Shown here: one piece after another, positions 1-64,000 of the stretch | How the letters are laid out: each line of letters opens with the position of its first letter | Numbering within the stretch: position 1 is the stretch's first letter | NCBI GenBank assembly: GCA_019218365.1 | Contig: JAHUUJ010000005.1 | Location: forward strand, 124,001-188,000 | Direction: 5' to 3' | Source of the DNA: Actinomycetaceae bacterium TAE3-ERU4 | GTDB lineage: Bacteria > Actinomycetota > Actinomycetes > Actinomycetales > Actinomycetaceae | Length of the DNA: 64,000 nucleotides | The notes under the pieces: generated by a model | Databases searched by the model: none | Seen by the model: the letters and a program-made list of their open reading frames with translations, nothing else | What the model was told of the DNA's origin: nothing | Made by a program: the position numbers and the translations under genes

Positions 1-246
1 CTAGCAAATGTAGTCTGCAGCGAAAACGGTGGAATAAGTATTGAGACAATGTTTATCGACGAAGGATTTGGCACTCTCAGTCCCGAATACCTAGAAGCAG
101 TAACTCACCAGCTAATTCAGCTTTCCAATACAGGAAGACAAATCGGTATTATCTCGCATGTTCCCGAATTAAAAGAACGCATCAGAGAACAAATCCGTAT
201 CCGGCCTCTCCCCGACGGGTCATCAACGATTAATGTAATTAGCTAA
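1..246 (+). CDS. sbcC: SbcC exonuclease subunit, C-terminal end (partial)
   Basis: This is the last 81 codons of a gene that starts before the window. The reading frame is open from base 1 to the TAA at 244-246. The peptide has the SMC/Rad50-type C-terminal ATPase features: a Walker B segment (MFIDEGFGTL) followed by a D-loop and switch region ending in GIISHVPELKERI. That arrangement is typical of SbcC, the ATPase of the SbcCD nuclease, which opens hairpins and blocked DNA ends. The 3' end overlaps the convergent gene on the other strand by 24 bases. The family call rests only on the C-terminal lobe, so another Rad50-like ATPase is possible but less likely. Confidence 0.85.
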   Translation, partial: LANVVCSENGGISIETMFIDEGFGTLSPEYLEAVTHQLIQLSNTGRQIGIISHVPELKERIREQIRIRPLPDGSSTINVIS

Positions 247-693
247 TGTATGCCTCTCGCTGACATCAAACCATTCGAGATACAGCTGGCTCACACATTC
301 CCAACTTTCCTCATCCCGAGCAGCAGCAGCAACTAGTTCTTCGTTACCAGGTCCATCAACATGAAAAGAAACAATCTGACTCCAAGACACGTTACCCCCG
401 GTAAAACAAGCAGTTCCAATTCCTTGAGTATCATAGTCTCTTAGATTTTCAGGAGAAACTGTAGCGGCCGCCACAATTCGTCTTCCTACTTTTTGATTTA
501 TTTCGAATTCACAAGACATCATTGCCGCGTAGTCCATTGCTAAGCTTTCGCAATCTTCTAAATCATACCCATATTCTTCCCCCAGGAGGGAAATTTGGGG
601 TGAAACTGCAAAAACAATTTCTGGCTCTAGAACATCCTGGCTTAGCATCTGAAAATCAAGTGGTATAAAAATGCGCACAGTAGATTTTTTCAC
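223..693 (-). CDS. DUF6912-like hypothetical protein
   Basis: A 156-residue soluble acidic protein of unknown function. The opening VRIFIPLDFQML, the early AVSP segment and the central RRIVAAATV strand resemble the small actinobacterial DUF6912 family as I recall it. No catalytic motif is visible. It starts with GTG at 693, and this start overlaps the TGA of the upstream ATPase gene (690-692) in a GTGA arrangement, so it is probably translationally coupled to the CpaE-like gene. At its 3' end it runs 24 bases into the convergent sbcC gene. There is no signal peptide or membrane segment. Confidence 0.6.
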   Translation of the reverse strand: MKKSTVRIFIPLDFQMLSQDVLEPEIVFAVSPQISLLGEEYGYDLEDCESLAMDYAAMMSCEFEINQKVGRRIVAAATVSPENLRDYDTQGIGTACFTGGNVSWSQIVSFHVDGPGNEELVAAAARDEESWECVSQLYLEWFDVSERHTLANYINR

Positions 694-2087
694 ACCCGCC
701 TCCTTCTCGCGAATAATAGGAATTTATTCTTTCTAACAGGTGGAGAAAATCCTAATAGTTTTCGTGTAAAGTCCTCAAATTGCAGAGTCAGTTTGTCTTT
801 AAAAGAGCAATCCCGAAAAGATATTCCGCGCATTAAAGCTTCTGCGGCAACAGTAGATTCAGGAAGTAAAAATAGGTTTTCTTCATTAACATTTTCACTT
901 AGTAACGCTGCAAAATCCTCATTCTTCACACTCCCTGATCCTACTTCACTTACCCTGTTGAGGACTACGATTTCTTTCTTTTCTGATGCTTCTCGTAAAA
1001 GCTGGACTAAGCGAACTATTCCTACTGGATTGGCGATGCCAACAGTGACGCAATAATCGCATATTCCAAAAGCTGCCAGCTGAATATCACTTTTGCTTTG
1101 TTCTTCAATAAATTGATTCTCTAGTTCAATTTCCCAAGCAGCAACATCAACCACAACCCATTTGTAACGCTTACGTGCGGTAGCTAGAACAGCTTCGAAC
1201 TCACTAGGACGAATTTCTCTCCATCTATCGGCGGCAGTTAATCCGGATAATAAATAAGTTCCGTTGCCAAGATCATGCACTAAGTCGTCAAAAGTATTTA
1301 TATCAAGACGTTTACGTGAGGCAAGTGTGCAAGCTACCGATAGTCCCGCCCACTGAGTCATAGCTCCAGTCATAAAAGAAAGAGAGGGTGCAGATAAATC
1401 CGCATCAACTACCAAACATTCCCCTGCTAAACGGGTAATCTCCGCCGCTAGATTTAACGCCACGCTGGAGCGCCCAGGCGCTCCAGCTGTCCCTCTTACG
1501 AGGATTATTCCTCCTCTGGAATTAATGCCTTTCTCATCTTCTTTAAATTTAGTGGACTGAGGAAAATCATTTATTGTTTCTACTTGTTTACAACGCCGAG
1601 AAGGAATATTACGATATTCTTGCTCTTTTTCTAAAATTGTTTCTTTCTCAGGTTCATCCAAACTTAGAGAAAAAGAATTTATGGAATCTTTAGTTAGTGC
1701 AGAGCCATACTCAAGTAGATTATTGCCATTATCTCTATTTAATTCCGAAAGCCCCGCAAGCGCCTGTACTATAGCTTCCACCGACTTATTTTCCAAAGCT
1801 AATAAAGCACCGATTTCACAATAATCTTCAACATTTTCTGGTCTACAAAGAACTATCAGATTTCCCTCAAGTACACGCAAAGAAGCGAGCAATTCACGTG
1901 TTATTAGCTCTTGTTCTTCCGTCAATATAAGATTACCGATTCCGGCTTTTAATGCAGCCACCGCCTCCGTCAAATCGCCGCATCTTCGTTGCACAGAAAT
2001 ATCCACATCATTTCTTTGTAGTTCTCGTAAAAGAGGAACTTCAAGTTCAGGAGAAATAGCTAGAATAAGTTTATAGGGAGAAGACAT
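690..2087 (-). CDS. CpaE/TadZ-like (MinD/ParA family) ATPase
   Basis: A 465-residue protein with an N-terminal receiver-like region (about 1-120), a low-complexity charged linker (about 130-185) and a C-terminal SIMIBI ATPase domain from about residue 190. The P-loop reads RGTAGAPGRSSVALNLA, followed by the switch/Walker A' strand ECLVVDADLSAPSL and the later WVVVDVAAWE strand. The usual P-loop lysine is replaced by arginine (GRSS), which I recall from other actinobacterial members of this group. CpaE/TadZ proteins localise Flp/Tad pilus machinery, but no pilus secretion ATPase or pilin lies nearby, so a general localisation role is equally possible. It sits 3 bases from the SAF gene upstream and overlaps the DUF6912-like gene downstream. 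Confidence 0.7.
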   Translation of the reverse strand: MSSPYKLILAISPELEVPLLRELQRNDVDISVQRRCGDLTEAVAALKAGIGNLILTEEQELITRELLASLRVLEGNLIVLCRPENVEDYCEIGALLALENKSVEAIVQALAGLSELNRDNGNNLLEYGSALTKDSINSFSLSLDEPEKETILEKEQEYRNIPSRRCKQVETINDFPQSTKFKEDEKGINSRGGIILVRGTAGAPGRSSVALNLAAEITRLAGECLVVDADLSAPSLSFMTGAMTQWAGLSVACTLASRKRLDINTFDDLVHDLGNGTYLLSGLTAADRWREIRPSEFEAVLATARKRYKWVVVDVAAWEIELENQFIEEQSKSDIQLAAFGICDYCVTVGIANPVGIVRLVQLLREASEKKEIVVLNRVSEVGSGSVKNEDFAALLSENVNEENLFLLPESTVAAEALMRGISFRDCSFKDKLTLQFEDFTRKLLGFSPPVRKNKFLLFARRRRV

Positions 2088-2090
2088 CTA

Positions 2091-2714
2091 TCATTCCCCA
2101 CCAGGCACAAGAGTAAGCGGCTGTTTACGTGCCATCACACTCAATACGTCACGAATTTTATCTGCCGGCACTCCAATCTCAACTGCATTTTGACGTCCTC
2201 CTAAAGAACGCTCAGGACCGGCTTTAAGTGTAAATATAACCAATCCTGATGCTATCAAACGAGGTTGAGAATAATTACCCGTCCTGGGGTCTTCTATTGG
2301 CAATGCCCATAGAGCAACTCTATCGCCCACTTGCGCAGAACTTGGAAGAGGATTTTCTATTTGCACAACTATTGCAGACAGGGCTTTTCCCTCAAAGATG
2401 ATTGAATTAGCCGGCAAAAGCTCACCTTTACGAATACTTCTTTCTAAGACTCCTTTTAGTTTAATTCCCTCACCGGAAGAATATGCTGCCGAATTAGATA
2501 ACTTTCCCTTTACCAGAACAAAGTCTTTTTCCTCAACGGGGCTTCCCGCAGGTAGGTCCCTTGCCGCCTCGTAAAAAGTCAGACCTCGATTAGAAGTATT
2601 AAAAATCCACGCTCCCAAAAGGGCTGAAGCAACAATGATTACAAGCCCTACCAAGAACCGCGGATCGCGCAAGAAACTCTGTTTTCCTGCCGCAAATAAA
2701 GTAACACGCTTCAT
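2091..2714 (-). CDS. SAF-domain membrane protein (CpaB/RcpC-like)
   Basis: About 207 residues from the ATG at 2714 (MKRVTLFAAG). A longer reading starts at 2765, but its first 17 residues look like untranslated leader. A short cytoplasmic N-terminus is followed by one membrane segment (VGLVIIVASALLGAWIF, about residues 21-37) and an extracytoplasmic SAF domain with YEAARDLPAGSPVEEKDFVL. SAF domains occur in CpaB/RcpC pilus-assembly proteins and FlgA. It is the first gene of the probable SAF, ATPase, DUF6912 operon. No clear Shine-Dalgarno precedes the ATG. Alone, the domain does not prove a pilus role. Confidence 0.7.
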   Translation of the reverse strand: MKRVTLFAAGKQSFLRDPRFLVGLVIIVASALLGAWIFNTSNRGLTFYEAARDLPAGSPVEEKDFVLVKGKLSNSAAYSSGEGIKLKGVLERSIRKGELLPANSIIFEGKALSAIVVQIENPLPSSAQVGDRVALWALPIEDPRTGNYSQPRLIASGLVIFTLKAGPERSLGGRQNAVEIGVPADKIRDVLSVMARKQPLTLVPGGE

Positions 2715-2835
2715 CTTCACAAAACAATTATGCCATGATGTAAAGAGAAAAAAATAGAGTATCAAAGTTATCCACAGACTGGTTAGGTAAAAGTTTTAGA
2801 TAGCAATTGATAGCTTTTAATGCGATTATATAAGC

Positions 2836-3045
2836 ATGCCTAGATTTTTAACTCTTGCCGATGTATCCGAGCAACTCAATATAACTCCAGCAACCGCACG
2901 AGCGCTTATTTCTTCTGGGGAACTACCCGCAATTCAGGTTGGCCCTCGTAAACTTTGGAGAATAGAAGAAAGTGTTCTAGAGAAATACATTTCGGATTTA
3001 TACAAACAAAATGAATCACGAGTTAAATCCGAAAACTCTCTTTAA
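2836..3045 (+). CDS. Small helix-turn-helix DNA-binding protein (BldC/excisionase-like)
   Basis: A 69-residue protein that is almost entirely one MerR/excisionase-type HTH: LTLADVSEQLNITPATARAL, then the wing SGELPAIQVG and WRIEESVLEKYI. BldC-type and excisionase-like regulators share this fold. Actinobacterial genomes carry many single-domain members, so no target can be named. It stands alone on the plus strand between two minus-strand genes, and its stop codon overlaps the convergent gene's stop by 4 bases. No integrase is nearby, which argues against an excisionase role. Confidence 0.8.
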   Translation: MPRFLTLADVSEQLNITPATARALISSGELPAIQVGPRKLWRIEESVLEKYISDLYKQNESRVKSENSL

Positions 3046-3554
3046 GAGACCATAGACAGCAATAATAATCCAGCTTTAGTTAAGACAATCGGCTCTCTCG
3101 CACCTTCTGGCAAGAAATCAACCCAATCATCCCCCACCCTTAGAATTACCCCATTCCACACATTATCCGAAGCCATCCAACGCAGACGATTACGTTTTCG
3201 GCAAAGCTCACGTAAAACCATTTTTAAGGTAGATTTCATAAGCGCATTTTCAGTTTGAGCTTGTCGATTAAGACCTTCATAGGCCGCGACCGATTCACAC
3301 AAGACTAGATAACTAACGCTTTCCCCCGTCAGCTGCACCCAATCTTCACCAATTCTTGCGAGAACACCTTCAACCACCATTCCCGAAAGCAAAGTTAAAG
3401 ATACCCTCTTCCCAAAACTAGCTAGTAAACGATTCACCAGAGGAATACGCGAAGATTCAGCTTCAGCCAACTCTTTTACAAGACTCTCATTTTCTAATCG
3501 TTCGTTTGAAATTAAACGAGCCTCTAAATCAGCAATAAGTTTCTCGAATCCCAT
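3042..3554 (-). CDS. Conserved hypothetical protein
   Basis: About 170 residues from the ATG at 3554 (MGFEKLIADLEARL). A TTG ten codons upstream is less likely. The N-terminus is helical and may form a short coiled coil (FEKLIADLEARLISNERLENESLVKELAEAE in two parts). The rest contains two similar SH3/Sm-like strand patterns: VSLTLLSGMVVEGVLARIGEDWVQL and a later NVWNGVILRVGDDWVDFLP. The repeated VxxxxGxxxRxGxDWVxL pattern suggests two copies of one small barrel. Similar actinobacterial proteins are sometimes labelled Fis-family regulators, but I see no Fis HTH. Function unknown. The genes on both sides point away from it or converge on it, so it is probably transcribed alone. Confidence 0.65.
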   Translation of the reverse strand: MGFEKLIADLEARLISNERLENESLVKELAEAESSRIPLVNRLLASFGKRVSLTLLSGMVVEGVLARIGEDWVQLTGESVSYLVLCESVAAYEGLNRQAQTENALMKSTLKMVLRELCRKRNRLRWMASDNVWNGVILRVGDDWVDFLPEGAREPIVLTKAGLLLLSMVS

Positions 3555-3633
3555 GCCTCTAGTATTACATACCTCCAAAAACAAAAATAGATATTATTTG
3601 ACATCATTTAATATCTTATGACAGCATATAGCT

Positions 3634-4428
3634 ATGTTAGATATATTTAAGTCTGTTAAAGGCAACAGATTATTTCTGCTCTTTAGAACAGTAATTCTTA
3701 TGCTAATTGGGGGAGCAATAGGTCTCCGAGGGTTTACCCACTCCCTAAGCGAGATATCTAAAGCAGTTAAAAATTACGAAATTGCAGAACTAGCGAGTTG
3801 GGGAATATTAAGTTTTTGTTCAGCAACCCTACTTTTAACTTGTGTTTGGCAATCGATTTGGTTGCTACTTGCTTTGATTGCAAAAAACTTAAATTCAAAT
3901 TACCTCAAAGATCTTGTAGCTGGACATGGAACTAAAGTGGCCAAAAAAGCTATAGGAATAGCTCTAAGCGGAGCGCTTGTTACACCCCAGGCCCTCGCAC
4001 TAGGTCAGGAAAATGAAGCAGTAAAAGAATGCAGCAATAGCACAATTTCTACTTTTTTTGACCTATGCGAAGGAAGTAAAAAAATACCTACAGATTTACT
4101 ACCATTTTCTTCTCGTGAAAAATTTCCCCAGCCAATAATATCTCCTGCAACACATAGAACATTCTCGTCGAATAAAAAAAGTTCATCCACAATCGCAAAA
4201 GAAATAAAAAATTATTCTTCCCCACCAAATACTTATCTAATAAAACCTGGAGATTGCCTGTGGACTATCGCTAAAAAACTTCTTCACGAAGAAAAGAAAA
4301 ATTCTCCCACCAACCTACAAATCCACCAGAAAACCAAAGAAATATACAGAATAAATCGGGAAAAAATCGGGGCAAACCCTGACCTAATTATCCCCGGAGT
4401 AACCCTCAATCTCACGGAAAGGAAATGA
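3634..4428 (+). CDS. Membrane protein with C-terminal LysM domain
   Basis: A 264-residue protein with hydrophobic segments at about residues 13-34, 52-84 and 104-124. A low-complexity Ser/Lys-rich region (about 130-198) follows, then one LysM-like module starting TYLIKPGDCLWTIAKKLL and ending GANPDLIIPGVTLNL. LysM domains bind peptidoglycan N-acetylglucosamine, so the C-terminus is expected to lie outside the membrane. The stop overlaps the start of the next gene (ATGA at 4425-4428), indicating co-translation with the Rv3235-like protein. Codon use is richer in A and T than in most neighbours, which could reflect a fast-evolving gene. Confidence 0.75.
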   Translation: MLDIFKSVKGNRLFLLFRTVILMLIGGAIGLRGFTHSLSEISKAVKNYEIAELASWGILSFCSATLLLTCVWQSIWLLLALIAKNLNSNYLKDLVAGHGTKVAKKAIGIALSGALVTPQALALGQENEAVKECSNSTISTFFDLCEGSKKIPTDLLPFSSREKFPQPIISPATHRTFSSNKKSSSTIAKEIKNYSSPPNTYLIKPGDCLWTIAKKLLHEEKKNSPTNLQIHQKTKEIYRINREKIGANPDLIIPGVTLNLTERK

Positions 4429-4892
4429 AAATGGAAAACAATTTAAGCCCAATTATCGGAAATTATCCTCCAGCCCCAATTCGCAGAAAACCAGCAAGCT
4501 CTACGGTGAACACACCATCTTCTACTAACCCCACAAAAGAAAATAAGCACACTGCACCCGAGGAACAAAAACTTACTCCTGCCCAACAATGGACACGTTC
4601 AGTAGCTAGGTTAGTACTCGAATGCCTTAACGGTTTACGTAGAATCCAACGCTACGATAGGTGGATAACCAGTTCAGCATGTGATGCATTAACCGGATAC
4701 CGAAAGGCCTGGGTGAAAACTTATGGCGAAAAAAGTCATTTGGTGAAACTTGGAAAAGCACATGCTAGTTCCCCTGCTCCGGGAGTCTTAGAGTGTTGGG
4801 TAAGCTACAGCGTAGCAGGTCGTACGCGCGCGCTTGCTTTAAGACTCGAGCAGGGGAACAAACAGTGGGTGTTAAGCGCTGTAGAAGTCTAG
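4425..4892 (+). CDS. Rv3235-family protein
   Basis: A 155-residue protein with a disordered Pro/Ser/Thr-rich N-terminus (about 1-55) and a C-terminal alpha/beta domain: [31 protein letters not shown], then strands [20 protein letters not shown] and QWVLSAVEV. This matches the Rv3235-type family found beside secA in actinobacteria. Its molecular role is not known. A GGAAAGGA element precedes the ATG at 4425, and a second ATG two codons in is an alternative start. It is coupled to the LysM gene by a 4-base overlap, and its stop overlaps the secA stop by 4 bases. Confidence 0.7.
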
Positions 4893-7738
4893 CGACGACG
4901 CTTCTTTTGTGCCCGACGCTCCGCTCTATTCATCGGCTGTGTCCCCTCCTCAGAATAATTTTCGGAATCAACTTGCGTATCAAGTGATTCTTGAGAAAAA
5001 GCACTGATATTTTCATCTGGTCCAGACAGTGAAATTTCGGTTGGAGCCTCTCTACGGGAAAGGAAAGAAGGATTAGTAAAAGTCTTCTTTCCCCCAGAAG
5101 AAGGTGTACGAGTAGATGCATTCATATATCTAGGAGCACCCGCTTGCGCAGCTTCGGCTTCTTGCTGAGCGCGTTCTTCATTAGCTTGTAAGGTGCTAAC
5201 CGAAGTTAGAATCTGAACTACAGTATCTTCACGAATACTCTTCATCATGGAAGAGAACATGTGGGCACCTTCAGAGGCATATTCCACAAGCGGGTCCCGC
5301 TGTGCCATGGCACGCAAGCCAATCCCTTCCTTTAGATAGTCCATCTCGTAAAGATGGGCCCTCCAGAGCCTATCAACGTTATTAAGCAAAACGGTACGTT
5401 CTAGCTCGGCCATCGGTTCGGGACCAAATTGCATCTTCGCCAGCGAAGACTCTTCAACAATTTCTTCCGCACGAGCATACGCGTTCTGCAAATCAATCAG
5501 CACAGCTTCACGAATTTCTTCACGAGAAACAGCATGGTGTTTTTCTGATTCCGTTAATAGCTCATGTAGCTGCGGAGAAACTTCGTACATTCCACTGAGA
5601 GTCCCCAAAATCTGGTCTGCATTCCATTCACGAGGATCGTCGGCAGCGAGCATCTGGGAAACTAAACCATCAGTAAACTGTTCCAGGAAGAAGTCAATCT
5701 GGCGAGAGAGATCTTCACCTTTCAAGACGCGCAAACGTTGCGAATAAATCATTTCACGCTGCTCAGTCATCACGTCATCATATTTCAAAACATTCTTGCG
5801 AATTTCGCGGTTACGTTCTTCCATCTGAGCCTGAGCCTGCGCAATAGTCTTAGTCAAAGTTCCCATTTCCAAAGGCTCACCTTCCGGATAGAGACTCGAC
5901 TTCATCAAGGCCATCGACAGCGGGTTACTAAACAGCTTCATAAGCTCGTCTTCCATCGAAAGATAGAAACGAGATTCACCAGGGTCACCCTGGCGACCTG
6001 CACGACCACGAAGCTGGTTATCAATACGACGGGACTCATGACGCTCTGTACCTAGAACATACAGTCCCCCAAGTTCCTTAACTTCATCGTGTTCAGCCTT
6101 TACCTGCTCCTCTGCATCTTGTAAAGCCTGGGGCCAAGCCAATTCATACTCCTCGGGAGTTTCACTGGCAGTCAATCCTTTTGCTTTCAAGGAGGCAATT
6201 GCAATATGCTCCGCGTTTCCACCCAGCATAATGTCAGTACCACGACCAGCCATATTAGTAGCTACGGTTACTGCTCCCTTACGTCCGGCCATGGCAACTA
6301 CCGCAGCTTCACTCTCGTGATGCTTTGCATTCAAAACTGTATGCGGAACACCTTCTTTCCGAAGCAGCGAAGATACCAATTCAGATTTCTCGACTGAAGC
6401 GGTTCCAACCAAAACTGGCTGACCGATTTCGTGTCGTTTGACAATATCTTTAATTACAGCCGCATATTTTTCTTTTTCTGTAGCATAAACTAAATCCTGT
6501 TTATCCTCACGAATCATCGGCTTGTTAGTCGGAATGGGAACTACCCCAATTTTATAAGTAGAACTGAACTCTGCGGCCTCAGTCTCAGCCGTACCGGTCA
6601 TTCCAGAACGAGACCCTTCCGGGTAAAGACGGAAATAGTTCTGTAGCGTAATTGTCGCTAGGGTCTGGTTCTCATCTTTGATTTCCACCCCTTCTTTAGC
6701 TTCGATAGCCTGATGCATTCCTTCGCTATAGCGACGTCCTGGCAAAACACGTCCGGTGTGCTCGTCAACGATTAGAACTTCACCATCATGAACGATATAG
6801 TCCTTATCAAGTTTGAAAAGTTCTTTTGCTTTAATCGCATTATTTAAGAAACCAATTAACGGTGTCCAAGCAGCCTCGTAGAGATTATCAAAGCCCAGTT
6901 GTTCTTCTACCTTGTCAATACCGGACTCCAAAACGCCTACGGTACGCTTCTTGTGATCAACTTCGTAGTCAATTTCGGGAACTAAACCTTCTACCAAACG
7001 CGCAAAGGTAACATACCATTCTTTGTTATCGCCTTCAGCCAACCCAGAAATAATTAGGGGGGTACGAGCCTCATCAATAAGAATAGAGTCGACCTCATCG
7101 ACAATCACAAAATTGTGTCCACGCTGCACTAATCCATCAACGCTGGTAGCCATATTGTCGCGAAGGAAGTCAAATCCCATCTCGTTATTTGTACCATAGG
7201 TGATATCAGCTTTGTACTGCTCACGCCGCTCATCCGGTGTCTGCCCAGCCATCACACAACCTGTAGACAGACCGAGGAAACGGAACACTCGTCCCATCAA
7301 CTCAGACTGATACGAAGCTAAATAGTCATTAACTGTAACTACGTGCACACCATTACCGTCAAGCGCACGTAGGTAGGCAGGCAAAGTAGCGACCAAAGTT
7401 TTACCTTCACCGGTCTTCATTTCCGCAATATTACCGAGGTGCAAAGCCGCACCTCCCATAATTTGCACTCGGAAATGACGCATCCGGAGAGTTCTTGCAG
7501 AGGCTTCACGCACCGTCGCGAAAGCTTCTACCATCAAATCATCGAGGGACTCCCCATCTTCCAAACGTCGACGAAATTCATCTGTTTTCGCAGCTAGTTG
7601 CGCATCCGTTAACGCCTTAAAATCTTCCTCAAGCGCATCCACCTGGTCCGCAATTTTTTCTAATCGCTTCAGGGTTTTCCCCTCGCCCATACGAAGAATC
7701 TTATTTCCCAGATTGGATAGCTTACTACCTAGACCCAA
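4889..7738 (-). CDS. secA: Preprotein translocase ATPase SecA
   Basis: The motor of the general secretion pathway. It binds preproteins and drives them through SecYEG by ATP hydrolysis. Visible motifs are Walker A ([11 protein letters not shown]), the DEAD-type box ([16 protein letters not shown]), the preprotein-crosslinking region, [22 protein letters not shown] and the [11 protein letters not shown] arginine-finger motif. The start chosen is TTG at 7738, because an AAGGAG lies 7 bases upstream; a TTG six codons earlier falls across that site. This gives about 949 residues, normal for SecA. The C-terminus is a basic tail ([13 protein letters not shown]) with no cysteine zinc motif. By position it corresponds to actinobacterial SecA1. 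Confidence 0.97.
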
Positions 7739-7813
7739 CGGTTTACTCCTTATCAAGTTCCTGTAATACCAGGACAGACTTATACCCTCTCAGTCTAGCG
7801 CACTACAGATAAA

Positions 7814-7863
7814 TTTCGCCCCTCCCGACATTGAAAAAGTTTCTAAGTTCGGGAGGGGCGAAA
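7814..7863 (-). terminator. Hairpin terminator after hpf
   Basis: A perfect 15-bp inverted repeat (arms 7814-7828 and 7849-7863, with core CGCCCCTCCC/GGGAGGGGCG) closes a 20-base loop. It begins 8 bases after the hpf stop, and its lower arm leads into a short T-rich stretch on the minus strand. It most likely ends hpf transcription ahead of secA. The T tract is weak, so efficiency is uncertain. Confidence 0.7.
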
Positions 7864-7871
7864 CAATTAGT

Positions 7872-8507
7872 CTATTCGCTTACCTTAGCATCAAGCCTAA
7901 TTACACCGTAGGTCCATCCGTGACGGTGATATACCACGCACGGCTGCCCCGTCTCAGCATCAATAAACAGGAAGAAAGGATGCCCGACTAGCTCCATCTG
8001 ATACAAAGCTTCATCTAGAGTTAGACGATCCGCCTCATGCAGCTTCTGCCTCACAATTACCGGCGAATCTCCAAGCTGTTCTTCAACGGCCTGACCAACT
8101 TTTAATTCAGAAGCAGAAGGGGCCTTTTCTGCCGGCTCCTCAGGAGGAAGTATTGGCATAACGTCAGCAAATACCTCATTGACATTAGCCTGATAACGGC
8201 GACGGTGATCCTTTGCCCTGTCACGAGCTCGACGTAACCTCTCAAATAGTTTCCCCACCGCAATATCAACTGCCGCATAGCGATCCGAAGAATTAGCCTC
8301 AGCGCGAATCACCGGTCCTTTGCCAACAACAGTAATTTCAATTCGCTCTGCGGTGTCAGCCTGACGAGGGTTGCGTTCGTGGGTTAATTCCACATTTGCC
8401 GTCATAGCTCCTCGATAAAACTGGCTAACCTTAGAAACTTTATCCTCAACGTATTCACGGAATTGCGGATGAATTTCTGCATTACGAGCGGTTAAATTGA
8501 TGTCCAT
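7872..8507 (-). CDS. hpf: Long-form ribosome hibernation promoting factor
   Basis: A 211-residue protein starting at the ATG at 8507, which has a strong AAGGAGGGG element just upstream. The N-terminal S30AE domain (about 1-105, beginning MDINLTARNAEIHPQFREYV) binds the decoding region of the 30S subunit. After a Pro/Glu linker, the C-terminal dimerisation domain (about 150-208, VIVRQKLHEADRLTLDEA, then HPFFLFIDAETG) brings two 70S particles together as inactive 100S dimers. The two-domain length marks it as long HPF, the usual actinobacterial form. It lies between comF and secA, each side flanked by a hairpin, so it is probably its own transcription unit. Confidence 0.93.
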   Translation of the reverse strand: MDINLTARNAEIHPQFREYVEDKVSKVSQFYRGAMTANVELTHERNPRQADTAERIEITVVGKGPVIRAEANSSDRYAAVDIAVGKLFERLRRARDRAKDHRRRYQANVNEVFADVMPILPPEEPAEKAPSASELKVGQAVEEQLGDSPVIVRQKLHEADRLTLDEALYQMELVGHPFFLFIDAETGQPCVVYHRHGWTYGVIRLDAKVSE

Positions 8508-8550
8508 GATCCCCTCCTTGGGAAAATGCTCAGCGGAAAACAAACGGGCC

Positions 8551-8580
8551 TTAGCCCAGATTCAAGAAGCAACCTCCTTT
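8551..8580 (-). promoter_or_regulatory. Strong orphan ribosome-binding site and mini-ORF in the hpf leader
   Basis: The hpf leader holds a near-perfect Shine-Dalgarno (AAAGGAGG, 8573-8580) with no gene at the usual distance. Seven bases downstream is a TTG (8563-8565) opening a five-codon frame, TTG AAT CTG GGC TAA, ending at 8551. The TAA lies in a small GC hairpin (GGGC-TAAG-GCCC). The hpf Shine-Dalgarno and ATG follow 30-45 bases later. It could be a leader peptide affecting hpf translation, or chance. Confidence 0.35.
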
Positions 8581-8590
8581 TAAATTAAAA

Positions 8591-8610
8591 ACAAAACATA
8601 TTTGTTTTGT
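8591..8610 (-). terminator. Probable terminator after comF
   Basis: An 8-bp inverted repeat (ACAAAACA, TATT loop, TGTTTTGT). On the minus strand it is followed directly by a run of T residues (TTTTTAATTT). It lies 75 bases beyond the comF stop and upstream of hpf. The form fits an intrinsic terminator, but the stem is A/T-rich and so of modest strength. An operator for hpf is the alternative reading. Confidence 0.5.
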
Positions 8611-8684
8611 GGCTTCAATCATACTACAATCAGCAGGAAAATAAGTGATTAAAACTACATTTTCACCTTTTGCTAATTTTATTT

Positions 8685-9440
8685 TTAACGAGCGACTGAG
8701 GAGAGCGAGCATATCCCTAAAATCTGCATCCCTCCTTGACGCAAGACTTCAGCGCAACTACGGACCGTTGTTCCCGTAGTAATCACATCATCTACGAGAA
8801 TAACGGGGAGTAAATTTTTTACTTTTCCACGAAGATAAACTTTTCTTTGGATTCTTCGTTGCTTTCCACTTCGTCCCCGCTGCCCTAAATCAAACGGTGA
8901 TAACCTCAAGCAATCATAGACTTCAACACGTAACACTTCCCCTTTTTCCTGCGCCCTACAAACCATTTGTTGAGCCAAGGCTCTAGCAAAATCTAAAGAA
9001 ATATACCTCCCGCTATAGCGCCTACGGGCACGCGAAGGAACAGGAATTATCGCCACGTGAGTTTTTCGCGATACTTTTTCTGCTAGCTTATAAGATAGTT
9101 CAATAGCAATACCCTCTACGAAGCTATCTGCTGAGAAGGACAAATCATGCTTGGCCGATAGAACAAATGCCCTTCCGGCTCCTTTATATGCACACCCTGA
9201 AAAAACATATTCAACCTGAAGGCAAGAAGACAAATCTTCCCTTTCCATCCCCGTATCAAGAGCATCTTCCAAGCATCTTTCACAAGCTGTATCCCCAGGA
9301 GAAAAACAGTACCTACAACTCAGAAAAAACCTAGAGAAAAATCTCCCTACGCATCTAAGAGTAGTAAGAAAAAAATCTCCAATATTACTCATAGCACCCA
9401 GAAAATCAAAGCTAGATATCAATTGCCTACTTTCTTCCAT
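8685..9440 (-). CDS. comF: ComF-family phosphoribosyltransferase-like protein
   Basis: A 251-residue protein. An N-terminal cysteine pair pattern (CRYCFSPGDTACERC, about residues 43-57) probably binds zinc. The C-terminal type I phosphoribosyltransferase fold carries the PRPP loop VILVDDVITTGTTV (about residue 217) with the RGRSGKQRRIQR segment before it. ComF helps take up single-stranded DNA in naturally competent bacteria; in actinobacteria the role of this conserved gene beside hpf and lpqB is unproven. ATG at 9440 is used; an internal ATG at codon 17 is possible. It follows lpqB with a 47-base gap and is probably the last gene of the mtrA-mtrB-lpqB-comF unit. Confidence 0.85.
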   Translation of the reverse strand: MEESRQLISSFDFLGAMSNIGDFFLTTLRCVGRFFSRFFLSCRYCFSPGDTACERCLEDALDTGMEREDLSSCLQVEYVFSGCAYKGAGRAFVLSAKHDLSFSADSFVEGIAIELSYKLAEKVSRKTHVAIIPVPSRARRRYSGRYISLDFARALAQQMVCRAQEKGEVLRVEVYDCLRLSPFDLGQRGRSGKQRRIQRKVYLRGKVKNLLPVILVDDVITTGTTVRSCAEVLRQGGMQILGICSLSSVAR

Positions 9441-9487
9441 AGAAATGGGGAAAAAATAAAAGTAGATAACTTAAGAAATAGAAAAAA

Positions 9488-11173
9488 TTAATCCGTAAAA
9501 GCCGGATACGCAGCTCCCGTACCTAAGAGGGTCCAACGCCTTCCATCACGTTGGAATAAATGCCCTACATCATTAGTTACTAATAGTTCATTAGTTTGCT
9601 CTGATGCCGCTAAATAATTAGCTCGAGAGGGAGCATTTACTTCATTTGGCTCCGCACCTAAAGGTAACCGCATTAGAGTAACCCGCTGATTCGCATCATC
9701 GCGTAATAAAACAACGGGAGTTGTAGGAGACTCCCAAGCAGGCCAAGCCAGCACACCAGAAGACAGAGGGAAGGAAGTAATCAAGTCCAATGATTGTGGC
9801 TCTCCCCGATTGTCACGTTTTACTCGAAGTAAATCAATCGCCGGACTAGCCCCGCTGCGAATAGCTAATAGGCGGATTCCATCATTGCTTAAACGAAAAG
9901 AAATAAAACCATCGTTTGTGTACGGAAGTTTAATAGTTTTCGACGTTCCCTTAGAAGGAAATACAATTATCCCTCGTCCCGGTTGACGATTAGCTATCCA
10001 AGTCCATCCCCAAGCATCTAAATTAGGGCCGCTCACTCCTTCAGCGGAGTACAACAAAATTTGTTCCCCAGAAGTTGCATCAGCACGAATTACGTCTTTC
10101 CCAGAGACTAAAAAAGCCATCTGCGAAGAAGAACGAGGCGATAAAGCTAAATTAGAAAGCTCACCCTGCGCCACAGTAATGTTATTTAGCAAAACCCGTT
10201 CTTGCTTTGCGGTAACTATGGTTTTGCCCTTTATATAGGCTGCTTCTGTGACAGTTTTTGGAGTTTCGGGAGAATTAGCAGAAATTAAAGAATCATTGAT
10301 GCTTACCGAAACCGAAAGAACAGAAGAAAGCTGTGTAAGAGTTTTTTCTAATTGCCATTGGAGCATTCCCTGCTCTGCTGGACTACGAACATTTTCTGGC
10401 GAAGAAATTTTTACCTGAGCCTGACCACCAACGATAGAAACAGTATGTGACACTAAGCTAGCTCCCTGTGGCAAAGCAGTAGTAACAACATTTTTTAATT
10501 CATCTGAAGGACCAGCTAAAAGTAACTCTGTCAAATAACTGGCTGCTTTAACCGTTGGAACCCAACGAACATCTGGAACTAGCCGCGAAGCATCAGGAGT
10601 CAAAAAGAAAAGTGATTGTTTAGAATAAGCAGATTGAAAAGCGCTCTGCGCCAAAATTAGCCCATCTGGTAGCGAAGAAATACGCCACTGCCCTTCACTA
10701 TTACGAGCAAACGAAAAAGTCGCGGCTAAGTTCTCTCCCACAGCCGGAAGCGAATAGACCCCGGACACAGAAAGCGCTCCCTTACTCGGAACACGCAAAA
10801 TGATTCGGTCTTCCCCAGCTACTTCAAACTTGGGATACACATCGCCCGGATAAAGGTGGATCTCCTCCTCAGGTTTCCAAGAAGAAGCAATTCCTGGCAA
10901 CAAATATTGACGCGCACCATCGTAATTAGCACTAAAAGCACCAGCTCGACAAGCAGCCAAAAAATCACGTAACAAACTCTCTGGCGAAGAATCTTTAGCA
11001 GGCAAAGGCGCATTCTGGATAGAACGAGAGTCCTCGGGTAAATCAACATTCGTGGCTTCAACTGGACCAGAAACTGGCAACGCCCCACAAGCTGATAAAA
11101 GGAAAGAGGAAAATAGCGCCAAGAATATCCAAAAAAAACTACGTTTAGTTTTAATCCACATCAAAATCACCAT
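9488..11173 (-). CDS. lpqB: MtrAB-associated lipoprotein LpqB
   Basis: A lipoprotein of about 561 residues. The signal peptide (FFWIFLALFSSF) ends in the lipobox LLSAC with the lipid-accepting cysteine near residue 29. A GerMN-type domain (about 190-300) and a C-terminal LpqB beta-propeller region (about 320-555) follow. LpqB sits at the outer face of the membrane and is known in mycobacteria and streptomycetes to modulate the MtrB sensor kinase. The gene overlaps the end of mtrB by 23 bases if started at 11173; an ATG four codons later (11161) also fits. This overlap and the gene order support co-expression with mtrB. Confidence 0.93.
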   Translation of the reverse strand: MVILMWIKTKRSFFWIFLALFSSFLLSACGALPVSGPVEATNVDLPEDSRSIQNAPLPAKDSSPESLLRDFLAACRAGAFSANYDGARQYLLPGIASSWKPEEEIHLYPGDVYPKFEVAGEDRIILRVPSKGALSVSGVYSLPAVGENLAATFSFARNSEGQWRISSLPDGLILAQSAFQSAYSKQSLFFLTPDASRLVPDVRWVPTVKAASYLTELLLAGPSDELKNVVTTALPQGASLVSHTVSIVGGQAQVKISSPENVRSPAEQGMLQWQLEKTLTQLSSVLSVSVSINDSLISANSPETPKTVTEAAYIKGKTIVTAKQERVLLNNITVAQGELSNLALSPRSSSQMAFLVSGKDVIRADATSGEQILLYSAEGVSGPNLDAWGWTWIANRQPGRGIIVFPSKGTSKTIKLPYTNDGFISFRLSNDGIRLLAIRSGASPAIDLLRVKRDNRGEPQSLDLITSFPLSSGVLAWPAWESPTTPVVLLRDDANQRVTLMRLPLGAEPNEVNAPSRANYLAASEQTNELLVTNDVGHLFQRDGRRWTLLGTGAAYPAFTD

Positions 11174-12989
11174 CTTTAGTATTTTTTACATGGCTTTCAG
11201 ATAGTGGGAAATCCCCCGGAGGGACTTCATAAACCTTAGTAGACTTCAAATCAACCTTACGAAATTGTGCCGCTAAAGCCGCCGGACGCTGCGTCATTGA
11301 AATAGGTTTAGTAACAATCTGCCCATCATCCCATAGCGGCAACGCACGAGAGCGAAAAGAATCACCGAAACGACGCGGTAGTGTCATCATAAAAGCAGAT
11401 CCAAAACCGGGCTTACCACGAGCTTCCAGGATTCCACCATGTAGATGAACATCCTCGGTAGCAATTGCTAATCCCAATCCCGTTCCCCCAGTGGTACGCG
11501 CACGTGCAGGATCGGCTCTATAGAAACGATCAAATACCCGTGCTGCGACTTCCTCATTCATACCAATTCCATAGTCACGCACCCGGAGAGAAACAGCTTC
11601 ATCGTTTTCCGCAATTGTAATGTTTACAGGATTGCCTTCAGCATGCTCGATTGCGTTTACCAAAAGATTACGGATTACCCGTTCTATACGTTTTTCATCA
11701 ATCTCGACTCGTACCGGATACTGTGGAGCGCGCAAAGTAATCGGCACTTCTAGACGCATCGCTAAAGGATCATTATCAGAAATTACCTGTTGCGTAAGCT
11801 CAACCAAATCTACAAATTCATACTCCGGCTTCGCTGCCTGCGCGTCGTAACGTGAAATTTCCAGCAAATCAGCCAACATTCTATCAAAACGCTCAATTTG
11901 CCCATGTAGTAGTTCCGCACTTCGCTTAGAAAGCGGATCAAAATCTTCGCGAGCATCGTAAATCATCTCCCCCGCCATCTTAATCGTGGTCAAAGGAGTA
12001 CGTAGTTCGTGTGAAACATCAGAAACGAAACGCTGCTGTAATTTGGCTAATTCATCATATTCATCAATGGTGGTTTTTAAAGAAAGAGCCATATCGTTAA
12101 AAGAACGAGCCAAAACTGCTAACTCATCGCTTCCTTTAACTTTCACCCGGACGTCAAATTCACCTCCAGCCAGACGTTCCGCAGCTAAAGCGGTTCGTTT
12201 AACCGGATCAAGTGCCCGATAGGTAAGTAACCAGATAAAAGCACCAAGGATAATAAGTAAAACAACAGAACCCGCTAAAATTGACCGTAGCATTTTTGAA
12301 ACAGTCATTTGCTCTACTTGCAAACTATAGAAGATATACATCTCCTGCTCATGTACTAACGGGACGTTAATCAGACGTCCTACCACCATTCCCGGATAGG
12401 ACTGACCCTTATCATCCGTCAGCAAAACTGACTGACGGAATTGTGCTTTCCCAGCAGATTTTTCCACCGCCAGGCGCAACTCATTCGAAATAACATCCGG
12501 ACTAAAAGGATGCAAAATCATTACTTCGTTAATTGCAAAAGTTGTGTTCTTTAAAGGTGGGCGTAAAAGCACCACTCCTACGCCGCGTGCTCCACGTGAA
12601 GAATTACGTGCCTCGGAAATCACTGAGCCAGCCACCTGCTGAGCTTGGTCTACCGTAGTCACCGCAGCGTCAGAAAAAGTCTGTTGAGCAATCGAAAAGC
12701 GTACTGCGGCATCTTCATCAATTTGATTCACTCGCTCTTGAAAAACATCATTACGTAGATTCACCGAGACCAAACCAAACATAACAGCAACGACGATTAC
12801 GCCAAGTAGCGTCAAAATGACAGAAATTCGCAAAGCCAGCGAATTAGTCACTAAACGAACAGGAAGAAAATTTCTCACCCACGTACGCCAACGCCCCAGA
12901 TGCTTTTCATTTTCGGAAGAGGACTTATCTTCTCCCGAACGGAAAACTCCTAACCGACCAAAACGCGAGGAGGAACTACTTACCGGCAT
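11151..12989 (-). CDS. mtrB: MtrB sensor histidine kinase
   Basis: The membrane sensor of the MtrAB two-component system, which links cell-wall growth and division to transcription. Of 612 residues, two membrane segments (about 50-75 and 235-258) flank an extracellular sensor region. A HAMP domain (AAERLAGGEFDVRVKVKG), the phosphoacceptor box VSDVSHELRTPL with its histidine near residue 330, and the ATPase N box (NLLVNAIEHA), G1 (DYGIGM) and G2 (GTGLGLAIA) follow. The kinase is complete and should be active. Its start overlaps the end of mtrA by 14 bases and its end overlaps lpqB, as expected for a tightly coupled operon. Confidence 0.95.
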   Translation of the reverse strand: MPVSSSSSRFGRLGVFRSGEDKSSSENEKHLGRWRTWVRNFLPVRLVTNSLALRISVILTLLGVIVVAVMFGLVSVNLRNDVFQERVNQIDEDAAVRFSIAQQTFSDAAVTTVDQAQQVAGSVISEARNSSRGARGVGVVLLRPPLKNTTFAINEVMILHPFSPDVISNELRLAVEKSAGKAQFRQSVLLTDDKGQSYPGMVVGRLINVPLVHEQEMYIFYSLQVEQMTVSKMLRSILAGSVVLLIILGAFIWLLTYRALDPVKRTALAAERLAGGEFDVRVKVKGSDELAVLARSFNDMALSLKTTIDEYDELAKLQQRFVSDVSHELRTPLTTIKMAGEMIYDAREDFDPLSKRSAELLHGQIERFDRMLADLLEISRYDAQAAKPEYEFVDLVELTQQVISDNDPLAMRLEVPITLRAPQYPVRVEIDEKRIERVIRNLLVNAIEHAEGNPVNITIAENDEAVSLRVRDYGIGMNEEVAARVFDRFYRADPARARTTGGTGLGLAIATEDVHLHGGILEARGKPGFGSAFMMTLPRRFGDSFRSRALPLWDDGQIVTKPISMTQRPAALAAQFRKVDLKSTKVYEVPPGDFPLSESHVKNTKDGDFDVD

Positions 12990-13659
12990 CCCCGGACCTA
13001 TAACCTATCCCACGAACTGTCATAATCACCCGAGGATTCTCCGGATCATGTTCAACCTTAGAGCGCAAACGTTGAACATGGACATTAACTAACCTGGTAT
13101 CGGCCGCGTGACGATACCCCCAGACCTTTTCTAAAAGCTCATTGCGTGAGAAAACCTTCCAAGGCTCCCTAGCCAAAGTTGCTAATAAATCAAACTCCAA
13201 AGGAGTTAAGGAAACAACTTCATTTCCTCGCATTACCTGGTGACCAGCCACGTCTATTACTAAATCGCCGATACGTAAATGCTCAGCCTGCGGTTCTTCC
13301 TGACGACGTAAGCGAGCACGCAAACGAGCTATCAGTTCTTTTGGTTTAAATGGCTTTTGCACATAATCGTCAGCACCCGCTTCCAAACCAGCAACCACAT
13401 CAGTTGTATCAGATTTAGCGGTCAGCATTACGATTGGGACATCCGATTCCGTCCTAATTCGTTTGCAAATCTCAATGCCATCCATTCCTGGAAGCATAAT
13501 ATCTAGCAAAATTAAATCAGGCTTTACTCGTCGAAAAGTTTCTACCGCTTGGATTCCGTTATCACAAAAAGCGGCCTCGAAGCCTTCCGACTCCATGATG
13601 ATGCCAATCATTTCCGCTAACGCGACATCATCATCAACTACTAGAATACGCGCACTCAT
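12976..13659 (-). CDS. mtrA: MtrA response regulator
   Basis: An OmpR-family regulator of 227 residues. The receiver domain has the acidic pair near residues 10-11 (VVDDDV), the phosphorylation aspartate at about residue 53 (LILLDIMLPG) and VQKPF with the conserved lysine. The winged-helix domain includes TPLEFDLLATLAREPWKVFSRNELLEKVWG and HVQRLRSKVE. MtrA is the essential or near-essential cell-cycle and cell-wall regulator of actinobacteria. The call is supported by the adjacent mtrB and lpqB. On the minus strand, A/T-rich hexamers (AATATA, TATAGT) end 4-6 bases before the ATG, so the transcript may be leaderless. Confidence 0.96.
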   Translation of the reverse strand: MSARILVVDDDVALAEMIGIIMESEGFEAAFCDNGIQAVETFRRVKPDLILLDIMLPGMDGIEICKRIRTESDVPIVMLTAKSDTTDVVAGLEAGADDYVQKPFKPKELIARLRARLRRQEEPQAEHLRIGDLVIDVAGHQVMRGNEVVSLTPLEFDLLATLAREPWKVFSRNELLEKVWGYRHAADTRLVNVHVQRLRSKVEHDPENPRVIMTVRGIGYRSGDAGK

Positions 13660-13766
13660 AGAAACTATATTCCCATGATTTCACCATTTTTTGCTAGCGA
13701 AACAACGGCGAGTGCAATCCTTTCAAGAAAATCTTCTTTTTTTCTCCCCAACTAATACGTAAACCC

Positions 13767-13796
13767 TTTACACTTAAGGAACAAACAACATACTTT
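13767..13796 (+). promoter_or_regulatory. Putative SigA-type promoter of the envelope operon
   Basis: A TTTACA hexamer (13767-13772) and TACTTT hexamer (13791-13796) are separated by 18 bases. A GGGAGG ribosome-binding site and the ATG at 13811 follow. The -35 matches consensus in five of six positions and the -10 is weaker. It would drive the five-gene operon from 13811 to 18881. Confidence 0.45.
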
Positions 13797-13810
13797 TAGG
13801 GAGGCCTAAA

Positions 13811-14893
13811 ATGGGAGATGCCAACAGTCAGTGGGAATGGCAGGATGCTAATACACCACAGCAGCAGCACCACACCCCAAATGCACAAGAGCACTATCAG
13901 ATGCCACAAAGCACATGGCAGAATCAAAAACCAGGAATTATTGCCCTCCGTCCGCTTGGTCTAGGAGACATTCTCGAAGGATCATTTGCGTCTGTACGCG
14001 CAAATCCAAAGGTAATGTTTGGTTTTTCGACACTGATTATGCTGATTCTAGGAATCATCCAAGCTCTTATTACATATTTTGGGGGATTCAGGGAGGCTGT
14101 ACAACGCTATGAGACTCTCTCCATGCTTCGAGGAAACACAACAGAAGAAGTATTATTGACAATTAAAGAAAGCAATCAGGCCATTACGGAGATGCTTTAT
14201 ACCGCCCTGTTCACTTTCCCACTGTTAATTCTTTCCTCACTAATCTTTAGCGCTTTGCTAACGGGAATCTTGACCCACGCCATCTCCCGTTCAGTAATCG
14301 GAAAAGTTAGTTCAATTAGTTCTACCTTAGAATCAGTTAAGAAACGTATTCTTCCTCTAATTGCCAATTCTTTGCTGCTGGGATTAATCTCTGCCCTGGT
14401 AACTATTGTGTCCTTAATCCCCCTTATTTTGTTTGCATATCTTGCTATAAAATACCAATTAACAGCTACTGCTGGAGTCCCTCTCACAATACTGCTGACA
14501 CTTGTTTTCATAGGTTCGCTCATCTATGTACACGTTAAAGTTTCACTCAGCCAAACAGCTCTAGTACTTGAAGAAATTGGCCCGTGGGCATCCATTAAAC
14601 GCTCCTGGAAACTAACTAATAAAGGTTTTTGGCGCATATTAGGACGTTATATCGTAGCCTTCTTAATTATTGGAATTATTTTTGGGATAGTGGGTGTTAT
14701 TGCTGGTATTCCCGGTGGTATCTTAACCCCCATAAATCCGGTATTGGGGCTGCTAGTAACAGTTATCTTTACAGCCCTTTTACAGGGACTCGTCGTACCG
14801 ATTTCCTCCGCGGTTATCTGCCTCGTATATGTTGATCAGCGGATACGAAAGGAAAACTTCGATAAAACCCTGATTGCTGCTGCACAGCAATGA
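13811..14893 (+). CDS. Polytopic membrane protein, glycerophosphodiesterase membrane-domain type
   Basis: A 360-residue protein. A hydrophilic Gln/His-rich N-terminus (about 1-45) is followed by ALRPLGLGDILEGSFASVRANPKVMFGFS. At least six hydrophobic segments cover about 70-345. The LGxGxILxGSFxxxRxNPK opening is common to actinobacterial membrane proteins annotated with the GdpD membrane domain, but there is no catalytic phosphodiesterase domain. A GGGAGG ribosome-binding site lies 6 bases before the ATG. It overlaps the DUF4129 gene by ATGA and leads the MoxR-DUF58 operon, as at mycobacterial Rv3690-Rv3695. Molecular role unknown. Confidence 0.7.
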   Translation: MGDANSQWEWQDANTPQQQHHTPNAQEHYQMPQSTWQNQKPGIIALRPLGLGDILEGSFASVRANPKVMFGFSTLIMLILGIIQALITYFGGFREAVQRYETLSMLRGNTTEEVLLTIKESNQAITEMLYTALFTFPLLILSSLIFSALLTGILTHAISRSVIGKVSSISSTLESVKKRILPLIANSLLLGLISALVTIVSLIPLILFAYLAIKYQLTATAGVPLTILLTLVFIGSLIYVHVKVSLSQTALVLEEIGPWASIKRSWKLTNKGFWRILGRYIVAFLIIGIIFGIVGVIAGIPGGILTPINPVLGLLVTVIFTALLQGLVVPISSAVICLVYVDQRIRKENFDKTLIAAAQQ

Positions 14894-15489
14894 TTTATCT
14901 ATTTGCCAGTACCCCTGATGGCCCAACCGCTTCTGGTTGGGCCACCAGGGAGCTGTCACACTGGCGCTACAAAGGATTTGGGGCTTCTTGGATAGAAGCA
15001 ATCCTAAGATTCTTTAATCATCTTAAAAAAATATTTTTCACAGATTCAAATGCTTCTGGCAATCTATACATATCAATTGCCGTTGTACTGGCACTTATAG
15101 TCTTAACGATTGCTATACTTTCATACCGCAATTCTCATAAAGATTACCCTGATAAAGCTATTTTCGATTCACCCCAGCAAGCCGAAGATTTAGAGGCATT
15201 CTTAACTCGCTACCTTGCCAAAGAAGAATGGGAAGAAGCATACATAACCCAGTATCGGATACTGGTATGTAACGGCATAGATACTGGATTAGTGCTTTTC
15301 TCCCCTTCTCTAACCGCCATAGAAGCTGCTGAGAATCTAAATCAAGTTTCCGAAATGAAAATAGATTTCTTGCCCTATGCCAAAAAATTTAACGGCACCC
15401 GTTTTGGTACAGAAAAAAGAACTAAAGAAGACTTTGAGACTCTCCAGGAAATTACTAACAAGATTTTTCCTAAGAAAGCAAACAAATGA
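14890..15489 (+). CDS. DUF4129-containing membrane protein
   Basis: A 199-residue protein. The N-terminal cytoplasmic part has ASGWATRELSHWRYKG, the DUF4129-like pattern. One strong membrane segment (ISIAVVLALIVLTIAILSY, about residues 58-76) and a charged C-terminal helical region follow. DUF4129 proteins regularly accompany MoxR ATPases and DUF58 proteins and are sometimes fused to transglutaminase domains, but none is present here. Both ends overlap the neighbouring genes by 4 bases (ATGA), so the three proteins are probably made in step. Function not established. Confidence 0.7.
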   Translation: MIYLFASTPDGPTASGWATRELSHWRYKGFGASWIEAILRFFNHLKKIFFTDSNASGNLYISIAVVLALIVLTIAILSYRNSHKDYPDKAIFDSPQQAEDLEAFLTRYLAKEEWEEAYITQYRILVCNGIDTGLVLFSPSLTAIEAAENLNQVSEMKIDFLPYAKKFNGTRFGTEKRTKEDFETLQEITNKIFPKKANK

Positions 15490-16610
15490 GTGACCATATG
15501 CTTTCTTCTCCTCATCCCCTATCGAGCACCCGTCGCGGCATAAAAGGGAAAATAATATTTAGTATCGGCATATTTTTTCTGCTTTTATTCTTTATCTTTG
15601 GCCTATTCATAATCACGCAGCCAAGTACGCGAACGCTTGATTACTCTCCGGATAGTTATAGTCCCAATGGAACCTCAGCGCTCTCTAATATTGCTAGCGA
15701 ACATCGAAAAATCACCACTTCTATATACACTGACGTACAGGCCGCCACCGCATACGCTAAAGCACGGAAAATTCCGTTAATAGTAGCTGGGGTAGATAAT
15801 CTTAATAAAGACGAAATAGAAGAGCTTAAAGCGGCGCAAACAACCGTGATTTATTTAAATACGACTCCGTATTTATCAAAAAAGATAGAGAATACCGAAA
15901 TTATTGCTAATCCTCTTCATAATTCACTCCCTTCCCTTTGCAAATCCATCAATATAGGAGCTAGCGCTTCGCCGCCCCTAGCCCTAAATAAAGTTCCTCC
16001 TTCCCCCTTTAATTGCTACCGAAATAAGTTCGGCGCGCTATGGCACGAATATATAAATGGCAGTGGGAATAAACGTATTATCATTTCCGATGCTTCACTT
16101 TTCATGAATAAAAATCTGGAAAAAGAAGGAAATGCCGCCATTGCACTCTACTCATTAGGGCATAATCAAGAAGTCATCTGGCTACTAGCGCTAAAGGATA
16201 AAACACCTAAGAATAATTCTCTCACGTCCCCTGCGGTTCAAAATTTCCTCTACTTTACTTGTTTAGTTTTTGTAGTAGGCGCAATCGTCCGGGGGAAACG
16301 CTTCGGTCCTTTACAGTACGAAAAGTTACCAGTTACCGTTCCGGCAACGGAAACTCGGGAAGGACGAAAAGCTCTGTATCAAAAATACCCAGATTACCAG
16401 CACGCTCTACGACTACATAGGGAGAAAATCGCCGGAATAATTCTAAAGCGTACCCTTGGCCCTCATGAAGACCTAAACAAACTAATTCCAACGTTGTCAG
16501 CCGCTACGGGCAAGAGTCCATTGGAGATTAAAGAATTATTTACTGATCCCTGTCCCAACGAGGCAGATAAATTCGCTAAAATCATTAAACAGCTAACCGA
16601 ATTAAGCTAG
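15486..16610 (+). CDS. DUF4350-containing membrane protein
   Basis: A 374-residue protein with a membrane segment near residues 21-45 (IIFSIGIFFLLLFFIFGLFI), a large extracytoplasmic domain (about 50-245) that begins LDYSPDSYSPNGTSALSNI, a second membrane segment (NFLYFTCLVFVVGAIVRG, about 251-268) and a cytoplasmic tail. The SPNGTSAL segment is typical of DUF4350, which resembles a GATase-like fold without catalytic residues. It overlaps the DUF4129 gene by 4 bases and lies 10 bases before the MoxR gene. The position equals Rv3691 in mycobacteria. Probably a membrane partner of the MoxR/DUF58 pair. Confidence 0.75.
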   Translation: MSDHMLSSPHPLSSTRRGIKGKIIFSIGIFFLLLFFIFGLFIITQPSTRTLDYSPDSYSPNGTSALSNIASEHRKITTSIYTDVQAATAYAKARKIPLIVAGVDNLNKDEIEELKAAQTTVIYLNTTPYLSKKIENTEIIANPLHNSLPSLCKSINIGASASPPLALNKVPPSPFNCYRNKFGALWHEYINGSGNKRIIISDASLFMNKNLEKEGNAAIALYSLGHNQEVIWLLALKDKTPKNNSLTSPAVQNFLYFTCLVFVVGAIVRGKRFGPLQYEKLPVTVPATETREGRKALYQKYPDYQHALRLHREKIAGIILKRTLGPHEDLNKLIPTLSAATGKSPLEIKELFTDPCPNEADKFAKIIKQLTELS

Positions 16611-16620
16611 AGGAATCAAA

Positions 16621-17586
16621 GTGGAAACCGAAAACCTAGACGAAACTCGACAAACGCTAATTCAATTGCGTGAAGAAATAAGTAAAGTTGTAGTTGGCTC
16701 TGCACAAACGATTACTGGAATTATGGTCTGTCTTCTTACCGGGGGCCACGTCCTTTTAGAAGGTGTCCCAGGAACGGGTAAAACCCTTTTAGTGAGGTCC
16801 TTGGCAAAAGCCATAAACGCTGATTCTAAGCGAGTTCAGTTCACTCCTGATTTAATGCCGGGAGATATTACCGGATCTAGTATCTATAACTCGCAAAATA
16901 GCCATTTTGAATTCCGTGAAGGACCAGTCTTTACGGACCTTCTACTAGCTGATGAAATTAACCGAACACCTCCCAAGACTCAAGCTGCACTCCTTGAAGC
17001 AATGTCTGACAGATCGGTTACCGCTGACGGAAATACATACCACTTATCCCCTTTATTCACTGTACTAGCCACACAGAATCCAGTTGAACAAGACGGTACC
17101 TACGATTTACCTGAAGCTCAGCTTGACCGTTTCATGATGAAACTTAAAGTTGATTATGCCTCGGCTCAAGAAGAATCTCTAATTGTCCGCTCTCATCTAG
17201 ATGGCTTCACCCCAGACGATTTAAATCAAGTAGGAATTCAGGCAAGTACTACTCCCGAGAAAATATTTGCCGCCCGTAAAGCAATCCAAAAAGTGGAAGT
17301 CAGCGACAGCATAATTAACTATGCTGTAGAAATCGCTCGCGCTACTCGTAACCACCCAGCGGTAGAACTTGGAGTTTCTCCACGTGGACAAATTGCCCTA
17401 TTACAGACAGCACGAGCCTGGGCTTGGCTTAAAGGACAAAATTACGTCACCCCAGACGAGATTAAACAAATGGCTAAATCTACACTTTCTCATCGAATTA
17501 TCCTTCGTCCCGAGTCTTCTCTTGAAGGTACAAATTCCAATCAAGTGATAGAAACTGTGCTCTCTTCCGTACCGCTTCCACTATAA
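16621..17586 (+). CDS. MoxR-family AAA+ ATPase
   Basis: A 321-residue AAA+ chaperone-like ATPase, starting at GTG 16621. Walker A is VPGTGKTLL (about residue 52), Walker B LLLADEINRTPPKTQAALLE (about 110), sensor 1 VLATQNPVEQDGTY and the arginine region LPEAQLDRFMMK. The C-terminal lid ends GVSPRGQIALLQTAR. MoxR proteins work with von Willebrand-type partners to assemble or mature enzymes and envelope complexes; the DUF58 partner follows at once (2-base gap). This is the Rv3692 (moxR2)-type locus. Substrate unknown. The protein is complete. Confidence 0.92.
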   Translation: METENLDETRQTLIQLREEISKVVVGSAQTITGIMVCLLTGGHVLLEGVPGTGKTLLVRSLAKAINADSKRVQFTPDLMPGDITGSSIYNSQNSHFEFREGPVFTDLLLADEINRTPPKTQAALLEAMSDRSVTADGNTYHLSPLFTVLATQNPVEQDGTYDLPEAQLDRFMMKLKVDYASAQEESLIVRSHLDGFTPDDLNQVGIQASTTPEKIFAARKAIQKVEVSDSIINYAVEIARATRNHPAVELGVSPRGQIALLQTARAWAWLKGQNYVTPDEIKQMAKSTLSHRIILRPESSLEGTNSNQVIETVLSSVPLPL

Positions 17587-17588
17587 AT

Positions 17589-18881
17589 ATGTACCTGCGA
17601 CCAACAGCTTTCTATTTTTTCCTTATCGGGGGGATTTTCTTCTTACTACTTCCCCTAAACAACAAACTCTTAATATGGGTGCTTCTCTACGCCCTCATAG
17701 TTTCCATAGATGCTTTCCTCGCCCCTCGTGTACAAAAATTAGAAATTGTGCGTGAAGCTCCTAAAGCCATTCGTCGAGGACAGCGCTTAGAAAGTACCGT
17801 CAGAGTTACTAACCGAACCAACCGCACCTACAATTTGGAAATAGCCGATCATTGGCCACCTTCAGCGACTCTTTCCAAAACTCCTCCTTTAGCCCAACCT
17901 TTACGCCCGAGAAAAACACTCTCTGTAACTACCGTTGGAATAGCTCAACGCCGGGGAATACTAAAAGCAGGACCGGTTACTCTCAGAGTCTACGGTCCAT
18001 TAAGATTGGCCGGGCGCCAGATTTCACTGATGCCCAATTCTACTAGTTGCCTAGTTACGCCCCCATTTAATTCCCGTGTACATCTTCCCGTAAAATTACG
18101 GGCCTTAAAATTGCTTGAAGGAACCCAACGAACAATCATGCGTGGTGCCGGAAGTGAGTTTGACTCACTGCGTGAATACGTGCCCGGTGATGATATTCGA
18201 GATATCGATTGGAGGGCTACCGCACGGGCTAAAAACCCAATGGTTCGTACTTGGCAGCCAGAAAAAGACCAAAAAAATCTTATTTTTAATGATTATGGAC
18301 GCTCGGGTGCCGTTAGAATCGCAGATACCACCCGTTTCGAGCAGCAAATAGAGGTGGCTCTTCTTCTTACAGCTCTGGCAATGCACGCTGGAGACAAAGT
18401 AACCTACCTAGAATTCGCGCAAAAAATTAGTGGAAAAGTAACTGCCTCAAGCTCTTCGACAATGCTCAAGGAAATAGGGAAGATAAGCGCCCAAACTACT
18501 CCAAATCTTGAAGCAAGTAATTTTCAAGAACTGGTTAAAGAAGCAAACTTGCATCTTCGTCATCAAGGAATAATTTTTATCCTTACGCACCTTTCTGGAA
18601 ACCTATTAGACGATGGCTTGCTATCGGCCTGTCAAACGTTACGGCAACGACATATAGTCGTTGTAGTATCAATAGATGAAAAAGAGGATACTTTTTCCTT
18701 TATCGATAGTGCTACCCCCCAGGAATATCTACTACAGGCGGGGGAATTAGCCAGCGAGCTAGAAAGCCAACGGGCTTTAAAAATTATGCATCAAACCGGC
18801 ATTAGAGCAATCCGTGGATCTACAAAAGACAGTGCCCCCAAAGCTGCAGATATTTACCTAGAGATAAAGCAACACGGATAA
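17589..18881 (+). CDS. DUF58-family protein (vWA-like MoxR partner)
   Basis: A 430-residue protein with two short membrane segments at the N-terminus (about 7-45) followed by beta-rich DUF11-like strands. The DUF58 signature is REYVPGDDIRDIDWRATAR, then RTWQPEKDQ, beginning about residue 195. The remainder looks like a vWA fold with a modified metal site (LIFNDYGRSG in place of the strict DxSxS). DUF58 proteins pair with MoxR ATPases. It is the last gene of the plus-strand operon and converges on the spoIIM-like gene with 8 bases between them and no hairpin. Confidence 0.85.
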   Translation: MYLRPTAFYFFLIGGIFFLLLPLNNKLLIWVLLYALIVSIDAFLAPRVQKLEIVREAPKAIRRGQRLESTVRVTNRTNRTYNLEIADHWPPSATLSKTPPLAQPLRPRKTLSVTTVGIAQRRGILKAGPVTLRVYGPLRLAGRQISLMPNSTSCLVTPPFNSRVHLPVKLRALKLLEGTQRTIMRGAGSEFDSLREYVPGDDIRDIDWRATARAKNPMVRTWQPEKDQKNLIFNDYGRSGAVRIADTTRFEQQIEVALLLTALAMHAGDKVTYLEFAQKISGKVTASSSSTMLKEIGKISAQTTPNLEASNFQELVKEANLHLRHQGIIFILTHLSGNLLDDGLLSACQTLRQRHIVVVVSIDEKEDTFSFIDSATPQEYLLQAGELASELESQRALKIMHQTGIRAIRGSTKDSAPKAADIYLEIKQHG

Positions 18882-18889
18882 TAAATTAC

Positions 18890-19873
18890 TCACGCTACCG
18901 GCAAATAGGCAGAATCTGCAGAAAAATCAGTTTCATTCTTTCCCTGAGCTTTTTTCCCAAAGTAAAGAATATAAAACCACAAGAGAAATAAACTTATGCT
19001 GCCTTGAAGAATCTTCAGCCATACTGGAAGATTCGAAGGAGTAACAAACCCTTCCTGTAGCCCTGAGACTCCTAGTAAAAATACCAAGAAAAATAATACG
19101 TATAAATAACGCTTCCCTTCCTCGGCAATTACTTGCATACGAGTTTTACGTCCCGGAACGAGTAATCTCCACAAGAGGTAAAATGCCGCACCGCAAGAAA
19201 GATAAATAGCACTTAATTCAAGTTGTCCGTGCGGCAAAATATGATTAAAAAATTCTTCGGTACTTGAGTAACGAGAAACAATTGCTCCCGCTTGTCCAAT
19301 CATTAGAGAATTTGTAAAAAGTACATAAATAGCTCCAAACCCAGTTATTCCCGCAGCAACTGTAATTACCGCAATTAAAGCGTTATTAGTCCAAACCGTA
19401 GCGGCAAAAAGGGAATTGGGATTTTCCGTGTAGTACTCGATAAAATGTTTGTTCGCATATTCACGCAACTGAGCTTCAGTACCTATTTTTGTCATTAAGT
19501 GTGGATTTTGTGCTAAATAATTCCACTGCATAGCAGCCACAATAAAGGAAAAAATATACGTGCCAATAATCCAGTAACGGGCTTGATAGAGAAGCGCTGG
19601 TAACTCTACTTTTATGACCCTTCCTAGAGAAGACCAGCGAATTTGTCTACGAACAGCCATCCTTGAACGCGCTCGCATATTCAAATCAGACAAATACCGC
19701 GATAGATATTCCCCATTAACGGTTGTTTTTACGCGCACTAAATCAGCACTGCTTTGGCGGTAAAGTGCTACCAATTCATCAATTTCGCTTCCGCTAAGAG
19801 TACGTTTATCGAGTAATTCCTCAAAACGTTTCCAACGAACTTGCCGAGCTGCAACGAGCGCATCTGTATCCAC
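18890..19873 (-). CDS. SpoIIM-like integral membrane protein
   Basis: About 327 residues, starting at GTG 19873 (VDTDALVAARQVRW), which matches the usual short acidic start of this family. An ATG fifteen codons upstream would overlap the divergent gene. The N-terminal part is helical and cytoplasmic, with WKRFEELLDKRTLSGSEIDELV in two helices; at least five hydrophobic segments follow, including ITGFGAIYVLFTNSLMIGQA and LPHGQLELSAIYLSCG. That HGxxE motif is the hallmark of SpoIIM/DUF95 proteins. In non-sporulating actinobacteria its role is unknown. It is divergent from the RDD gene, the same pairing as Rv3694c/Rv3695. Confidence 0.85.
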   Translation of the reverse strand: MDTDALVAARQVRWKRFEELLDKRTLSGSEIDELVALYRQSSADLVRVKTTVNGEYLSRYLSDLNMRARSRMAVRRQIRWSSLGRVIKVELPALLYQARYWIIGTYIFSFIVAAMQWNYLAQNPHLMTKIGTEAQLREYANKHFIEYYTENPNSLFAATVWTNNALIAVITVAAGITGFGAIYVLFTNSLMIGQAGAIVSRYSSTEEFFNHILPHGQLELSAIYLSCGAAFYLLWRLLVPGRKTRMQVIAEEGKRYLYVLFFLVFLLGVSGLQEGFVTPSNLPVWLKILQGSISLFLLWFYILYFGKKAQGKNETDFSADSAYLPVA

Positions 19874-19885
19874 ACATGTACCCTG

Positions 19886-19895
19886 CCATATATGG
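19886..19895. promoter_or_regulatory. CCATATATGG palindrome between divergent spoIIM-like and RDD genes
   Basis: A perfect 10-base palindrome. It lies 12 bases before the GTG of the spoIIM-like gene and includes the ATG of the RDD gene. It offers a TATATG/CATATA -10 element on either strand, so one short site could serve both genes as leaderless or near-leaderless transcripts. No -35 consensus is obvious. Confidence 0.35.
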
Positions 19896-20698
19896 GGGAA
19901 AATTTCACCACGGAACACCGTATTGAGAAAAGAATAATCGTCACTGGCGAGGGCGTAAGCCTAGAATTGGAGCCGACTTCCCTACTGCGACGATTATTAG
20001 CGGGTTTTTACGACTATGTGCTCTTAGGTAGCATCGTATTTGTAGCCTGTATTTATCTGCTCCCCTACCTAGAATCACAAGTTGAAAGAAACCTATTAAC
20101 CCGCTGGATAGTCATTTTTGTTATTATCCTTGTCCCTGCTTTTATGGAAATTATTACGCGAGGTCAATCCTTAGGAAAAATGCTCCTCGGAATTAAAGTA
20201 GTTAGGGATGATGGAGGGATTCCCACAAGAGGCAGTTCAGTATGGCGTGCAGTAACTATCTATTTTGAGATTCTAGCTTCACTAGGGTCAATTGCCTTAA
20301 TTTCCATCATCTTTAATCCCCAGGGAAAAAGAATCGGTGACATACTTGCTGGTACGGTAGTGGTAAATAGTCAGATAGCGGGAAAACCCCGTATTATTCA
20401 ACTTCCCCCCGAGCTAAAACAATGGGTGCAAACAGCTTCTCTAGCTCCCCCTCCCAACGAACTTCTAGAAAGTGCCCGTTTACATTTGCATAACACTTAC
20501 CGCCTCCCCACAGATATCCGGCATGCGCAAGCAGTTAGTATTGCCACTGAGCTAGCGAGATACGCGACTCCCCCTGCCCCTACCCGTGATGCAGAACGTT
20601 TTATCGCGGCTTTCTTAGTTGCCCGACGACAAGTCGAATACGAAAAATTACTTAAAGAAGAAAAATTAGCGAAAGAAATTTCTAAAAAATTACGTTAG
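19892..20698 (+). CDS. RDD-family membrane protein
   Basis: About 268 residues from ATG 19892. The N-terminal VTGEGVSLELEPTSLLRRLLAG matches actinobacterial RDD proteins. Hydrophobic segments lie at about residues 40-65, 73-95 and 130-155, with the RDD-type residues in RRLLAGFYDYVLLG and the conserved RGQSLGKMLLGIKVVRDDGG. A soluble helical C-terminus of about 100 residues ends in lysine-rich helix. RDD domains occur in transport and sporulation-related membrane proteins, but this member has no assigned function. It corresponds to Rv3695 by order. The exact start is uncertain because it lies within the shared promoter region. Confidence 0.8.
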   Translation: MGENFTTEHRIEKRIIVTGEGVSLELEPTSLLRRLLAGFYDYVLLGSIVFVACIYLLPYLESQVERNLLTRWIVIFVIILVPAFMEIITRGQSLGKMLLGIKVVRDDGGIPTRGSSVWRAVTIYFEILASLGSIALISIIFNPQGKRIGDILAGTVVVNSQIAGKPRIIQLPPELKQWVQTASLAPPPNELLESARLHLHNTYRLPTDIRHAQAVSIATELARYATPPAPTRDAERFIAAFLVARRQVEYEKLLKEEKLAKEISKKLR

Positions 20699-20718
20699 CT
20701 GAGGTAGGGTGAACTGCC

Positions 20719-21132
20719 CTATTTCCCTTCTCCCTCCACCACCCGAAAACGGGCACGCAAAGAGGTGGAAGTAAGCGGTTTTCGAGAGGCTACGCCATCT
20801 TGTCTACAAGATTCTTCCGCAGAAATATTTTCTTCCAAAAGCCGCGGTTTTTGTATGCTCTTTGCCCGTTGCGCGGCTTCTCTAACTTCCTGCGGTAGTT
20901 CTTCATCTAAAGTGCGCGGAGATTCCTCCAAAACACCTTTTAGGCACATAACTTGCCATCCTCGTGCCGGACGAAAACGACGCGCGTGGTGAATGCAAAG
21001 ATCATAGCAACCAGGAACAGCCTGCGGAGAAAGATATCCAATAACTGCAGTAGCATCCTGGTAGTCATAAGTAAGGGTGACAGAAGCCGGCGCATTACAT
21101 CCGGGTTTACAACATACTCTAGGATACTTCAC
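20719..21132 (-). CDS. DUF3499-family protein
   Basis: A 137-residue actinobacterial protein. The conserved half carries CCKPGCNAPASVTLTYDY near the N-terminus and GCYDLCIHHARRFRPARGW (about residues 41-59). The paired cysteines and histidines look like a zinc-binding site. The C-terminal 70 residues are low-complexity and charged. This matches DUF3499 (Rv3258c in mycobacteria), whose position next to a metallopeptidase-like gene and whiB2 is conserved. Function unknown. Confidence 0.85.
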   Translation of the reverse strand: MKYPRVCCKPGCNAPASVTLTYDYQDATAVIGYLSPQAVPGCYDLCIHHARRFRPARGWQVMCLKGVLEESPRTLDEELPQEVREAAQRAKSIQKPRLLEENISAEESCRQDGVASRKPLTSTSLRARFRVVEGEGK

Positions 21133-21181
21133 GTATCACATGATACAGAAGAAAGAGTCTATCTAGGATACTCTAGTGGCC

Positions 21182-21649
21182 ATGACAAACATCAACTGGA
21201 AAGTTGCGGTGACCCCAGAGCCAATGAATCGTGCCCACGGTCAGCTTATTCATCGTCGTGATAGACACGGACGTAAGCAAAGGGGTGCAGTGATTCCTCC
21301 GGGCTTACCCGGATGGATTACGCGCAAGCAACTTTTTGATGAATTTGTGATTGAGATAGGCGAATACTTAAATCGAGTTTTCGAACCAGCGCAAAAAGTC
21401 GAATTTGTAGTAGAAGAAGTGCCGCCTTCAGATCCGCCACCTTGGGAACGCGGAGCAATCAGGTTAGGAAGAGCATTTGGTTCTGACCGCAGGGCCGGGC
21501 TCCCCTGCCGGATTGTTCTTTATCGACTACCGATACTTTCACGAGCAAACTCGCAAAGAGAAACAGCAGAGCTTCTAAGAGCTGTAATGGTTGAAAATCT
21601 TGCTGCACTTTTCGGTAAACGGCCGGATGAAATAGACCCAAACTTCTAG
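21182..21649 (+). CDS. Metallopeptidase-family protein without HExxH
   Basis: About 155 residues from ATG 21182 (a GTG two codons upstream is an alternative). The core is FDEFVIEIGEYLNRVFEPAQ, FVVEEVPP, then VLYRLPILSRANSQRETAELL and VMVENLAALFGKRPDEIDPNF. This is the layout of the small minimal-zincin family, in which the late helix normally holds HExxH. Here that helix reads VMVENLAALFG, so the two histidines are absent and proteolytic activity is not expected. I recall the same loss in other actinobacterial members (Rv3259 type). It is divergent from DUF3499 with a short shared upstream region. Confidence 0.75.
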   Translation: MTNINWKVAVTPEPMNRAHGQLIHRRDRHGRKQRGAVIPPGLPGWITRKQLFDEFVIEIGEYLNRVFEPAQKVEFVVEEVPPSDPPPWERGAIRLGRAFGSDRRAGLPCRIVLYRLPILSRANSQRETAELLRAVMVENLAALFGKRPDEIDPNF

Positions 21650-21653
21650 AAAA

Positions 21654-21670
21654 GTTAGATTTTATCTAAC
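21654..21670 (-). terminator. Short hairpin at the end of the whiB operon
   Basis: A 7-bp stem (GTTAGAT, 3-base loop, ATCTAAC) overlaps the DUF5719 stop codon. On the minus strand it is followed by TTTTCT, the form of a weak intrinsic terminator. It lies between convergent genes and could act on the minus-strand operon. Confidence 0.4.
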
Positions 21671-23071
21671 CCCTGTTTCAAAAATTATTTTGCCGCTTAA
21701 CTGATTTGTTGTATTAACGGCAATTGTAGAAATGAAGTATCTATTTTTTTCTTCCCGAGGGCGAATACGCAATTGGGCATAGAACGGAAAGTCAGATTTT
21801 AGCTCTACAGAAGATGAAACAGATATTTTTTTAGTTTCAGACGGATTTAGCAAGATTTTTTGTTTCCCTACAGAAACAGTTGTTTTCTTATCTCCAGCAG
21901 CTAAGACCAGACTCGCAAGAAAATCATCAGGAACCGTGAAATCACCAGAAGTTATCTTCTGTGCCGGTTGAACAAGTGCGTAATCGCCCACTTTGGTAAA
22001 GGCATTAGAGCTTTCGGATGATTCTGCTTTCTTACTTTGTGCAGGACTTATTTCTACAGCTGAAACAAGTATTTTTTTATCACTCTCAATATAGAAAGAA
22101 CGTGATCCTAGGCTTAATCCAGCCAGGTCTAAATCAAGTAAAGATTTACCTTCCAGCAATAGGTCTTTACCGCCGGGTAAATCAATCGTTTTCTCACCTG
22201 CTGCAATCTTAATTGAGACTCTAGCTTGAGTTTTAGAAGTATTCGCTAATAATAGACGACCGCCTGCAGCGCTAACCTCATACCCAGGAATAACTATTTT
22301 TCCTTTTTGGGGAATGAGTGAAGGAGACCATTCGCTTCCCTGTGGGGTAATTCCATTTACCTGGTTAGTGTATAAAACTGACGAAACTCCAGGCCCTTGA
22401 ACTTCTACTTCGAGGATATATGCCTCCGTAGTATTCGTGATGCTACCTAACTGTAGGCTTATTTTTTCATTACCTTTTAGGATTAGGGAACGTGGTGGCA
22501 TTAACTCTATCCCCTGTGACCATGCACGCAAGGTCACAGTAGAGCTTTGTAAATTAGAGCTGGCAAGTTCTAAAGAACTTGTACCCGCCGGGTTCGCAGG
22601 AACTAAAAAGTAAAAGTGATTTGCAGGCTGTTGACAGGAAGTAGCAGCTAATCCGGAGAAACTTCCCCCGGAAACTTCAGCCGTTTTCAGTGACATTACA
22701 GCGGTTGCGGTGGGAAGAGAATTTAGTACCTGTGTTGCAAAAAGATCCGGATGATTATTTTGTGCTAATAAACTACCGTCTATTTTTGTCAGCTTTTGTA
22801 CCTCGGGAGAATAAGTCGTACGGGATTGCGACTGAGGTTTTATTTCCTCTCCCTGAACACCAACAACCGTTGCAACCGTCTCACGATTGAGAGCGGGACA
22901 AATCTGTTGGAAAACACCTGACTTAGGAGATACCTGAAGGGGAGAAATATGCGGCTGGGAAAAGGCTGGAATCTTTTGTCCCCAAAACAGAGAAACAAAC
23001 AATAGAGCAAACACTGTAAAAGCAATAATTACAGCTCCCAAAAGCTTAATTCCAGATTTGAAGAATCTCAT
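21662..23071 (-). CDS. DUF5719-family exported protein
   Basis: A 469-residue protein with one N-terminal membrane anchor (LLGAVIIAFTVFALLFVSLF, about residues 10-29). A long, beta-strand-rich extracytoplasmic region follows, with Ser/Leu/Val repeats such as LLLANTSKTQARVSIKI. It fits the actinobacterial DUF5719 family, found beside large glycosyltransferases and whiB. No catalytic motif is evident. It overlaps the upstream glycosyltransferase gene by one base, so the two are almost certainly co-translated. A role as a surface or glycan-assembly partner of that transferase is inference from position only. Confidence 0.7.
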   Translation of the reverse strand: MRFFKSGIKLLGAVIIAFTVFALLFVSLFWGQKIPAFSQPHISPLQVSPKSGVFQQICPALNRETVATVVGVQGEEIKPQSQSRTTYSPEVQKLTKIDGSLLAQNNHPDLFATQVLNSLPTATAVMSLKTAEVSGGSFSGLAATSCQQPANHFYFLVPANPAGTSSLELASSNLQSSTVTLRAWSQGIELMPPRSLILKGNEKISLQLGSITNTTEAYILEVEVQGPGVSSVLYTNQVNGITPQGSEWSPSLIPQKGKIVIPGYEVSAAGGRLLLANTSKTQARVSIKIAAGEKTIDLPGGKDLLLEGKSLLDLDLAGLSLGSRSFYIESDKKILVSAVEISPAQSKKAESSESSNAFTKVGDYALVQPAQKITSGDFTVPDDFLASLVLAAGDKKTTVSVGKQKILLNPSETKKISVSSSVELKSDFPFYAQLRIRPREEKNRYFISTIAVNTTNQLSGKIIFETGVR

Positions 23072-26000
23072 TATCGTTTCCCTTCCCCTCTAGAGAAGCA
23101 AAGCAAGGATGCTAAAAGACCTAGAATCACCCAACAGGAAACTCTCCAGGGCCATAGCCACCACTGCGACCACCAAATATTAAGTTTGCCTCCTCGCGTA
23201 GTTTCGTAGGTTTGGAAATTTTCATTTAGGTTTTTTAGAGAAATCCCGTCAAGCGTAGCTTTCCAGCCAGAATCTGTATTTTCAGCTAACCTTACTTTCC
23301 CTCTTAGGACGGGAAGATTGGCGCTTACCTTCAACGAAGCTGATGGTAAATAATAAATTTCTTCTCCGGCTTCCAAAGAAGCGCGCATAGCCACTTGCCC
23401 GGTAGTAGAAACAGGTTGCGCAATCCGCCAAACTTGAGAATCTTTAATTTTGCCAAGTGGTTCTAACCCATGTACCCGATTCAACTGGGTAGAAATTTGT
23501 GTAAGGTAATCTCCCTGTCCAGATAGGACAAGCTGTCCAATACCTCGACGAGAAAGTTCTTGTGGAATGTCTGCAGGTAGGTTACCGCTTGCCAGAGTCG
23601 CTATATTTTCCAGTAGGCCAATACCGTAGCCAATTGGAGCAGCATTTGTCTCACGGGCCTTAAGATTCGCATAATCAATAAGTGCATTATGTTCCAAATA
23701 GGTAGCTTCTCCAAAATGTCTAATTTGGAGACGTAAGCTTTGATTTTCTTCCTGCGAAATAAGCAAAACACGAGAACGAGTCCCAGAATTAGCCGCAATC
23801 TTAGCTGATGCGGGCAAAGTCTGTGCAGCTCCGGCAACTATTTGAGAACTGCCTCGGGCTTCCGTTGGAAGCCTAGTTGCTCCCAGCGGAAGCAAAAGTG
23901 AAATTGAAGCTACTATTATCCCGCAGAAGGAAAAAAATGATTTAACCGCTCGGCTAGATTTTCTCAGCCCAATCTCCATCGCGGTGAGCCTATCCAGACC
24001 TCCAACTGCGGCCGCTAATAACAAAGCGTACGCAATGAGCAGATAGGGGCCAAGCCATATCTTTACCACTTCATTAGAATCGACAGCTATAGAAATGGTA
24101 GATAGATAAAGTGCCAGAGCAATAGTGCCAAGCCCAAAAATCCAACTGCCAAAAGCAAACCAACTACGTGCAGATTTAATCCTAAGGAGGGGAATAAAGG
24201 CAGCTAAACACACCATCAGACTAACAGTGACAAAAAACCATATTCCCCAATTATTAAAAGGAATATCTTCAGGCAATCCCAAAAGAATCTTCCAGGGCTG
24301 CGGCTGGGTAAAAGCAACGGGAATGTCTATAGTTCCCAAAATAGCCGGCAGAGAATCTCGGTTATAAGCCTGAATTAAGAAAGGCGAAACAAACAGCAAA
24401 GCTGGAATAGGAATAAATAATGCCCACCATTTTTTCACTGGCAATAATAGAAAACCAGCGAAAACAATAAGTATTGCCGTAACTGCAAGAGCGGGAACTG
24501 CGCTAACAACAAAAATTAAAGCAATCGCTGACAAAGCAATATAACGAGGTGCATGCCCGCGAGAACGAACCCCCAAACGCCCACGAGCGCCGAGAATTAC
24601 TTCCGCCCGATGACGTTGGGAACCACGTACCATCCCCCAAAGCACATAGGGTAAAGCAGTTGCCACAACGATTGTAGAAACTCGACCGCTAAAAATGCTT
24701 AACCAGTAGGCGGGTAAGGAAATCCAAAGCGAAGTCCCAAAGATACGCAAAGGTATTGATCGAGTTAACGTTCCACTTGCTTTCCAAGCTCCAATCATAG
24801 ACAGGGCAGGAGAAAGAATAACCAACCATAAAAGCGCACTAGAGGGAGAAACCCCGAGCATTGCCAAAGGAGCAAAGAAAACAGACAGCAGTCCTAAAAG
24901 AGGATCCGGTGCAGCTGCATAGCCTAACCCAACTGGAATCCATGAGCTCCAGGCATATGCCCAAAAAGCTGAAAAACTATCTGGAAGAGATGAATAGGAA
25001 CCCCCAGACCAGCCTCCAAATCGTCCGGCAAAATAAGAAAGAATCACTCCCGTAACGACGAAAGCTAAGATAGCAAAACCTGCTTGCGCACGGTGGCGTC
25101 GTACTCTCAAACCAGATGCCGCGACGGGCTCTAGAACTTCTGTAGGGGCATTATCACTGCGGGCAATTTTTCGTTCCAAAGAACGAGCCTGACGCAAAAG
25201 ACTAGGTTTAACTTCTAAGCGAGAAAGAGTTTCCCTGTTAGTCCGCGAAGTAGAAGCAATAGCACGTCGTGCGCGTAATAGCTTCACTGGTTTTAAGAGT
25301 AAAACCAGCATCGCTTTTAGCTCAGCTCCTGCTAAATATGCAGAACGGGTAGCAAGCCTTACCAAGGCCCGTCCGAGTTGCAGGAAGGGGAAGAAAAAAA
25401 TCAAGAAAGGAAGTTGCCAAGTAGATGCGGCTAATAGCCAGTTATACAGTTGCGCTGTTCGCCGAGCTGCAAAAGACTCTGCGGGATTACCTACCGGCTT
25501 CCAAGGGGCAAAACTAGCCTCTTGATTTTCCGCATGTGGATTGTCTATTTCGGGGGGAAGAATAACTTCTGTATCACCGCTAACTAGTTTTTGGTTTGTA
25601 TCTTCCGAAACGGTAGTACAAAAGCGCGCAGGAGCTGGAATTGGCAAGTCTGCTAGCGGTAGATTCCGTAAGGCACGGTAGGAGGCCTCCGCATGGAATA
25701 TAAGCGCTTGCGGAGCTACCACTACCCGGTATCCAGCTAGATGAATCCTCCGACCAAACTCAAGGGATTCCCCAAAAGGCCCTAATGCTAAATCAGTTCC
25801 TTTTAATTTGTTCCATAATTCTTTTCTTAACAACATTCCCGCTGTCGAAACCGCCAGGACATCTTGCACCAAGTCATGTTGTCCCTGGTCGACTTCCCCG
25901 CGAATATTGTCGTGCCTTCGCGCCGACCGAGTAGCACGTATTCCCAGCTCTAAGAGCCTATCGGGATTAAACCAGTCTCTGATCTTCGGTCCAATAGCGC

Positions 26001-26385
26001 CGATTGTCGGGCCGCGTTGAGCCTGGGCAACAAGTTCTTGTAAGCATGTCGGAGCTGGAGAAGAATCATCATGTAGTAGCCAAAGCCAAGATTCGCAATT
26101 CTGCGAATCGGAAGTAACCTTATTTTCAGAGTTTGTTATTCCATCCTTGGACAAATAGTGATTTACCGCATCACCAAAGTTAACCGCACGCGAAAAATGT
26201 AAATAGGAAAATTCGTATTCGTCAGCTAAAGCTCGCCCCTGCCCCTCGGTAGAGATATCTACCAAAGTTACGGAAGAAGGGCGGAGGGTTTGTTCCCTTA
26301 CCGCCCTTAGCGTTTGTTCAACAAATGGAGTATGCCCATTTGTCACCACTACAGCTTCAAATTTTTGAGACACTGGGTGTCTCAC
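23071..26385 (-). CDS. Large GT2 glycosyltransferase with polytopic membrane domain
   Basis: A 1104-residue protein. The N-terminal family-2 glycosyltransferase domain (about 1-240) starts FEAVVVTNGHTPFVEQTL, has the metal-binding WLLHDDSSPAP near residue 105, and later GPFGESLEFGRRIHLAGYRV. After a linker, a long membrane part with ten or more hydrophobic segments (from about residue 310 to 825) leads to a C-terminal extracytoplasmic region (about 830-1075) and a last membrane helix. It starts with GTG at 26385, overlapping the whiB stop by 4 bases (GTGA). The architecture suggests a transferase that moves sugars to a lipid-linked or surface acceptor. The substrate cannot be read from sequence. 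Confidence 0.8.
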   Translation of the reverse strand: MRHPVSQKFEAVVVTNGHTPFVEQTLRAVREQTLRPSSVTLVDISTEGQGRALADEYEFSYLHFSRAVNFGDAVNHYLSKDGITNSENKVTSDSQNCESWLWLLHDDSSPAPTCLQELVAQAQRGPTIGAIGPKIRDWFNPDRLLELGIRATRSARRHDNIRGEVDQGQHDLVQDVLAVSTAGMLLRKELWNKLKGTDLALGPFGESLEFGRRIHLAGYRVVVAPQALIFHAEASYRALRNLPLADLPIPAPARFCTTVSEDTNQKLVSGDTEVILPPEIDNPHAENQEASFAPWKPVGNPAESFAARRTAQLYNWLLAASTWQLPFLIFFFPFLQLGRALVRLATRSAYLAGAELKAMLVLLLKPVKLLRARRAIASTSRTNRETLSRLEVKPSLLRQARSLERKIARSDNAPTEVLEPVAASGLRVRRHRAQAGFAILAFVVTGVILSYFAGRFGGWSGGSYSSLPDSFSAFWAYAWSSWIPVGLGYAAAPDPLLGLLSVFFAPLAMLGVSPSSALLWLVILSPALSMIGAWKASGTLTRSIPLRIFGTSLWISLPAYWLSIFSGRVSTIVVATALPYVLWGMVRGSQRHRAEVILGARGRLGVRSRGHAPRYIALSAIALIFVVSAVPALAVTAILIVFAGFLLLPVKKWWALFIPIPALLFVSPFLIQAYNRDSLPAILGTIDIPVAFTQPQPWKILLGLPEDIPFNNWGIWFFVTVSLMVCLAAFIPLLRIKSARSWFAFGSWIFGLGTIALALYLSTISIAVDSNEVVKIWLGPYLLIAYALLLAAAVGGLDRLTAMEIGLRKSSRAVKSFFSFCGIIVASISLLLPLGATRLPTEARGSSQIVAGAAQTLPASAKIAANSGTRSRVLLISQEENQSLRLQIRHFGEATYLEHNALIDYANLKARETNAAPIGYGIGLLENIATLASGNLPADIPQELSRRGIGQLVLSGQGDYLTQISTQLNRVHGLEPLGKIKDSQVWRIAQPVSTTGQVAMRASLEAGEEIYYLPSASLKVSANLPVLRGKVRLAENTDSGWKATLDGISLKNLNENFQTYETTRGGKLNIWWSQWWLWPWRVSCWVILGLLASLLCFSRGEGKR

Positions 26386-26675
26386 CCCCGCATTCGCTTA
26401 AGCTTTCGACGCTCACGTTCGGAAAGGCCTCCCCAGATTCCAAAACGTTCATCATTGGCGAGCGCGTATTCAAGACATTCCTGGCGAACATCACACATCT
26501 CGCAAACATTCTTAGCTTCCCGAGTGGAACCACCCTTTTCGGGAAAGAAAGCTTCAGGATCGGTCTGAGCACATAGTGCAAGCTCCTGCCAGGCAAGTAC
26601 GCCCTCGTCAATTCCCGGGTTAAGGAAAGATAGGTTGTCGGGGGCTATTTCACCCTCACCGAGAATGTTCCACAT
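26382..26675 (-). CDS. whiB2: WhiB-family iron-sulfur regulator (WhiB2-like)
   Basis: A 97-residue WhiB protein. Cysteines at residues 35, 58, 61 and 67 form the C-x22-C-x2-C-x5-C cluster ligand set. The beta-turn GIWGGLSERERRKLKR and basic C-terminus bind the sigma factor and DNA. WhiB proteins exist only in actinobacteria and their phages. WhiB2/WhmD is the septation regulator; that assignment here rests on position beside DUF3499 and the metallopeptidase-like gene, as in mycobacteria. It starts at ATG 26675 and is the first gene of a coupled three-gene operon with the large glycosyltransferase and DUF5719. Confidence 0.9.
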   Translation of the reverse strand: MWNILGEGEIAPDNLSFLNPGIDEGVLAWQELALCAQTDPEAFFPEKGGSTREAKNVCEMCDVRQECLEYALANDERFGIWGGLSERERRKLKRMRG

Positions 26676-27006
26676 TCGCAGTTACCCTACCTTTCTACCT
26701 CATTCCAAGCCTCACCCCAGCAGGTGAACTACACGCTTGTTATTTATAATCCTGCGCCTTACCTTAGTGCATTTTCAAGGTCTTGGCACGCTACAAATAC
26801 AAGTCAAATTAAGAGCGCTAGCGACTTTTGTTTGTTTATCCGCCGATAAACACGCCCAAAAAGCCATAATGTGAGTTAGTCCACAACGGTTTATTTTGGT
26901 CGCGCCACCCTTGATTCATCTAAGAGAGAGTGATTAAAGCAACCCTGTCCTACCCTTAGCACTCATTAACACAAATCTAAGGTAAGCTAACGCGAGGAGG
27001 TTGTTC
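26676..27006. other. Divergent intergenic region between whiB and the pyruvyltransferase fusion
   Basis: 331 bases without a gene. On the minus strand, a TATAAA element (rc near 26742-26747) about 65-70 bases before the whiB ATG is a candidate -10, which would give whiB a leader of about 60 bases. On the plus strand a TTGATT element near 26910 and a TTAAAG element near 26935 may form a promoter. The plus-strand gene has a GAGGAGG ribosome-binding site at 26994-27000. An 8-bp inverted repeat lies at 26833-26852. I see no small gene or RNA structure beyond this. Confidence 0.5.
26833..26852. repeat. Inverted repeat upstream of whiB
   Basis: Perfect 8-base arms, TGTTTATC and GATAAACA, around a CGCC centre. 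Its place midway in the divergent region and its size fit a dimeric regulator's operator. A palindromic CGCTAGCG lies 15 bases to the left. No regulator can be assigned. Confidence 0.4.
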
Positions 27007-29562
27007 ATGCACTTTTTGCTACTGACAGATATTGGTCAACGTATCTACCACGTAGGCGACGAAGCCATCGGTATACAGTCCGCAAAATACATACAGGAAC
27101 GAGGGCATGTACCAATTCTCCTGACCCGAGACCTTCATGCTTCCCACCGCGACTCCCAACTCGCTAATTTTTCCTTAGCACGTGCTTTTCCCCTTCCCCA
27201 AAACCTAGGCGTAAGTCATCACGCTTATAAGTGGAGCCAGGAACTAGCTAAACAATTTCTCACTTTCCCCTCAGCTCCTCGACCAAGCGAAGAATCAGCC
27301 GCTGCTCTGTACGATTTAGTGCAGCAAGTACAAGAAAGTGATGGAGTAATTCTCGGCGGCGGAGGCTCGTTTAATTCTGAATACGGCTGGTTGTTCAAAG
27401 AACGTCTCCTCCTGGGAAAAATCGCACAAATGGCTGGTAAGCCCCTGGTGATTACGGGACAGACTCTCGGTCCGGCACTCAGCAAAACAGACCTTCAAAT
27501 AGCTGCCGAAGTGTTTTCCCATGCTTGTTTAATAGGTTTTCGAGACAGCACATCACTCCGCCTTTTCGAACGGCATTTCCCTCACTTAAAAGCACATCTA
27601 TCTCTTGATGATGCCTCCTTCTTCGCCATTGCTGAAGACACCCCCGAGAAAAAAATATCCAAAGAAGATTCTCCCCTAGTAGTTAGCCTAAGTTCTAGCG
27701 GATTTTCTAATTCGGTAGATACAGAGATAAAAAACTACGCTTCTTTAATAGATGGTTTTTACGAGGCTACTGGACATCCTTCCCTCATGGTTCCGCACAT
27801 GTCCCTGCGACGTAGCTACACAGGAGACGAAGAGTTCCACTATCACCTAAAGAACAGCCTCTCATCACCTTCCCTTTTCCTCGAAACCGAAAGTGCCACT
27901 CCTTCTGCACAGCGAATCAACCAAGCCGCAATGGTACTAACTTCGCGCTTCCACCCCTTGATTTTTTCTCTTTCCCGAGCCGTACCGGCTCTTCCGATAA
28001 GCAATAACACCTATTCCCATATACGTCTCCAAGGAGCACTGGAGAATTGGGGATTAGACAACCAGTTGCTAACTGACGCAAAAGATTTATCTACTCCAAC
28101 TGCCCTCGACAGGATGCTAGAGGTATGGGAAAAACGTGATGCCATAACAGGTTTCCTGAATGAACAGCGTCATTACCGGCAACAAGAAGTAGGAAAATGG
28201 TGGGATCGGATTATTGCTTCCCTTACCCAAACAAACTTACCTCAACCTAATAACTTGTGTACTTTCCAGGCCCCACAAATTATTCCTGCCGACGTTAGCT
28301 ACAATCTTTCCACACAAATCGATAACCTATCAAAGCATTTTTCCGAACTTGAAGAAGAATTAGAGTCATTGACAACTCCAATAGAGGAAAACGAAAATCC
28401 ATTTGTACTGCAACCTCTCGATGAGTACATTCAATCTGATCGCCGAAAAGGAATTCCGATGCCGCTTCAGTCAATAGATAAAACTCCAATAAACGATTTT
28501 CACCCGCGGGTAACAGTAATCGTTAGGACCAAGAACCGGGAAAACTTCCTTCGCCGTGCCCTTGCCGATATCACCGCACAGACTTACCGGCCTTTAGAGG
28601 TGATAGTTGTAAACGATGGAGGATCTGCCACCGCGGTAGATGAAGTGGTGTCATTTTTCAATCAAGAAAAAATCATCACCGTTATCCATAACGAAACCAG
28701 CCGAGGAATGGAACATGCCTCCAATCAGGCACTTAAATGCGCCAACGGAAAATATATTGCAATTCATGACGATGATGACACCTGGGAAATCAGTTTCCTA
28801 AAACAGTGCGTAAGCTACCTCGAAGAACACACCGCGGCTGCTGCCGTAAGCGTACGAACCGAAATTGTCTACGAAGAAGAAAAAGAAGACGGTCAAATCA
28901 TTGAAACAGGTCGAGCTCCCGCCTGGCCTGAGATTCAAGCAATCAGTCTTTCTGCGCTCTTACATGCTAACCAGTGCGTTCCTATCTCATGCCTGTATAA
29001 AAAAGACGCTCTGGAGGCTCTGGGGGGCTTTGACGCCTCACTTCCAGTAGTCGGTGACTGGCAGATGCATCTGCGTTTAGCACGAAAATATGAATTCGGG
29101 TTCATTGATGGTTCCCCCCTAGCTTTTTGGCACCAGCGCCCACATTCACTAGGAAATAGCGCAAATTCAATTTTTGCAGCAGACAAGTTACACAAACATT
29201 TTGACACTGTAGTACGTAACCAAGTTGCTCGCCAACACCTAAGTGACTCCAACTACGCTCTGGGTCTTCTTCTTACCCAAAATGTCGCCAGATATCGCGA
29301 AGATGTACAAAAACACTTAACAGACACCCAGCACGAAGTTTCCGTCCGTCTCGAAGAGCTAGAAAGAAATCTTAGGGACCTGCAAAAACAACAACAGGAA
29401 CTTGCAAAAGTTACCGATGAGATTGCCCGTAATTTGGAAACCCTAATAAATAAAGACGAAGCAAATATACAAAAAATGGATTGGCTCTTATATAAAGCTG
29501 ACAGAAACTCATTATTTTCCTACTGCAAAATAGCGGTGAAAAGAATCTTAGGGAAAAAATAA
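27007..29562 (+). CDS. Polysaccharide pyruvyltransferase fused to GT2 glycosyltransferase
   Basis: About 851 residues from ATG 27007, which has a GAGGAGG site six bases upstream; a TTG two codons earlier is less likely. The N-terminal domain (about 1-380) is of the polysaccharide pyruvyltransferase family: GDEAIGIQSAKYIQERGH, GVILGGGGSFNSEYGW, KPLVITGQTLGP and LTSRFHPLIFSLSRAVPAL. The central domain (about 499-760) is a GT2 transferase: VTVIVRTKNRENFLRRAL, VIVVNDGGSATAV and the IHDDDDTWE metal site near residue 586. A coiled coil (about 768-825) and basic C-terminus follow. Such a protein could both add a sugar and decorate glycan with ketal pyruvate. It faces the galactan cluster and shares its terminator. 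Confidence 0.85.
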   Translation: MHFLLLTDIGQRIYHVGDEAIGIQSAKYIQERGHVPILLTRDLHASHRDSQLANFSLARAFPLPQNLGVSHHAYKWSQELAKQFLTFPSAPRPSEESAAALYDLVQQVQESDGVILGGGGSFNSEYGWLFKERLLLGKIAQMAGKPLVITGQTLGPALSKTDLQIAAEVFSHACLIGFRDSTSLRLFERHFPHLKAHLSLDDASFFAIAEDTPEKKISKEDSPLVVSLSSSGFSNSVDTEIKNYASLIDGFYEATGHPSLMVPHMSLRRSYTGDEEFHYHLKNSLSSPSLFLETESATPSAQRINQAAMVLTSRFHPLIFSLSRAVPALPISNNTYSHIRLQGALENWGLDNQLLTDAKDLSTPTALDRMLEVWEKRDAITGFLNEQRHYRQQEVGKWWDRIIASLTQTNLPQPNNLCTFQAPQIIPADVSYNLSTQIDNLSKHFSELEEELESLTTPIEENENPFVLQPLDEYIQSDRRKGIPMPLQSIDKTPINDFHPRVTVIVRTKNRENFLRRALADITAQTYRPLEVIVVNDGGSATAVDEVVSFFNQEKIITVIHNETSRGMEHASNQALKCANGKYIAIHDDDDTWEISFLKQCVSYLEEHTAAAAVSVRTEIVYEEEKEDGQIIETGRAPAWPEIQAISLSALLHANQCVPISCLYKKDALEALGGFDASLPVVGDWQMHLRLARKYEFGFIDGSPLAFWHQRPHSLGNSANSIFAADKLHKHFDTVVRNQVARQHLSDSNYALGLLLTQNVARYREDVQKHLTDTQHEVSVRLEELERNLRDLQKQQQELAKVTDEIARNLETLINKDEANIQKMDWLLYKADRNSLFSYCKIAVKRILGKK

Positions 29563-29615
29563 TAGAAGTTGGTGTGGGGACAAGATAAAACATCTTGTCC
29601 CCACACCAACTTCTA
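29563..29615. terminator. Bidirectional hairpin terminator
   Basis: A perfect 24-bp stem (left arm 29563-29586, right arm 29592-29615) with a 5-base AAAAC loop. The GC-rich core GTGGGGAC sits mid-stem. It starts one base after the stop of the fusion gene and ends 31 bases before the convergent GlfT1-like gene's stop. It should terminate transcription in both directions. Confidence 0.85.
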
Positions 29616-29646
29616 AAAACAGTAACTAGTCCTTTTAGGAAGAAAC

Positions 29647-30543
29647 CTAGTCAATAGTCTTGGGGAAACGCTTACGCGGACGGAAAACTAGTCCCTTAGC
29701 CGCACACCAAACCAGCTTGGCACGGTTTTTACGCGATACCCCCGAGCCGTGCATCTGCTTAATCATGTTCTCCGCTAAACCAGCTAGGAGAGTAAGCGAA
29801 CGTAGAGTTATAGCTCCCGAGACCTGATTACGCACACCGCGAGAGAACTTCCACATGTTGGAATCATTCACATCACCAAAGTTAACACCACGGTTTTGAG
29901 CCAAAAGGTGATCGACTTTGGAATCTGGCACGTAAATTCCCGGAGAATATTTAGACAAACGAGTAGTGTACTCGGCATCGTCAAACCAAATGAAGTATTC
30001 CTTATAGGGAAGTCCCATTGCCGCCGCAGCCTCACGTGAGACCATACACGAGACGAAAGAGCAGGACTTAACATCAATCCAAGGTTTACCTGCAACTAGT
30101 GGACGAGACCAATCCCAAGTAGGTTCCGGGGTATTCATTTCACATAGATTTCCATCGGTCCAAAGCACAGATGAGCAAGAGAAAGAAGGCGTCTTCCCAC
30201 GGTATTCACGAGCCTCAATCACCCCATTTTCCAGATGCTCCAGGGCGTCCAAATGCGGAACAGTGTCATCATCCATCAACCAGAACTGGTCATATCCAGC
30301 TTCGAAAGCAAGCTCAATACCACGGCTAAACCCACCGGCTCCACCCGAGTTAACTCGTTCATGAACGATTCGAGAGGGAGTCTTCAGCTCTAGGGAATCC
30401 AAAAATTCCTTAGTGTCATCCGTAGAAGCATTGTTAATAATCAGAATCTGATCCAAGGGACGAGTCTGGTTATCCAACGCGGCAAGCGTCTTTTCTAATA
30501 GGGCGCGACGGTTAAAAGTAACCACGACAGCTGCAATTTTCAT
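29647..30543 (-). CDS. GlfT1-like GT2 glycosyltransferase (probable galactofuranosyltransferase)
   Basis: About 298 residues from ATG 30543, one base after the upstream gene's stop; the longer reading runs back into that gene. The GT2 fold opens IAAVVVTFNRRALLEKTLAA, then ILIINNASTDDT, the VNSGGAGGFSRGIELAF motif, and the WLMDDDTVPH metal site. The SGGAGGFxxG segment plus MDDDT is characteristic of GlfT1/rhamnosyl-acceptor galactofuranosyltransferases. Neighbouring glf and the ABC exporter match the mycobacterial galactan genes Rv3781-Rv3783. It probably adds galactofuranose to a lipid-linked primer on the cytoplasmic face. Acceptor unknown. Confidence 0.75.
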   Translation of the reverse strand: MKIAAVVVTFNRRALLEKTLAALDNQTRPLDQILIINNASTDDTKEFLDSLELKTPSRIVHERVNSGGAGGFSRGIELAFEAGYDQFWLMDDDTVPHLDALEHLENGVIEAREYRGKTPSFSCSSVLWTDGNLCEMNTPEPTWDWSRPLVAGKPWIDVKSCSFVSCMVSREAAAAMGLPYKEYFIWFDDAEYTTRLSKYSPGIYVPDSKVDHLLAQNRGVNFGDVNDSNMWKFSRGVRNQVSGAITLRSLTLLAGLAENMIKQMHGSGVSRKNRAKLVWCAAKGLVFRPRKRFPKTID

Positions 30544-30544
30544 C

Positions 30545-32221
30545 TCATTTAGCCTTTTTCTGTGAATCTGCCGCGCTCTTGTCGGCCTCTTTATAGCGAT
30601 CAGCAAAGAACTCTGAAGCACTCTGCAAAGATTGTAGGCGAGTAGCCATTTCTAATTGATCTTCAAGTAACGCATTAAAAACTTCGGGGTTCTTCAAGAT
30701 TTTAGAAACCACATGTACCGCCTGTTTGCGGAATGGCAGCGGCATCGCTGGTAAAAGCGCACCCGCCGGAACCACCGATCGCTGGGAACCGACATCTGCT
30801 GAAAGAACCAAAACTCCCGCAGCAGACGCCTCAATTGTAGTTAGGGTAAGTCCTTCGTTATCTGAAGAAATCAACAAAATATCAACTGATTCCATGAAAG
30901 TTGGAACCGGGCCCCAAGAACGACGCTCGATTACATTTTCCAGTCCGAGATCCTTGATTCTTTGAGTAGTGTAGGCATCTAAGTCACCCGAGCCTTGCAT
31001 CAAGAACTCAACCTGGTCACCAAACTTGTCATGTAGAGCCTTAACTGTCTCTACAAACAGGTAGGGGCGCTTTTGCAAGGAAAGCCGTCCCAGGAAACCG
31101 ATACGCAAGGGCTTAGAAGAATCACGAGCGCTTAGTTCCTTTGAAATTACCTGCTCGTGCCCACCCATTCGAGTAAGCGGTCGGTAAACCACCTTTTCCG
31201 GATTAGCCCCAGCCTCCAACAAATAAGTATCACGCAAAAGCGGAGAAATCACGTGATGAAGATCAATTGCATCACTCTTATGACGCGAAAGAGTAACGAA
31301 TCCACCGCCGCGGTGCTCTGTAATATGCGTGGTGTCATCAATCACTACCTGCGGCAAAGCCAACTTGATGTCTCGTGCCGCATTGTAAGCACTAAACGAG
31401 TGGTGAATGTGTATACGTCCAACACGATATTTCTTTAACATCCGAGGAATGAAAACACGCTGGTCGTCACCATCATCAAGGGCATGAGTAGTAAACATGA
31501 CTACATCGGAGCACTCCTGTGCGCGCTTAAACATGCGCTGCGGGGCAATCCTATCGAAAGTCATAATTACCCGATATCCCGCTTCTTTAGCTAAACGAGC
31601 TTGTTCAAAAGCCCAGCTTTCCGCGCCGCCAGCCTCTGCCCAGTGCATTGCAATCCACATGCACTTCATGTCCGGCTCGTAGGGCATGATATTAAACCAA
31701 CGGAATACCGGCTCCGGATAGTATCCCCACTTCGCGTTACGAGACTGTCGGTAAGTATCCAGCAACAATGGAGTACGCTTATAGGCTTCAGAGTATACCT
31801 TCGACAAAACACGCTTAAGACGCCCATCACGACGCGCAAAGGTAAAGTCACCTCGTCCCTCTAGTAGTTCTAGCGTGGGCAGAGCCAAAACCTTGCGCTG
31901 TTGTTTTATATCAGATGATACTTCCGGGCCAGACGAACGAATCACAATTTCTCCGTGGAACCCTTGTGAATATCCGCTAGCAAAATCATAAGAGTACGGA
32001 GTAGATAGATTCAGCATTGGTTCCGAGTCCTGCAGATGAACTTTCAGGACAACTTCCGCACGGGGAATGGTAATCGTCAGCGGCAAGATAGCAGCGACCA
32101 TCCACTCAGTGCCCAGAGCTTCAATTACTTTTGCAGCCTGCTCGTCTACCCTAACCGATACGTCATCGACTTCTAGACGTTTGGTTAACTGCGCAGACAG
32201 CTCTTTCAGATTTTCCATCAT
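30545..32221 (-). CDS. GT4-family glycosyltransferase with N-terminal extension
   Basis: About 558 residues, starting ATG 32221 (MMENLKEL) with an AGGAAG site that overlaps the upstream stop. An unassigned N-terminal region of about 190 residues precedes a GT-B fold. The acceptor-side domain includes MKCMWIAMHWAEAGGAESWAFEQARL. The donor-side domain carries LRIGFLGRLSLQKRPYLFVE, the binding motif SSDNEGLTLTTIEASAAG and LVLSADVGSQ. The GAESWA and E-x7-E pattern mark a retaining GT4-type enzyme. It lies between the ABC transporter and the GlfT1-like gene and is likely to build the same exported polymer. Confidence 0.8.
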   Translation of the reverse strand: MMENLKELSAQLTKRLEVDDVSVRVDEQAAKVIEALGTEWMVAAILPLTITIPRAEVVLKVHLQDSEPMLNLSTPYSYDFASGYSQGFHGEIVIRSSGPEVSSDIKQQRKVLALPTLELLEGRGDFTFARRDGRLKRVLSKVYSEAYKRTPLLLDTYRQSRNAKWGYYPEPVFRWFNIMPYEPDMKCMWIAMHWAEAGGAESWAFEQARLAKEAGYRVIMTFDRIAPQRMFKRAQECSDVVMFTTHALDDGDDQRVFIPRMLKKYRVGRIHIHHSFSAYNAARDIKLALPQVVIDDTTHITEHRGGGFVTLSRHKSDAIDLHHVISPLLRDTYLLEAGANPEKVVYRPLTRMGGHEQVISKELSARDSSKPLRIGFLGRLSLQKRPYLFVETVKALHDKFGDQVEFLMQGSGDLDAYTTQRIKDLGLENVIERRSWGPVPTFMESVDILLISSDNEGLTLTTIEASAAGVLVLSADVGSQRSVVPAGALLPAMPLPFRKQAVHVVSKILKNPEVFNALLEDQLEMATRLQSLQSASEFFADRYKEADKSAADSQKKAK

Positions 32222-32223
32222 TT

Positions 32224-32952
32224 CTACTTCCTCAAAACCTTTACGGCTTCTGTACACGGACCGGAATAAATAACCTGTCCCTTTTCTAAAACTATCCCTC
32301 TGTCACACAAGCTTGCAACCATATCCAAATCATGGCTCACAATCACCAGGGACTTGCCCTCCGAACGGAGCTGCTTAATCCGCTTTATGCACTTGCGCTG
32401 GAATGGCTCATCACCGACGGCCAAGATTTCATCAATTAAAAAGATGTCAGGGTTAGTATGTACTGCAACTGCAAAAGCTAAACGCAAAAACATACCCGAA
32501 GAATAGAACTTAACTTCCGTATCTATAAACTGTTCGATTTCCGAAAATGCCACGATGTCATCATAGGCAGCATCTATTTCAGCCTCGGTCATCCCCAAAA
32601 TTGCCCCGTTAAGGTAGACATTTTCCCGCCCTGTTAAGTCAGGGTGAAAACCGGCACCAACTTCAATTAAACCAGCTATCTTACCGCGCAAACGAATAGT
32701 TCCCCGGTCAGGGCGCATAACCCCGGAAATCAATTTCAACATAGTTGATTTTCCCGAACCGTTAAAACCTAAAAGAGCAACAGCTTCCCCCGGCTTAACA
32801 TCAAAAGAAATATCTTTTAGCGCTTCGAAAGTATCAACCATTTTGCCGCGTTTGCCCGTAAGTGACCAAACCAGCGTGTCTTTCAGCGTATGCGTACGCC
32901 GAAGCATAAAGATTTTCGAGACGTCCTCAACTTCAATTACCGAATTACTCAT
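32224..32952 (-). CDS. Polysaccharide ABC exporter, ATP-binding subunit (Wzt/RfbE-like)
   Basis: 242 residues from ATG 32952. An AGGAG site lies 5 bases upstream, and the ATG overlaps the permease stop (TGATG). Walker A is LLGFNGSGKSTMLKL, the signature YSSGMFLRLAFAVAV and Walker B FLIDEILAVGDEPFQ, followed by the H-loop VSHDLDM. The YSSGM signature and AVGD turn are typical of O-antigen and teichoic-acid exporters. It lacks the C-terminal carbohydrate-binding domain of some Wzt proteins, so export should not depend on a capped chain end. It pairs with the adjacent permease. Equivalent to Rv3781. Confidence 0.9.
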   Translation of the reverse strand: MSNSVIEVEDVSKIFMLRRTHTLKDTLVWSLTGKRGKMVDTFEALKDISFDVKPGEAVALLGFNGSGKSTMLKLISGVMRPDRGTIRLRGKIAGLIEVGAGFHPDLTGRENVYLNGAILGMTEAEIDAAYDDIVAFSEIEQFIDTEVKFYSSGMFLRLAFAVAVHTNPDIFLIDEILAVGDEPFQRKCIKRIKQLRSEGKSLVIVSHDLDMVASLCDRGIVLEKGQVIYSGPCTEAVKVLRK

Positions 32953-33820
32953 CACAGCTCCTGCGCAAAACGCCCGTCAAGACGGCGGAAGAACCAGTCC
33001 CCCAGCACCAGAATGAAAAGGCACAATACCGCGGCAAAAATGGACCACTTAACAATAGAAACGGGGAACTCGCTATTTACCCCCGCAGTTGGCCCCCAAA
33101 ATACTCGGTGGAACATCATCACAATCGGGGTAATTGGATTAGCCATGTAAATCTTCCACCAGAAAGTTCCCTCAGCAATCCGAAAAACGTCCTGCCAGCG
33201 ATACAGTACAGGCGACGCCCAGGTAACAATCATCAAAATCAAATCAACAAAGTTCTCCGCATCACGGAACATGACATTAACTGCGGAAAATAATAGGCCT
33301 AGCCCGAGAGCTAAAGCAGTAATCAGCAAGAAAGCAAAAATACCCAAGCCTATTTCGTAGATTCCAGGACGCCACCCGTAATACAAAGCCCCAAGTATCA
33401 AAATCAGCAGCTGAGGCACAAAATGCACGAACGCTACCGCCACGGATGAAACAGGAAATAGCTGGCGTGGAAGATAAATTTTCTTTACCAGAGCCGAGTT
33501 TCCCACTACCGAACGCGTAGTGTTAGCAAATACCTCGGAAAAATAGTTAATAACTACCACTCCGGAAAAAAGATAAACAACGTAGTTTTGGATTGCTTTA
33601 TTTTGGGCCATAAAAACACCCAAAGCTACATAAAAGACCATGAACTGCACAGCCGGTTTAGCATACGACCAAAGCATTCCCAATATTGAGCCACGATAGC
33701 GAACTCGAAGTTCTTTATGAACCAAAAGATTCAACAAATAGCGATGACGAATGACCTCAATAAGCGACGGGGATTTACCCGGCACCCAGTAATCATTCTT
33801 GCTGGCTGCCTGCACTCCCA

Positions 33821-33821
<1 letters not shown>
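32952..33821 (-). CDS. Polysaccharide ABC exporter, permease subunit (Wzm/TagG-like)
   Basis: A 289-residue ABC-2-type permease with about six membrane segments. The N-terminal RHRYLLNLLVHKELRVRYRGSILGMLWSY is the amphipathic lead-in of Wzm/TagG/RfbD proteins, and the conserved NPITPIVMMFHRVFW lies near the C-terminus. With the ATPase it would flip a lipid-linked glycan from the cytoplasm. Its start overlaps the glf stop by one base, and its stop overlaps the ATPase start, so glf, permease and ATPase are coupled. Equivalent to Rv3783. Confidence 0.9.
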
Positions 33822-35008
<1,187 letters not shown>

Positions 35009-35102
35009 CTATCTCCTTAAATCCAAATGGCCTCGCAAGAAGAACCACTTATCAATTGTTTCTAAACACTGTAGCCTACCATCTCCCGAAGGTAGCATTT
35101 AG

Positions 35103-35948
35103 CTATGTGCGTTTACGCAAACGCAACGAAAGTCTATAAACCATCCTACGTACTCCCGTAGGAACAAATCTATACCCCCCACGAACCGCTAGATTTCGCA
35201 TAAATTGGGGCCAAGAAATAATTCCAGCCCGCAACATTCTAGTTTGCAAAGCCCATTCACTACGTAAAATGCGTAATCCGCCACGCCGCTTATAAGCCCC
35301 GGCCCCAACTCGATACAGGACTAAAGGCTCCTGCAAATTAGTAGCTTTAACTCCCGCACTAATCATCCTGGCAAACAACCAATAGTCTTCCATCAAGTCC
35401 AGATGCTCATACCCACCGCATTCTGCCACGACCTCGCGATCATAAACCACAGAGGGGTGGTTAAACGGGTCACGAAATGTTAGCAAGTGGTGAATTTTGT
35501 CTTCATCAGCCGGCTGCAAACGAATATCACCTAATTCAGATTCTTCACACGCGAATTCCCGAATAGCACTTCCTACCAGCTGGTATCCCTGCTCCATGAG
35601 GGGAATCTGCCTAGAAAAACGCTCTGGCAAAGAAATGTCATCAGCGTCCTGGCGAGCCACAATCCGGTATTTACAGCGACTAAGACCAGCTTCAAGGGCA
35701 CGTGCCAAACCCCCGTTTACCGGCAAAGTAACCAAAGTGGTAGGCACTCCCCCCGAGAGAAGTTCAGCATTTTTTAATACGTTCGCTAAAGAATCTCCAA
35801 CTGGGCCATCTTGCACAATCACCAGCTGAGAAGGGACAAGCAACTGTTCCCTAGTAACCGAAACTATTGATCGCTCCAGAAAACTAGAATCATCCCCCGC
35901 ATACACAGGCAAGAGGACACTAAAGTTCCCCGTTTTACTCGCCTGCAC
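35103..35948 (-). CDS. GT2 glycosyltransferase (AmsE-like)
   Basis: A 281-residue family-2 transferase. FSVLLPVYAGDDSSFLERSI opens the domain, then LVIVQDGPVGDSL, the metal site IVARQDADDISLPERF, NHPSVVYDREVV and the LMEDYWLFARM acceptor-side motif with the likely catalytic acid. This is the small soluble AmsE type that adds one sugar to lipid-linked oligosaccharide. Start GTG 35948 overlaps the upstream GT2 gene by 14 bases, so the two are coupled. A 94-base gap separates it from glf. Donor and acceptor cannot be told. Confidence 0.8.
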   Translation of the reverse strand: MQASKTGNFSVLLPVYAGDDSSFLERSIVSVTREQLLVPSQLVIVQDGPVGDSLANVLKNAELLSGGVPTTLVTLPVNGGLARALEAGLSRCKYRIVARQDADDISLPERFSRQIPLMEQGYQLVGSAIREFACEESELGDIRLQPADEDKIHHLLTFRDPFNHPSVVYDREVVAECGGYEHLDLMEDYWLFARMISAGVKATNLQEPLVLYRVGAGAYKRRGGLRILRSEWALQTRMLRAGIISWPQFMRNLAVRGGYRFVPTGVRRMVYRLSLRLRKRT

Positions 35949-36903
35949 AGCCTGACTCCCGTTCTAAAGCCGCAACCTGCTGGGAAACCGGTGTTGAAGC
36001 GAATAATTCCATATTGCTAGATGGCCGGGAAAGCCCCTCTTTCAAGCCCAGCGCCCCCGCCGCCAACAAGGTCTTTCGATCAGGTGATTTTACAAAAGTA
36101 CGCACCCAACGAAGCAGTGTTGAAAAGACATACATTCCCCCCTCGAAAGGGTTAAAAGGAAAGAAACGCAAATAAGTCCAAAGCTTATTGCGAACCTCAA
36201 ACCGGAAACGCTCCCCCGGATCAGCATCTGATGCACCAAGTTTCTTCGTCAAATGCCTTACTACAGAGGCCGGAACATACAAACCAACCCGATGACGAAG
36301 GATTCGTGCCGAATACTCAAAGTCATCATTCCAAAGGAAGAAAGCGGCCCTAGGTAATCCCTGACGTCTAATTTCTTTTGCCTCAACCAGAATCGATACA
36401 AAAGACGAAGTACGAATTTGCCTTGCCGCAACCTGTCGAGCATGCTCGTGATATTGCCGAGCCAACCCTACTCTCGTTCGTGGACAGTTCATAGGGTGCT
36501 CTGTGCCATCGCGCCAAATCGCTCTAGAAGCCAATAATGCAGGCTTACCTGGATAACTTTCCGCCGCGCTCAAAAGCTCAGCTAAAGCACTAGGTGTAGG
36601 GATAGTGTCATCATCCATAATCCACACCCAATCAAGGTCTGGATACTTATCGAGAGCATATGCAATTCCTGCAGAGAAACCACCAGCCCCGCCTGTATTA
36701 GTGGGTAAAGTAACAACGTCAGTTACAGTCTGTGAATTAGCTAAAACCTCCGCCGTGGCATCTTCCGAAGCATTGTCTACCGCCACCACCGCAAAAGGCT
36801 GATGTGTCTGCTGCGAAATCCCTTCAATGCAGCGGGATAAAAGTTCAGCCCGGTTATAGGCGACCAGCACCACCGCGACCTTCATAGATGACATCATTTC
36901 CAT
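35935..36903 (-). CDS. GlfT1-like GT2 glycosyltransferase (second copy)
   Basis: About 322 residues. The first codons carry four methionines and the true start may be the seventh codon (36885, MKVAVVLVAYNRAEL). It has the same diagnostic features as the gene at 29647-30543: NTGGAGGFSAGIAYAL and WVWIMDDDTIPTPSAL, plus FFLWNDDFEYSARI. The two proteins are clear paralogues that bracket the exporter cluster. Possibly one acts as the initiating and the other as the second galactofuranosyltransferase, or they use different acceptors. The 3' end overlaps the AmsE-like gene. Confidence 0.75.
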   Translation of the reverse strand: MEMMSSMKVAVVLVAYNRAELLSRCIEGISQQTHQPFAVVAVDNASEDATAEVLANSQTVTDVVTLPTNTGGAGGFSAGIAYALDKYPDLDWVWIMDDDTIPTPSALAELLSAAESYPGKPALLASRAIWRDGTEHPMNCPRTRVGLARQYHEHARQVAARQIRTSSFVSILVEAKEIRRQGLPRAAFFLWNDDFEYSARILRHRVGLYVPASVVRHLTKKLGASDADPGERFRFEVRNKLWTYLRFFPFNPFEGGMYVFSTLLRWVRTFVKSPDRKTLLAAGALGLKEGLSRPSSNMELFASTPVSQQVAALERESGCAGE

Positions 36904-36932
36904 ATTCTAAGCACCAATCAGTGGGAAATAAA

Positions 36933-38231
36933 CTAAGCCACGCTATCGCCAATTACGATTCGGGGAATCCCCTTCCACAAATCACGCTTAGTTACCCGAC
37001 GACCATCCGCCAGTAAACGTATACCTGGGAACTGCGCCGGAGTAAGATCACGATATTCGCCATGATCGGTCTGCACTATCACAACATCTACTTCATCCCC
37101 GAGGACGTGCGCGCTAAACCCATATCCTTCCAGCTCTTGCGATGTGTACATCGGGTCATGCACACTCACCTTAGCGCCGCGACTCTCCAGGGCCGCAACA
37201 GTAGGAAATACCCCAGAAAAAGCAGTTTCCTTAACTCCGCCTCGATATGCTGCACCCAAAACAACTACCCGCAGGCCCTCAATCGACCCGAGAAAATCTT
37301 CGACTCGGGAAACCACGTACTCTGGCATTGCAGCATTAAATTCACGGGCAGTACGAACAATTGTTGCCTGAGAATCAGTTGATAAATAAAGACGTGGGTA
37401 GACGGGAATACAGTGCCCACCAACAGCGATTCCAGGCTGATGAATGTGGCTATAAGGCTGGGAATTACACGCCTCAATCACCTTTTGTACGTCCAATCCA
37501 ACTTTATCCGCATAAACTGCAAATTGGTTGGCTAACCCAATGTTTACGTCACGGTAGGTAGTTTCCGCCAGCTTTGCCATCTCCGCAGCTTCAGCGCTCC
37601 CCATATCCCACACTCCATTGGGATGAGGAAGGTCAGGACGCTCATCAAACTCCAAAACGGCCTCGTAGAATTCTTTTGCCGCCTTAGTCCCAGCTTCGCT
37701 CAAACCACCGACCAATTTCGGATAGCGACGCAAATCAGCAAAGACCCGACCTGTTAAAACTCGTTCGGGACTAAACACAAGATGGAAATCGCGGCCTTCT
37801 TGCAGACCGGAGATTTCCTCAATCATCGGCTTCCAGCGACCACGCGTAGTACCAACGGGCAAAGTTGTCTCATACGAAACTAAAGTTCCCGGTTTCAGAT
37901 GTTGTGCCAACGACCGAGTTGCACTATCCATCCAAGCAAAATCAGGCTCCCCACTCTTGTCATCAACAAACAGGGGCACTACCAACACAACAGCCTCGGC
38001 AGTAGGAATTGCCTCCGCATAGTCGGTGGTTGCTCGAAGACGACCCTCTGCAACAAGCTTTGAAAGACGCTCTCCCAACTCGGCTTCCCCGGGAAATGGT
38101 TCCCGCCCCTCGTTGATGGTGGCTACAGTATCGGCGTTAATTTCCACCCCGATTACCTCATGTCCGGCAGAAGCAAAAGCCACCGCCAAGGGCAAACCAA
38201 TTTTTCCCATCGCCACAACCGCAATGCGCAT
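36933..38231 (-). CDS. Nucleotide-sugar dehydrogenase (WbpA/WecC-like)
   Basis: A 432-residue NAD-dependent enzyme oxidising the C6 hydroxyl of a UDP-HexNAc to the acid. The N-terminal Rossmann motif is VAMGKIGLPLAVAFASAGH. VSYETTLPVGTTR and FSPERVLTGRVF are typical of the UDP-N-acetylglucosamine or UDP-N-acetylmannosamine dehydrogenase group. The catalytic cysteine lies in VGGHCIPVYPRLY (about residue 265). The C-terminal domain ends VVIVQTDHGEY. An AAGGAG site lies 6 bases before the ATG. With the epimerase, oxidoreductase, aminotransferase and acetyltransferase in this window it would begin the diacetamido-uronic acid route. UDP-GlcNAc versus UDP-ManNAc specificity is not resolved. Confidence 0.88.
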   Translation of the reverse strand: MRIAVVAMGKIGLPLAVAFASAGHEVIGVEINADTVATINEGREPFPGEAELGERLSKLVAEGRLRATTDYAEAIPTAEAVVLVVPLFVDDKSGEPDFAWMDSATRSLAQHLKPGTLVSYETTLPVGTTRGRWKPMIEEISGLQEGRDFHLVFSPERVLTGRVFADLRRYPKLVGGLSEAGTKAAKEFYEAVLEFDERPDLPHPNGVWDMGSAEAAEMAKLAETTYRDVNIGLANQFAVYADKVGLDVQKVIEACNSQPYSHIHQPGIAVGGHCIPVYPRLYLSTDSQATIVRTAREFNAAMPEYVVSRVEDFLGSIEGLRVVVLGAAYRGGVKETAFSGVFPTVAALESRGAKVSVHDPMYTSQELEGYGFSAHVLGDEVDVVIVQTDHGEYRDLTPAQFPGIRLLADGRRVTKRDLWKGIPRIVIGDSVA

Positions 38232-38310
38232 TAATAACTCCTTATTACCGTAAATACTGAAATCAGTTTATCCCTCTATACCGACGCACCAAAGTCAAAC
38301 TCGCCAAACC

Positions 38311-40314
38311 CTATTTTTCATAAGGAGGCCAGGGGAAATCTGTAAAGTGCGTATCGCAATAGTCAAAACGCCAAACTCGGACGTTATTTGCCACCTCAAC
38401 CAGGCTGAAATCATCCCAGGTAAAAACGTTATATAGCCCCGGACTACGCAAAACTAAATCATGCCCACCAAAACGAGACTGCGGATCGTCATAGAAATAG
38501 CGAATATTATGCTTGCGAACAATCATGCAAACTCTTGGGTCAGTCCGAAAATGCGAAAAATTCTTTCGTAAATACCGACCGTCCCAATCGTAACGAGAAT
38601 AATTCTGCTGCTTTAAAATCACGTCCACATTGGCTGTTACCGGTAATAGCGCAGAACCGTTCGCCGCTTCCCCCAAGACCTTTTCACCCGGTTGGACAAT
38701 CTGTCCCAAGCGCTTTTGCATCGAAAGCTCCCCCGGAGAAAGCTGACGTAAACGCGGGTCTAGAGTGGAACGATAAAGCGTTGCGGTAAGCGTGTCTCGG
38801 AAATTAGTGCTGGCAGCAACCACTAGGAAACTAAAGGCCAAAAGCACCGAAAGATTAACGGCAAAAACCTTACGGGGGCCGAGTTTAAACAAACTATTAG
38901 GAATCAGCCAACGAGAAATTTGATCAACTCCACGAGCGGCCAGAGGAATCCCTAAAAGAGACAAAATTGCCATCATCCGGATGGGATCAGAAAACCACCA
39001 ACCCGTCTGAATCGTTAGGAACTTAATTGGAACCAAACAAGAAAAACAGAGCAGAGCGTACAGCAGATAGCATCTGCCAAGCCAATCCAAGCTCTTTTTT
39101 CGAGCCGCAAATATTCCTATCAGCACCAGCGGAACCAGCGCGTTTAAAGCTAGCGTGGAAAGAACAGAACCATCATTGCGTTGATAAAGACGAATGACCG
39201 ACAAGAACTTAAGGGGCCACAAATCCCATGTGGCGGTTTTTATGTGCTGATAGGACAAAAACACGACGATGGTTTTCCAATTCCAAACTAGCCATCCCAA
39301 AAAACCGGCTGACAGACCTAGTACCGCCCAGGTAGTAAGTCGACTAGCGCGCCCGCAAAGAACATCTCTCCATCCCCAGTAGGCAAGAGCCAACAGCAAC
39401 GGTAAGAACAGGTAAGCCACGGAAATAACGGCTGAAAGATGGGTAAAAAGAGAGCCACATATTGCCAAGAAAAGAAGAATCACCGAGGCAAATAAAAAAT
39501 TCTTCCCTCGCGAAAGACGAACCTGGCCAAGATAAACCACAAACGCTAATATTCCGGGGATAATCACCATCATCAAGGCATTAGGCCAGCGGGAAATAAC
39601 ATGAGTCATCGCGGTTGGAACCGCGGGAGCAGCCAAAATTACCAGGGGAATTGCGGCCACAGCCCGCGGGCGATTCGGAAGAATCATCTTTCCAAATACA
39701 AGCATCTGCTGAATCCAGATTAGAGGTAATACCGCCAAAGCAGCATTTGTCGCGCCGATTACCTGGTCGAGTGGAGCAACCACCGAAATCCACTCATGCC
39801 AAGCTGGAGGATAGAAAATCTGGGTTACTGAAGGCCCGTAGAGCGGAGCAAGCGCAGAAAATGGTGAACCATTTTTATAGGTTAGGATGGACCAAACGCC
39901 ATTCATATGAAAAAGCGAGTCAGAATGCTGTGGGACTACCCCGACTAAATGTAGCCGCGGGATTATCGTGACGAAAACTAAAACCGAAATTATGGTTGTT
40001 ACCCTAGCGGGCCAATAAGAAAGCGGGGAGTCCACCCTGTCTAAAGGGGCTAAAAGCTGTTTTCCATCAAAACGGTGGGCAAAAAAGTTAGCTAATAAAA
40101 TCCATAAAAGTAAAACCAACAAAATCGTTGGATGCCACCACTCTATACTGAGTATCCTCATTAAGGTGGCGGAAGAAGCCAGCATAAAAATTGTTAAGGC
40201 CGGAGAAATTGCGCGAGCTAAAGATCCCCTTGCCCCAAACTGAGCTAAAAGTAGGTAACCGGGTAGGTAAAGCACGGCTAATAGCGCCAGCGATAACACC
40301 GCAAATGTAACCAT
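38311..40314 (-). CDS. DUF6541-type large polytopic membrane protein
   Basis: A 667-residue protein with about twelve to fourteen hydrophobic segments covering residues 1-510 and a C-terminal extracytoplasmic domain of about 150 residues. That domain includes VLGEAANGSALLPVTANV and KHNIRYFYDD. The layout, with an acidic and aromatic first long loop (VVPQHSDSLFHMNGVW, TQIFYPPAWHEW), resembles GT-C glycosyltransferases and the DUF6541 family of actinobacteria. It lies among glycan genes and could be a polymerase or a GT-C transferase using a polyprenyl-phosphate sugar. No member motif proves either. Confidence 0.65.
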   Translation of the reverse strand: MVTFAVLSLALLAVLYLPGYLLLAQFGARGSLARAISPALTIFMLASSATLMRILSIEWWHPTILLVLLLWILLANFFAHRFDGKQLLAPLDRVDSPLSYWPARVTTIISVLVFVTIIPRLHLVGVVPQHSDSLFHMNGVWSILTYKNGSPFSALAPLYGPSVTQIFYPPAWHEWISVVAPLDQVIGATNAALAVLPLIWIQQMLVFGKMILPNRPRAVAAIPLVILAAPAVPTAMTHVISRWPNALMMVIIPGILAFVVYLGQVRLSRGKNFLFASVILLFLAICGSLFTHLSAVISVAYLFLPLLLALAYWGWRDVLCGRASRLTTWAVLGLSAGFLGWLVWNWKTIVVFLSYQHIKTATWDLWPLKFLSVIRLYQRNDGSVLSTLALNALVPLVLIGIFAARKKSLDWLGRCYLLYALLCFSCLVPIKFLTIQTGWWFSDPIRMMAILSLLGIPLAARGVDQISRWLIPNSLFKLGPRKVFAVNLSVLLAFSFLVVAASTNFRDTLTATLYRSTLDPRLRQLSPGELSMQKRLGQIVQPGEKVLGEAANGSALLPVTANVDVILKQQNYSRYDWDGRYLRKNFSHFRTDPRVCMIVRKHNIRYFYDDPQSRFGGHDLVLRSPGLYNVFTWDDFSLVEVANNVRVWRFDYCDTHFTDFPWPPYEK

Positions 40315-40385
40315 TGCTTTCCCCCTTCCTCGTTTTGCAGCTAATAGAGTCTAGCCCAGTGGATAGTGAGGAACAAAGTTTGTCA

Positions 40386-40391
40386 TATAAT
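40386..40391 (+). promoter_or_regulatory. Consensus -10 element for a leaderless epimerase mRNA
   Basis: A perfect TATAAT. The ATG of the epimerase follows after 7 bases (40399), so transcription would begin at or next to the start codon. There is no Shine-Dalgarno and no good -35 hexamer 16-18 bases upstream. Confidence 0.55.
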
Positions 40392-40398
40392 TTTGGGT

Positions 40399-41466
40399 AT
40401 GAAGGTACTCTCAGTCGTTGGGGCTCGCCCCCAATTTGTTAAACTTGCACCCATCGCCCACGCTTTGAAAAAGGCCGGAGCACAACACGTGATTGTCCAC
40501 ACCGGGCAGCACTACGACCGAATGCTCTCAGATGTTTTCTTTAGCGATTTACAGATTCCCGCGCCAGATGAGCATTTAGGAATTGGATCGGCCAGCCACG
40601 GCCGTCAAACCGGAGCCATGCTTGCCGCAATGGATGAGGTTTTAGAAAAGCACAATCCCGATTGGGTTTTGGTTTACGGAGATACGAACTCTACGCTCGC
40701 TGCCGCCCTGAGTGCAATTAAGCTTCATATTCCAGTTGCTCACCTAGAAGCTGGGCTACGTTCATTTAATCGGGATATGCCCGAAGAACATAACCGCGTT
40801 CTTACAGACCACTGTGCTGACTTACTACTGGCCCCAACCGAGGTAGCGGCAGCACACCTGGCAACGGAGGGGCTGGCTTCACGCTCTGTCATAGTCGGAG
40901 ACGTAATGACCGATGTTCTTTACCAAACACGCGATGCAGTTACCGGTCAAGCTAACCCAATTACCCAAGAGCTATCATTTGCGCCCGGCACCTATTCTTT
41001 AGCGACAATTCACCGTCCGGCTAATACAGATACGAGAGAACAGCTTCAAGCTGTGGTAGATAGCTTGAAGGCAATTGATCACCCGGTAGTTTTGCTGGCG
41101 CACCCTCGACTACGGGCAAAGGCAAATGAACATAAAATTGAACTTTCCGGGGGAAATTTGCATCTGCATGAACCGCTTGCTTACCCCCAGCTAGTGCTGG
41201 CGGTAAGCGGAGCACGCGGCGTGATTACGGACTCGGGGGGTCTGCAGAAAGAAGCTTTCCTCCTACGTACCCCCACTACGACAGTGCGCACCGAAACAGA
41301 ATGGGTTGAGACCGTCGAATTGGGTTGGAACATTTTGGCATACCCTGGCGAAGAGTTAACCCGTGCGGCTTCGCGCCCACGTCCTACAGATACTGCGGCC
41401 GCCCCCTACGGAGATGGTCACGCGGCACAGAGAGTCGTCCAAGAGCTATCACGGAATCTGCGATAA
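40399..41466 (+). CDS. UDP-N-acetylglucosamine 2-epimerase family, WbpI type
   Basis: 355 residues from ATG 40399. It belongs to the WecB superfamily, but its signature segments are those of the WbpI-like branch that acts on UDP-2,3-diacetamido-2,3-dideoxy-glucuronate: VVGARPQFVKLAP, the HTGQHYDRMLSDVFF segment, GSASHGRQTGAML, VYGDTNSTLAAAL and EAGLRSFNRDMPEEHNR. The product would be the manno isomer. TDSGGLQKEAFLL near the C-terminus completes the UDP site. It is a single-gene plus-strand unit with a probable leaderless transcript, and it ends flush against the convergent GT4 gene. No gene symbol is given because substrate choice within the branch is inferred. Confidence 0.85.
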   Translation: MKVLSVVGARPQFVKLAPIAHALKKAGAQHVIVHTGQHYDRMLSDVFFSDLQIPAPDEHLGIGSASHGRQTGAMLAAMDEVLEKHNPDWVLVYGDTNSTLAAALSAIKLHIPVAHLEAGLRSFNRDMPEEHNRVLTDHCADLLLAPTEVAAAHLATEGLASRSVIVGDVMTDVLYQTRDAVTGQANPITQELSFAPGTYSLATIHRPANTDTREQLQAVVDSLKAIDHPVVLLAHPRLRAKANEHKIELSGGNLHLHEPLAYPQLVLAVSGARGVITDSGGLQKEAFLLRTPTTTVRTETEWVETVELGWNILAYPGEELTRAASRPRPTDTAAAPYGDGHAAQRVVQELSRNLR

Positions 41467-42636
41467 TTATTTTCGGGAATATCTACCGATTACTTCCTCA
41501 ACAATTTGAGAAACCCGCTTCCCGGCTTTCTTTAAGGACCTATTTTGCTCTACCCAAGAACGCAGGTTAGCTCGTTCTAAATTAGCTTCGAGGAGTTCTG
41601 CCATCGCTTTTGCGATGGCGGACTTTTCATACTGGCAAACTATCCCTAAACTATGTTCCGCAATATCGGCTGCGGCTGGGCCAACTCCCGCATATACGGT
41701 AGGTGTGGCACATGACCATGCGGCATATAGTTTAGTCGGGTAGGCGTAATCGTATCCCTGTCCTGGGACGATTGAGACCAAAGCTCCACTGGCCTCACTA
41801 ATCCAACGAGCAGCCTCTTGCGCTGGTAGCAAGTCAGAAGTGACTATCCTGCCACCAGATTTAAGGGCAAGGGCATTAATTTCATCCTGCTCACTACCCT
41901 GGGACAAGAATAGAATCTGGTGGTCAGAAAGCCGCGGTTCTTCCAGCAGAGCCTCGGCAAAAATTTTTGCTCCCTGCCATTGGGAAGCCGTTCCCGTATA
42001 AATAAAATATGGGCCGACAATTCCCATTTTTTTCTTTTCGTTATCGCTCAAAGGTGCGCCTGAGTTAGAAAATTGTTCGGTATTTATCCCGTTTTGGACC
42101 ACATGTACATTACGCGCTCCTAATTCACTCACGCGCTGTCCGACCTGTTCGTTAACGGCAATCACCGCGGCGGCTCCACGCAAACAAAAACGTTCCAGAG
42201 CCTCAACGAGACGAGCTGCGGGGCGAGGCAGCATATTCGCTACCGCATCGGTGGCTACATCAGCGGAATAGTAAATATAGGGGCGTCGGCGTATAGCCGC
42301 GGCAAGACGCACAACGGTTCCCGTAGTGGGAGGCGGTTCGCTCACTATCGCACTAAAACGCGGAGCGAAAAGAATACGAAAAAATAGGGGAATATCAAAG
42401 CTTGCAAAAGGCAGCATCCCTCGTACATACCCTTCTTTATCCCGCAGCACGGGGGCACGTTTAACGACTACCTTAGAGTCATCAAAGTTAGGTGTTGTTT
42501 CTGCGGAGCTAAGCGCTCCAGTAAGCACTCGAACCGGACGATATTTAGCGGCTTGCTTTGCCACAGCAGTCAGGCGAAAGGCGGCCGCCCCGTTTTCGGG
42601 ATAGAAAATTCGGGTTGCAATTAGCAATGGTCGCAT
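41467..42636 (-). CDS. GT4-family glycosyltransferase
   Basis: A 389-residue GT-B enzyme. The N-terminal RIFYPENGAAAFRLTAVAKQAAK motif marks the WbuB-like GT4 subfamily. The linker region has GAAAVIAVNEQVGQRVSELGA. The donor domain carries YFIYTGTASQWQGAKIFAEAL and later CATPTVYAGVGPAAADIAEH in place of the usual E-x7-E motif, so donor binding may be unusual. It is divergent from the asparagine-synthase-like gene across a 94-base gap. Sugar specificity is not readable. Confidence 0.75.
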   Translation of the reverse strand: MRPLLIATRIFYPENGAAAFRLTAVAKQAAKYRPVRVLTGALSSAETTPNFDDSKVVVKRAPVLRDKEGYVRGMLPFASFDIPLFFRILFAPRFSAIVSEPPPTTGTVVRLAAAIRRRPYIYYSADVATDAVANMLPRPAARLVEALERFCLRGAAAVIAVNEQVGQRVSELGARNVHVVQNGINTEQFSNSGAPLSDNEKKKMGIVGPYFIYTGTASQWQGAKIFAEALLEEPRLSDHQILFLSQGSEQDEINALALKSGGRIVTSDLLPAQEAARWISEASGALVSIVPGQGYDYAYPTKLYAAWSCATPTVYAGVGPAAADIAEHSLGIVCQYEKSAIAKAMAELLEANLERANLRSWVEQNRSLKKAGKRVSQIVEEVIGRYSRK

Positions 42637-42730
42637 TCTTAATTCCTCACTTTGCTTAGGCCAATGCTTTAAGATTAACGATTATTAAACATATAGTCTC
42701 AATAGAATTAACGTGAAGTAAGGAACGTCC

Positions 42731-44320
42731 ATGCCAGATTTACTACTTGATCTTTCCTACCATGAGCAAATAAACGAAAAATTCTATTTTTGGGATGGCC
42801 TGGGCGTAAACCAGCCTGATGAGATTAAAGACGCTTGTGATTTGTCAAAATTACGGGGACATTGGTCAGCTATTTTACTTTCTGATAACGAAGTCAAACT
42901 GTGTGCTGACGCTTTTCGTTCACGGCCCCTCTACTACGCTCTAAGCGCTACTGAGATTCTTGTTACAGACGATTGGTTTAAAGCTATCGAATACGTCGGA
43001 TACACCCTAGACGAGGCTGCCTACGAACAATTGGCAATGGCGGGCTTTGTTTTTGGGGAAGCTACCTGTGCAAAAGGAATCTGGCAGGTTCCCTCGGGAC
43101 AAACCGTAAGCATAAACCTTGATACCTGCGAGGTCTCACATAGTTTCGCGCGCACACCTCTGTTTGTTAAAGAAAAAGAACAAAGCTCAGCACAGTTCAT
43201 CACCGCCTTAGATAAAGTCTTTAATACGGTGATGAAAAGAGCCGTGGACTCCTGTCCCCCAAACTCAAAGATTCTTCTTCCGCTTTCTGGCGGCTATGAT
43301 TCGCGTCTCTTGGCCGCTTGGTTCGCCAAAAACTACAACGGCCCAATTTTGACTTTTAGCTACGGTAAACCGGGCTCGCGGGAACTGGAGATTTCAAAGC
43401 AGGTTGCGCAAAGTCTAAACCTGCCCTGGCGGGGAATAGAAATGACTCCGCACGAAGTACACAAAGAATGGGGAAAACCCCAAACTGCGCAATTCCTCCG
43501 CGAGGCCTTTAGTGGTTTTTCCCTCCCCCACGTACAAGATTGGTATGCGCTTACAATTCTTAGTAAACAGGGCCTTTGCAAGCCCGGCGACACGGTATTC
43601 CCCGGACACACTATTGTTGATAATTTCCATAACTTAGAGCTTTTAGATAGTGAGCCAATCAAAGCGCGCGATGTTGCCGCAGCTATCTTTCACAAACACT
43701 GCGTAATGCGTCCTCGGATACATACAGATAAAGGGGAATTAGCTCTCAAGGTTTACCTACACGATTTTCTCTCCGAGGTAGGTTTTGAGGGAACTGCCCG
43801 CAGCGTACAACGCTGTATAGAAGGATTTAATTTCTGTGAACGCCAGACTAAATATATAAATAACTCCATGCGCGCCTACGAACATTTTGGATTACGTTGG
43901 GCAGTCCCCATGCTAGATGTTGAGTTCACTGAAACATGGTTAAGCGCTCCCCTTGGACTAACCATAAAGCGAGGCACCTACGAACGTTGGATCGATTCTT
44001 TCTTTGCCTCCCTCACCCACGCTTCGCCGGCAGTCTACCAAGGAATTGCCCATAGACTTCCCCCAAATCTTCGTAGAGGCCTAAAGAAAGTAGCCGCAAC
44101 AGCTCGAATTGATAAACTTGCTACCCGCACTGTGCAGGCTAGGACATGTCTAAACCATCCACTTGGATTTGAACTATTTTCCGGTAAACTATCTCGCCCG
44201 GAACTGACGATGCTATACCTCTTTGGACAACCGGGCAACGGCCCATGGGTAGATCAGTTTATCAAAGATACCTGGCACCCAGATTTACAACTTTTTACTC
44301 CCCTTGAGGATGCCGATTAG
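42731..44320 (+). CDS. Asparagine-synthase-like protein lacking the glutaminase cysteine
   Basis: A 529-residue protein. The C-terminal two-thirds is an adenylating PP-loop domain with LLPLSGGYDSRLLAAWF (about residue 185) and ILTFSYGKPGSRELEISKQV. The N-terminal region keeps the shape of the asparagine synthase glutaminase domain (LRGHWSAILLS, SRPLYYAL) but begins MPDLLL, with no cysteine at position 2, so glutamine hydrolysis is not expected. Proteins of this group in O-antigen loci (WbpS type) amidate uronic acid sugars. The uronic acid genes in this window make that role attractive. An AGTAAGGA site precedes the ATG. The end overlaps the convergent GT4 by 26 bases. Confidence 0.78.
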   Translation: MPDLLLDLSYHEQINEKFYFWDGLGVNQPDEIKDACDLSKLRGHWSAILLSDNEVKLCADAFRSRPLYYALSATEILVTDDWFKAIEYVGYTLDEAAYEQLAMAGFVFGEATCAKGIWQVPSGQTVSINLDTCEVSHSFARTPLFVKEKEQSSAQFITALDKVFNTVMKRAVDSCPPNSKILLPLSGGYDSRLLAAWFAKNYNGPILTFSYGKPGSRELEISKQVAQSLNLPWRGIEMTPHEVHKEWGKPQTAQFLREAFSGFSLPHVQDWYALTILSKQGLCKPGDTVFPGHTIVDNFHNLELLDSEPIKARDVAAAIFHKHCVMRPRIHTDKGELALKVYLHDFLSEVGFEGTARSVQRCIEGFNFCERQTKYINNSMRAYEHFGLRWAVPMLDVEFTETWLSAPLGLTIKRGTYERWIDSFFASLTHASPAVYQGIAHRLPPNLRRGLKKVAATARIDKLATRTVQARTCLNHPLGFELFSGKLSRPELTMLYLFGQPGNGPWVDQFIKDTWHPDLQLFTPLEDAD

Positions 44321-45458
44321 CACTTAGAAATTTCTCTTGCGCTTTTGCATAGAGAAGTTCGCTATTACGTACAAATACTTCGGTAGAAAAACGTTTTTTA
44401 GCTAAGTCCCTAATCTGCTCTCCAGGTGGAGCCTGCTGATAAACACGCTCTAACTGATGAGCTATTTCTTCTATATTCCCAACGGGCGCTAAGAAACGAT
44501 ACTCCTCTAATGTATAGCTTCTTCCACCCCAAGTGAGCGTAGCAACAACAGGGGTCCCGCAGCTTTCAGCCTCTGCAATTACGGTCCCTGCGGCTTCCAG
44601 CTCCGAAAGAAGCACAAATACGTGAGCTTGCGCCATTTCTCGTCCTACTTCGGTGCGTTCCAAAGTTCCTAAAAATTGCACCTGAGCGCTAATTCCCAAT
44701 TGCTTAGCTAATTTCCGATAGGGACGGATTGATTCCTCACTACCTCCTCCAATCCGCAAAACGGCCTGTGGATGTTTCTGCGAAAAAAGTGCAAAAACCC
44801 GCAAGAGGTCATCGACTCGTTTCCCGCAGTCAAGGTGAGAAACATGCAAAAGCGTATATTTATCTGCTTTTTGTATTGGGAGAGAGAAAAACTCTTCCAT
44901 TACCGGGAGCTCCAATAAATCCCATGAGCTTCCCCAATGCGCCGAAAGCTCATCCAAAAAAGCCTGCGAAACAGAACTACGAATTTGGGCGCCCTTTACC
45001 GCCTTTTCTAGCAAGCGTCCTCGCACTCCCCACCGCGGGCGTTCCAACGAGGAGGGACGATGCTCAGTCAACATCAAAGGAATCTTCAAGTGGGTGGCAA
45101 GCGGGAATCCAATAAGCAAAGCCGGATAAATAGAATGACAGTGCAATATGTCGGGGTGAAAACCACTTTCTGCCAAGAATCTAAGTAGATAACGACGTAT
45201 AAACACGTAGTGCAATTTTTCTAAATATCTAAGTCCAATCGGCCACGAAGGGACCTTAAAACGCAAGACCCGAATACCTTCCTCGACAGACGAGCAAAAA
45301 CCCGCTCCTCGCCAAGAAGTAATAAAAATTGGCTGTGGAGCCAAAACTACAACCTCGTGCCCTGCATCTCGTAAGAAACTAGCCTGCTCTTGGAAAAACG
45401 ACCCGTTAAAACGATTTTCTGAACTGGGATACCAAGACGGCACCATTAAAACTTTCAC
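44295..45458 (-). CDS. GT4-family glycosyltransferase
   Basis: A 387-residue GT-B transferase. The N-terminal domain has VPSWYPSSENRFNGSFFQEQ, EVVVLAPQP and FHPDILHCHSIYPALLIG. The donor domain has YTLLHVSHLDCGKRVDDLL, VLRIGGGSEE and LSELEAAGTVIAEAESCGTP, which includes the E-x7-E retaining motif. It is downstream of the flippase gene with an ATGA-type 4-base overlap, so it is coupled to it. Its 3' end overlaps the asparagine-synthase-like gene on the other strand. It probably extends the lipid-linked repeat that the flippase carries. Confidence 0.82.
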   Translation of the reverse strand: MKVLMVPSWYPSSENRFNGSFFQEQASFLRDAGHEVVVLAPQPIFITSWRGAGFCSSVEEGIRVLRFKVPSWPIGLRYLEKLHYVFIRRYLLRFLAESGFHPDILHCHSIYPALLIGFPLATHLKIPLMLTEHRPSSLERPRWGVRGRLLEKAVKGAQIRSSVSQAFLDELSAHWGSSWDLLELPVMEEFFSLPIQKADKYTLLHVSHLDCGKRVDDLLRVFALFSQKHPQAVLRIGGGSEESIRPYRKLAKQLGISAQVQFLGTLERTEVGREMAQAHVFVLLSELEAAGTVIAEAESCGTPVVATLTWGGRSYTLEEYRFLAPVGNIEEIAHQLERVYQQAPPGEQIRDLAKKRFSTEVFVRNSELLYAKAQEKFLSANRHPQGE

Positions 45459-46723
45459 TGCGCTCCCTCTCGGTCATAAGCCGCGGATACTCGCAAGCTC
45501 AGAGCAATCATCAGTAACAGCATACCGGCCATAATAAGAGCCAGAATACGGATAGTAACTACATTCGAATAGGGCGTAAACCAGAGGAAAGAAAGCGGTA
45601 CTATCGCATAAAAAATAGCAAATCCAAGCATTAACTGCTGCTTTTCAGTAACCACAAAAATATAGGAAATCGGTGACGAAGCCAGCTGCACATACAGCCA
45701 TGGAACCAAAGCCTGCGCGTACAAGCCCGCATTAGCCCAATCAGCCCCCAAATACCATGTCAAAAGAGGAGGAGAAACAAAATACAGAACAAGGAAAGGA
45801 AAGAATCCAATGACGAACGCGCGACGGATAGCTTCCCACACGAGCGGCCGCATTTGCCCCGGCTCCAGATTAGCTAAGCGCTGGAAAAATACTTGTGCGA
45901 TCGCCCCGTTAATTAAGGCCACCGGGGCCTCCGTCAAAGCCCATGCTTTGGAAAACTCTCCTCCCATCGCACTTCCAAAAGTCATGGTTAAAAGCAAAAT
46001 GATTCCGTTAAAACGAATGGCATCAACCAAAACATTCGGACCGTTTAAAAGGGGCATCTTGCGATAGCGCCACGCTAATTTTCGCAACGAGGGAGTATTT
46101 TCCGGAACTGGCTGACGAACCTGCGAAGATTTGTGGAAAATAGTTGCCCAGGCAAAAAGTTGCCCCGCAATTGTTCCGATTAGCAATCCCACAACGCTAC
46201 GTAGCCCCGAAAATCCCAAAGCAATCTGACTAACTAGAATCCCTGTCGTCTGCTGTGCCCGGTTAATAGCAATTGCGCGATAATTTTCTTTCCGATTAAA
46301 CCAAAATTGAATTGCCGCAGAATCCGCAACTAAGAAAATTGACACTCCCACTACAAGCAGGCAGGAAGCCACTGTAACCCCGTAACGAGAACGGAGGAAA
46401 GGAAAAGCTATTAAAGCAACTACACTAGCTGATAAAGAAGTAACAATAATCGAGCGTGTAGCTAAGCGCTTTAGCTGACGGGCCTCGTCGTCATTTTTAG
46501 GCAACATGATAGTCATGTCATAGCGAAGCGCCGCCACAGAGATTAAGATTCCAGCCACTGCCGTATATACGACCATCTGACCAGTTACCTCGGGAGAGTA
46601 AAGGCGCGAAAGTACCGGTTGCAGCAAAATACCAACTATCTGAGCTGCTGCGGTTCCCGACACTAAGGTCAGCATGTGGGTGAGAAAAGGACTGCGCGGT
46701 CCCGAAGAACGTTTCCTAAACAT
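45455..46723 (-). CDS. Wzx-type oligosaccharide flippase
   Basis: A 422-residue protein with twelve or more hydrophobic segments along its whole length. The opening TLVSGTAAAQIVGILLQPVL and the VSRLYSPEVTGQMVVY-like follow-on (LSRLYSPEVTGQMV) are the usual start of the polysaccharide transporter (PST/Wzx) family. It would turn undecaprenyl-linked repeat units across the membrane. It overlaps the GT4 genes on both sides (4 and 8 bases), giving one GT4, Wzx, GT4 unit. Its presence beside an ABC exporter cluster suggests two separate glycans. Confidence 0.85.
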   Translation of the reverse strand: MFRKRSSGPRSPFLTHMLTLVSGTAAAQIVGILLQPVLSRLYSPEVTGQMVVYTAVAGILISVAALRYDMTIMLPKNDDEARQLKRLATRSIIVTSLSASVVALIAFPFLRSRYGVTVASCLLVVGVSIFLVADSAAIQFWFNRKENYRAIAINRAQQTTGILVSQIALGFSGLRSVVGLLIGTIAGQLFAWATIFHKSSQVRQPVPENTPSLRKLAWRYRKMPLLNGPNVLVDAIRFNGIILLLTMTFGSAMGGEFSKAWALTEAPVALINGAIAQVFFQRLANLEPGQMRPLVWEAIRRAFVIGFFPFLVLYFVSPPLLTWYLGADWANAGLYAQALVPWLYVQLASSPISYIFVVTEKQQLMLGFAIFYAIVPLSFLWFTPYSNVVTIRILALIMAGMLLLMIALSLRVSAAYDREGAQ

Positions 46724-47807
46724 CCCGCTTTACCCCGGTCAGATCTTCTGCAACGAAACGTGCCCGTGCCAACCAAGTATGATGATGCCGAGCTTTTTCG
46801 ACCTTTTTAGTTACCTCGGTAATAAGCTGAGGGTTGCTCACCAAGCTGTCCAACAGTTCTTTTAAGCTCTGTGCTTTGTAGGGAGCTACCCAACCGACCT
46901 GATTTTCACCAACAAACTCAGCGACCAAAGTACCCGCAGAGGCAATAACGGGCTTAGCGTGTCCCACATACTCGTAAAGTTTCATCGGGGCGGCAAACTG
47001 GCGATACGGGTCCGGGCGCATAAACAACAATCCCGCATTAGCCCATTTATAAAGCTTTTCCAGTCCCTGACCCGACTCGTGAACCACCCGTACGTTTGGT
47101 GGCAGCTCAATCGAATCACGCTGAGCCTCCCATCCCTGTTTCCCCGTGCAAACAATCATTTCCACCCCTGGCAGGTCACGCAGAGCGGAAAATACCTCAT
47201 CTAAACGGTAGTGTCCGCCGAGGGCGCCAACGTACAGTAAACGCAGCGGGGACGGGTCTACCGTCGTATCTACCAAGGCCGCTCCGGGAGGAAGAGCACA
47301 AAAAGTTTCCGGGTTAGAGATAACCAGATGTTCCCCCATCAGCAGCGAGGGGAGATAGAGACGAGAAACAAAACGACGATACACACGCAAATCAAAACGA
47401 TATAAACGTGTCATTAAGAAAGCTAAAATCTTACCTACGCTCTGTTTATAATCCGCAAAAGCCCAATAAATATCCCGATAGAACAGACCTACCGGAATGT
47501 TAGCGCGCGAACAAGTAGCAAAGATTTTAGCCTCAAGAAAAAAGTGGGGGGGAAAATGTTTTTTCCCCGCAACCGCGTTAGGAATTGTTGCAGATTCGCT
47601 ATAGCAAAAATCAAATTTAACCCCCTGTGCCAGTAGCGCCCGCAATTTTTTAAGTGCATCACGACGAGTGCGGGCAGTTCCAGTCAGGTCAAAAACCTCA
47701 TATCCGGCCTCTACAAAAGCTTCTTTCATCCGCACTGGACGAATCCCCGAAGCTGCTTTCGCCTTTGGATCTAGAGCAAATGGGGCATGGAATATCATTC
47801 TTCGCAC
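46716..47807 (-). CDS. GT-B glycosyltransferase (GT4-like)
   Basis: A 363-residue transferase. ALDPKAKAASGIRPVRMKEAF opens the acceptor domain, YVGALGGHYRLDEVFSALRD begins the donor domain, and FAAPMKLYEYVGHAKPVIAS is the donor-site segment with the conserved glutamate. The start is probably GTG 47807, which has AGGAG nine bases upstream; an ATG three codons later is the alternative. It heads the three-gene unit with the flippase. It diverges from the short transferase at 47894 over an 86-base gap that must hold both promoters. Confidence 0.75.
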   Translation of the reverse strand: MRRMIFHAPFALDPKAKAASGIRPVRMKEAFVEAGYEVFDLTGTARTRRDALKKLRALLAQGVKFDFCYSESATIPNAVAGKKHFPPHFFLEAKIFATCSRANIPVGLFYRDIYWAFADYKQSVGKILAFLMTRLYRFDLRVYRRFVSRLYLPSLLMGEHLVISNPETFCALPPGAALVDTTVDPSPLRLLYVGALGGHYRLDEVFSALRDLPGVEMIVCTGKQGWEAQRDSIELPPNVRVVHESGQGLEKLYKWANAGLLFMRPDPYRQFAAPMKLYEYVGHAKPVIASAGTLVAEFVGENQVGWVAPYKAQSLKELLDSLVSNPQLITEVTKKVEKARHHHTWLARARFVAEDLTGVKRDV

Positions 47808-47893
47808 TTATTTTTGCTCCTTAACTAACCGGCCTGAAAAGCACCTCTTGGGCTACCCTATTAGGGAGGATACAACCGACGAGGGACGAAACA

Positions 47894-48826
47894 ATGTTAT
47901 ACGACAACGCAACGCGCGTCATTCACGTAAATAACGTCGCCCAAGTTCCCCAAACCCTGGTAAGCGCCGCACGCCAAGCCGGACGTAGTTGGGTTTTACA
48001 TAAGATTCCTCCCGCAAGCCCCACCCCAAAAGCCTTGAAGGCCCGCTATGAAGACGCAAAATCCTGGTTCCCCGGTAGACGAGCGGGAGAGATAATACAC
48101 GTTCACTATGCCCCTAATGGATACTATTTCTGGGGTGCTAAAGCAAAAAAAGTGCTTCATTTCCACGGCACAGATGCCCGCATAGACTCAACTCAACCCA
48201 TTAAAAGAGAACTAATTAAGATATCAATTGCGCAAGCAGACGCAATTGCCTACTCCACACCAGATTTAAAAGAACATCTAAAGAAACTCACCGATCGTGC
48301 GGTTTATCTTCCTAACCCCGCCCCACCTATCCCACCTGACCTACCTGAAGCTATCCGCGGGCGCATTGTCTTTAATACTCGCTGGGATGAATCAAAAGGC
48401 GGACTATCACTTGTACGAGCCGCTCAGCTACTAGTTAGAAATGGTTACGAAGTAATAGGATTCAACTGGGGTGTCTACGCCCCTCAGGCAAAAGCTGCCG
48501 GGGTTAAGCTACTTCCACTTATGTCGCAAGATAAGTTCACAAAGTTACTTTCCAGCGGGGAGTTAATTGTCGGGCAGGTCGAATTTCCAGCCCTTTCCAT
48601 ATCTGACATGCAATCCCTAGCCACGGGACGTCCGCTCATCGCAATTGGCCCCAGCGAAGAATGCCCGATCATTCGTGCCACCAGGAAAAATCTTAGCGAG
48701 GTATGTCTTGAAGCTGCCCGTACCCTGATGGGAAGCAGCTCCCCCGCACCGCGTACATGGTTAGAAACCCACCACGGTGTCAAACATTGTCTAAAGCAGT
48801 GGGAAAAACTTTACGGGGCCCTCTAG
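47894..48826 (+). CDS. Short GT-B glycosyltransferase-like protein
   Basis: A 310-residue protein with GT-B features: VIHVNNVAQVPQTLVSAARQ, IIHVHYAPNGYYFWG, KVLHFHGTDAR, ADAIAYSTPDLKEHL, then the donor domain IVFNTRWDESKGGLSLVRAA. There is no clear E-x7-E motif, and the C-terminal part is short (SISDMQSLATGRPLIAIGPS instead). It may be a divergent transferase with narrow specificity. A GAGGGA site lies before the ATG. It is a single plus-strand gene; its last codons form one arm of the terminator for the convergent oxidoreductase operon. Confidence 0.6.
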   Translation: MLYDNATRVIHVNNVAQVPQTLVSAARQAGRSWVLHKIPPASPTPKALKARYEDAKSWFPGRRAGEIIHVHYAPNGYYFWGAKAKKVLHFHGTDARIDSTQPIKRELIKISIAQADAIAYSTPDLKEHLKKLTDRAVYLPNPAPPIPPDLPEAIRGRIVFNTRWDESKGGLSLVRAAQLLVRNGYEVIGFNWGVYAPQAKAAGVKLLPLMSQDKFTKLLSSGELIVGQVEFPALSISDMQSLATGRPLIAIGPSEECPIIRATRKNLSEVCLEAARTLMGSSSPAPRTWLETHHGVKHCLKQWEKLYGAL

Positions 48827-48851
48827 GTATGCCCTAAAGAACCCCGTAAAG
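48809..48851 (-). terminator. Hairpin terminator of the diacetamido-sugar operon
   Basis: A 10-bp stem (CTTTACGGGG and CCCCGTAAAG) with a 23-base loop. Read on the minus strand it is followed by TTTTT. It lies 20 bases beyond the oxidoreductase stop and its left arm is inside the last codons of the convergent plus-strand gene. Confidence 0.5.
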
Positions 48852-48870
48852 AATATAAAGAAGCACAAAG

Positions 48871-49860
48871 CTAGAGTTTAACCAGCTCTCCCTCATTCTC
48901 GGCAGAAGCCAAAATTGCCTCAATCACCCGCAAAGTCTGAACACCTTCATCCATCGATACATGATCGTTACGAATCCCCAAAATCGCATCTCGGAAATTC
49001 TCCTGCTCCACGCGCAAGGGTTCACGCTTCTGCAGGGCAAAACGAGTTACCTCTCCCTCAGAGACGCCTCGGAAAGCGGCAATTTGCGACCATTCTAAAG
49101 GAATCTCTCCATTACGGTAGAAAGTCAAATCTCCCATTGCAGTATCTGCCACAAAAGCTCCAGCTTCCCCCGTCACAATCGTTGTGCGGTCTTTGAACGG
49201 AGTCAACCAGTTAACTAGATTGCTTACCAAAACCCCATTTTCCATTCGCCCAGAAACCGTGACCATATCTTCATGTTCCCGGCCGGAACGATAAGCAGTT
49301 TGCGCGCTTACCGAGGCATAGTGGCTACCTGCTACCCAAGCGCATAAATCAACATCATGTGTTGCTAAATCTTTAACTACCCCAACATCGGAAATTCTAG
49401 CCGGGAAAGGAGACTGGCGACGAGTGGCAATTTGGTATACCTTCCCTAATTCACCTGCAGCAATGCGCTTACGCATTTCCAACAGGGCCGGGTTACAACG
49501 TTCAACGTATCCTACTGCCCCGACTAGCCCCGCTTCACGGAAGGCTTTCGCTACCCGCTCACCCGATGCAACATCCGCGGCGATTGGTTTTTCTACCATT
49601 GTGTGCACACCTGCAGAAGCTAGTTCTAAAGCTGTTTCTTCATGGTAGACAGTCGGCACAGCCACTACCGCGGCATCTATCCCAGCTTTGATAAGGGACT
49701 TAACATCCGGGAGTACTTCCAGTTCTCCGGCAACCGAAAATCTATCTCCACCGGGATCTGCAACAGCAACTAAATCTACGCCTTCAGTCTCACGAATTAC
49801 GCGCGCATGGTGACGGCCCATCGACCCCAGTCCAATTAGACCAACTCGGAGATTCGACAT
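48871..49860 (-). CDS. Gfo/Idh/MocA-family oxidoreductase (WbpB-like role)
   Basis: A 329-residue NAD(P)-dependent enzyme. The Rossmann motif is VGLIGLGSMGRHHARVI, the family lysine lies in MVEKPIA (about residue 93), and GYVERCNPALLEM plus SDVGVVKDLATHDVDLCAW carry the catalytic-site histidine. Together with the adjacent aminotransferase and acetyltransferase it forms the classic oxidise-at-C3, aminate, acetylate trio that makes 3-acetamido sugars. The sequence is closer to general MviM-type members than to Pseudomonas WbpB, so the substrate is inferred from context. It overlaps the aminotransferase by one base. Confidence 0.82.
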   Translation of the reverse strand: MSNLRVGLIGLGSMGRHHARVIRETEGVDLVAVADPGGDRFSVAGELEVLPDVKSLIKAGIDAAVVAVPTVYHEETALELASAGVHTMVEKPIAADVASGERVAKAFREAGLVGAVGYVERCNPALLEMRKRIAAGELGKVYQIATRRQSPFPARISDVGVVKDLATHDVDLCAWVAGSHYASVSAQTAYRSGREHEDMVTVSGRMENGVLVSNLVNWLTPFKDRTTIVTGEAGAFVADTAMGDLTFYRNGEIPLEWSQIAAFRGVSEGEVTRFALQKREPLRVEQENFRDAILGIRNDHVSMDEGVQTLRVIEAILASAENEGELVKL

Positions 49861-50963
49861 CAGGCACCAGCTCCTGCCAGCTCGTTCACAGCCTTTACAA
49901 TTCGTTCTAGGTCAGACTCGCTCAAAGCGGGGTGAACTGGCAAAGAAATTACACTCTTGGCAGCTTCTTCAGTTACCGGCAATTCCAAACCGGGAGCGTA
50001 AGGAGCTAAGGAGTCTAAACGGTGGTTGGGAATTGGGTAGTAGACTCCACAGCCAACCAAATATTCTTCACGCAAACGGCGAGCAAAATCATCACGGTCT
50101 TGATCTACCACACGAATTGTGTACTGGTGGTAAACGTGCGTAGCTCCCGATGCTACTTTAGGGGTAAGGACACCTTCGATATTTTCAGTTAAGAATCTAG
50201 CGTTCTCCTGGCGAGTACGTGTCCAGGCATCTACTTTCTTGAGCTGTTCTCGCCCAATTGCAGCATGAATATCAGTCATTCGGTTATTTAGCCCAACCAG
50301 CTCATTAGCGTACTGACGTTCCATCCCCTGGTTACGCAGCAAACGAACGCGACGGGCAAATTCTTCGTCTATACAAGAGACCATGCCACCTTCCCCGGAG
50401 GTCATATTCTTGGTCGGGTAAAGGGAGAACATACCAAATTCACCAAAAGAGCCAACTGGCTTGCCATCGAGGGTTGCCCCGTGCGCCTGAGCAGCATCTT
50501 CGAAAATTACTAGACCGTGACGATCAGCGATTTCCTGCAGTTCCTTCATCGCTGCCGGGTGTCCATAAAGGTGCACAGGCATGATTGCTTTTGTGTTTTC
50601 GGTAATGGAAGCTTCGACGCTCTTAGGATCTAGACAGAAATAGTCCAGCTCAATGTCAGCAAATACAGGCTTAGCTCCGGTAAGAGCTACCGAATTTCCC
50701 GTAGCAGCAAAAGTAAAGGACGGAACAATCACCTCATCACCGGGACCAATTCCCGCGGCCAATAGCCCTAGATGAAGTCCTGAAGTTCCTGAATTAACCG
50801 CTACGCATTCACGAGAATCAACAAAGTGCTCGGAAAACTCACTTTCAAAAGCCGCTACCTGCGGTCCCTGAGCAACCATTCCCGAACGCAAAACCGCATC
50901 TACCGCGTCACGCTCTTCCTTTCCAATTAACGGACGAGCAGCAGGAATCATTTCTAGGCTCAT
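49860..50963 (-). CDS. DegT/DnrJ/EryC1-family sugar aminotransferase (WbpE-like role)
   Basis: A 367-residue PLP enzyme. AVNSGTSGLHLGLLAAGIGPGD binds the cofactor phosphate, VIFEDAAQAHGAT holds the pyridine-nitrogen aspartate, and SLYPTKNMTSGEGG carries the Schiff-base lysine (about residue 188). It would transfer an amino group to the C3 keto sugar made by the oxidoreductase. It overlaps both neighbours by one base, so all three genes are co-translated. Sequence alone does not fix C3 versus C4 amination. Confidence 0.87.
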   Translation of the reverse strand: MSLEMIPAARPLIGKEERDAVDAVLRSGMVAQGPQVAAFESEFSEHFVDSRECVAVNSGTSGLHLGLLAAGIGPGDEVIVPSFTFAATGNSVALTGAKPVFADIELDYFCLDPKSVEASITENTKAIMPVHLYGHPAAMKELQEIADRHGLVIFEDAAQAHGATLDGKPVGSFGEFGMFSLYPTKNMTSGEGGMVSCIDEEFARRVRLLRNQGMERQYANELVGLNNRMTDIHAAIGREQLKKVDAWTRTRQENARFLTENIEGVLTPKVASGATHVYHQYTIRVVDQDRDDFARRLREEYLVGCGVYYPIPNHRLDSLAPYAPGLELPVTEEAAKSVISLPVHPALSESDLERIVKAVNELAGAGA

Positions 50964-51559
50964 TAGTCTTCGACCTCTTTCATTAGCCCATTATCAATTT
51001 GGTATAGCGTCCCAGTTTTGGGGCACTTAAAAATATCTTTATTGTCTGTCGGGTCCAGTTTATGCCCGGCTTTACCAACCCACCCTATTTGCCTGGCCGG
51101 AACTCCGGCCATCAACGCATGAGCAGGCACGTCACGAGTCACCACAGCTCCCGCGGCGATAGTCGCCCAAGGGCCGATGGTAATCGGAGCTACGCAAACT
51201 GCGCGAGCTCCGATAGCTGCACCTTTTTCTACCGTAACGCCCACTGGCTGCCAGTCGTGTGCATCTTTTACAGTGCCATCAATATTTACGGCGCGTGGAT
51301 TGTGGTCATTAGTTAAAACTACCGCCGGGCCGATAAATACTCCATCAGCTAGTTTTGCTGGCTCATAGACCAGGGCATAGTTCTGAATCTTGCAATTATC
51401 ACCGATTTCAACACCGGTTCCGATGTAGGCGCCACGACCGATAACGCAGTTCTTACCGATTTGCGCATCTTCGCGAACTTGGGAAAGATGCCAGACGGAC
51501 GAGCCAGTACCCACCTGAGCCCGGGGGCTAACATCCGCAGATTCGACAATTCGAGGCAT
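50963..51559 (-). CDS. Left-handed beta-helix N-acetyltransferase (WbpD-like role)
   Basis: 198 residues from ATG 51559, with AAAGGAG seven bases upstream; a TTG six codons earlier precedes this site and is rejected. Hexapeptide repeats run from about residue 8 to 155, for example VIGRGAYIGTGVEIGDNC and IGPWATIAAGAVVTRDVP. The end MAGVPARQIGWVGKAG is typical of WbpD/WlbB enzymes, which acetylate the 3-amino group. It is the first gene of the acetyltransferase, aminotransferase, oxidoreductase operon and diverges from the GT2 gene at 51669. Confidence 0.88.
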   Translation of the reverse strand: MPRIVESADVSPRAQVGTGSSVWHLSQVREDAQIGKNCVIGRGAYIGTGVEIGDNCKIQNYALVYEPAKLADGVFIGPAVVLTNDHNPRAVNIDGTVKDAHDWQPVGVTVEKGAAIGARAVCVAPITIGPWATIAAGAVVTRDVPAHALMAGVPARQIGWVGKAGHKLDPTDNKDIFKCPKTGTLYQIDNGLMKEVED

Positions 51560-51668
51560 TGGTTTTCTCCTTTTCAACTGCAGATATACTACCCCAACCC
51601 AGGAGGTTATATATAGCTACTACGTCCCAACTTTGGCACCTTCTGAAATCATCTGAGAAAATCACAGC

Positions 51669-52346
51669 ATGGATGTTTCTTTCACTGATACTTGGATTGT
51701 GATGCCGCTGTATAACGAGGCGAGTGTCATCGGCTCCGTAATCGGTGAGATACTGCCTGTTTTCCCCAATATTCTCTGCATTGATGACGGCTCAAAGGAC
51801 AACTCTGCACAGGTTGCGCTTGAAGCTGGGGCACATGTAACCACCCATCCAATCAACCTTGGTCAGGGAGCGGCTATTCAAACCGGTATTGAGTACGTGT
51901 TGAAACAAACAGACGCTAAATACCTAATTACTTTCGATGCCGACGGGCAACATCGTCTTGCCGATGCTCAAGCCATGCGAGAAAGAGCTGCGACCGAAGA
52001 CTTGGCCATCATATTTGGGTCACGTTTTCTCGGCGCCCCAGTTGAATGCGGCTGGCTAAAACGATTTGCCCTGCAAGCAGCAGCAGCCTTTACCCGCCTC
52101 CGCGGAGGACTAAATCTTACGGATACTCATAATGGGCTACGTCTAATTCGCCGCGATGCTTTTAGCCAGATTAAAATTACCCAACACCGAATGGCACATG
52201 CCTCAGAACTGGTAAATCAGCTTGCGGAAACTAATCTTCCCTACGCAGAACAATCTGTTCATATTCGTTACAGTGACTATTCCCGCAGCAAGGGACAGTC
52301 TTCTTTAAATTCCGTAAATATTGTCATAGACTTGCTAATCAAATGA
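51669..52346 (+). CDS. GT2 glycosyltransferase (polyprenyl-phosphate type)
   Basis: A 225-residue family-2 transferase. IVMPLYNEASVIGSVIGEIL starts the fold, CIDDGSKDNSAQVA follows, and YLITFDADGQHRLADA is the metal site. It resembles dolichol- or polyprenyl-phosphate sugar synthases. The stop overlaps the start of the DUF2304 gene by 4 bases. That pairing is common and suggests the small membrane protein holds or activates the transferase. No clear Shine-Dalgarno precedes the ATG. Confidence 0.85.
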   Translation: MDVSFTDTWIVMPLYNEASVIGSVIGEILPVFPNILCIDDGSKDNSAQVALEAGAHVTTHPINLGQGAAIQTGIEYVLKQTDAKYLITFDADGQHRLADAQAMRERAATEDLAIIFGSRFLGAPVECGWLKRFALQAAAAFTRLRGGLNLTDTHNGLRLIRRDAFSQIKITQHRMAHASELVNQLAETNLPYAEQSVHIRYSDYSRSKGQSSLNSVNIVIDLLIK

Positions 52347-52783
52347 TTAATTTATTTTCCGCGGTTCCTTCACAGGCGCTTTTACCTGAACACACCATCA
52401 TTAAGTGGCTACTGGGAATTGGGCTTACCCTGATTCTTATTTTCACTCTACGTATCCGCCCTGGACAACGTACCTTAGCGATGCGGCGTTTGTTTCTCCT
52501 CGGATTCTTAATTTTTGCTTTCGTAGCTGTTCTTTGGCCTTCTTTTATTACTAAAATTGCCAACTTAGTTGGCGTTGGTCGAGGTGCAGACCTTCTGCTC
52601 TACCTCTTAATTATTTTCTTCTTTGCTAACTTGGCTTCCTCTTACAGGCGGCGAGCAGACATAGACAATCGCATTACCGAGTTAGCGCGTTCAGTCGCTC
52701 TCCAGAATGTGCAATATCCTCTAGATAAAGAAAAAGTTGATGTTCCAGAAACATCTTCCTCATCCGATTCCAGCCTGCTCTGA
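52343..52783 (+). CDS. DUF2304-family membrane protein
   Basis: A 146-residue protein with three hydrophobic segments (about residues 19-38, 49-68 and 82-98) and a soluble helical tail carrying RRRADIDNRITELARSVAL. DUF2304 proteins are typically encoded next to a polyprenyl-phosphate GT2, as here. The gene overlaps the GT2 by 4 bases and precedes the LCP gene by 11 bases. The likely role is to bind the transferase at the membrane or handle its product; this is inference. Confidence 0.8.
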   Translation: MINLFSAVPSQALLPEHTIIKWLLGIGLTLILIFTLRIRPGQRTLAMRRLFLLGFLIFAFVAVLWPSFITKIANLVGVGRGADLLLYLLIIFFFANLASSYRRRADIDNRITELARSVALQNVQYPLDKEKVDVPETSSSSDSSLL

Positions 52784-52794
52784 GAGATTTTCAA

Positions 52795-54156
52795 ATGAGT
52801 GATTCCCTCCCCTCTTATGCCCCGAAAAATCCACGTCGTCGGCCGCGGCCAAGCGATCTTTCCCGGCCGAGTTCATCCGCTACCGGCAAGGCAGCTACAC
52901 CGACTCGCGCTGTTTCTTCACCTCAGCCATCGGAGCAAAAAGAAACTCCGATAAAACCAATTCCTTCACGCCGCAGTGCATTGGCGAAAGATGATTCTAA
53001 ACAAGCACGGCACGTCCGTGCGGTATCAGCTTCATCTAAAACCTCTCCGCACCCGGAAGGAAGGACCCCGGCGGCGCTCCCTTCTTTCCCGCCTCGCAAT
53101 TCCTCCGCTCCAGATCAGACGATACCTTCCTTTTCCCCGACAGTTTCCCCAGCGCAACCGCGTATTTCTAATTCTTCCCCTCCGCCTTCCCAGCCTCGCG
53201 CCAAACGAAAAAAGCGCAAGTTTCCCATTGCCCTTTCGCTATCTATGACACTATTGCTAGTTCTATTGATAGCCTGGCCTGTCTTTCTTTACACCCTGGT
53301 GGGAAACCACCTGGGACGAGTAGATGCTCTCTCCACATTTCCTAACACTCCCGGAGTTACCTATCTAATTGCTGGATCAGACGCGCGCGGGGGTGAAGGC
53401 GGTGCGCCTCAGGACGGCACAACGGGAGAGCGTACAGATTCTCTTATGCTTATTCACAAAGCAGAAAACGGAAAAACCGTAGTAGTTTCTCTTCCCCGTG
53501 ATACCGATGTAGAAATCGCCGACCATGGCCACAATAAATTAAATTCTGCGTATGCTTTCGGTGGCCCCAAATTGCTAGTACAAACTGTTGAAAACTTAAC
53601 CGGCTTGAAGGTAGACCATTTTGTCCTCGTTAAGATGGGCGGGGTTGCGCAGATTGTTGATGCTCTTGGCGGGGTTAATTTATGTCTTGATTACAACGTT
53701 AAAGACCCTAAGTCGGAACTTACTTGGAAAGCCGGTTGCCATAATGCAAATGGGCACACAGCCTTAGCGTTTGCACGAATGCGCTATCAAGATCCGCGCG
53801 GAGACATCGGGCGACAAGAACGCCAGCGACAAGTAATTTCAAAGGTAGTGAAAAAGGCGTCATCATCTTCTGTCCTTCTTAATCCTCTCACTACCTATGA
53901 GCTGGCGATGGCCGGTTCTAAAGCGCTAGATGTGGATGATTCAATGTCCCCCTATGCTTTAGCTAAGCTAGCTTTTGCCTACCGTTCCGCTGCAAACCAA
54001 GGGCTTCTCGGCACTCCCCCGATAGAAAGTCTCAACTACCGTAACGGGCATGGTTCTTCCATAAAATTAGATTCCCAAAAAACCCCTGAATTCTTCAAGA
54101 AATTGAAAAATGGAACGCTTGAAAAAGACGATCTAAATGTATTTACCGGTAAATAA
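52795..54156 (+). CDS. LytR-CpsA-Psr (LCP) family glycan ligase
   Basis: A 453-residue protein with a disordered Pro/Ser/Arg-rich cytoplasmic N-terminus (about 1-140), one membrane segment (FPIALSLSMTLLLVLLIAWP, about residue 142-162) and an extracytoplasmic LCP domain (about 190-340). LCP motifs are YLIAGSDAR, GERTDSLMLIH, VVSLPRDTDVEI and DPRGDIGRQERQRQV, including the conserved arginine and aspartate residues. LCP enzymes attach lipid-linked glycans to peptidoglycan or protein. As the last gene of the GT2, DUF2304, LCP operon next to the glycan cluster, it is the best candidate for anchoring the glycan made here. In mycobacteria a comparable LCP gene lies in the same region (Rv3267). Confidence 0.92.
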   Translation: MSDSLPSYAPKNPRRRPRPSDLSRPSSSATGKAATPTRAVSSPQPSEQKETPIKPIPSRRSALAKDDSKQARHVRAVSASSKTSPHPEGRTPAALPSFPPRNSSAPDQTIPSFSPTVSPAQPRISNSSPPPSQPRAKRKKRKFPIALSLSMTLLLVLLIAWPVFLYTLVGNHLGRVDALSTFPNTPGVTYLIAGSDARGGEGGAPQDGTTGERTDSLMLIHKAENGKTVVVSLPRDTDVEIADHGHNKLNSAYAFGGPKLLVQTVENLTGLKVDHFVLVKMGGVAQIVDALGGVNLCLDYNVKDPKSELTWKAGCHNANGHTALAFARMRYQDPRGDIGRQERQRQVISKVVKKASSSSVLLNPLTTYELAMAGSKALDVDDSMSPYALAKLAFAYRSAANQGLLGTPPIESLNYRNGHGSSIKLDSQKTPEFFKKLKNGTLEKDDLNVFTGK

Positions 54157-54196
54157 AAGTTTTGGGTTGAGGAAAAATCCTCAACCCAAAACTTTT
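54155..54196. terminator. Bidirectional hairpin terminator
   Basis: A perfect 19-bp stem (54155-54173 and 54178-54196) with a 4-base AAAA loop. The core GGGTTGAGGA is flanked by A and T runs on both sides, so the U-tract requirement is met in both directions. It overlaps the stops of the convergent LCP and galE genes. Confidence 0.85.
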
Positions 54197-55185
54197 TAGA
54201 GATTTTCGATTCTCCTTGGCCCAGCCTGCCATGCACGCCAAGCTGAATCAATAATTTCTGGTAGATAATGCTGGGCTTTCCATCCCAAATCAACCGCAAT
54301 ACGAGTAGGATCACCAATTAGCTGAGGCGGGTCACCAGCACGTCGGGGTTCAATATCTGCGGTAAATTCGATTCCGGTAGTTTTCGCAATCTGGTCAATA
54401 ACTTCCTTTACCGAGCTACCTGTTCCAGTTCCTACGTTAAAGACACGATGTTCGCCAATTCTGTCTGTGGACAGATAGTCTAAAGCCGCTAGGTGAGCCT
54501 GTGCTAGGTCCATTACATGGATATAGTCGCGAATACAGGTTCCATCTGGCGTAGGGTAATCATCACCGAAAATCTTTGGAGAGCTTCCTTTTGCCAAACG
54601 ATCCAAGACCATCGGCACCAGGTTCAAAACGGCAGGGTCTCCCAAGTCATCCCAACCGGCCCCGGCGACGTTAAAATAACGCAGACCGGCCCATTTTAAA
54701 TCCCATGAGCGTTCACAGGCAGCCATCATCCATTCACCGATTAGTTTGGTTTCTCCATAAGGGTTAATGGGGCTCTTATGGATATCTTCCGAAACTACTT
54801 CTACCGGAGGCATACCATAAACCGCGGCAGAGGATGAGAAAATCATTTTTTTAACTTCCGCGGCTTCCATCGCAGAAAGAACATTAGCTAGCCCGCCGAC
54901 GTTCTGCTGGTAGTACCACATTGGTTTTTCAACAGATTCTCCAACCTGCTTACGAGCCGCAAAGTGAATAACCCCTGTTACCTCGTATTCACGCATTTTT
55001 TCCGTTAGTACAGAAACTGCCTCTGGCGAGGAAACATCTAGTTGTACTAGCTTGGCATCACCGATTCGGTCTGGGTTTCCGTAGCTTAGGTCATCAACTA
55101 CGATTACCTCTTCACCACGTTCTTGTAAAAGACGCACTACATGGGCGCCAATATATCCGGCACCGCCGGTAACAAGAATACTCAT
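54196..55185 (-). CDS. galE: UDP-glucose 4-epimerase
   Basis: A 329-residue short-chain dehydrogenase-type enzyme that interconverts UDP-glucose and UDP-galactose. VTGGAGYIGAHVVRLL binds NAD; SSSAAVYG and the NPYGETKLIGEW segment hold the catalytic Ser, Tyr and Lys. LRYFNVAGA and RDYIHVMDLAQAHL complete the GalE pattern. UDP-galactose made here is the substrate of Glf at 33.8-35.0 kb, linking this gene to galactofuranose supply. It ends in the shared terminator and is separated from purE by 21 bases. Confidence 0.95.
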   Translation of the reverse strand: MSILVTGGAGYIGAHVVRLLQERGEEVIVVDDLSYGNPDRIGDAKLVQLDVSSPEAVSVLTEKMREYEVTGVIHFAARKQVGESVEKPMWYYQQNVGGLANVLSAMEAAEVKKMIFSSSAAVYGMPPVEVVSEDIHKSPINPYGETKLIGEWMMAACERSWDLKWAGLRYFNVAGAGWDDLGDPAVLNLVPMVLDRLAKGSSPKIFGDDYPTPDGTCIRDYIHVMDLAQAHLAALDYLSTDRIGEHRVFNVGTGTGSSVKEVIDQIAKTTGIEFTADIEPRRAGDPPQLIGDPTRIAVDLGWKAQHYLPEIIDSAWRAWQAGPRRIENL

Positions 55186-55206
55186 CTCCTACTTTCTACC
55201 TTTCTT

Positions 55207-55728
55207 TTAGGAAATTATGAAAGAATCCTCACCGTCTTCTGAAGTAACTTGAGCATCCAAGTTCTTCCCCTTATTTACGGCAATTTTCCTAAGTTCTTCG
55301 CGGTATTCACCAAGTTTGGCAGTAAGTCCCTCATCACCAATTGCGAGCATCCTTACGGCCAACAAAGCAGCGTTTTTCGCCCCACCAATCGAAACTGTGG
55401 CAACTGGGATACCCGCTGGCATCTGCACAATTGAAAGTAATGAGTCCATTCCATCGAGGTGACGTAAAGGGACTGGCACCCCAATTACCGGTAATGGGGT
55501 AAGTGAAGCAACCATTCCCGGTAGGTGAGCAGCTCCACCGGCACCGGCAATTATTACCTCGACCCCGTTTAGGTGAGCGCTTTTGCTCCATTCCATCATT
55601 TCTTCAGGCATTCGGTGAGCTGAAAGCACCTTGGTCTCGTATTTGACCCCGAACCTATCAAGAACTCGAGCAGCGTTACGCATTACTTTCCAATCAGAGT
55701 CCGACCCCATAATGATGGCGACGCTCAT
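55207..55728 (-). CDS. purE: N5-carboxyaminoimidazole ribonucleotide mutase
   Basis: 173 residues from ATG 55728, which has an AGAGGTG site upstream; a GTG three codons earlier overlaps purK. PurE converts N5-CAIR to CAIR in purine synthesis. Motifs are [13 protein letters not shown], the phosphate-binding [10 protein letters not shown] and [15 protein letters not shown]. It starts one base after the purK stop, so the purK-purE pair is coupled. Confidence 0.95.
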
Positions 55729-55729
55729 C

Positions 55730-56893
55730 CTATTCACCTCTTAAAATTTTGCAGGCTAATTCGGCCTGTTCTAAAGCCGTTTGGTAGTTATCTCCCAAGA
55801 CGTTTACGTGTCCTAGCTTACGTCCAACTCTAACGGTTTTACCGTATAAATGCACGCGTGCCTGGGGAACCCGCCTCATCACTTCGGCAAGCGCCACGCT
55901 AGGATCACTAAGAGATGAGCCAAGTAAATTAACCATCACGGTATAGGGTGCACGTAAAGCAGTATCACCCAATGGCAAGTCACATACGGCCCGTAAATGC
56001 TGCTCAAATTGACTAGTCACCGCACCGTCAATTGTCCAGTGTCCGGAATTGTGAGGACGCATTGCAAGCTCATTTATAAGCAGACGCCCATTTCCTTCTT
56101 CCCAAAACATTTCCACCGCCATCACCCCGGTTACGTCTAATTCCTGAGCAACCCTAATTGCAATTTCTTCAGCCTGACGAGCAACCTGTACGGGTAGAGA
56201 GGGCGCTGGAGCCACAGCACTGTAGCAAATCCCATTTTTCTGAATAGTCTGCACTACCGGCCAACTACGAATTTCGCCCTCTATCTTAGATCCATCAGGT
56301 AAAACTGTAATTCCAGAGGAGCGACGAGCTACTAAAACAGCTAATTCACTACTAAACTCTACTTTTTCCTCGGCAATTAATTCCCCCGATGCCTCAATCC
56401 AGTCCTTAGCCTCGGCAGCATTATTAACAATTCTTACCCCTTTACCGTCATAGCCCCCACGAGCAGTTTTCAAAACTACCGGCCCACCAAGGAAATCAAT
56501 GAACTCATCTAATTGGGAAGATGTTTCTATTTTTCTAAAACGAGGCACTGGAAAACCTAAATCAGCTAATTTTTCCCTCATTAGTAATTTATCCTGGGCA
56601 AAACACAAGGCTTTCGCAGCGGGATGCACAGGCAGACGAGATTCTAAATTATGAAGTGTTTGAGCCGGAATATGCTCATGTTCAAAAGTTGCTACTGACA
56701 CACTCTGGTCAAGAGTTTTCTCAATTATTTCCCACTGGCCAGGTAGAGCTAATACAGAGTCAGGGATGACCTGTGCGGCAGAAGAATTCATATCCTCCGT
56801 CAAAAGACGTAGATTGATTCCCAGGGCAATTGCTGGTTGTTGCATCATCCGCGCCAACTGTCCGCCGCCAATTACTAAAACCCGCTTGCCCAT
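55730..56893 (-). CDS. purK: N5-carboxyaminoimidazole ribonucleotide synthase
   Basis: 387 residues from ATG 56893 with AAAGG upstream; a GTG two codons earlier is possible. PurK uses ATP and bicarbonate to make N5-CAIR from AIR. It is an ATP-grasp enzyme: [29 protein letters not shown], and [26 protein letters not shown] in two parts carry the ATP and Mg sites. The sensor kinase gene ends only 13 bases upstream, so part of its expression may come from that operon. Confidence 0.95.
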
Positions 56894-56906
56894 GTTCACC
56901 TTTTCT

Positions 56907-58226
56907 TTAGTGTAAACGTGTCCTGCGTCGCCCAGAAATTACCAAGGCTCCGTTATCTGTTTCATTAAGCTCTGTATTTCTTGCCGCTGGTAAAGTTACC
57001 AGGAACGTCGGGGGACGACGCTGAGTCAAAGTTAAGCTTCCACCATCGGAAGTAACAAGAGCACGCGCAATTCCCAGCCCCAATCCAGTAGAACCTCGCC
57101 CCGAGAATCCTTTTTCAAAAATCTTTTCCGCAATTTCATCAGGTATTCCGCTACCTTCATCGGAAACAGAAATTAAGAACCCAGCTTCAGCATCTGATAC
57201 ATTCTGCGCTAAGACCCTGGTGGTTCCACCACCATAGTTTAGAGAATTTTCCAATAAAGTTGCCAAAATCTGGCTCAAAGCTGCCGGGGTAGCCAAAACA
57301 TTAGTAGTTGAATCATCTTGGAAAATAAGCTGACGATTAGCCCGCTTAAATGCATCTTCCCATTCTTCTTGCAAGGGTGAAAAAACTTCCAATACAGACA
57401 GAGACTGAGCAGTTCCCCCTCCCCGCTTAGAAACTTGTTTCAACAAGACATCGATAACTTCAGCAAGACGTTCTGTCTGTCCAATGCAGGCCTTTACCTG
57501 CTGGTCTATCTCAGAATCTTCATTGAGATATTCAATTTCTTCCAGCCGCAAGGACAAAGCCGTTAAAGGCGTTCTAATTTGGTGGGAAACATCCCTGGAA
57601 AACTGTCTTTCCGCAGCTATCCGCTCCGCCATGCGTTCAGCGCTGCGAGCAAGTTCTTCTTGTACCAAATCAATTTCTTCAATCCCTGACTTGGCCATCT
57701 TTCCCCGGAGTTGTCCCGCACCAATTTGCTGTGCCTGCGCCGCAAGAAAAACCAAAGGTGCAGAAATCGTCCGAGCCGCCCGCTTTGCCAATAAATAACT
57801 AATTAAAAGAAGAAAAGCAGCGCCCGCTAACACACTGATGTTGGAAATAATTATCCATCCCAGCACCTCGCTAACATCTCGCTGCGCAACTAGCTCAGTA
57901 CCATTATTCAGAGTACGAGAAACGCTCAAACGGGGAAAAGGCAAGGGCTCCCCAACCGTATATTCTTTTCCAGATGGATTAACTAAATGTATGTAGGCAA
58001 AAGGACGATTAGGGTCACTTTGCCAACTATTTAGCAAGATTTCTGGCCGAAAAACAAACGAAGGCGTTGAATTTAAAATCTGCGAAAGAGCGTCCACCCG
58101 CGCCTGAAAAGCATAGGAAGCGTTATTCCACAAAAGCAGAGAACTAAAGAAAGCAGTCGGTATAGCAAACATGGCAACAGCAAAAAATACTGCCCCTACT
58201 GTCATCCGAACAGCTAAACGTTGCAT
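56907..58226 (-). CDS. Sensor histidine kinase
   Basis: A 439-residue membrane kinase. Two hydrophobic segments (about 9-31 and 130-150) enclose an extracellular domain of about 100 residues. HAMP, the box FSRDVSHQIRTPLTALSL (His near residue 214), N box LLENSLNYGGG, G1 SDEGSGIP and G2 GSTGLGLGIARAL are all present. It pairs with the response regulator 23 bases upstream. The signal is unknown; the partner's promoter structure suggests autoregulation. Confidence 0.9.
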   Translation of the reverse strand: MQRLAVRMTVGAVFFAVAMFAIPTAFFSSLLLWNNASYAFQARVDALSQILNSTPSFVFRPEILLNSWQSDPNRPFAYIHLVNPSGKEYTVGEPLPFPRLSVSRTLNNGTELVAQRDVSEVLGWIIISNISVLAGAAFLLLISYLLAKRAARTISAPLVFLAAQAQQIGAGQLRGKMAKSGIEEIDLVQEELARSAERMAERIAAERQFSRDVSHQIRTPLTALSLRLEEIEYLNEDSEIDQQVKACIGQTERLAEVIDVLLKQVSKRGGGTAQSLSVLEVFSPLQEEWEDAFKRANRQLIFQDDSTTNVLATPAALSQILATLLENSLNYGGGTTRVLAQNVSDAEAGFLISVSDEGSGIPDEIAEKIFEKGFSGRGSTGLGLGIARALVTSDGGSLTLTQRRPPTFLVTLPAARNTELNETDNGALVISGRRRTRLH

Positions 58227-58249
58227 ATGTCTAGGCTATTAGAAAAATA

Positions 58250-58945
58250 CTAACGACCGGAGGCCTCGAAACGAAAACCCATTCCTCGCACGGTTGAAAT
58301 ATATCGCGGATGAGACGCTTCATCATCCAGCTTTTTACGCAACCATGAGATATGCATATCCAAAGTTTTAGACGAATTAGAAGGATCAGTTCCCCATACT
58401 TTACGCATTAGGGTCTCGCGCGAAACCACATTTCCCGCTTCTGCAACCAGTAGCGCAAGAAGATCAAATTCCTTCGAAGTAAGCTGTAGCTCTTCCTCGT
58501 TCTTAAACGCACGGTGGGCAGCCATATCAATGCGAATGTCCTGAGATTTCAAATCAACGCTGGCGGGTTCTTCAGAAAGAGAACGGCGCAACAAAGCACG
58601 AACGCGAGCCATAAGTTCAGCCAGTCGGAAAGGCTTAGTTACATAATCATCCGCACCAGCGTCAAGACCAACGACCATATCAACTTCTTCAGTACGAGCC
58701 GTAAGAATCAAAATAGGAAGCCCCAGTCCCCTAGCGCGAACCTGACGCGCCACGTCCAGACCATCCATATCAGGCAAACCCAAATCCAGTACTAACAAAT
58801 CACTGTCGGCAACATCTTCAAGGGCACTTGCACCTGTCTCATGAACTCGTACTTCGTACCCTTCACGGTTCAACGCACGAGCCAGTGGCTCACGTATAGC
58901 AATATCGTCTTCAACCAGCAGAACTTTACTCACGGTGCTAATCAT
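58250..58945 (-). CDS. OmpR-family response regulator
   Basis: Up to 231 residues. The receiver domain has VEDDIAIREPLARAL, the phosphorylation aspartate near residue 54 (LLVLDLGLPDMDGLD), LILTART and VTKPFRLAEL; the winged helix has LTSKEFDLLALLVAEAGNVVSRETL and HISWLRKKLDDE. ATG 58945 is given as the start. A GTG four codons later (58933) is 7 bases after a TATGAT element and may be the true start of a leaderless mRNA. It forms a two-component pair with the kinase downstream. Confidence 0.92.
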   Translation of the reverse strand: MISTVSKVLLVEDDIAIREPLARALNREGYEVRVHETGASALEDVADSDLLVLDLGLPDMDGLDVARQVRARGLGLPILILTARTEEVDMVVGLDAGADDYVTKPFRLAELMARVRALLRRSLSEEPASVDLKSQDIRIDMAAHRAFKNEEELQLTSKEFDLLALLVAEAGNVVSRETLMRKVWGTDPSNSSKTLDMHISWLRKKLDDEASHPRYISTVRGMGFRFEASGR

Positions 58946-58975
58946 AGTCTAAAGGCCACTTTACGTCCACTTTAC
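58941..58975 (-). promoter_or_regulatory. Response-regulator promoter with 11-bp-phased direct repeat
   Basis: On the minus strand GTAAAGTGG occurs twice (58967-58975 and 58956-58964), start to start 11 bases. The repeats overlap a -35 hexamer TGGACG, which is 17 bases from a TATGAT -10 (58941-58946). OmpR-family regulators bind head-to-tail repeats spaced about one DNA turn, so this is a plausible autoregulatory site. It also overlaps the last codons of the upstream cyclase gene. Confidence 0.5.
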
Positions 58976-59982
58976 TGTATTGAACTTTTTTGAAGAATTT
59001 TACGAGCCAAAGAATATCTATCCACCGCTCCCAAACCATGCATTTGTGCAGGTTCCAGAGCCGTCAAAGAGTACCCGCTTCCCCACGAGGCTTCAGAAAT
59101 AGATTTAGCAGTTTGCGCGTCCACACAGATAGACCCTTTAGGTGCGGTATCCACAAGTCGCGAAGCTAGGTTTACCGGCGGGCCATAAACATCACCCGAT
59201 CGAGAAACCACAAATCCTTCTACTAAAGAAGCTCGTACCGGCAAAAGCGTAGGATTTTGCTCAAATGTCTCTACCAAAGCACATACCACTTCAGTAGCGG
59301 TTTTTAGGTCATCAGCAATATAGAAAACGGCATCCCCAATATTTTTCACGATTCGCGCACCACGCGAAGTAATCACATCACGCGCGGTGTATTCAAAGTT
59401 GCGAATTAATTTCGATAATCCGTTTGCCCCCAAATTAGCCGAGGTGGATGTGTAAGCCACCATATCAACGAACCCCAAAGAACGGCGTAAAGGATATCGT
59501 CCAGGAGAGGTTCTCTTATGGTTACGTTGGCCATATTCCCCATGGGTTCGTTCCAGTAAAGAAAAAAGATGACGTCGCATCGCATAGCGAGTTTGACGTT
59601 CTAAGAACGGCATCAAATCATGCATCGTATCTAGCATTTCCTGACGCGCCGAAACATCGTCTAAATCATGACGTCGAGCGCAGTCCTCAACGACCGCTTC
59701 AACCTGCCAAAGCGCTAAGCGATCAGCGGTATAAGAATTTGCCCGCAAAAGAGAAATTAAAGTGTTGTCATCAATCCAACCGCTATCTAGCAATTTTTTG
59801 GATTGTATCAACGCGTCAACATCCTGTCGGGTAAAAACCAAATCGTCCTCGGCGACATTAGCAAACCCCATTGCCCGCCAAAAATCCTTCGCTCTTTCAA
59901 GGCTTACGTTGGCTAGCTGAGCTAATTCTTTGATGGTGTAACAGGGTTGGTTTCCCAAAAGTTGATTGCGCAGACGCTGCAT
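58972..59982 (-). CDS. Class III adenylate cyclase with N-terminal regulatory domain
   Basis: About 336 residues from ATG 59982, where AAAGGAGG lies 8 bases upstream; a GTG at 60042 is an alternative discussed separately. The N-terminal half starts with an HTH-like YTIKELAQLANVSLERAKDF and continues with FTRQDVDALIQSKKLLDSGW and RLALWQVEAVVEDC, matching the autoinhibitory domain of the Rv1264 group. The catalytic half keeps the metal sites (GFVDMVAYTS, VKNIGDAVFYI), the substrate lysine before NIGD and the NLASR transition-state Asn and Arg. It should make cAMP. No membrane segment. Neighbours suggest no target. Confidence 0.85.
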   Translation of the reverse strand: MQRLRNQLLGNQPCYTIKELAQLANVSLERAKDFWRAMGFANVAEDDLVFTRQDVDALIQSKKLLDSGWIDDNTLISLLRANSYTADRLALWQVEAVVEDCARRHDLDDVSARQEMLDTMHDLMPFLERQTRYAMRRHLFSLLERTHGEYGQRNHKRTSPGRYPLRRSLGFVDMVAYTSTSANLGANGLSKLIRNFEYTARDVITSRGARIVKNIGDAVFYIADDLKTATEVVCALVETFEQNPTLLPVRASLVEGFVVSRSGDVYGPPVNLASRLVDTAPKGSICVDAQTAKSISEASWGSGYSLTALEPAQMHGLGAVDRYSLARKILQKSSIQ

Positions 59983-60049
59983 CACCGACTCCTCCTTTGA
60001 GTCATCGGTAGAGTCATCTAAGTTCAATGTTCCCTCGCTCACACATACT

Positions 60050-60084
60050 ATCCTAAGCCTTAAAAGCAAAAAATGACACATAAT
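60050..60084. promoter_or_regulatory. Divergent -10 elements for the cyclase and maf genes
   Basis: On the minus strand a TAGGAT (60050-60055) lies 7 bases before the GTG at 60042 of the cyclase frame. On the plus strand a CATAAT (60079-60084) lies 6 bases before the maf ATG at 60091. Either would give a transcript starting at its start codon. No -35 match is evident for either. Confidence 0.35.
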
Positions 60085-60090
60085 ACATTC

Positions 60091-60816
60091 ATGAGCAGTA
60101 TCGATTTCATTCTCGCCTCCCAGTCTCCCGCAAGATTAAAAACCCTAAAAGATGCTGGAATAAATGCCCAAGTGAAAGTATCTACGGTAGACGAAGATGC
60201 CGTTAGTAGGCTATTTCCTAATTCCACACCGGAAGAATTAGTTACGGAATTAGCTAAGGCAAAAGCCCTTAATGTTGCTGATACTCTTAACACTGCTTTA
60301 TCGCAGACTCCCTCTCTCGTCGTTGGAGCAGATTCCATGTTAGAGATAGACGCTCACCTACAGGGAAAACCTCACGAACCCCAAATCGCGTTAGAACGCT
60401 GGCAAAAGATGCGTGGAAAAACTGGAATATTGCATACGGGACACGCAATTTTTATAAACAAAGCAGCCGTAGGATTAGCCTCAAATACCCTCCAATCCAG
60501 CGCTGTTCACCCCTACTTACCCACTCATATTGGTTTGGAAGAACGACAATCGGGAATTATTCTTTTTGCTCATGCACAAACTAAAATCCTTTTTGCCAAT
60601 CTTTCAGACAGCGAGATTCAAGCCTACGTAGATACTGCAGAACCATTACAGGTAGCAGGTGCCTTTACAATTGATGGACTTGGCGGAGCCTTTGTGGAAG
60701 GAATTGAAGGTGACCCACACAGCGTAGTTGGTATTTCTTTACCCCTTCTTCGCCTAATGACTAATCGAGCCGGTATCGCCTGGCATTCTCTCTGGGAGAG
60801 CGCCCGGAACTGCTAA
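60091..60816 (+). CDS. maf: Maf-family nucleotide pyrophosphatase
   Basis: About 241 residues from ATG 60091; an ATG six codons earlier lies within the likely promoter. Maf proteins hydrolyse noncanonical or cognate nucleoside triphosphates and are linked to septum arrest. The active site elements are ILASQSPARLKTL, VVGADSMLEI, GKPHEP, MRGKTGILHTGHAI and the EPLQVAGAFTIDG loop. It precedes dapD by 9 bases, so the two are co-transcribed. Confidence 0.92.
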   Translation: MSSIDFILASQSPARLKTLKDAGINAQVKVSTVDEDAVSRLFPNSTPEELVTELAKAKALNVADTLNTALSQTPSLVVGADSMLEIDAHLQGKPHEPQIALERWQKMRGKTGILHTGHAIFINKAAVGLASNTLQSSAVHPYLPTHIGLEERQSGIILFAHAQTKILFANLSDSEIQAYVDTAEPLQVAGAFTIDGLGGAFVEGIEGDPHSVVGISLPLLRLMTNRAGIAWHSLWESARNC

Positions 60817-60825
60817 GCTATCGTC

Positions 60826-61779
60826 ATGAAAAAATGCTATGCACATGCAATTGGTCTCGGTACTGTCACCGAAGCTGGACAGACTCTTGAAGTTTGGTAT
60901 CCACAACCTCGCTTAAGCGATTCGTCCGATTTCCCAGAGTTTCCCGAATTAGAAAAAGAACTACTTTCCCTGGAAGGAAAATGCGAAGCTCGCAAAGTCA
61001 ATACTAAGACTTTCCGAACAAGCATTGAGTTATCACAACCACCGACAGATACTGCCGACGCCTACCTACGTCTACATTTACTATCCCACTGCCTCGTAGA
61101 ACCAAACAGCATTAATCTAGAAGGTATTTTTGCCCAGCTCCCAAACGTAGTTTGGACTAGTGCCGGCCCATGCTCCCCCGTTAATTTTGAAGAAACTCGC
61201 CTGCGTCTACGTAAACGAGACGGAGTTGGTCCAACGGTAAAAGCAATAGATAAGTTCCCGGCTCTCCTAGACTATGTAGTTCCTACCGGTGTAAGAGCCG
61301 GAGACGGAGCCCGCCTGCGTTTGGGAGCACACCTAGCTCCCGGAACCACTGTCATGCACGAGGGATTCGTCAACTTTAATGCAGGAACCCTCGGAACTTC
61401 CATGGTTGAAGGACGTATTTCTCAAGGTGTCATTGTCGAAGATGGAAGTGACATTGGTGGCGGAGCTTCCACTATGGGGATGCTCTCCGGCGGCGGTAAA
61501 GAACGTGTTCGCGTGGGACGTGGTTGCCTCCTTGGCGCAGAATCAGGACTGGGAATTGCCCTCGGCGATAACTGTGTCATCGAAGCCGGTCTCTACCTCA
61601 CCGCGGGAGCAAAAGTTACCGTAGTAAGTCCTGACGAAACCGAATACGTTGTAAAAGCTCGCGACCTTTCCGGGCAAAGCGACATCCTGTTCATCCGCAA
61701 CTCACAAAGCGGACGAATTGAAGCTCGCCCGCGTACCGGAAAACGCATTGAGCTAAATAGCGATTTACACAAAAATTAA
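60826..61779 (+). CDS. dapD: Tetrahydrodipicolinate N-succinyltransferase
   Basis: A 317-residue enzyme of the succinylase branch of lysine and diaminopimelate synthesis. The actinobacterial-type N-terminal domain is followed by a left-handed beta-helix (about 165-265) with [53 protein letters not shown] and [20 protein letters not shown]. It is adjacent to dapC, which acts on its product after tetrahydrodipicolinate ring opening. The two genes converge, with stops overlapping by 4 bases and no hairpin. Confidence 0.94.
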
Positions 61780-62933
61780 AAATTAGAGCTAAACAGACGT
61801 CGACAGGCGTCTTCCACCTGGTTGTCCCCGGCGGTTAAGGCCAATCTAATGTGAGATTTACACTCGGGAGTCTTTCCATAGAAAGTTCCGGGGGCAACCA
61901 AAATTCCTAACTCTGCCAGTTTTTGGGTTAGCACCCAGCAATCCGTGTAACTAGGGTGAGAAAGCCAAAGATAGAGTCCCCCCGCATTCTCCGGATGATT
62001 TACTAGACCTGCCGCTTTGGTCGCTTCCAGTAATGAGGCTCTCCGCAAAGCATAGGTTTTTCTTTGCGCCCTAATCTGCTCAATATCAGTAAGGGCTTTA
62101 GCCATCGCAGCTTGAATTGGACCGGGAAGAATAAGCCCAGTGTGTTTACGAATCTGCGCTAAACGGGAAATAAGATTCTCATCACCGGCTACAAGCGCTC
62201 CTCGATAACCAGCAAAATTAGATTGCTTAGAAAGCGAATATAGCATTAGTAAGCCCCGGTTATTTTTCCCGGTAATGCGCTCATCCAGTAAAGAAGGCGC
62301 CCCAGATTCATGTTCTACGCGCCAATCCAAAGGAGCATAGCACTCATCTGAAGCTATTACACACCCGTTCTCCCGTCCCCACTCAATAATTTTTTGCAAC
62401 TGAGCTAGATTGGCAACCCGACCATCAGGGTTAGCTGGATAGTTAATCCAAGCAAATTCAGCCTTTGGCCACGTCCGCGGATCAGGAGAAACAAAAACTG
62501 CCTTAGCGCCGGCTAAAAGTGCCGAAACCTCGTAAGTGGGGTAAGAACACTCTGGAATTAGAATTGTGTCACCAGGTTTTATTCCCAATTGCCAGGGAAT
62601 AAGCGCTACCGCTTCTTTAGATCCAACTGTAGGAATAATTGCCTGCGCCCCGGGAAGATAGATGTTCCTTGCCCGTGCCCAGGAAAGCATTGCTGATTGC
62701 AGTTCTTCGGTTCCGATGGTCCGCGGATAAGCGGGCCAGTCAGAGTTTTCTCTTAAAGCTTGCTGCACCGATAAAGGTGTAGGATCAGCCGGACTACCAA
62801 TCGATAAATCGATTATCCCTAGCGGATGGGCGGATGCTAACTCTCGATAATGATTAAGACTGTCCCAGGGATAGACCGGAAGCTGAAACCCAGCCTCAGA
62901 AAGAGCGTATTTAGCAAAATCACTCAATCCCAT
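61776..62933 (-). CDS. dapC: N-succinyldiaminopimelate aminotransferase
   Basis: About 385 residues. A class I PLP aminotransferase: [39 protein letters not shown] and [19 protein letters not shown] with the Schiff-base lysine. It transfers an amino group to N-succinyl-2-amino-6-oxopimelate. ATG 62933 gives the usual N-terminus ([12 protein letters not shown]), but AGGAG is only one base before it; a TTG two codons later (62927) has correct spacing. The gene overlaps the end of fdxA, an arrangement known in other actinobacteria. Confidence 0.9.
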
Positions 62934-63267
62934 GCTCCTGCTTATATTCCTCATTCTGCGGAGGCAAAGCGGCAATCATCGGGTCATCAAAGTCCAAAAC
63001 GCCAGTGTTAAAAGCACCACCGGGAGATCCGAGTTCACTGAAGAAATCAGCATTGGCTCTGTAGTAATCGCTCCATTTATCAGGTAAGTCATCTTCATAG
63101 AAAATGGCTTCCGTTGGGCAAACGGGCTCACATGCACCGCAGTCCACGCACTCATCCGGGTGGATATAGAGCGTACGCTCACCCTCGTAGATACAGTCAA
63201 CCGGACACTCAGCCACGCAGGCTCGGTCCTTGACATCAACACAGGGTTGGGCGATTACGTAGGTCAT
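62920..63267 (-). CDS. fdxA: Seven-iron ferredoxin
   Basis: A 115-residue ferredoxin. Cysteines at about residues 9, 17, 21, 25, 40, 43, 46 and 50 match the FdxA pattern that holds one 3Fe-4S and one 4Fe-4S cluster. [23 protein letters not shown] is characteristic. It transfers low-potential electrons to partners such as P450s. A GAAGGAAGG site precedes the ATG. The upstream 101 bases before the VanW gene hold its promoter, and it is coupled to dapC by overlap. Confidence 0.95.
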
Positions 63268-63368
63268 TTATTTCCTTCCTTCATCCGATCTTCACCATGA
63301 TAAACCCAATTTTTCTGATGAAGTCGTTTAGGCTAAGTGCTATTGAACTCTATTCTGTATTTTCGAGA

Positions 63369-64000
63369 CTAGGGCTTTTCACACTTAATTGCATTGGCAG
63401 GCTTATAGCGCCAGAACCAATTTAAGGGTTTTCCAGCTTTCCCGTCATGGAAGATGCTTCGAGTTACAGTAACGTCAAATCCCGCATTTCCTGCAGAAGA
63501 TGGCTCACAGTTTCGCGAACGGCGAGTTTCGGTAATAGGCTCAACGATTTTAGTCTTAGGTGAAGTTGTGGTTTTAACTTCCCAATACTTCGTAGACCAA
63601 GCCCGAACGGTCATTTTTCCGTGACGTATCCAACCTTGTAACAAGACTCCATACGGGGTGTTATTTGTAAACTTTAAGTCATGCACCCCTGTCCATAATG
63701 TACATTCGCGTCCCATTGGGTAACGTCGCAGGTACTGACTGTGGGGTTTGTGCTGGGTAATATCAAGCCCGGCAAAGAATACAGTATTCAAGGTAGTTAC
63801 ACATACTTGCGAAAGTCCTCCGCCCAGTGCATCAACATGCATTCCGTCAGAGATAACCCCAGCTGCTGCGTATCCGTTTGCTTCAGTAATATCACCCAGA
63901 GCTTTTTCCAGCGAGAAACTCTCACCAGGTTTTACAAGTTTCCCGGTGATTTGCTCCATTCCACGCCGAAGATTTTGATTACGCGCGGGAGAGGAAGGGT
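63369..64000 (-). CDS. VanW-family protein, C-terminal part (partial)
   Basis: About 210 codons of a gene whose start is beyond the window; the frame stays open from the TAG near 63369 to the window end (NQNLRRGMEQITGKLVKPGE). The VanW domain is seen in GESFSLEKALGDITEANGYAAAG, GGGLSQVCVTTLNTVFFAGL, HSQYLRRYPMGRECTLW and NNTPYGVLLQGWI. VanW proteins are often exported and resemble peptidoglycan-binding YoaR-type proteins. Function in the cell is unknown. It would be transcribed toward fdxA. Confidence 0.88.
   Translation of the reverse strand, partial: PSSPARNQNLRRGMEQITGKLVKPGESFSLEKALGDITEANGYAAAGVISDGMHVDALGGGLSQVCVTTLNTVFFAGLDITQHKPHSQYLRRYPMGRECTLWTGVHDLKFTNNTPYGVLLQGWIRHGKMTVRAWSTKYWEVKTTTSPKTKIVEPITETRRSRNCEPSSAGNAGFDVTVTRSIFHDGKAGKPLNWFWRYKPANAIKCEKP

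Follow-up and report, generated by a model that had tools for sequence, protein, structure and literature searches.

The window (the whole stretch of DNA that was analysed, 64,000 nucleotides) contains a gene whose product combines a polysaccharide pyruvyltransferase (PVT) domain with a GT2 glycosyltransferase domain. At a probability of about 0.6, this protein is a bifunctional counterpart of TagA and CsaB, which would add a sugar to a wall glycan and pyruvylate it for recognition by SLH domains. This reading draws on (i) the two domains and their catalytic residues, (ii) their repeated linkage in other genomes, (iii) the co-occurrence and adjacency of SLH genes and (iv) the SLH proteins encoded in the window's genome. 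In the proposed scheme, the GT2 domain would move one sugar from a nucleotide sugar onto a lipid-linked polysaccharide of the cell wall; this would probably be the polymer with galactofuranose that the neighbouring Wzm/Wzt transporter exports. With PEP as substrate, the PVT domain would convert a sugar of that polymer, most likely the newly added one, into a pyruvate ketal; by analogy with Paenibacillus alvei, this step would precede export and attachment, and a LytR-CpsA-Psr protein encoded in the window is a candidate for joining the glycan to peptidoglycan. The resulting anionic sugar would be the ligand of SLH domains, so that the cell would retain its SLH-bearing surface proteins (GH16, GH20 and Amidase_2). 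Searches of the open-access literature turned up no description of a PVT-GT2 fusion, nor of a connection between this fusion and SLH genes.

The gene is a stop-free frame of 851 codons whose start is preceded by GAGGAGG (Table 1), and it is the sole PF04230 gene of the 1.70-Mb genome. A Pfam search of the protein identified PS_pyruv_trans (PF04230; residues 16-334, E 7.8e-28, 98.6 bits versus a cut-off of 25.3) and Glycos_transf_2 (PF00535; residues 503-631, E 6.9e-27, 94.9 bits versus a cut-off of 23.3). With scores far above the cut-offs and catalytic signatures in both domains, the original prediction of two complete domains in a single open frame was borne out, and every motif that it quoted is present in the translation. 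The C-terminal coiled coil that it proposed corresponds, in the structure model, to a helix at residues 751-831, which is followed by a basic C-terminal helix (836-849); a shorter helix (429-455) lies within the linker in a low-confidence model.

Table 1. Features of the window discussed in the text
Feature	Position	Strand	Remarks
Fused PVT-GT2 gene	27007..29562	+	851 aa; ATG start, alternative TTG at 27001 possible
PVT (PF04230) domain	27007..28206	+	Residues 1-400; HxGD H15, G17, D18; R179-x3-S183; R314-F-H316; R340
Linker	28207..28500	+	Residues 401-498; middle part resembles the C-terminal end of the stand-alone sister-species PVT
Possible internal ribosome-binding site AAAAGGA and in-frame ATG (M485)	28446..28461	+	Sequence inspection only
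GT2 domain	28501..29256	+	Residues 499-750; VND537, DDDD588-591, D684
C-terminal helix, probable coiled coil, with basic amphipathic end	29257..29559	+	DSSP helices 751-831, 836-849
Bidirectional terminator	29563..29615	.	Perfect 24-bp stem between convergent genes
GlfT1-like GT2	29647..30621	-	Under GlfT1 cut-off
GT4 glycosyltransferase	30545..32257	-	Profile search
Wzt-type ABC ATPase	32224..32955	-	243 aa, lacks C-terminal glycan-binding domain
Wzm-type ABC permease	32952..33821	-	
UDP-galactopyranose mutase (glf)	33821..35008	-	TIGR00031, 324.4 bits vs equivalog cut-off 303.75
GlfT1-like GT2	35935..36903	-	Profile search
UDP-GlcNAc 2-epimerase	40366-41466		Present in window
LytR-CpsA-Psr protein	52795..54156	+	Candidate ligase of glycan to peptidoglycan (putative role)

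Comparison with related genomes indicates that the frame is beyond chance, because sister species encode both halves, as two genes, with 36-55% identity. In two species of the same genus (G001 and G003), the corresponding locus, flanked left and right by the same genes as in the window, encodes two proteins of 507-509 and 331-361 aa; their genes lie in one frame, with a stop codon and some 21-24 bp between them. The linker of the fused protein can be aligned with the tail of the sister-species PVT, which is what loss of the stop codon would produce. Judged from this side-by-side arrangement in two sister species, the fusion in the window's lineage is real and recent. A third species of the genus (G002) has neither the PVT nor SLH proteins.

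The in-frame stop of both sister species would also fit an assembly artefact, i.e. a stop codon lost by sequence error between genes that are separate in the organism. This is extremely improbable, since the linker is open throughout, with no remnant stop, and the architecture recurs in 17 other genomes. The close spacing of the sister genes, parted by just the stop and these few base pairs, is likewise compatible with two proteins made from the fused gene, a separate GT2 being started at 28459 (AAAAGGA-N6-ATG), which would render the fusion functionally minor. The in-frame ATG and its ribosome-binding-like stretch lie close to the ancestral GT2 start, of which they are a possible relic. However, one inspected match is weak evidence and fusions persist stably over whole clades elsewhere in the order, so we consider the synthesis of two proteins improbable.

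The fusion had originally been regarded as exceptional, which the wider comparison contradicts: it recurs across the Actinomycetales, where we identified 17 further fusions (16 PVT-GT2 loci and one GT2-PVT locus, in G118), and PVT-WecG/TagA fusions occur in the same phylum. Within the order the two domains are paired as fused PVT-GT2, as fused GT2-PVT, as adjacent genes in either order, or as separate genes of one cluster. The trees of the PVT and GT2 domains show similar clades, on which the PVT-GT2 fusion needs at least three state changes, or four counting the reverse fusion. A single fused clade was rejected in a tree test that included the window row (p-AU 0.0004); without that row the value was p 0.054, and the remaining fusions could thus share one origin. 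By these trees, the 17 further fusions could belong to more than one lineage, with fission as a possible alternative for the clades other than that of the window. Since the two domains have been joined repeatedly, sugar addition and pyruvylation are suggested to be coupled steps.

The reverse fusion of G118 (L105:9115-11940) encodes a protein of 941 aa, with GT2 first and PVT second, and an SLH-amidase gene lies 103 bp away. A PVT of the same subfamily is found in G302 (L123:2001-5450); its frame of 1149 aa also contains a GT2 region, which is a different one and matches weakly, and an SLH-trimer gene is situated 83 bp away. In other Actinomycetota, CsaB-WecG/TagA fusions (PF04230-PF03808) of about 590-600 aa were observed (L121:1104-2870 in G454 and L122:1117-2925 in G440), and PF04230 frames as long as these are present in about nine genomes of the phylum sample. 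Such natural fusions are a precedent for a PVT joined to a glycosyltransferase, as in the fused protein. Other long PF04230 frames of the phylum sample were set aside, as most of them extend by chance through GC-rich DNA, have architectures without a GT2 or are CsaB-TagA fusions. No relatives of the fused protein were detected in the viral contigs searched, and the plasmids searched yielded GT2 domains only, none reaching 80% query coverage.

Across 31 relatives from several families, the PVT-domain residues H15, G17, D18, R179, R314, H316 and R340 do not vary, and position 183 is occupied by Ser (25) or Thr (6). All 31 relatives have HxGD in place of NxGD, the motif reported to be conserved among known PVTs, while R179xxxS183 and H316 conform to the motifs of characterised enzymes, whose PEP-site residues have been named (PMC10435577, PMC4872226, PMC10629545). 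Binding of PEP and acceptor has been demonstrated or modelled for R148, R306, H308 and K328 of CsaB (PMC10435577) and for D106, R217 and R337 of Pvg1p of Schizosaccharomyces pombe (PMC4872226). According to the motif alignment, (i) R179 is the counterpart of CsaB R148 and Pvg1p R217, (ii) R314 and H316 are the counterparts of CsaB R306/H308 and Pvg1p R337/H339, (iii) D18 is that of the motif Asp of characterised PVTs and (iv) R340 stands at the position of CsaB Lys328, for which the substitution K328R gives an active enzyme with tighter PEP binding (PMC10435577). From these residues we infer PEP-dependent pyruvylation by the PVT domain. Its score against the CsaB equivalog TIGR03609 (68.6 bits versus a cut-off of 213.1) indicates that it is not a CsaB ortholog.

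The HxGD motif could also point to a divergent GT-B enzyme, e.g. a second glycosyltransferase, in which case two sugars and no pyruvate would be added. Consistent with this, the top fold matches of the PVT model, a low-confidence one (3 sequences, pTM 0.62), are many GT-B glycosyltransferases and UDP-GlcNAc 2-epimerases, with Pvg1p and WbbZ absent from these top matches, and the subfamily profile reaches Pvg1p at just E 0.43. Against it, a GT-B-like fold is common to known PVTs, the weak Pvg1p alignment spans precisely the PEP-site motifs, and the PEP-binding positions are all invariant or conservatively replaced (CsaB R207 lying outside the mapped set). The PF04230 score and the association with SLH proteins argue in the same direction, and a divergent glycosyltransferase therefore has little chance of being the correct assignment.

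The GT2 domain, whose model has a pLDDT above 90 and matches solved GT2 enzymes at E about 1e-15 in fold comparison, retains the nucleotide-binding Asp (VND537); all 12 GT2 sequences compared share DDDD588-591 and D684, the presumed catalytic residue. In three genomes (G030, G058 and G013; L040, L041 and L043) this GT2 lies near glf or the w23071 locus/polymer cluster and no PVT is present; in G030 and G058 it is duplicated in tandem. Since these genomes keep the GT2 without any PVT, its function is apparently independent of pyruvylation.

Convergent with the fused gene, the opposite strand carries, in order, genes for a GlfT1-like GT2, a GT4, Wzt, Wzm, glf, two further GT2 enzymes and a nucleotide-sugar dehydrogenase. 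The 84 bp between the convergent stop codons contain a perfect 24-pair inverted repeat (dG -46.1, z -11.2, matched by 0/200 shuffles), which confirms the predicted position opposite a galactofuranose gene set with a common terminator. The suggested functional link to glf and ABC export held in part: the cluster adjoins the fused gene and is kept in two genomes of the same family (G057 and G029), where unfused PVT and GT2 genes flank it on opposite sides, but in Dermabacteraceae glf is inseparable from ancestry. In the sister species G001, a GlfT2-like galactofuranosyltransferase gene (L032:13973-15868) is located between Wzm and glf, whereas the window has the GT4 gene instead, and the polymer backbone may thus differ within the genus.

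This neighbourhood also bears on a reading in which the non-reducing end of an ABC-exported galactan is pyruvylated for charge or antigenic variety and not for SLH proteins, in the manner of WbbZ, which caps Gal in Klebsiella pneumoniae O1/O2a (PMC10629545). As in that organism, the gene adjoins glf, Galf transferases and a Wzm/Wzt exporter that lacks a glycan-binding domain. Moreover, glf is present in all of the PVT+GT2 genomes checked, G029 possesses PVT and GT2 with no detectable SLH, and pyruvylated galactan is known from an actinobacterial wall, that of Promicromonospora (PMC6801904). Capping of this kind leaves the co-occurrence with SLH proteins and the operon-like SLH neighbours (see below) unexplained, and in Dermabacteraceae glf and the Wzm/Wzt homologs do not lie near the fused gene; we regard it as possible, but rather unlikely.

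A search for SLH domains (PF00395) in a 396-genome sample of the order, with stratification of the genome counts by family as the sole handling of relatedness, gave 86 positive genomes. SLH proteins are encoded by 22 of the 23 genomes with the PVT and a GT2 partner versus 8 of the 25 with the PVT alone (p 3e-6) and, order-wide, by 30/48 genomes with the PVT versus 56/348 without it (p 5e-11). The same pattern was seen within family f13 (5/5 versus 0/14), family f5 (6/6 versus 4/28) and the window's own family (101 sampled genomes; 6/7 PVT genomes versus 3/94 others, p 5e-7), where the three positive genomes lacking the PVT are all assemblies no more than 85% complete. In f11 (Brachybacterium-type), genomes are mostly SLH-positive regardless of the subfamily PVT (11/12 versus 17/21, p 0.39), and SLH proteins are common in Dermabacteraceae with or without it. 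Another PF04230 gene is carried by 37 of the 44 SLH-positive genomes without the subfamily PVT; about a quarter of the phylum sample has PF04230, as counted at a stricter threshold than the 37/44.

Adjacency was assessed at 25 loci with fused or adjacent genes, using a profile derived from the SLH repeats encoded close to PVT-GT2 genes. In 15 of these loci, a gene for an SLH trimer lies immediately next to the PVT-GT2 gene or genes, at most 300 bp away, usually directly upstream on the same strand and mostly with gaps below 140 bp; four of the neighbouring genes examined encode Amidase_2 with SLH. There is no SLH gene within 10 kb of the Dermabacteraceae fusions L045 and L046, nor any near the fused gene in the window, for which the nearest are on other contigs. 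The window's genome codes for five SLH proteins (two with GH16, one with GH20, one with Amidase_2 and a fifth of another kind) with N-termini resembling signal peptides and a total of 14 repeats, one match being partial. Gly29 and Arg43, which contact pyruvate in the SLH domains of SpaA (PMC6081394), are kept in the repeats, whereas RxAM stands in place of TRAE and Phe, in most cases, in place of Trp13. The association with SLH proteins, the strongest clue and one that the original prediction had missed, provides a likely purpose for the pyruvylation. The genome of G003 contains more than 100 SLH repeats in 2.2 Mb, an unusually rich SLH surface proteome.

Among known systems, the proposed function most resembles that of CsaB and TagA of P. 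alvei and Bacillus anthracis, where a wall polymer is modified successively by an inverting glycosyltransferase and a PF04230 enzyme. In P. alvei, lipid-linked GlcNAc receives a ManNAc residue through TagA, and this residue is then pyruvylated by CsaB (PMC6030368). There the pyruvylated sugar binds SLH trimers and the genes are linked to SLH genes, a likeness that we propose for the fused protein. The two systems differ in the glycosyltransferase (GT26 versus GT2), in the PVT motifs (NxGD and Lys versus HxGD and Arg340), in the CsaB score given above and probably in the sugar. WbbY and WbbZ of K. pneumoniae O1 (PMC10629545) are similarly a glycosyltransferase and PVT pair associated with a Galf-containing, Wzm/Wzt-exported glycan, but they are encoded by separate, divergently transcribed genes, serve a Gram-negative LPS, lack a connection with SLH proteins and include two GT modules in WbbY. 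WbdD and WbbB (PMC11231755) share with the fused protein the presence of terminating and glycosyltransferase modules in or near one chain, an ABC-exported glycan and a coiled coil. Their coiled-coil ruler was rejected as a model, because the long helix of the fused protein is C-terminal to both domains and not between them. Pvg1p has equivalent Asp, Arg and Arg-x-His residues and pyruvylates Gal in a PEP-dependent manner, but it is a stand-alone eukaryotic enzyme whose sequence match is near chance.

With regard to the acceptor, ManNAc was rejected as the sugar of all members and is probably not the acceptor in general, because UDP-GlcNAc 2-epimerase is absent from 8 of 25 PVT+GT2 genomes; the epimerase is not enriched with PVT+GT2 (17/25 versus 27/34, p 0.37). 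In family f13, glf tracks the PVT (5/5 versus 2/14, counted from listed rows). Co-occurrence with glf was discarded as proof of a Galf polymer, since the gene exceeds its cut-off in 221 of the 396 genomes of the order and is near-universal in Dermabacteraceae, the family with most fusions. Our guess, by analogy, would be galactose, as it is the commonest pyruvylated sugar in databases and is pyruvylated in the Promicromonospora galactan (PMC6801904). For the order as a whole, we tentatively suggest, with more doubt than confidence, that Actinomycetales have a distinct subfamily of GT2-coupled PVTs, fused more than once and in both orders, which may make a pyruvylated SLH ligand other than ManNAc, perhaps Gal on a Galf-based, ABC-exported polymer. 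If this holds, SLH anchoring would have a second route, independent of CsaB.

SLH domains occur widely among Actinobacteria. To our knowledge, the characterised pyruvylated SLH ligands come from Firmicutes, their sugar being ManNAc, provided via TagA and CsaB. If the ligand sugar is added and pyruvylated by one enzyme, as is probable here, a defined gene and glycan become available for study, and these would reveal whether recognition by SLH domains depends chiefly on the pyruvate or on the sugar too. The window also encodes, within the glycosyltransferase cluster, a 529-aa protein (42731-44320) with weak Asn_synthase/QueC-like matches.
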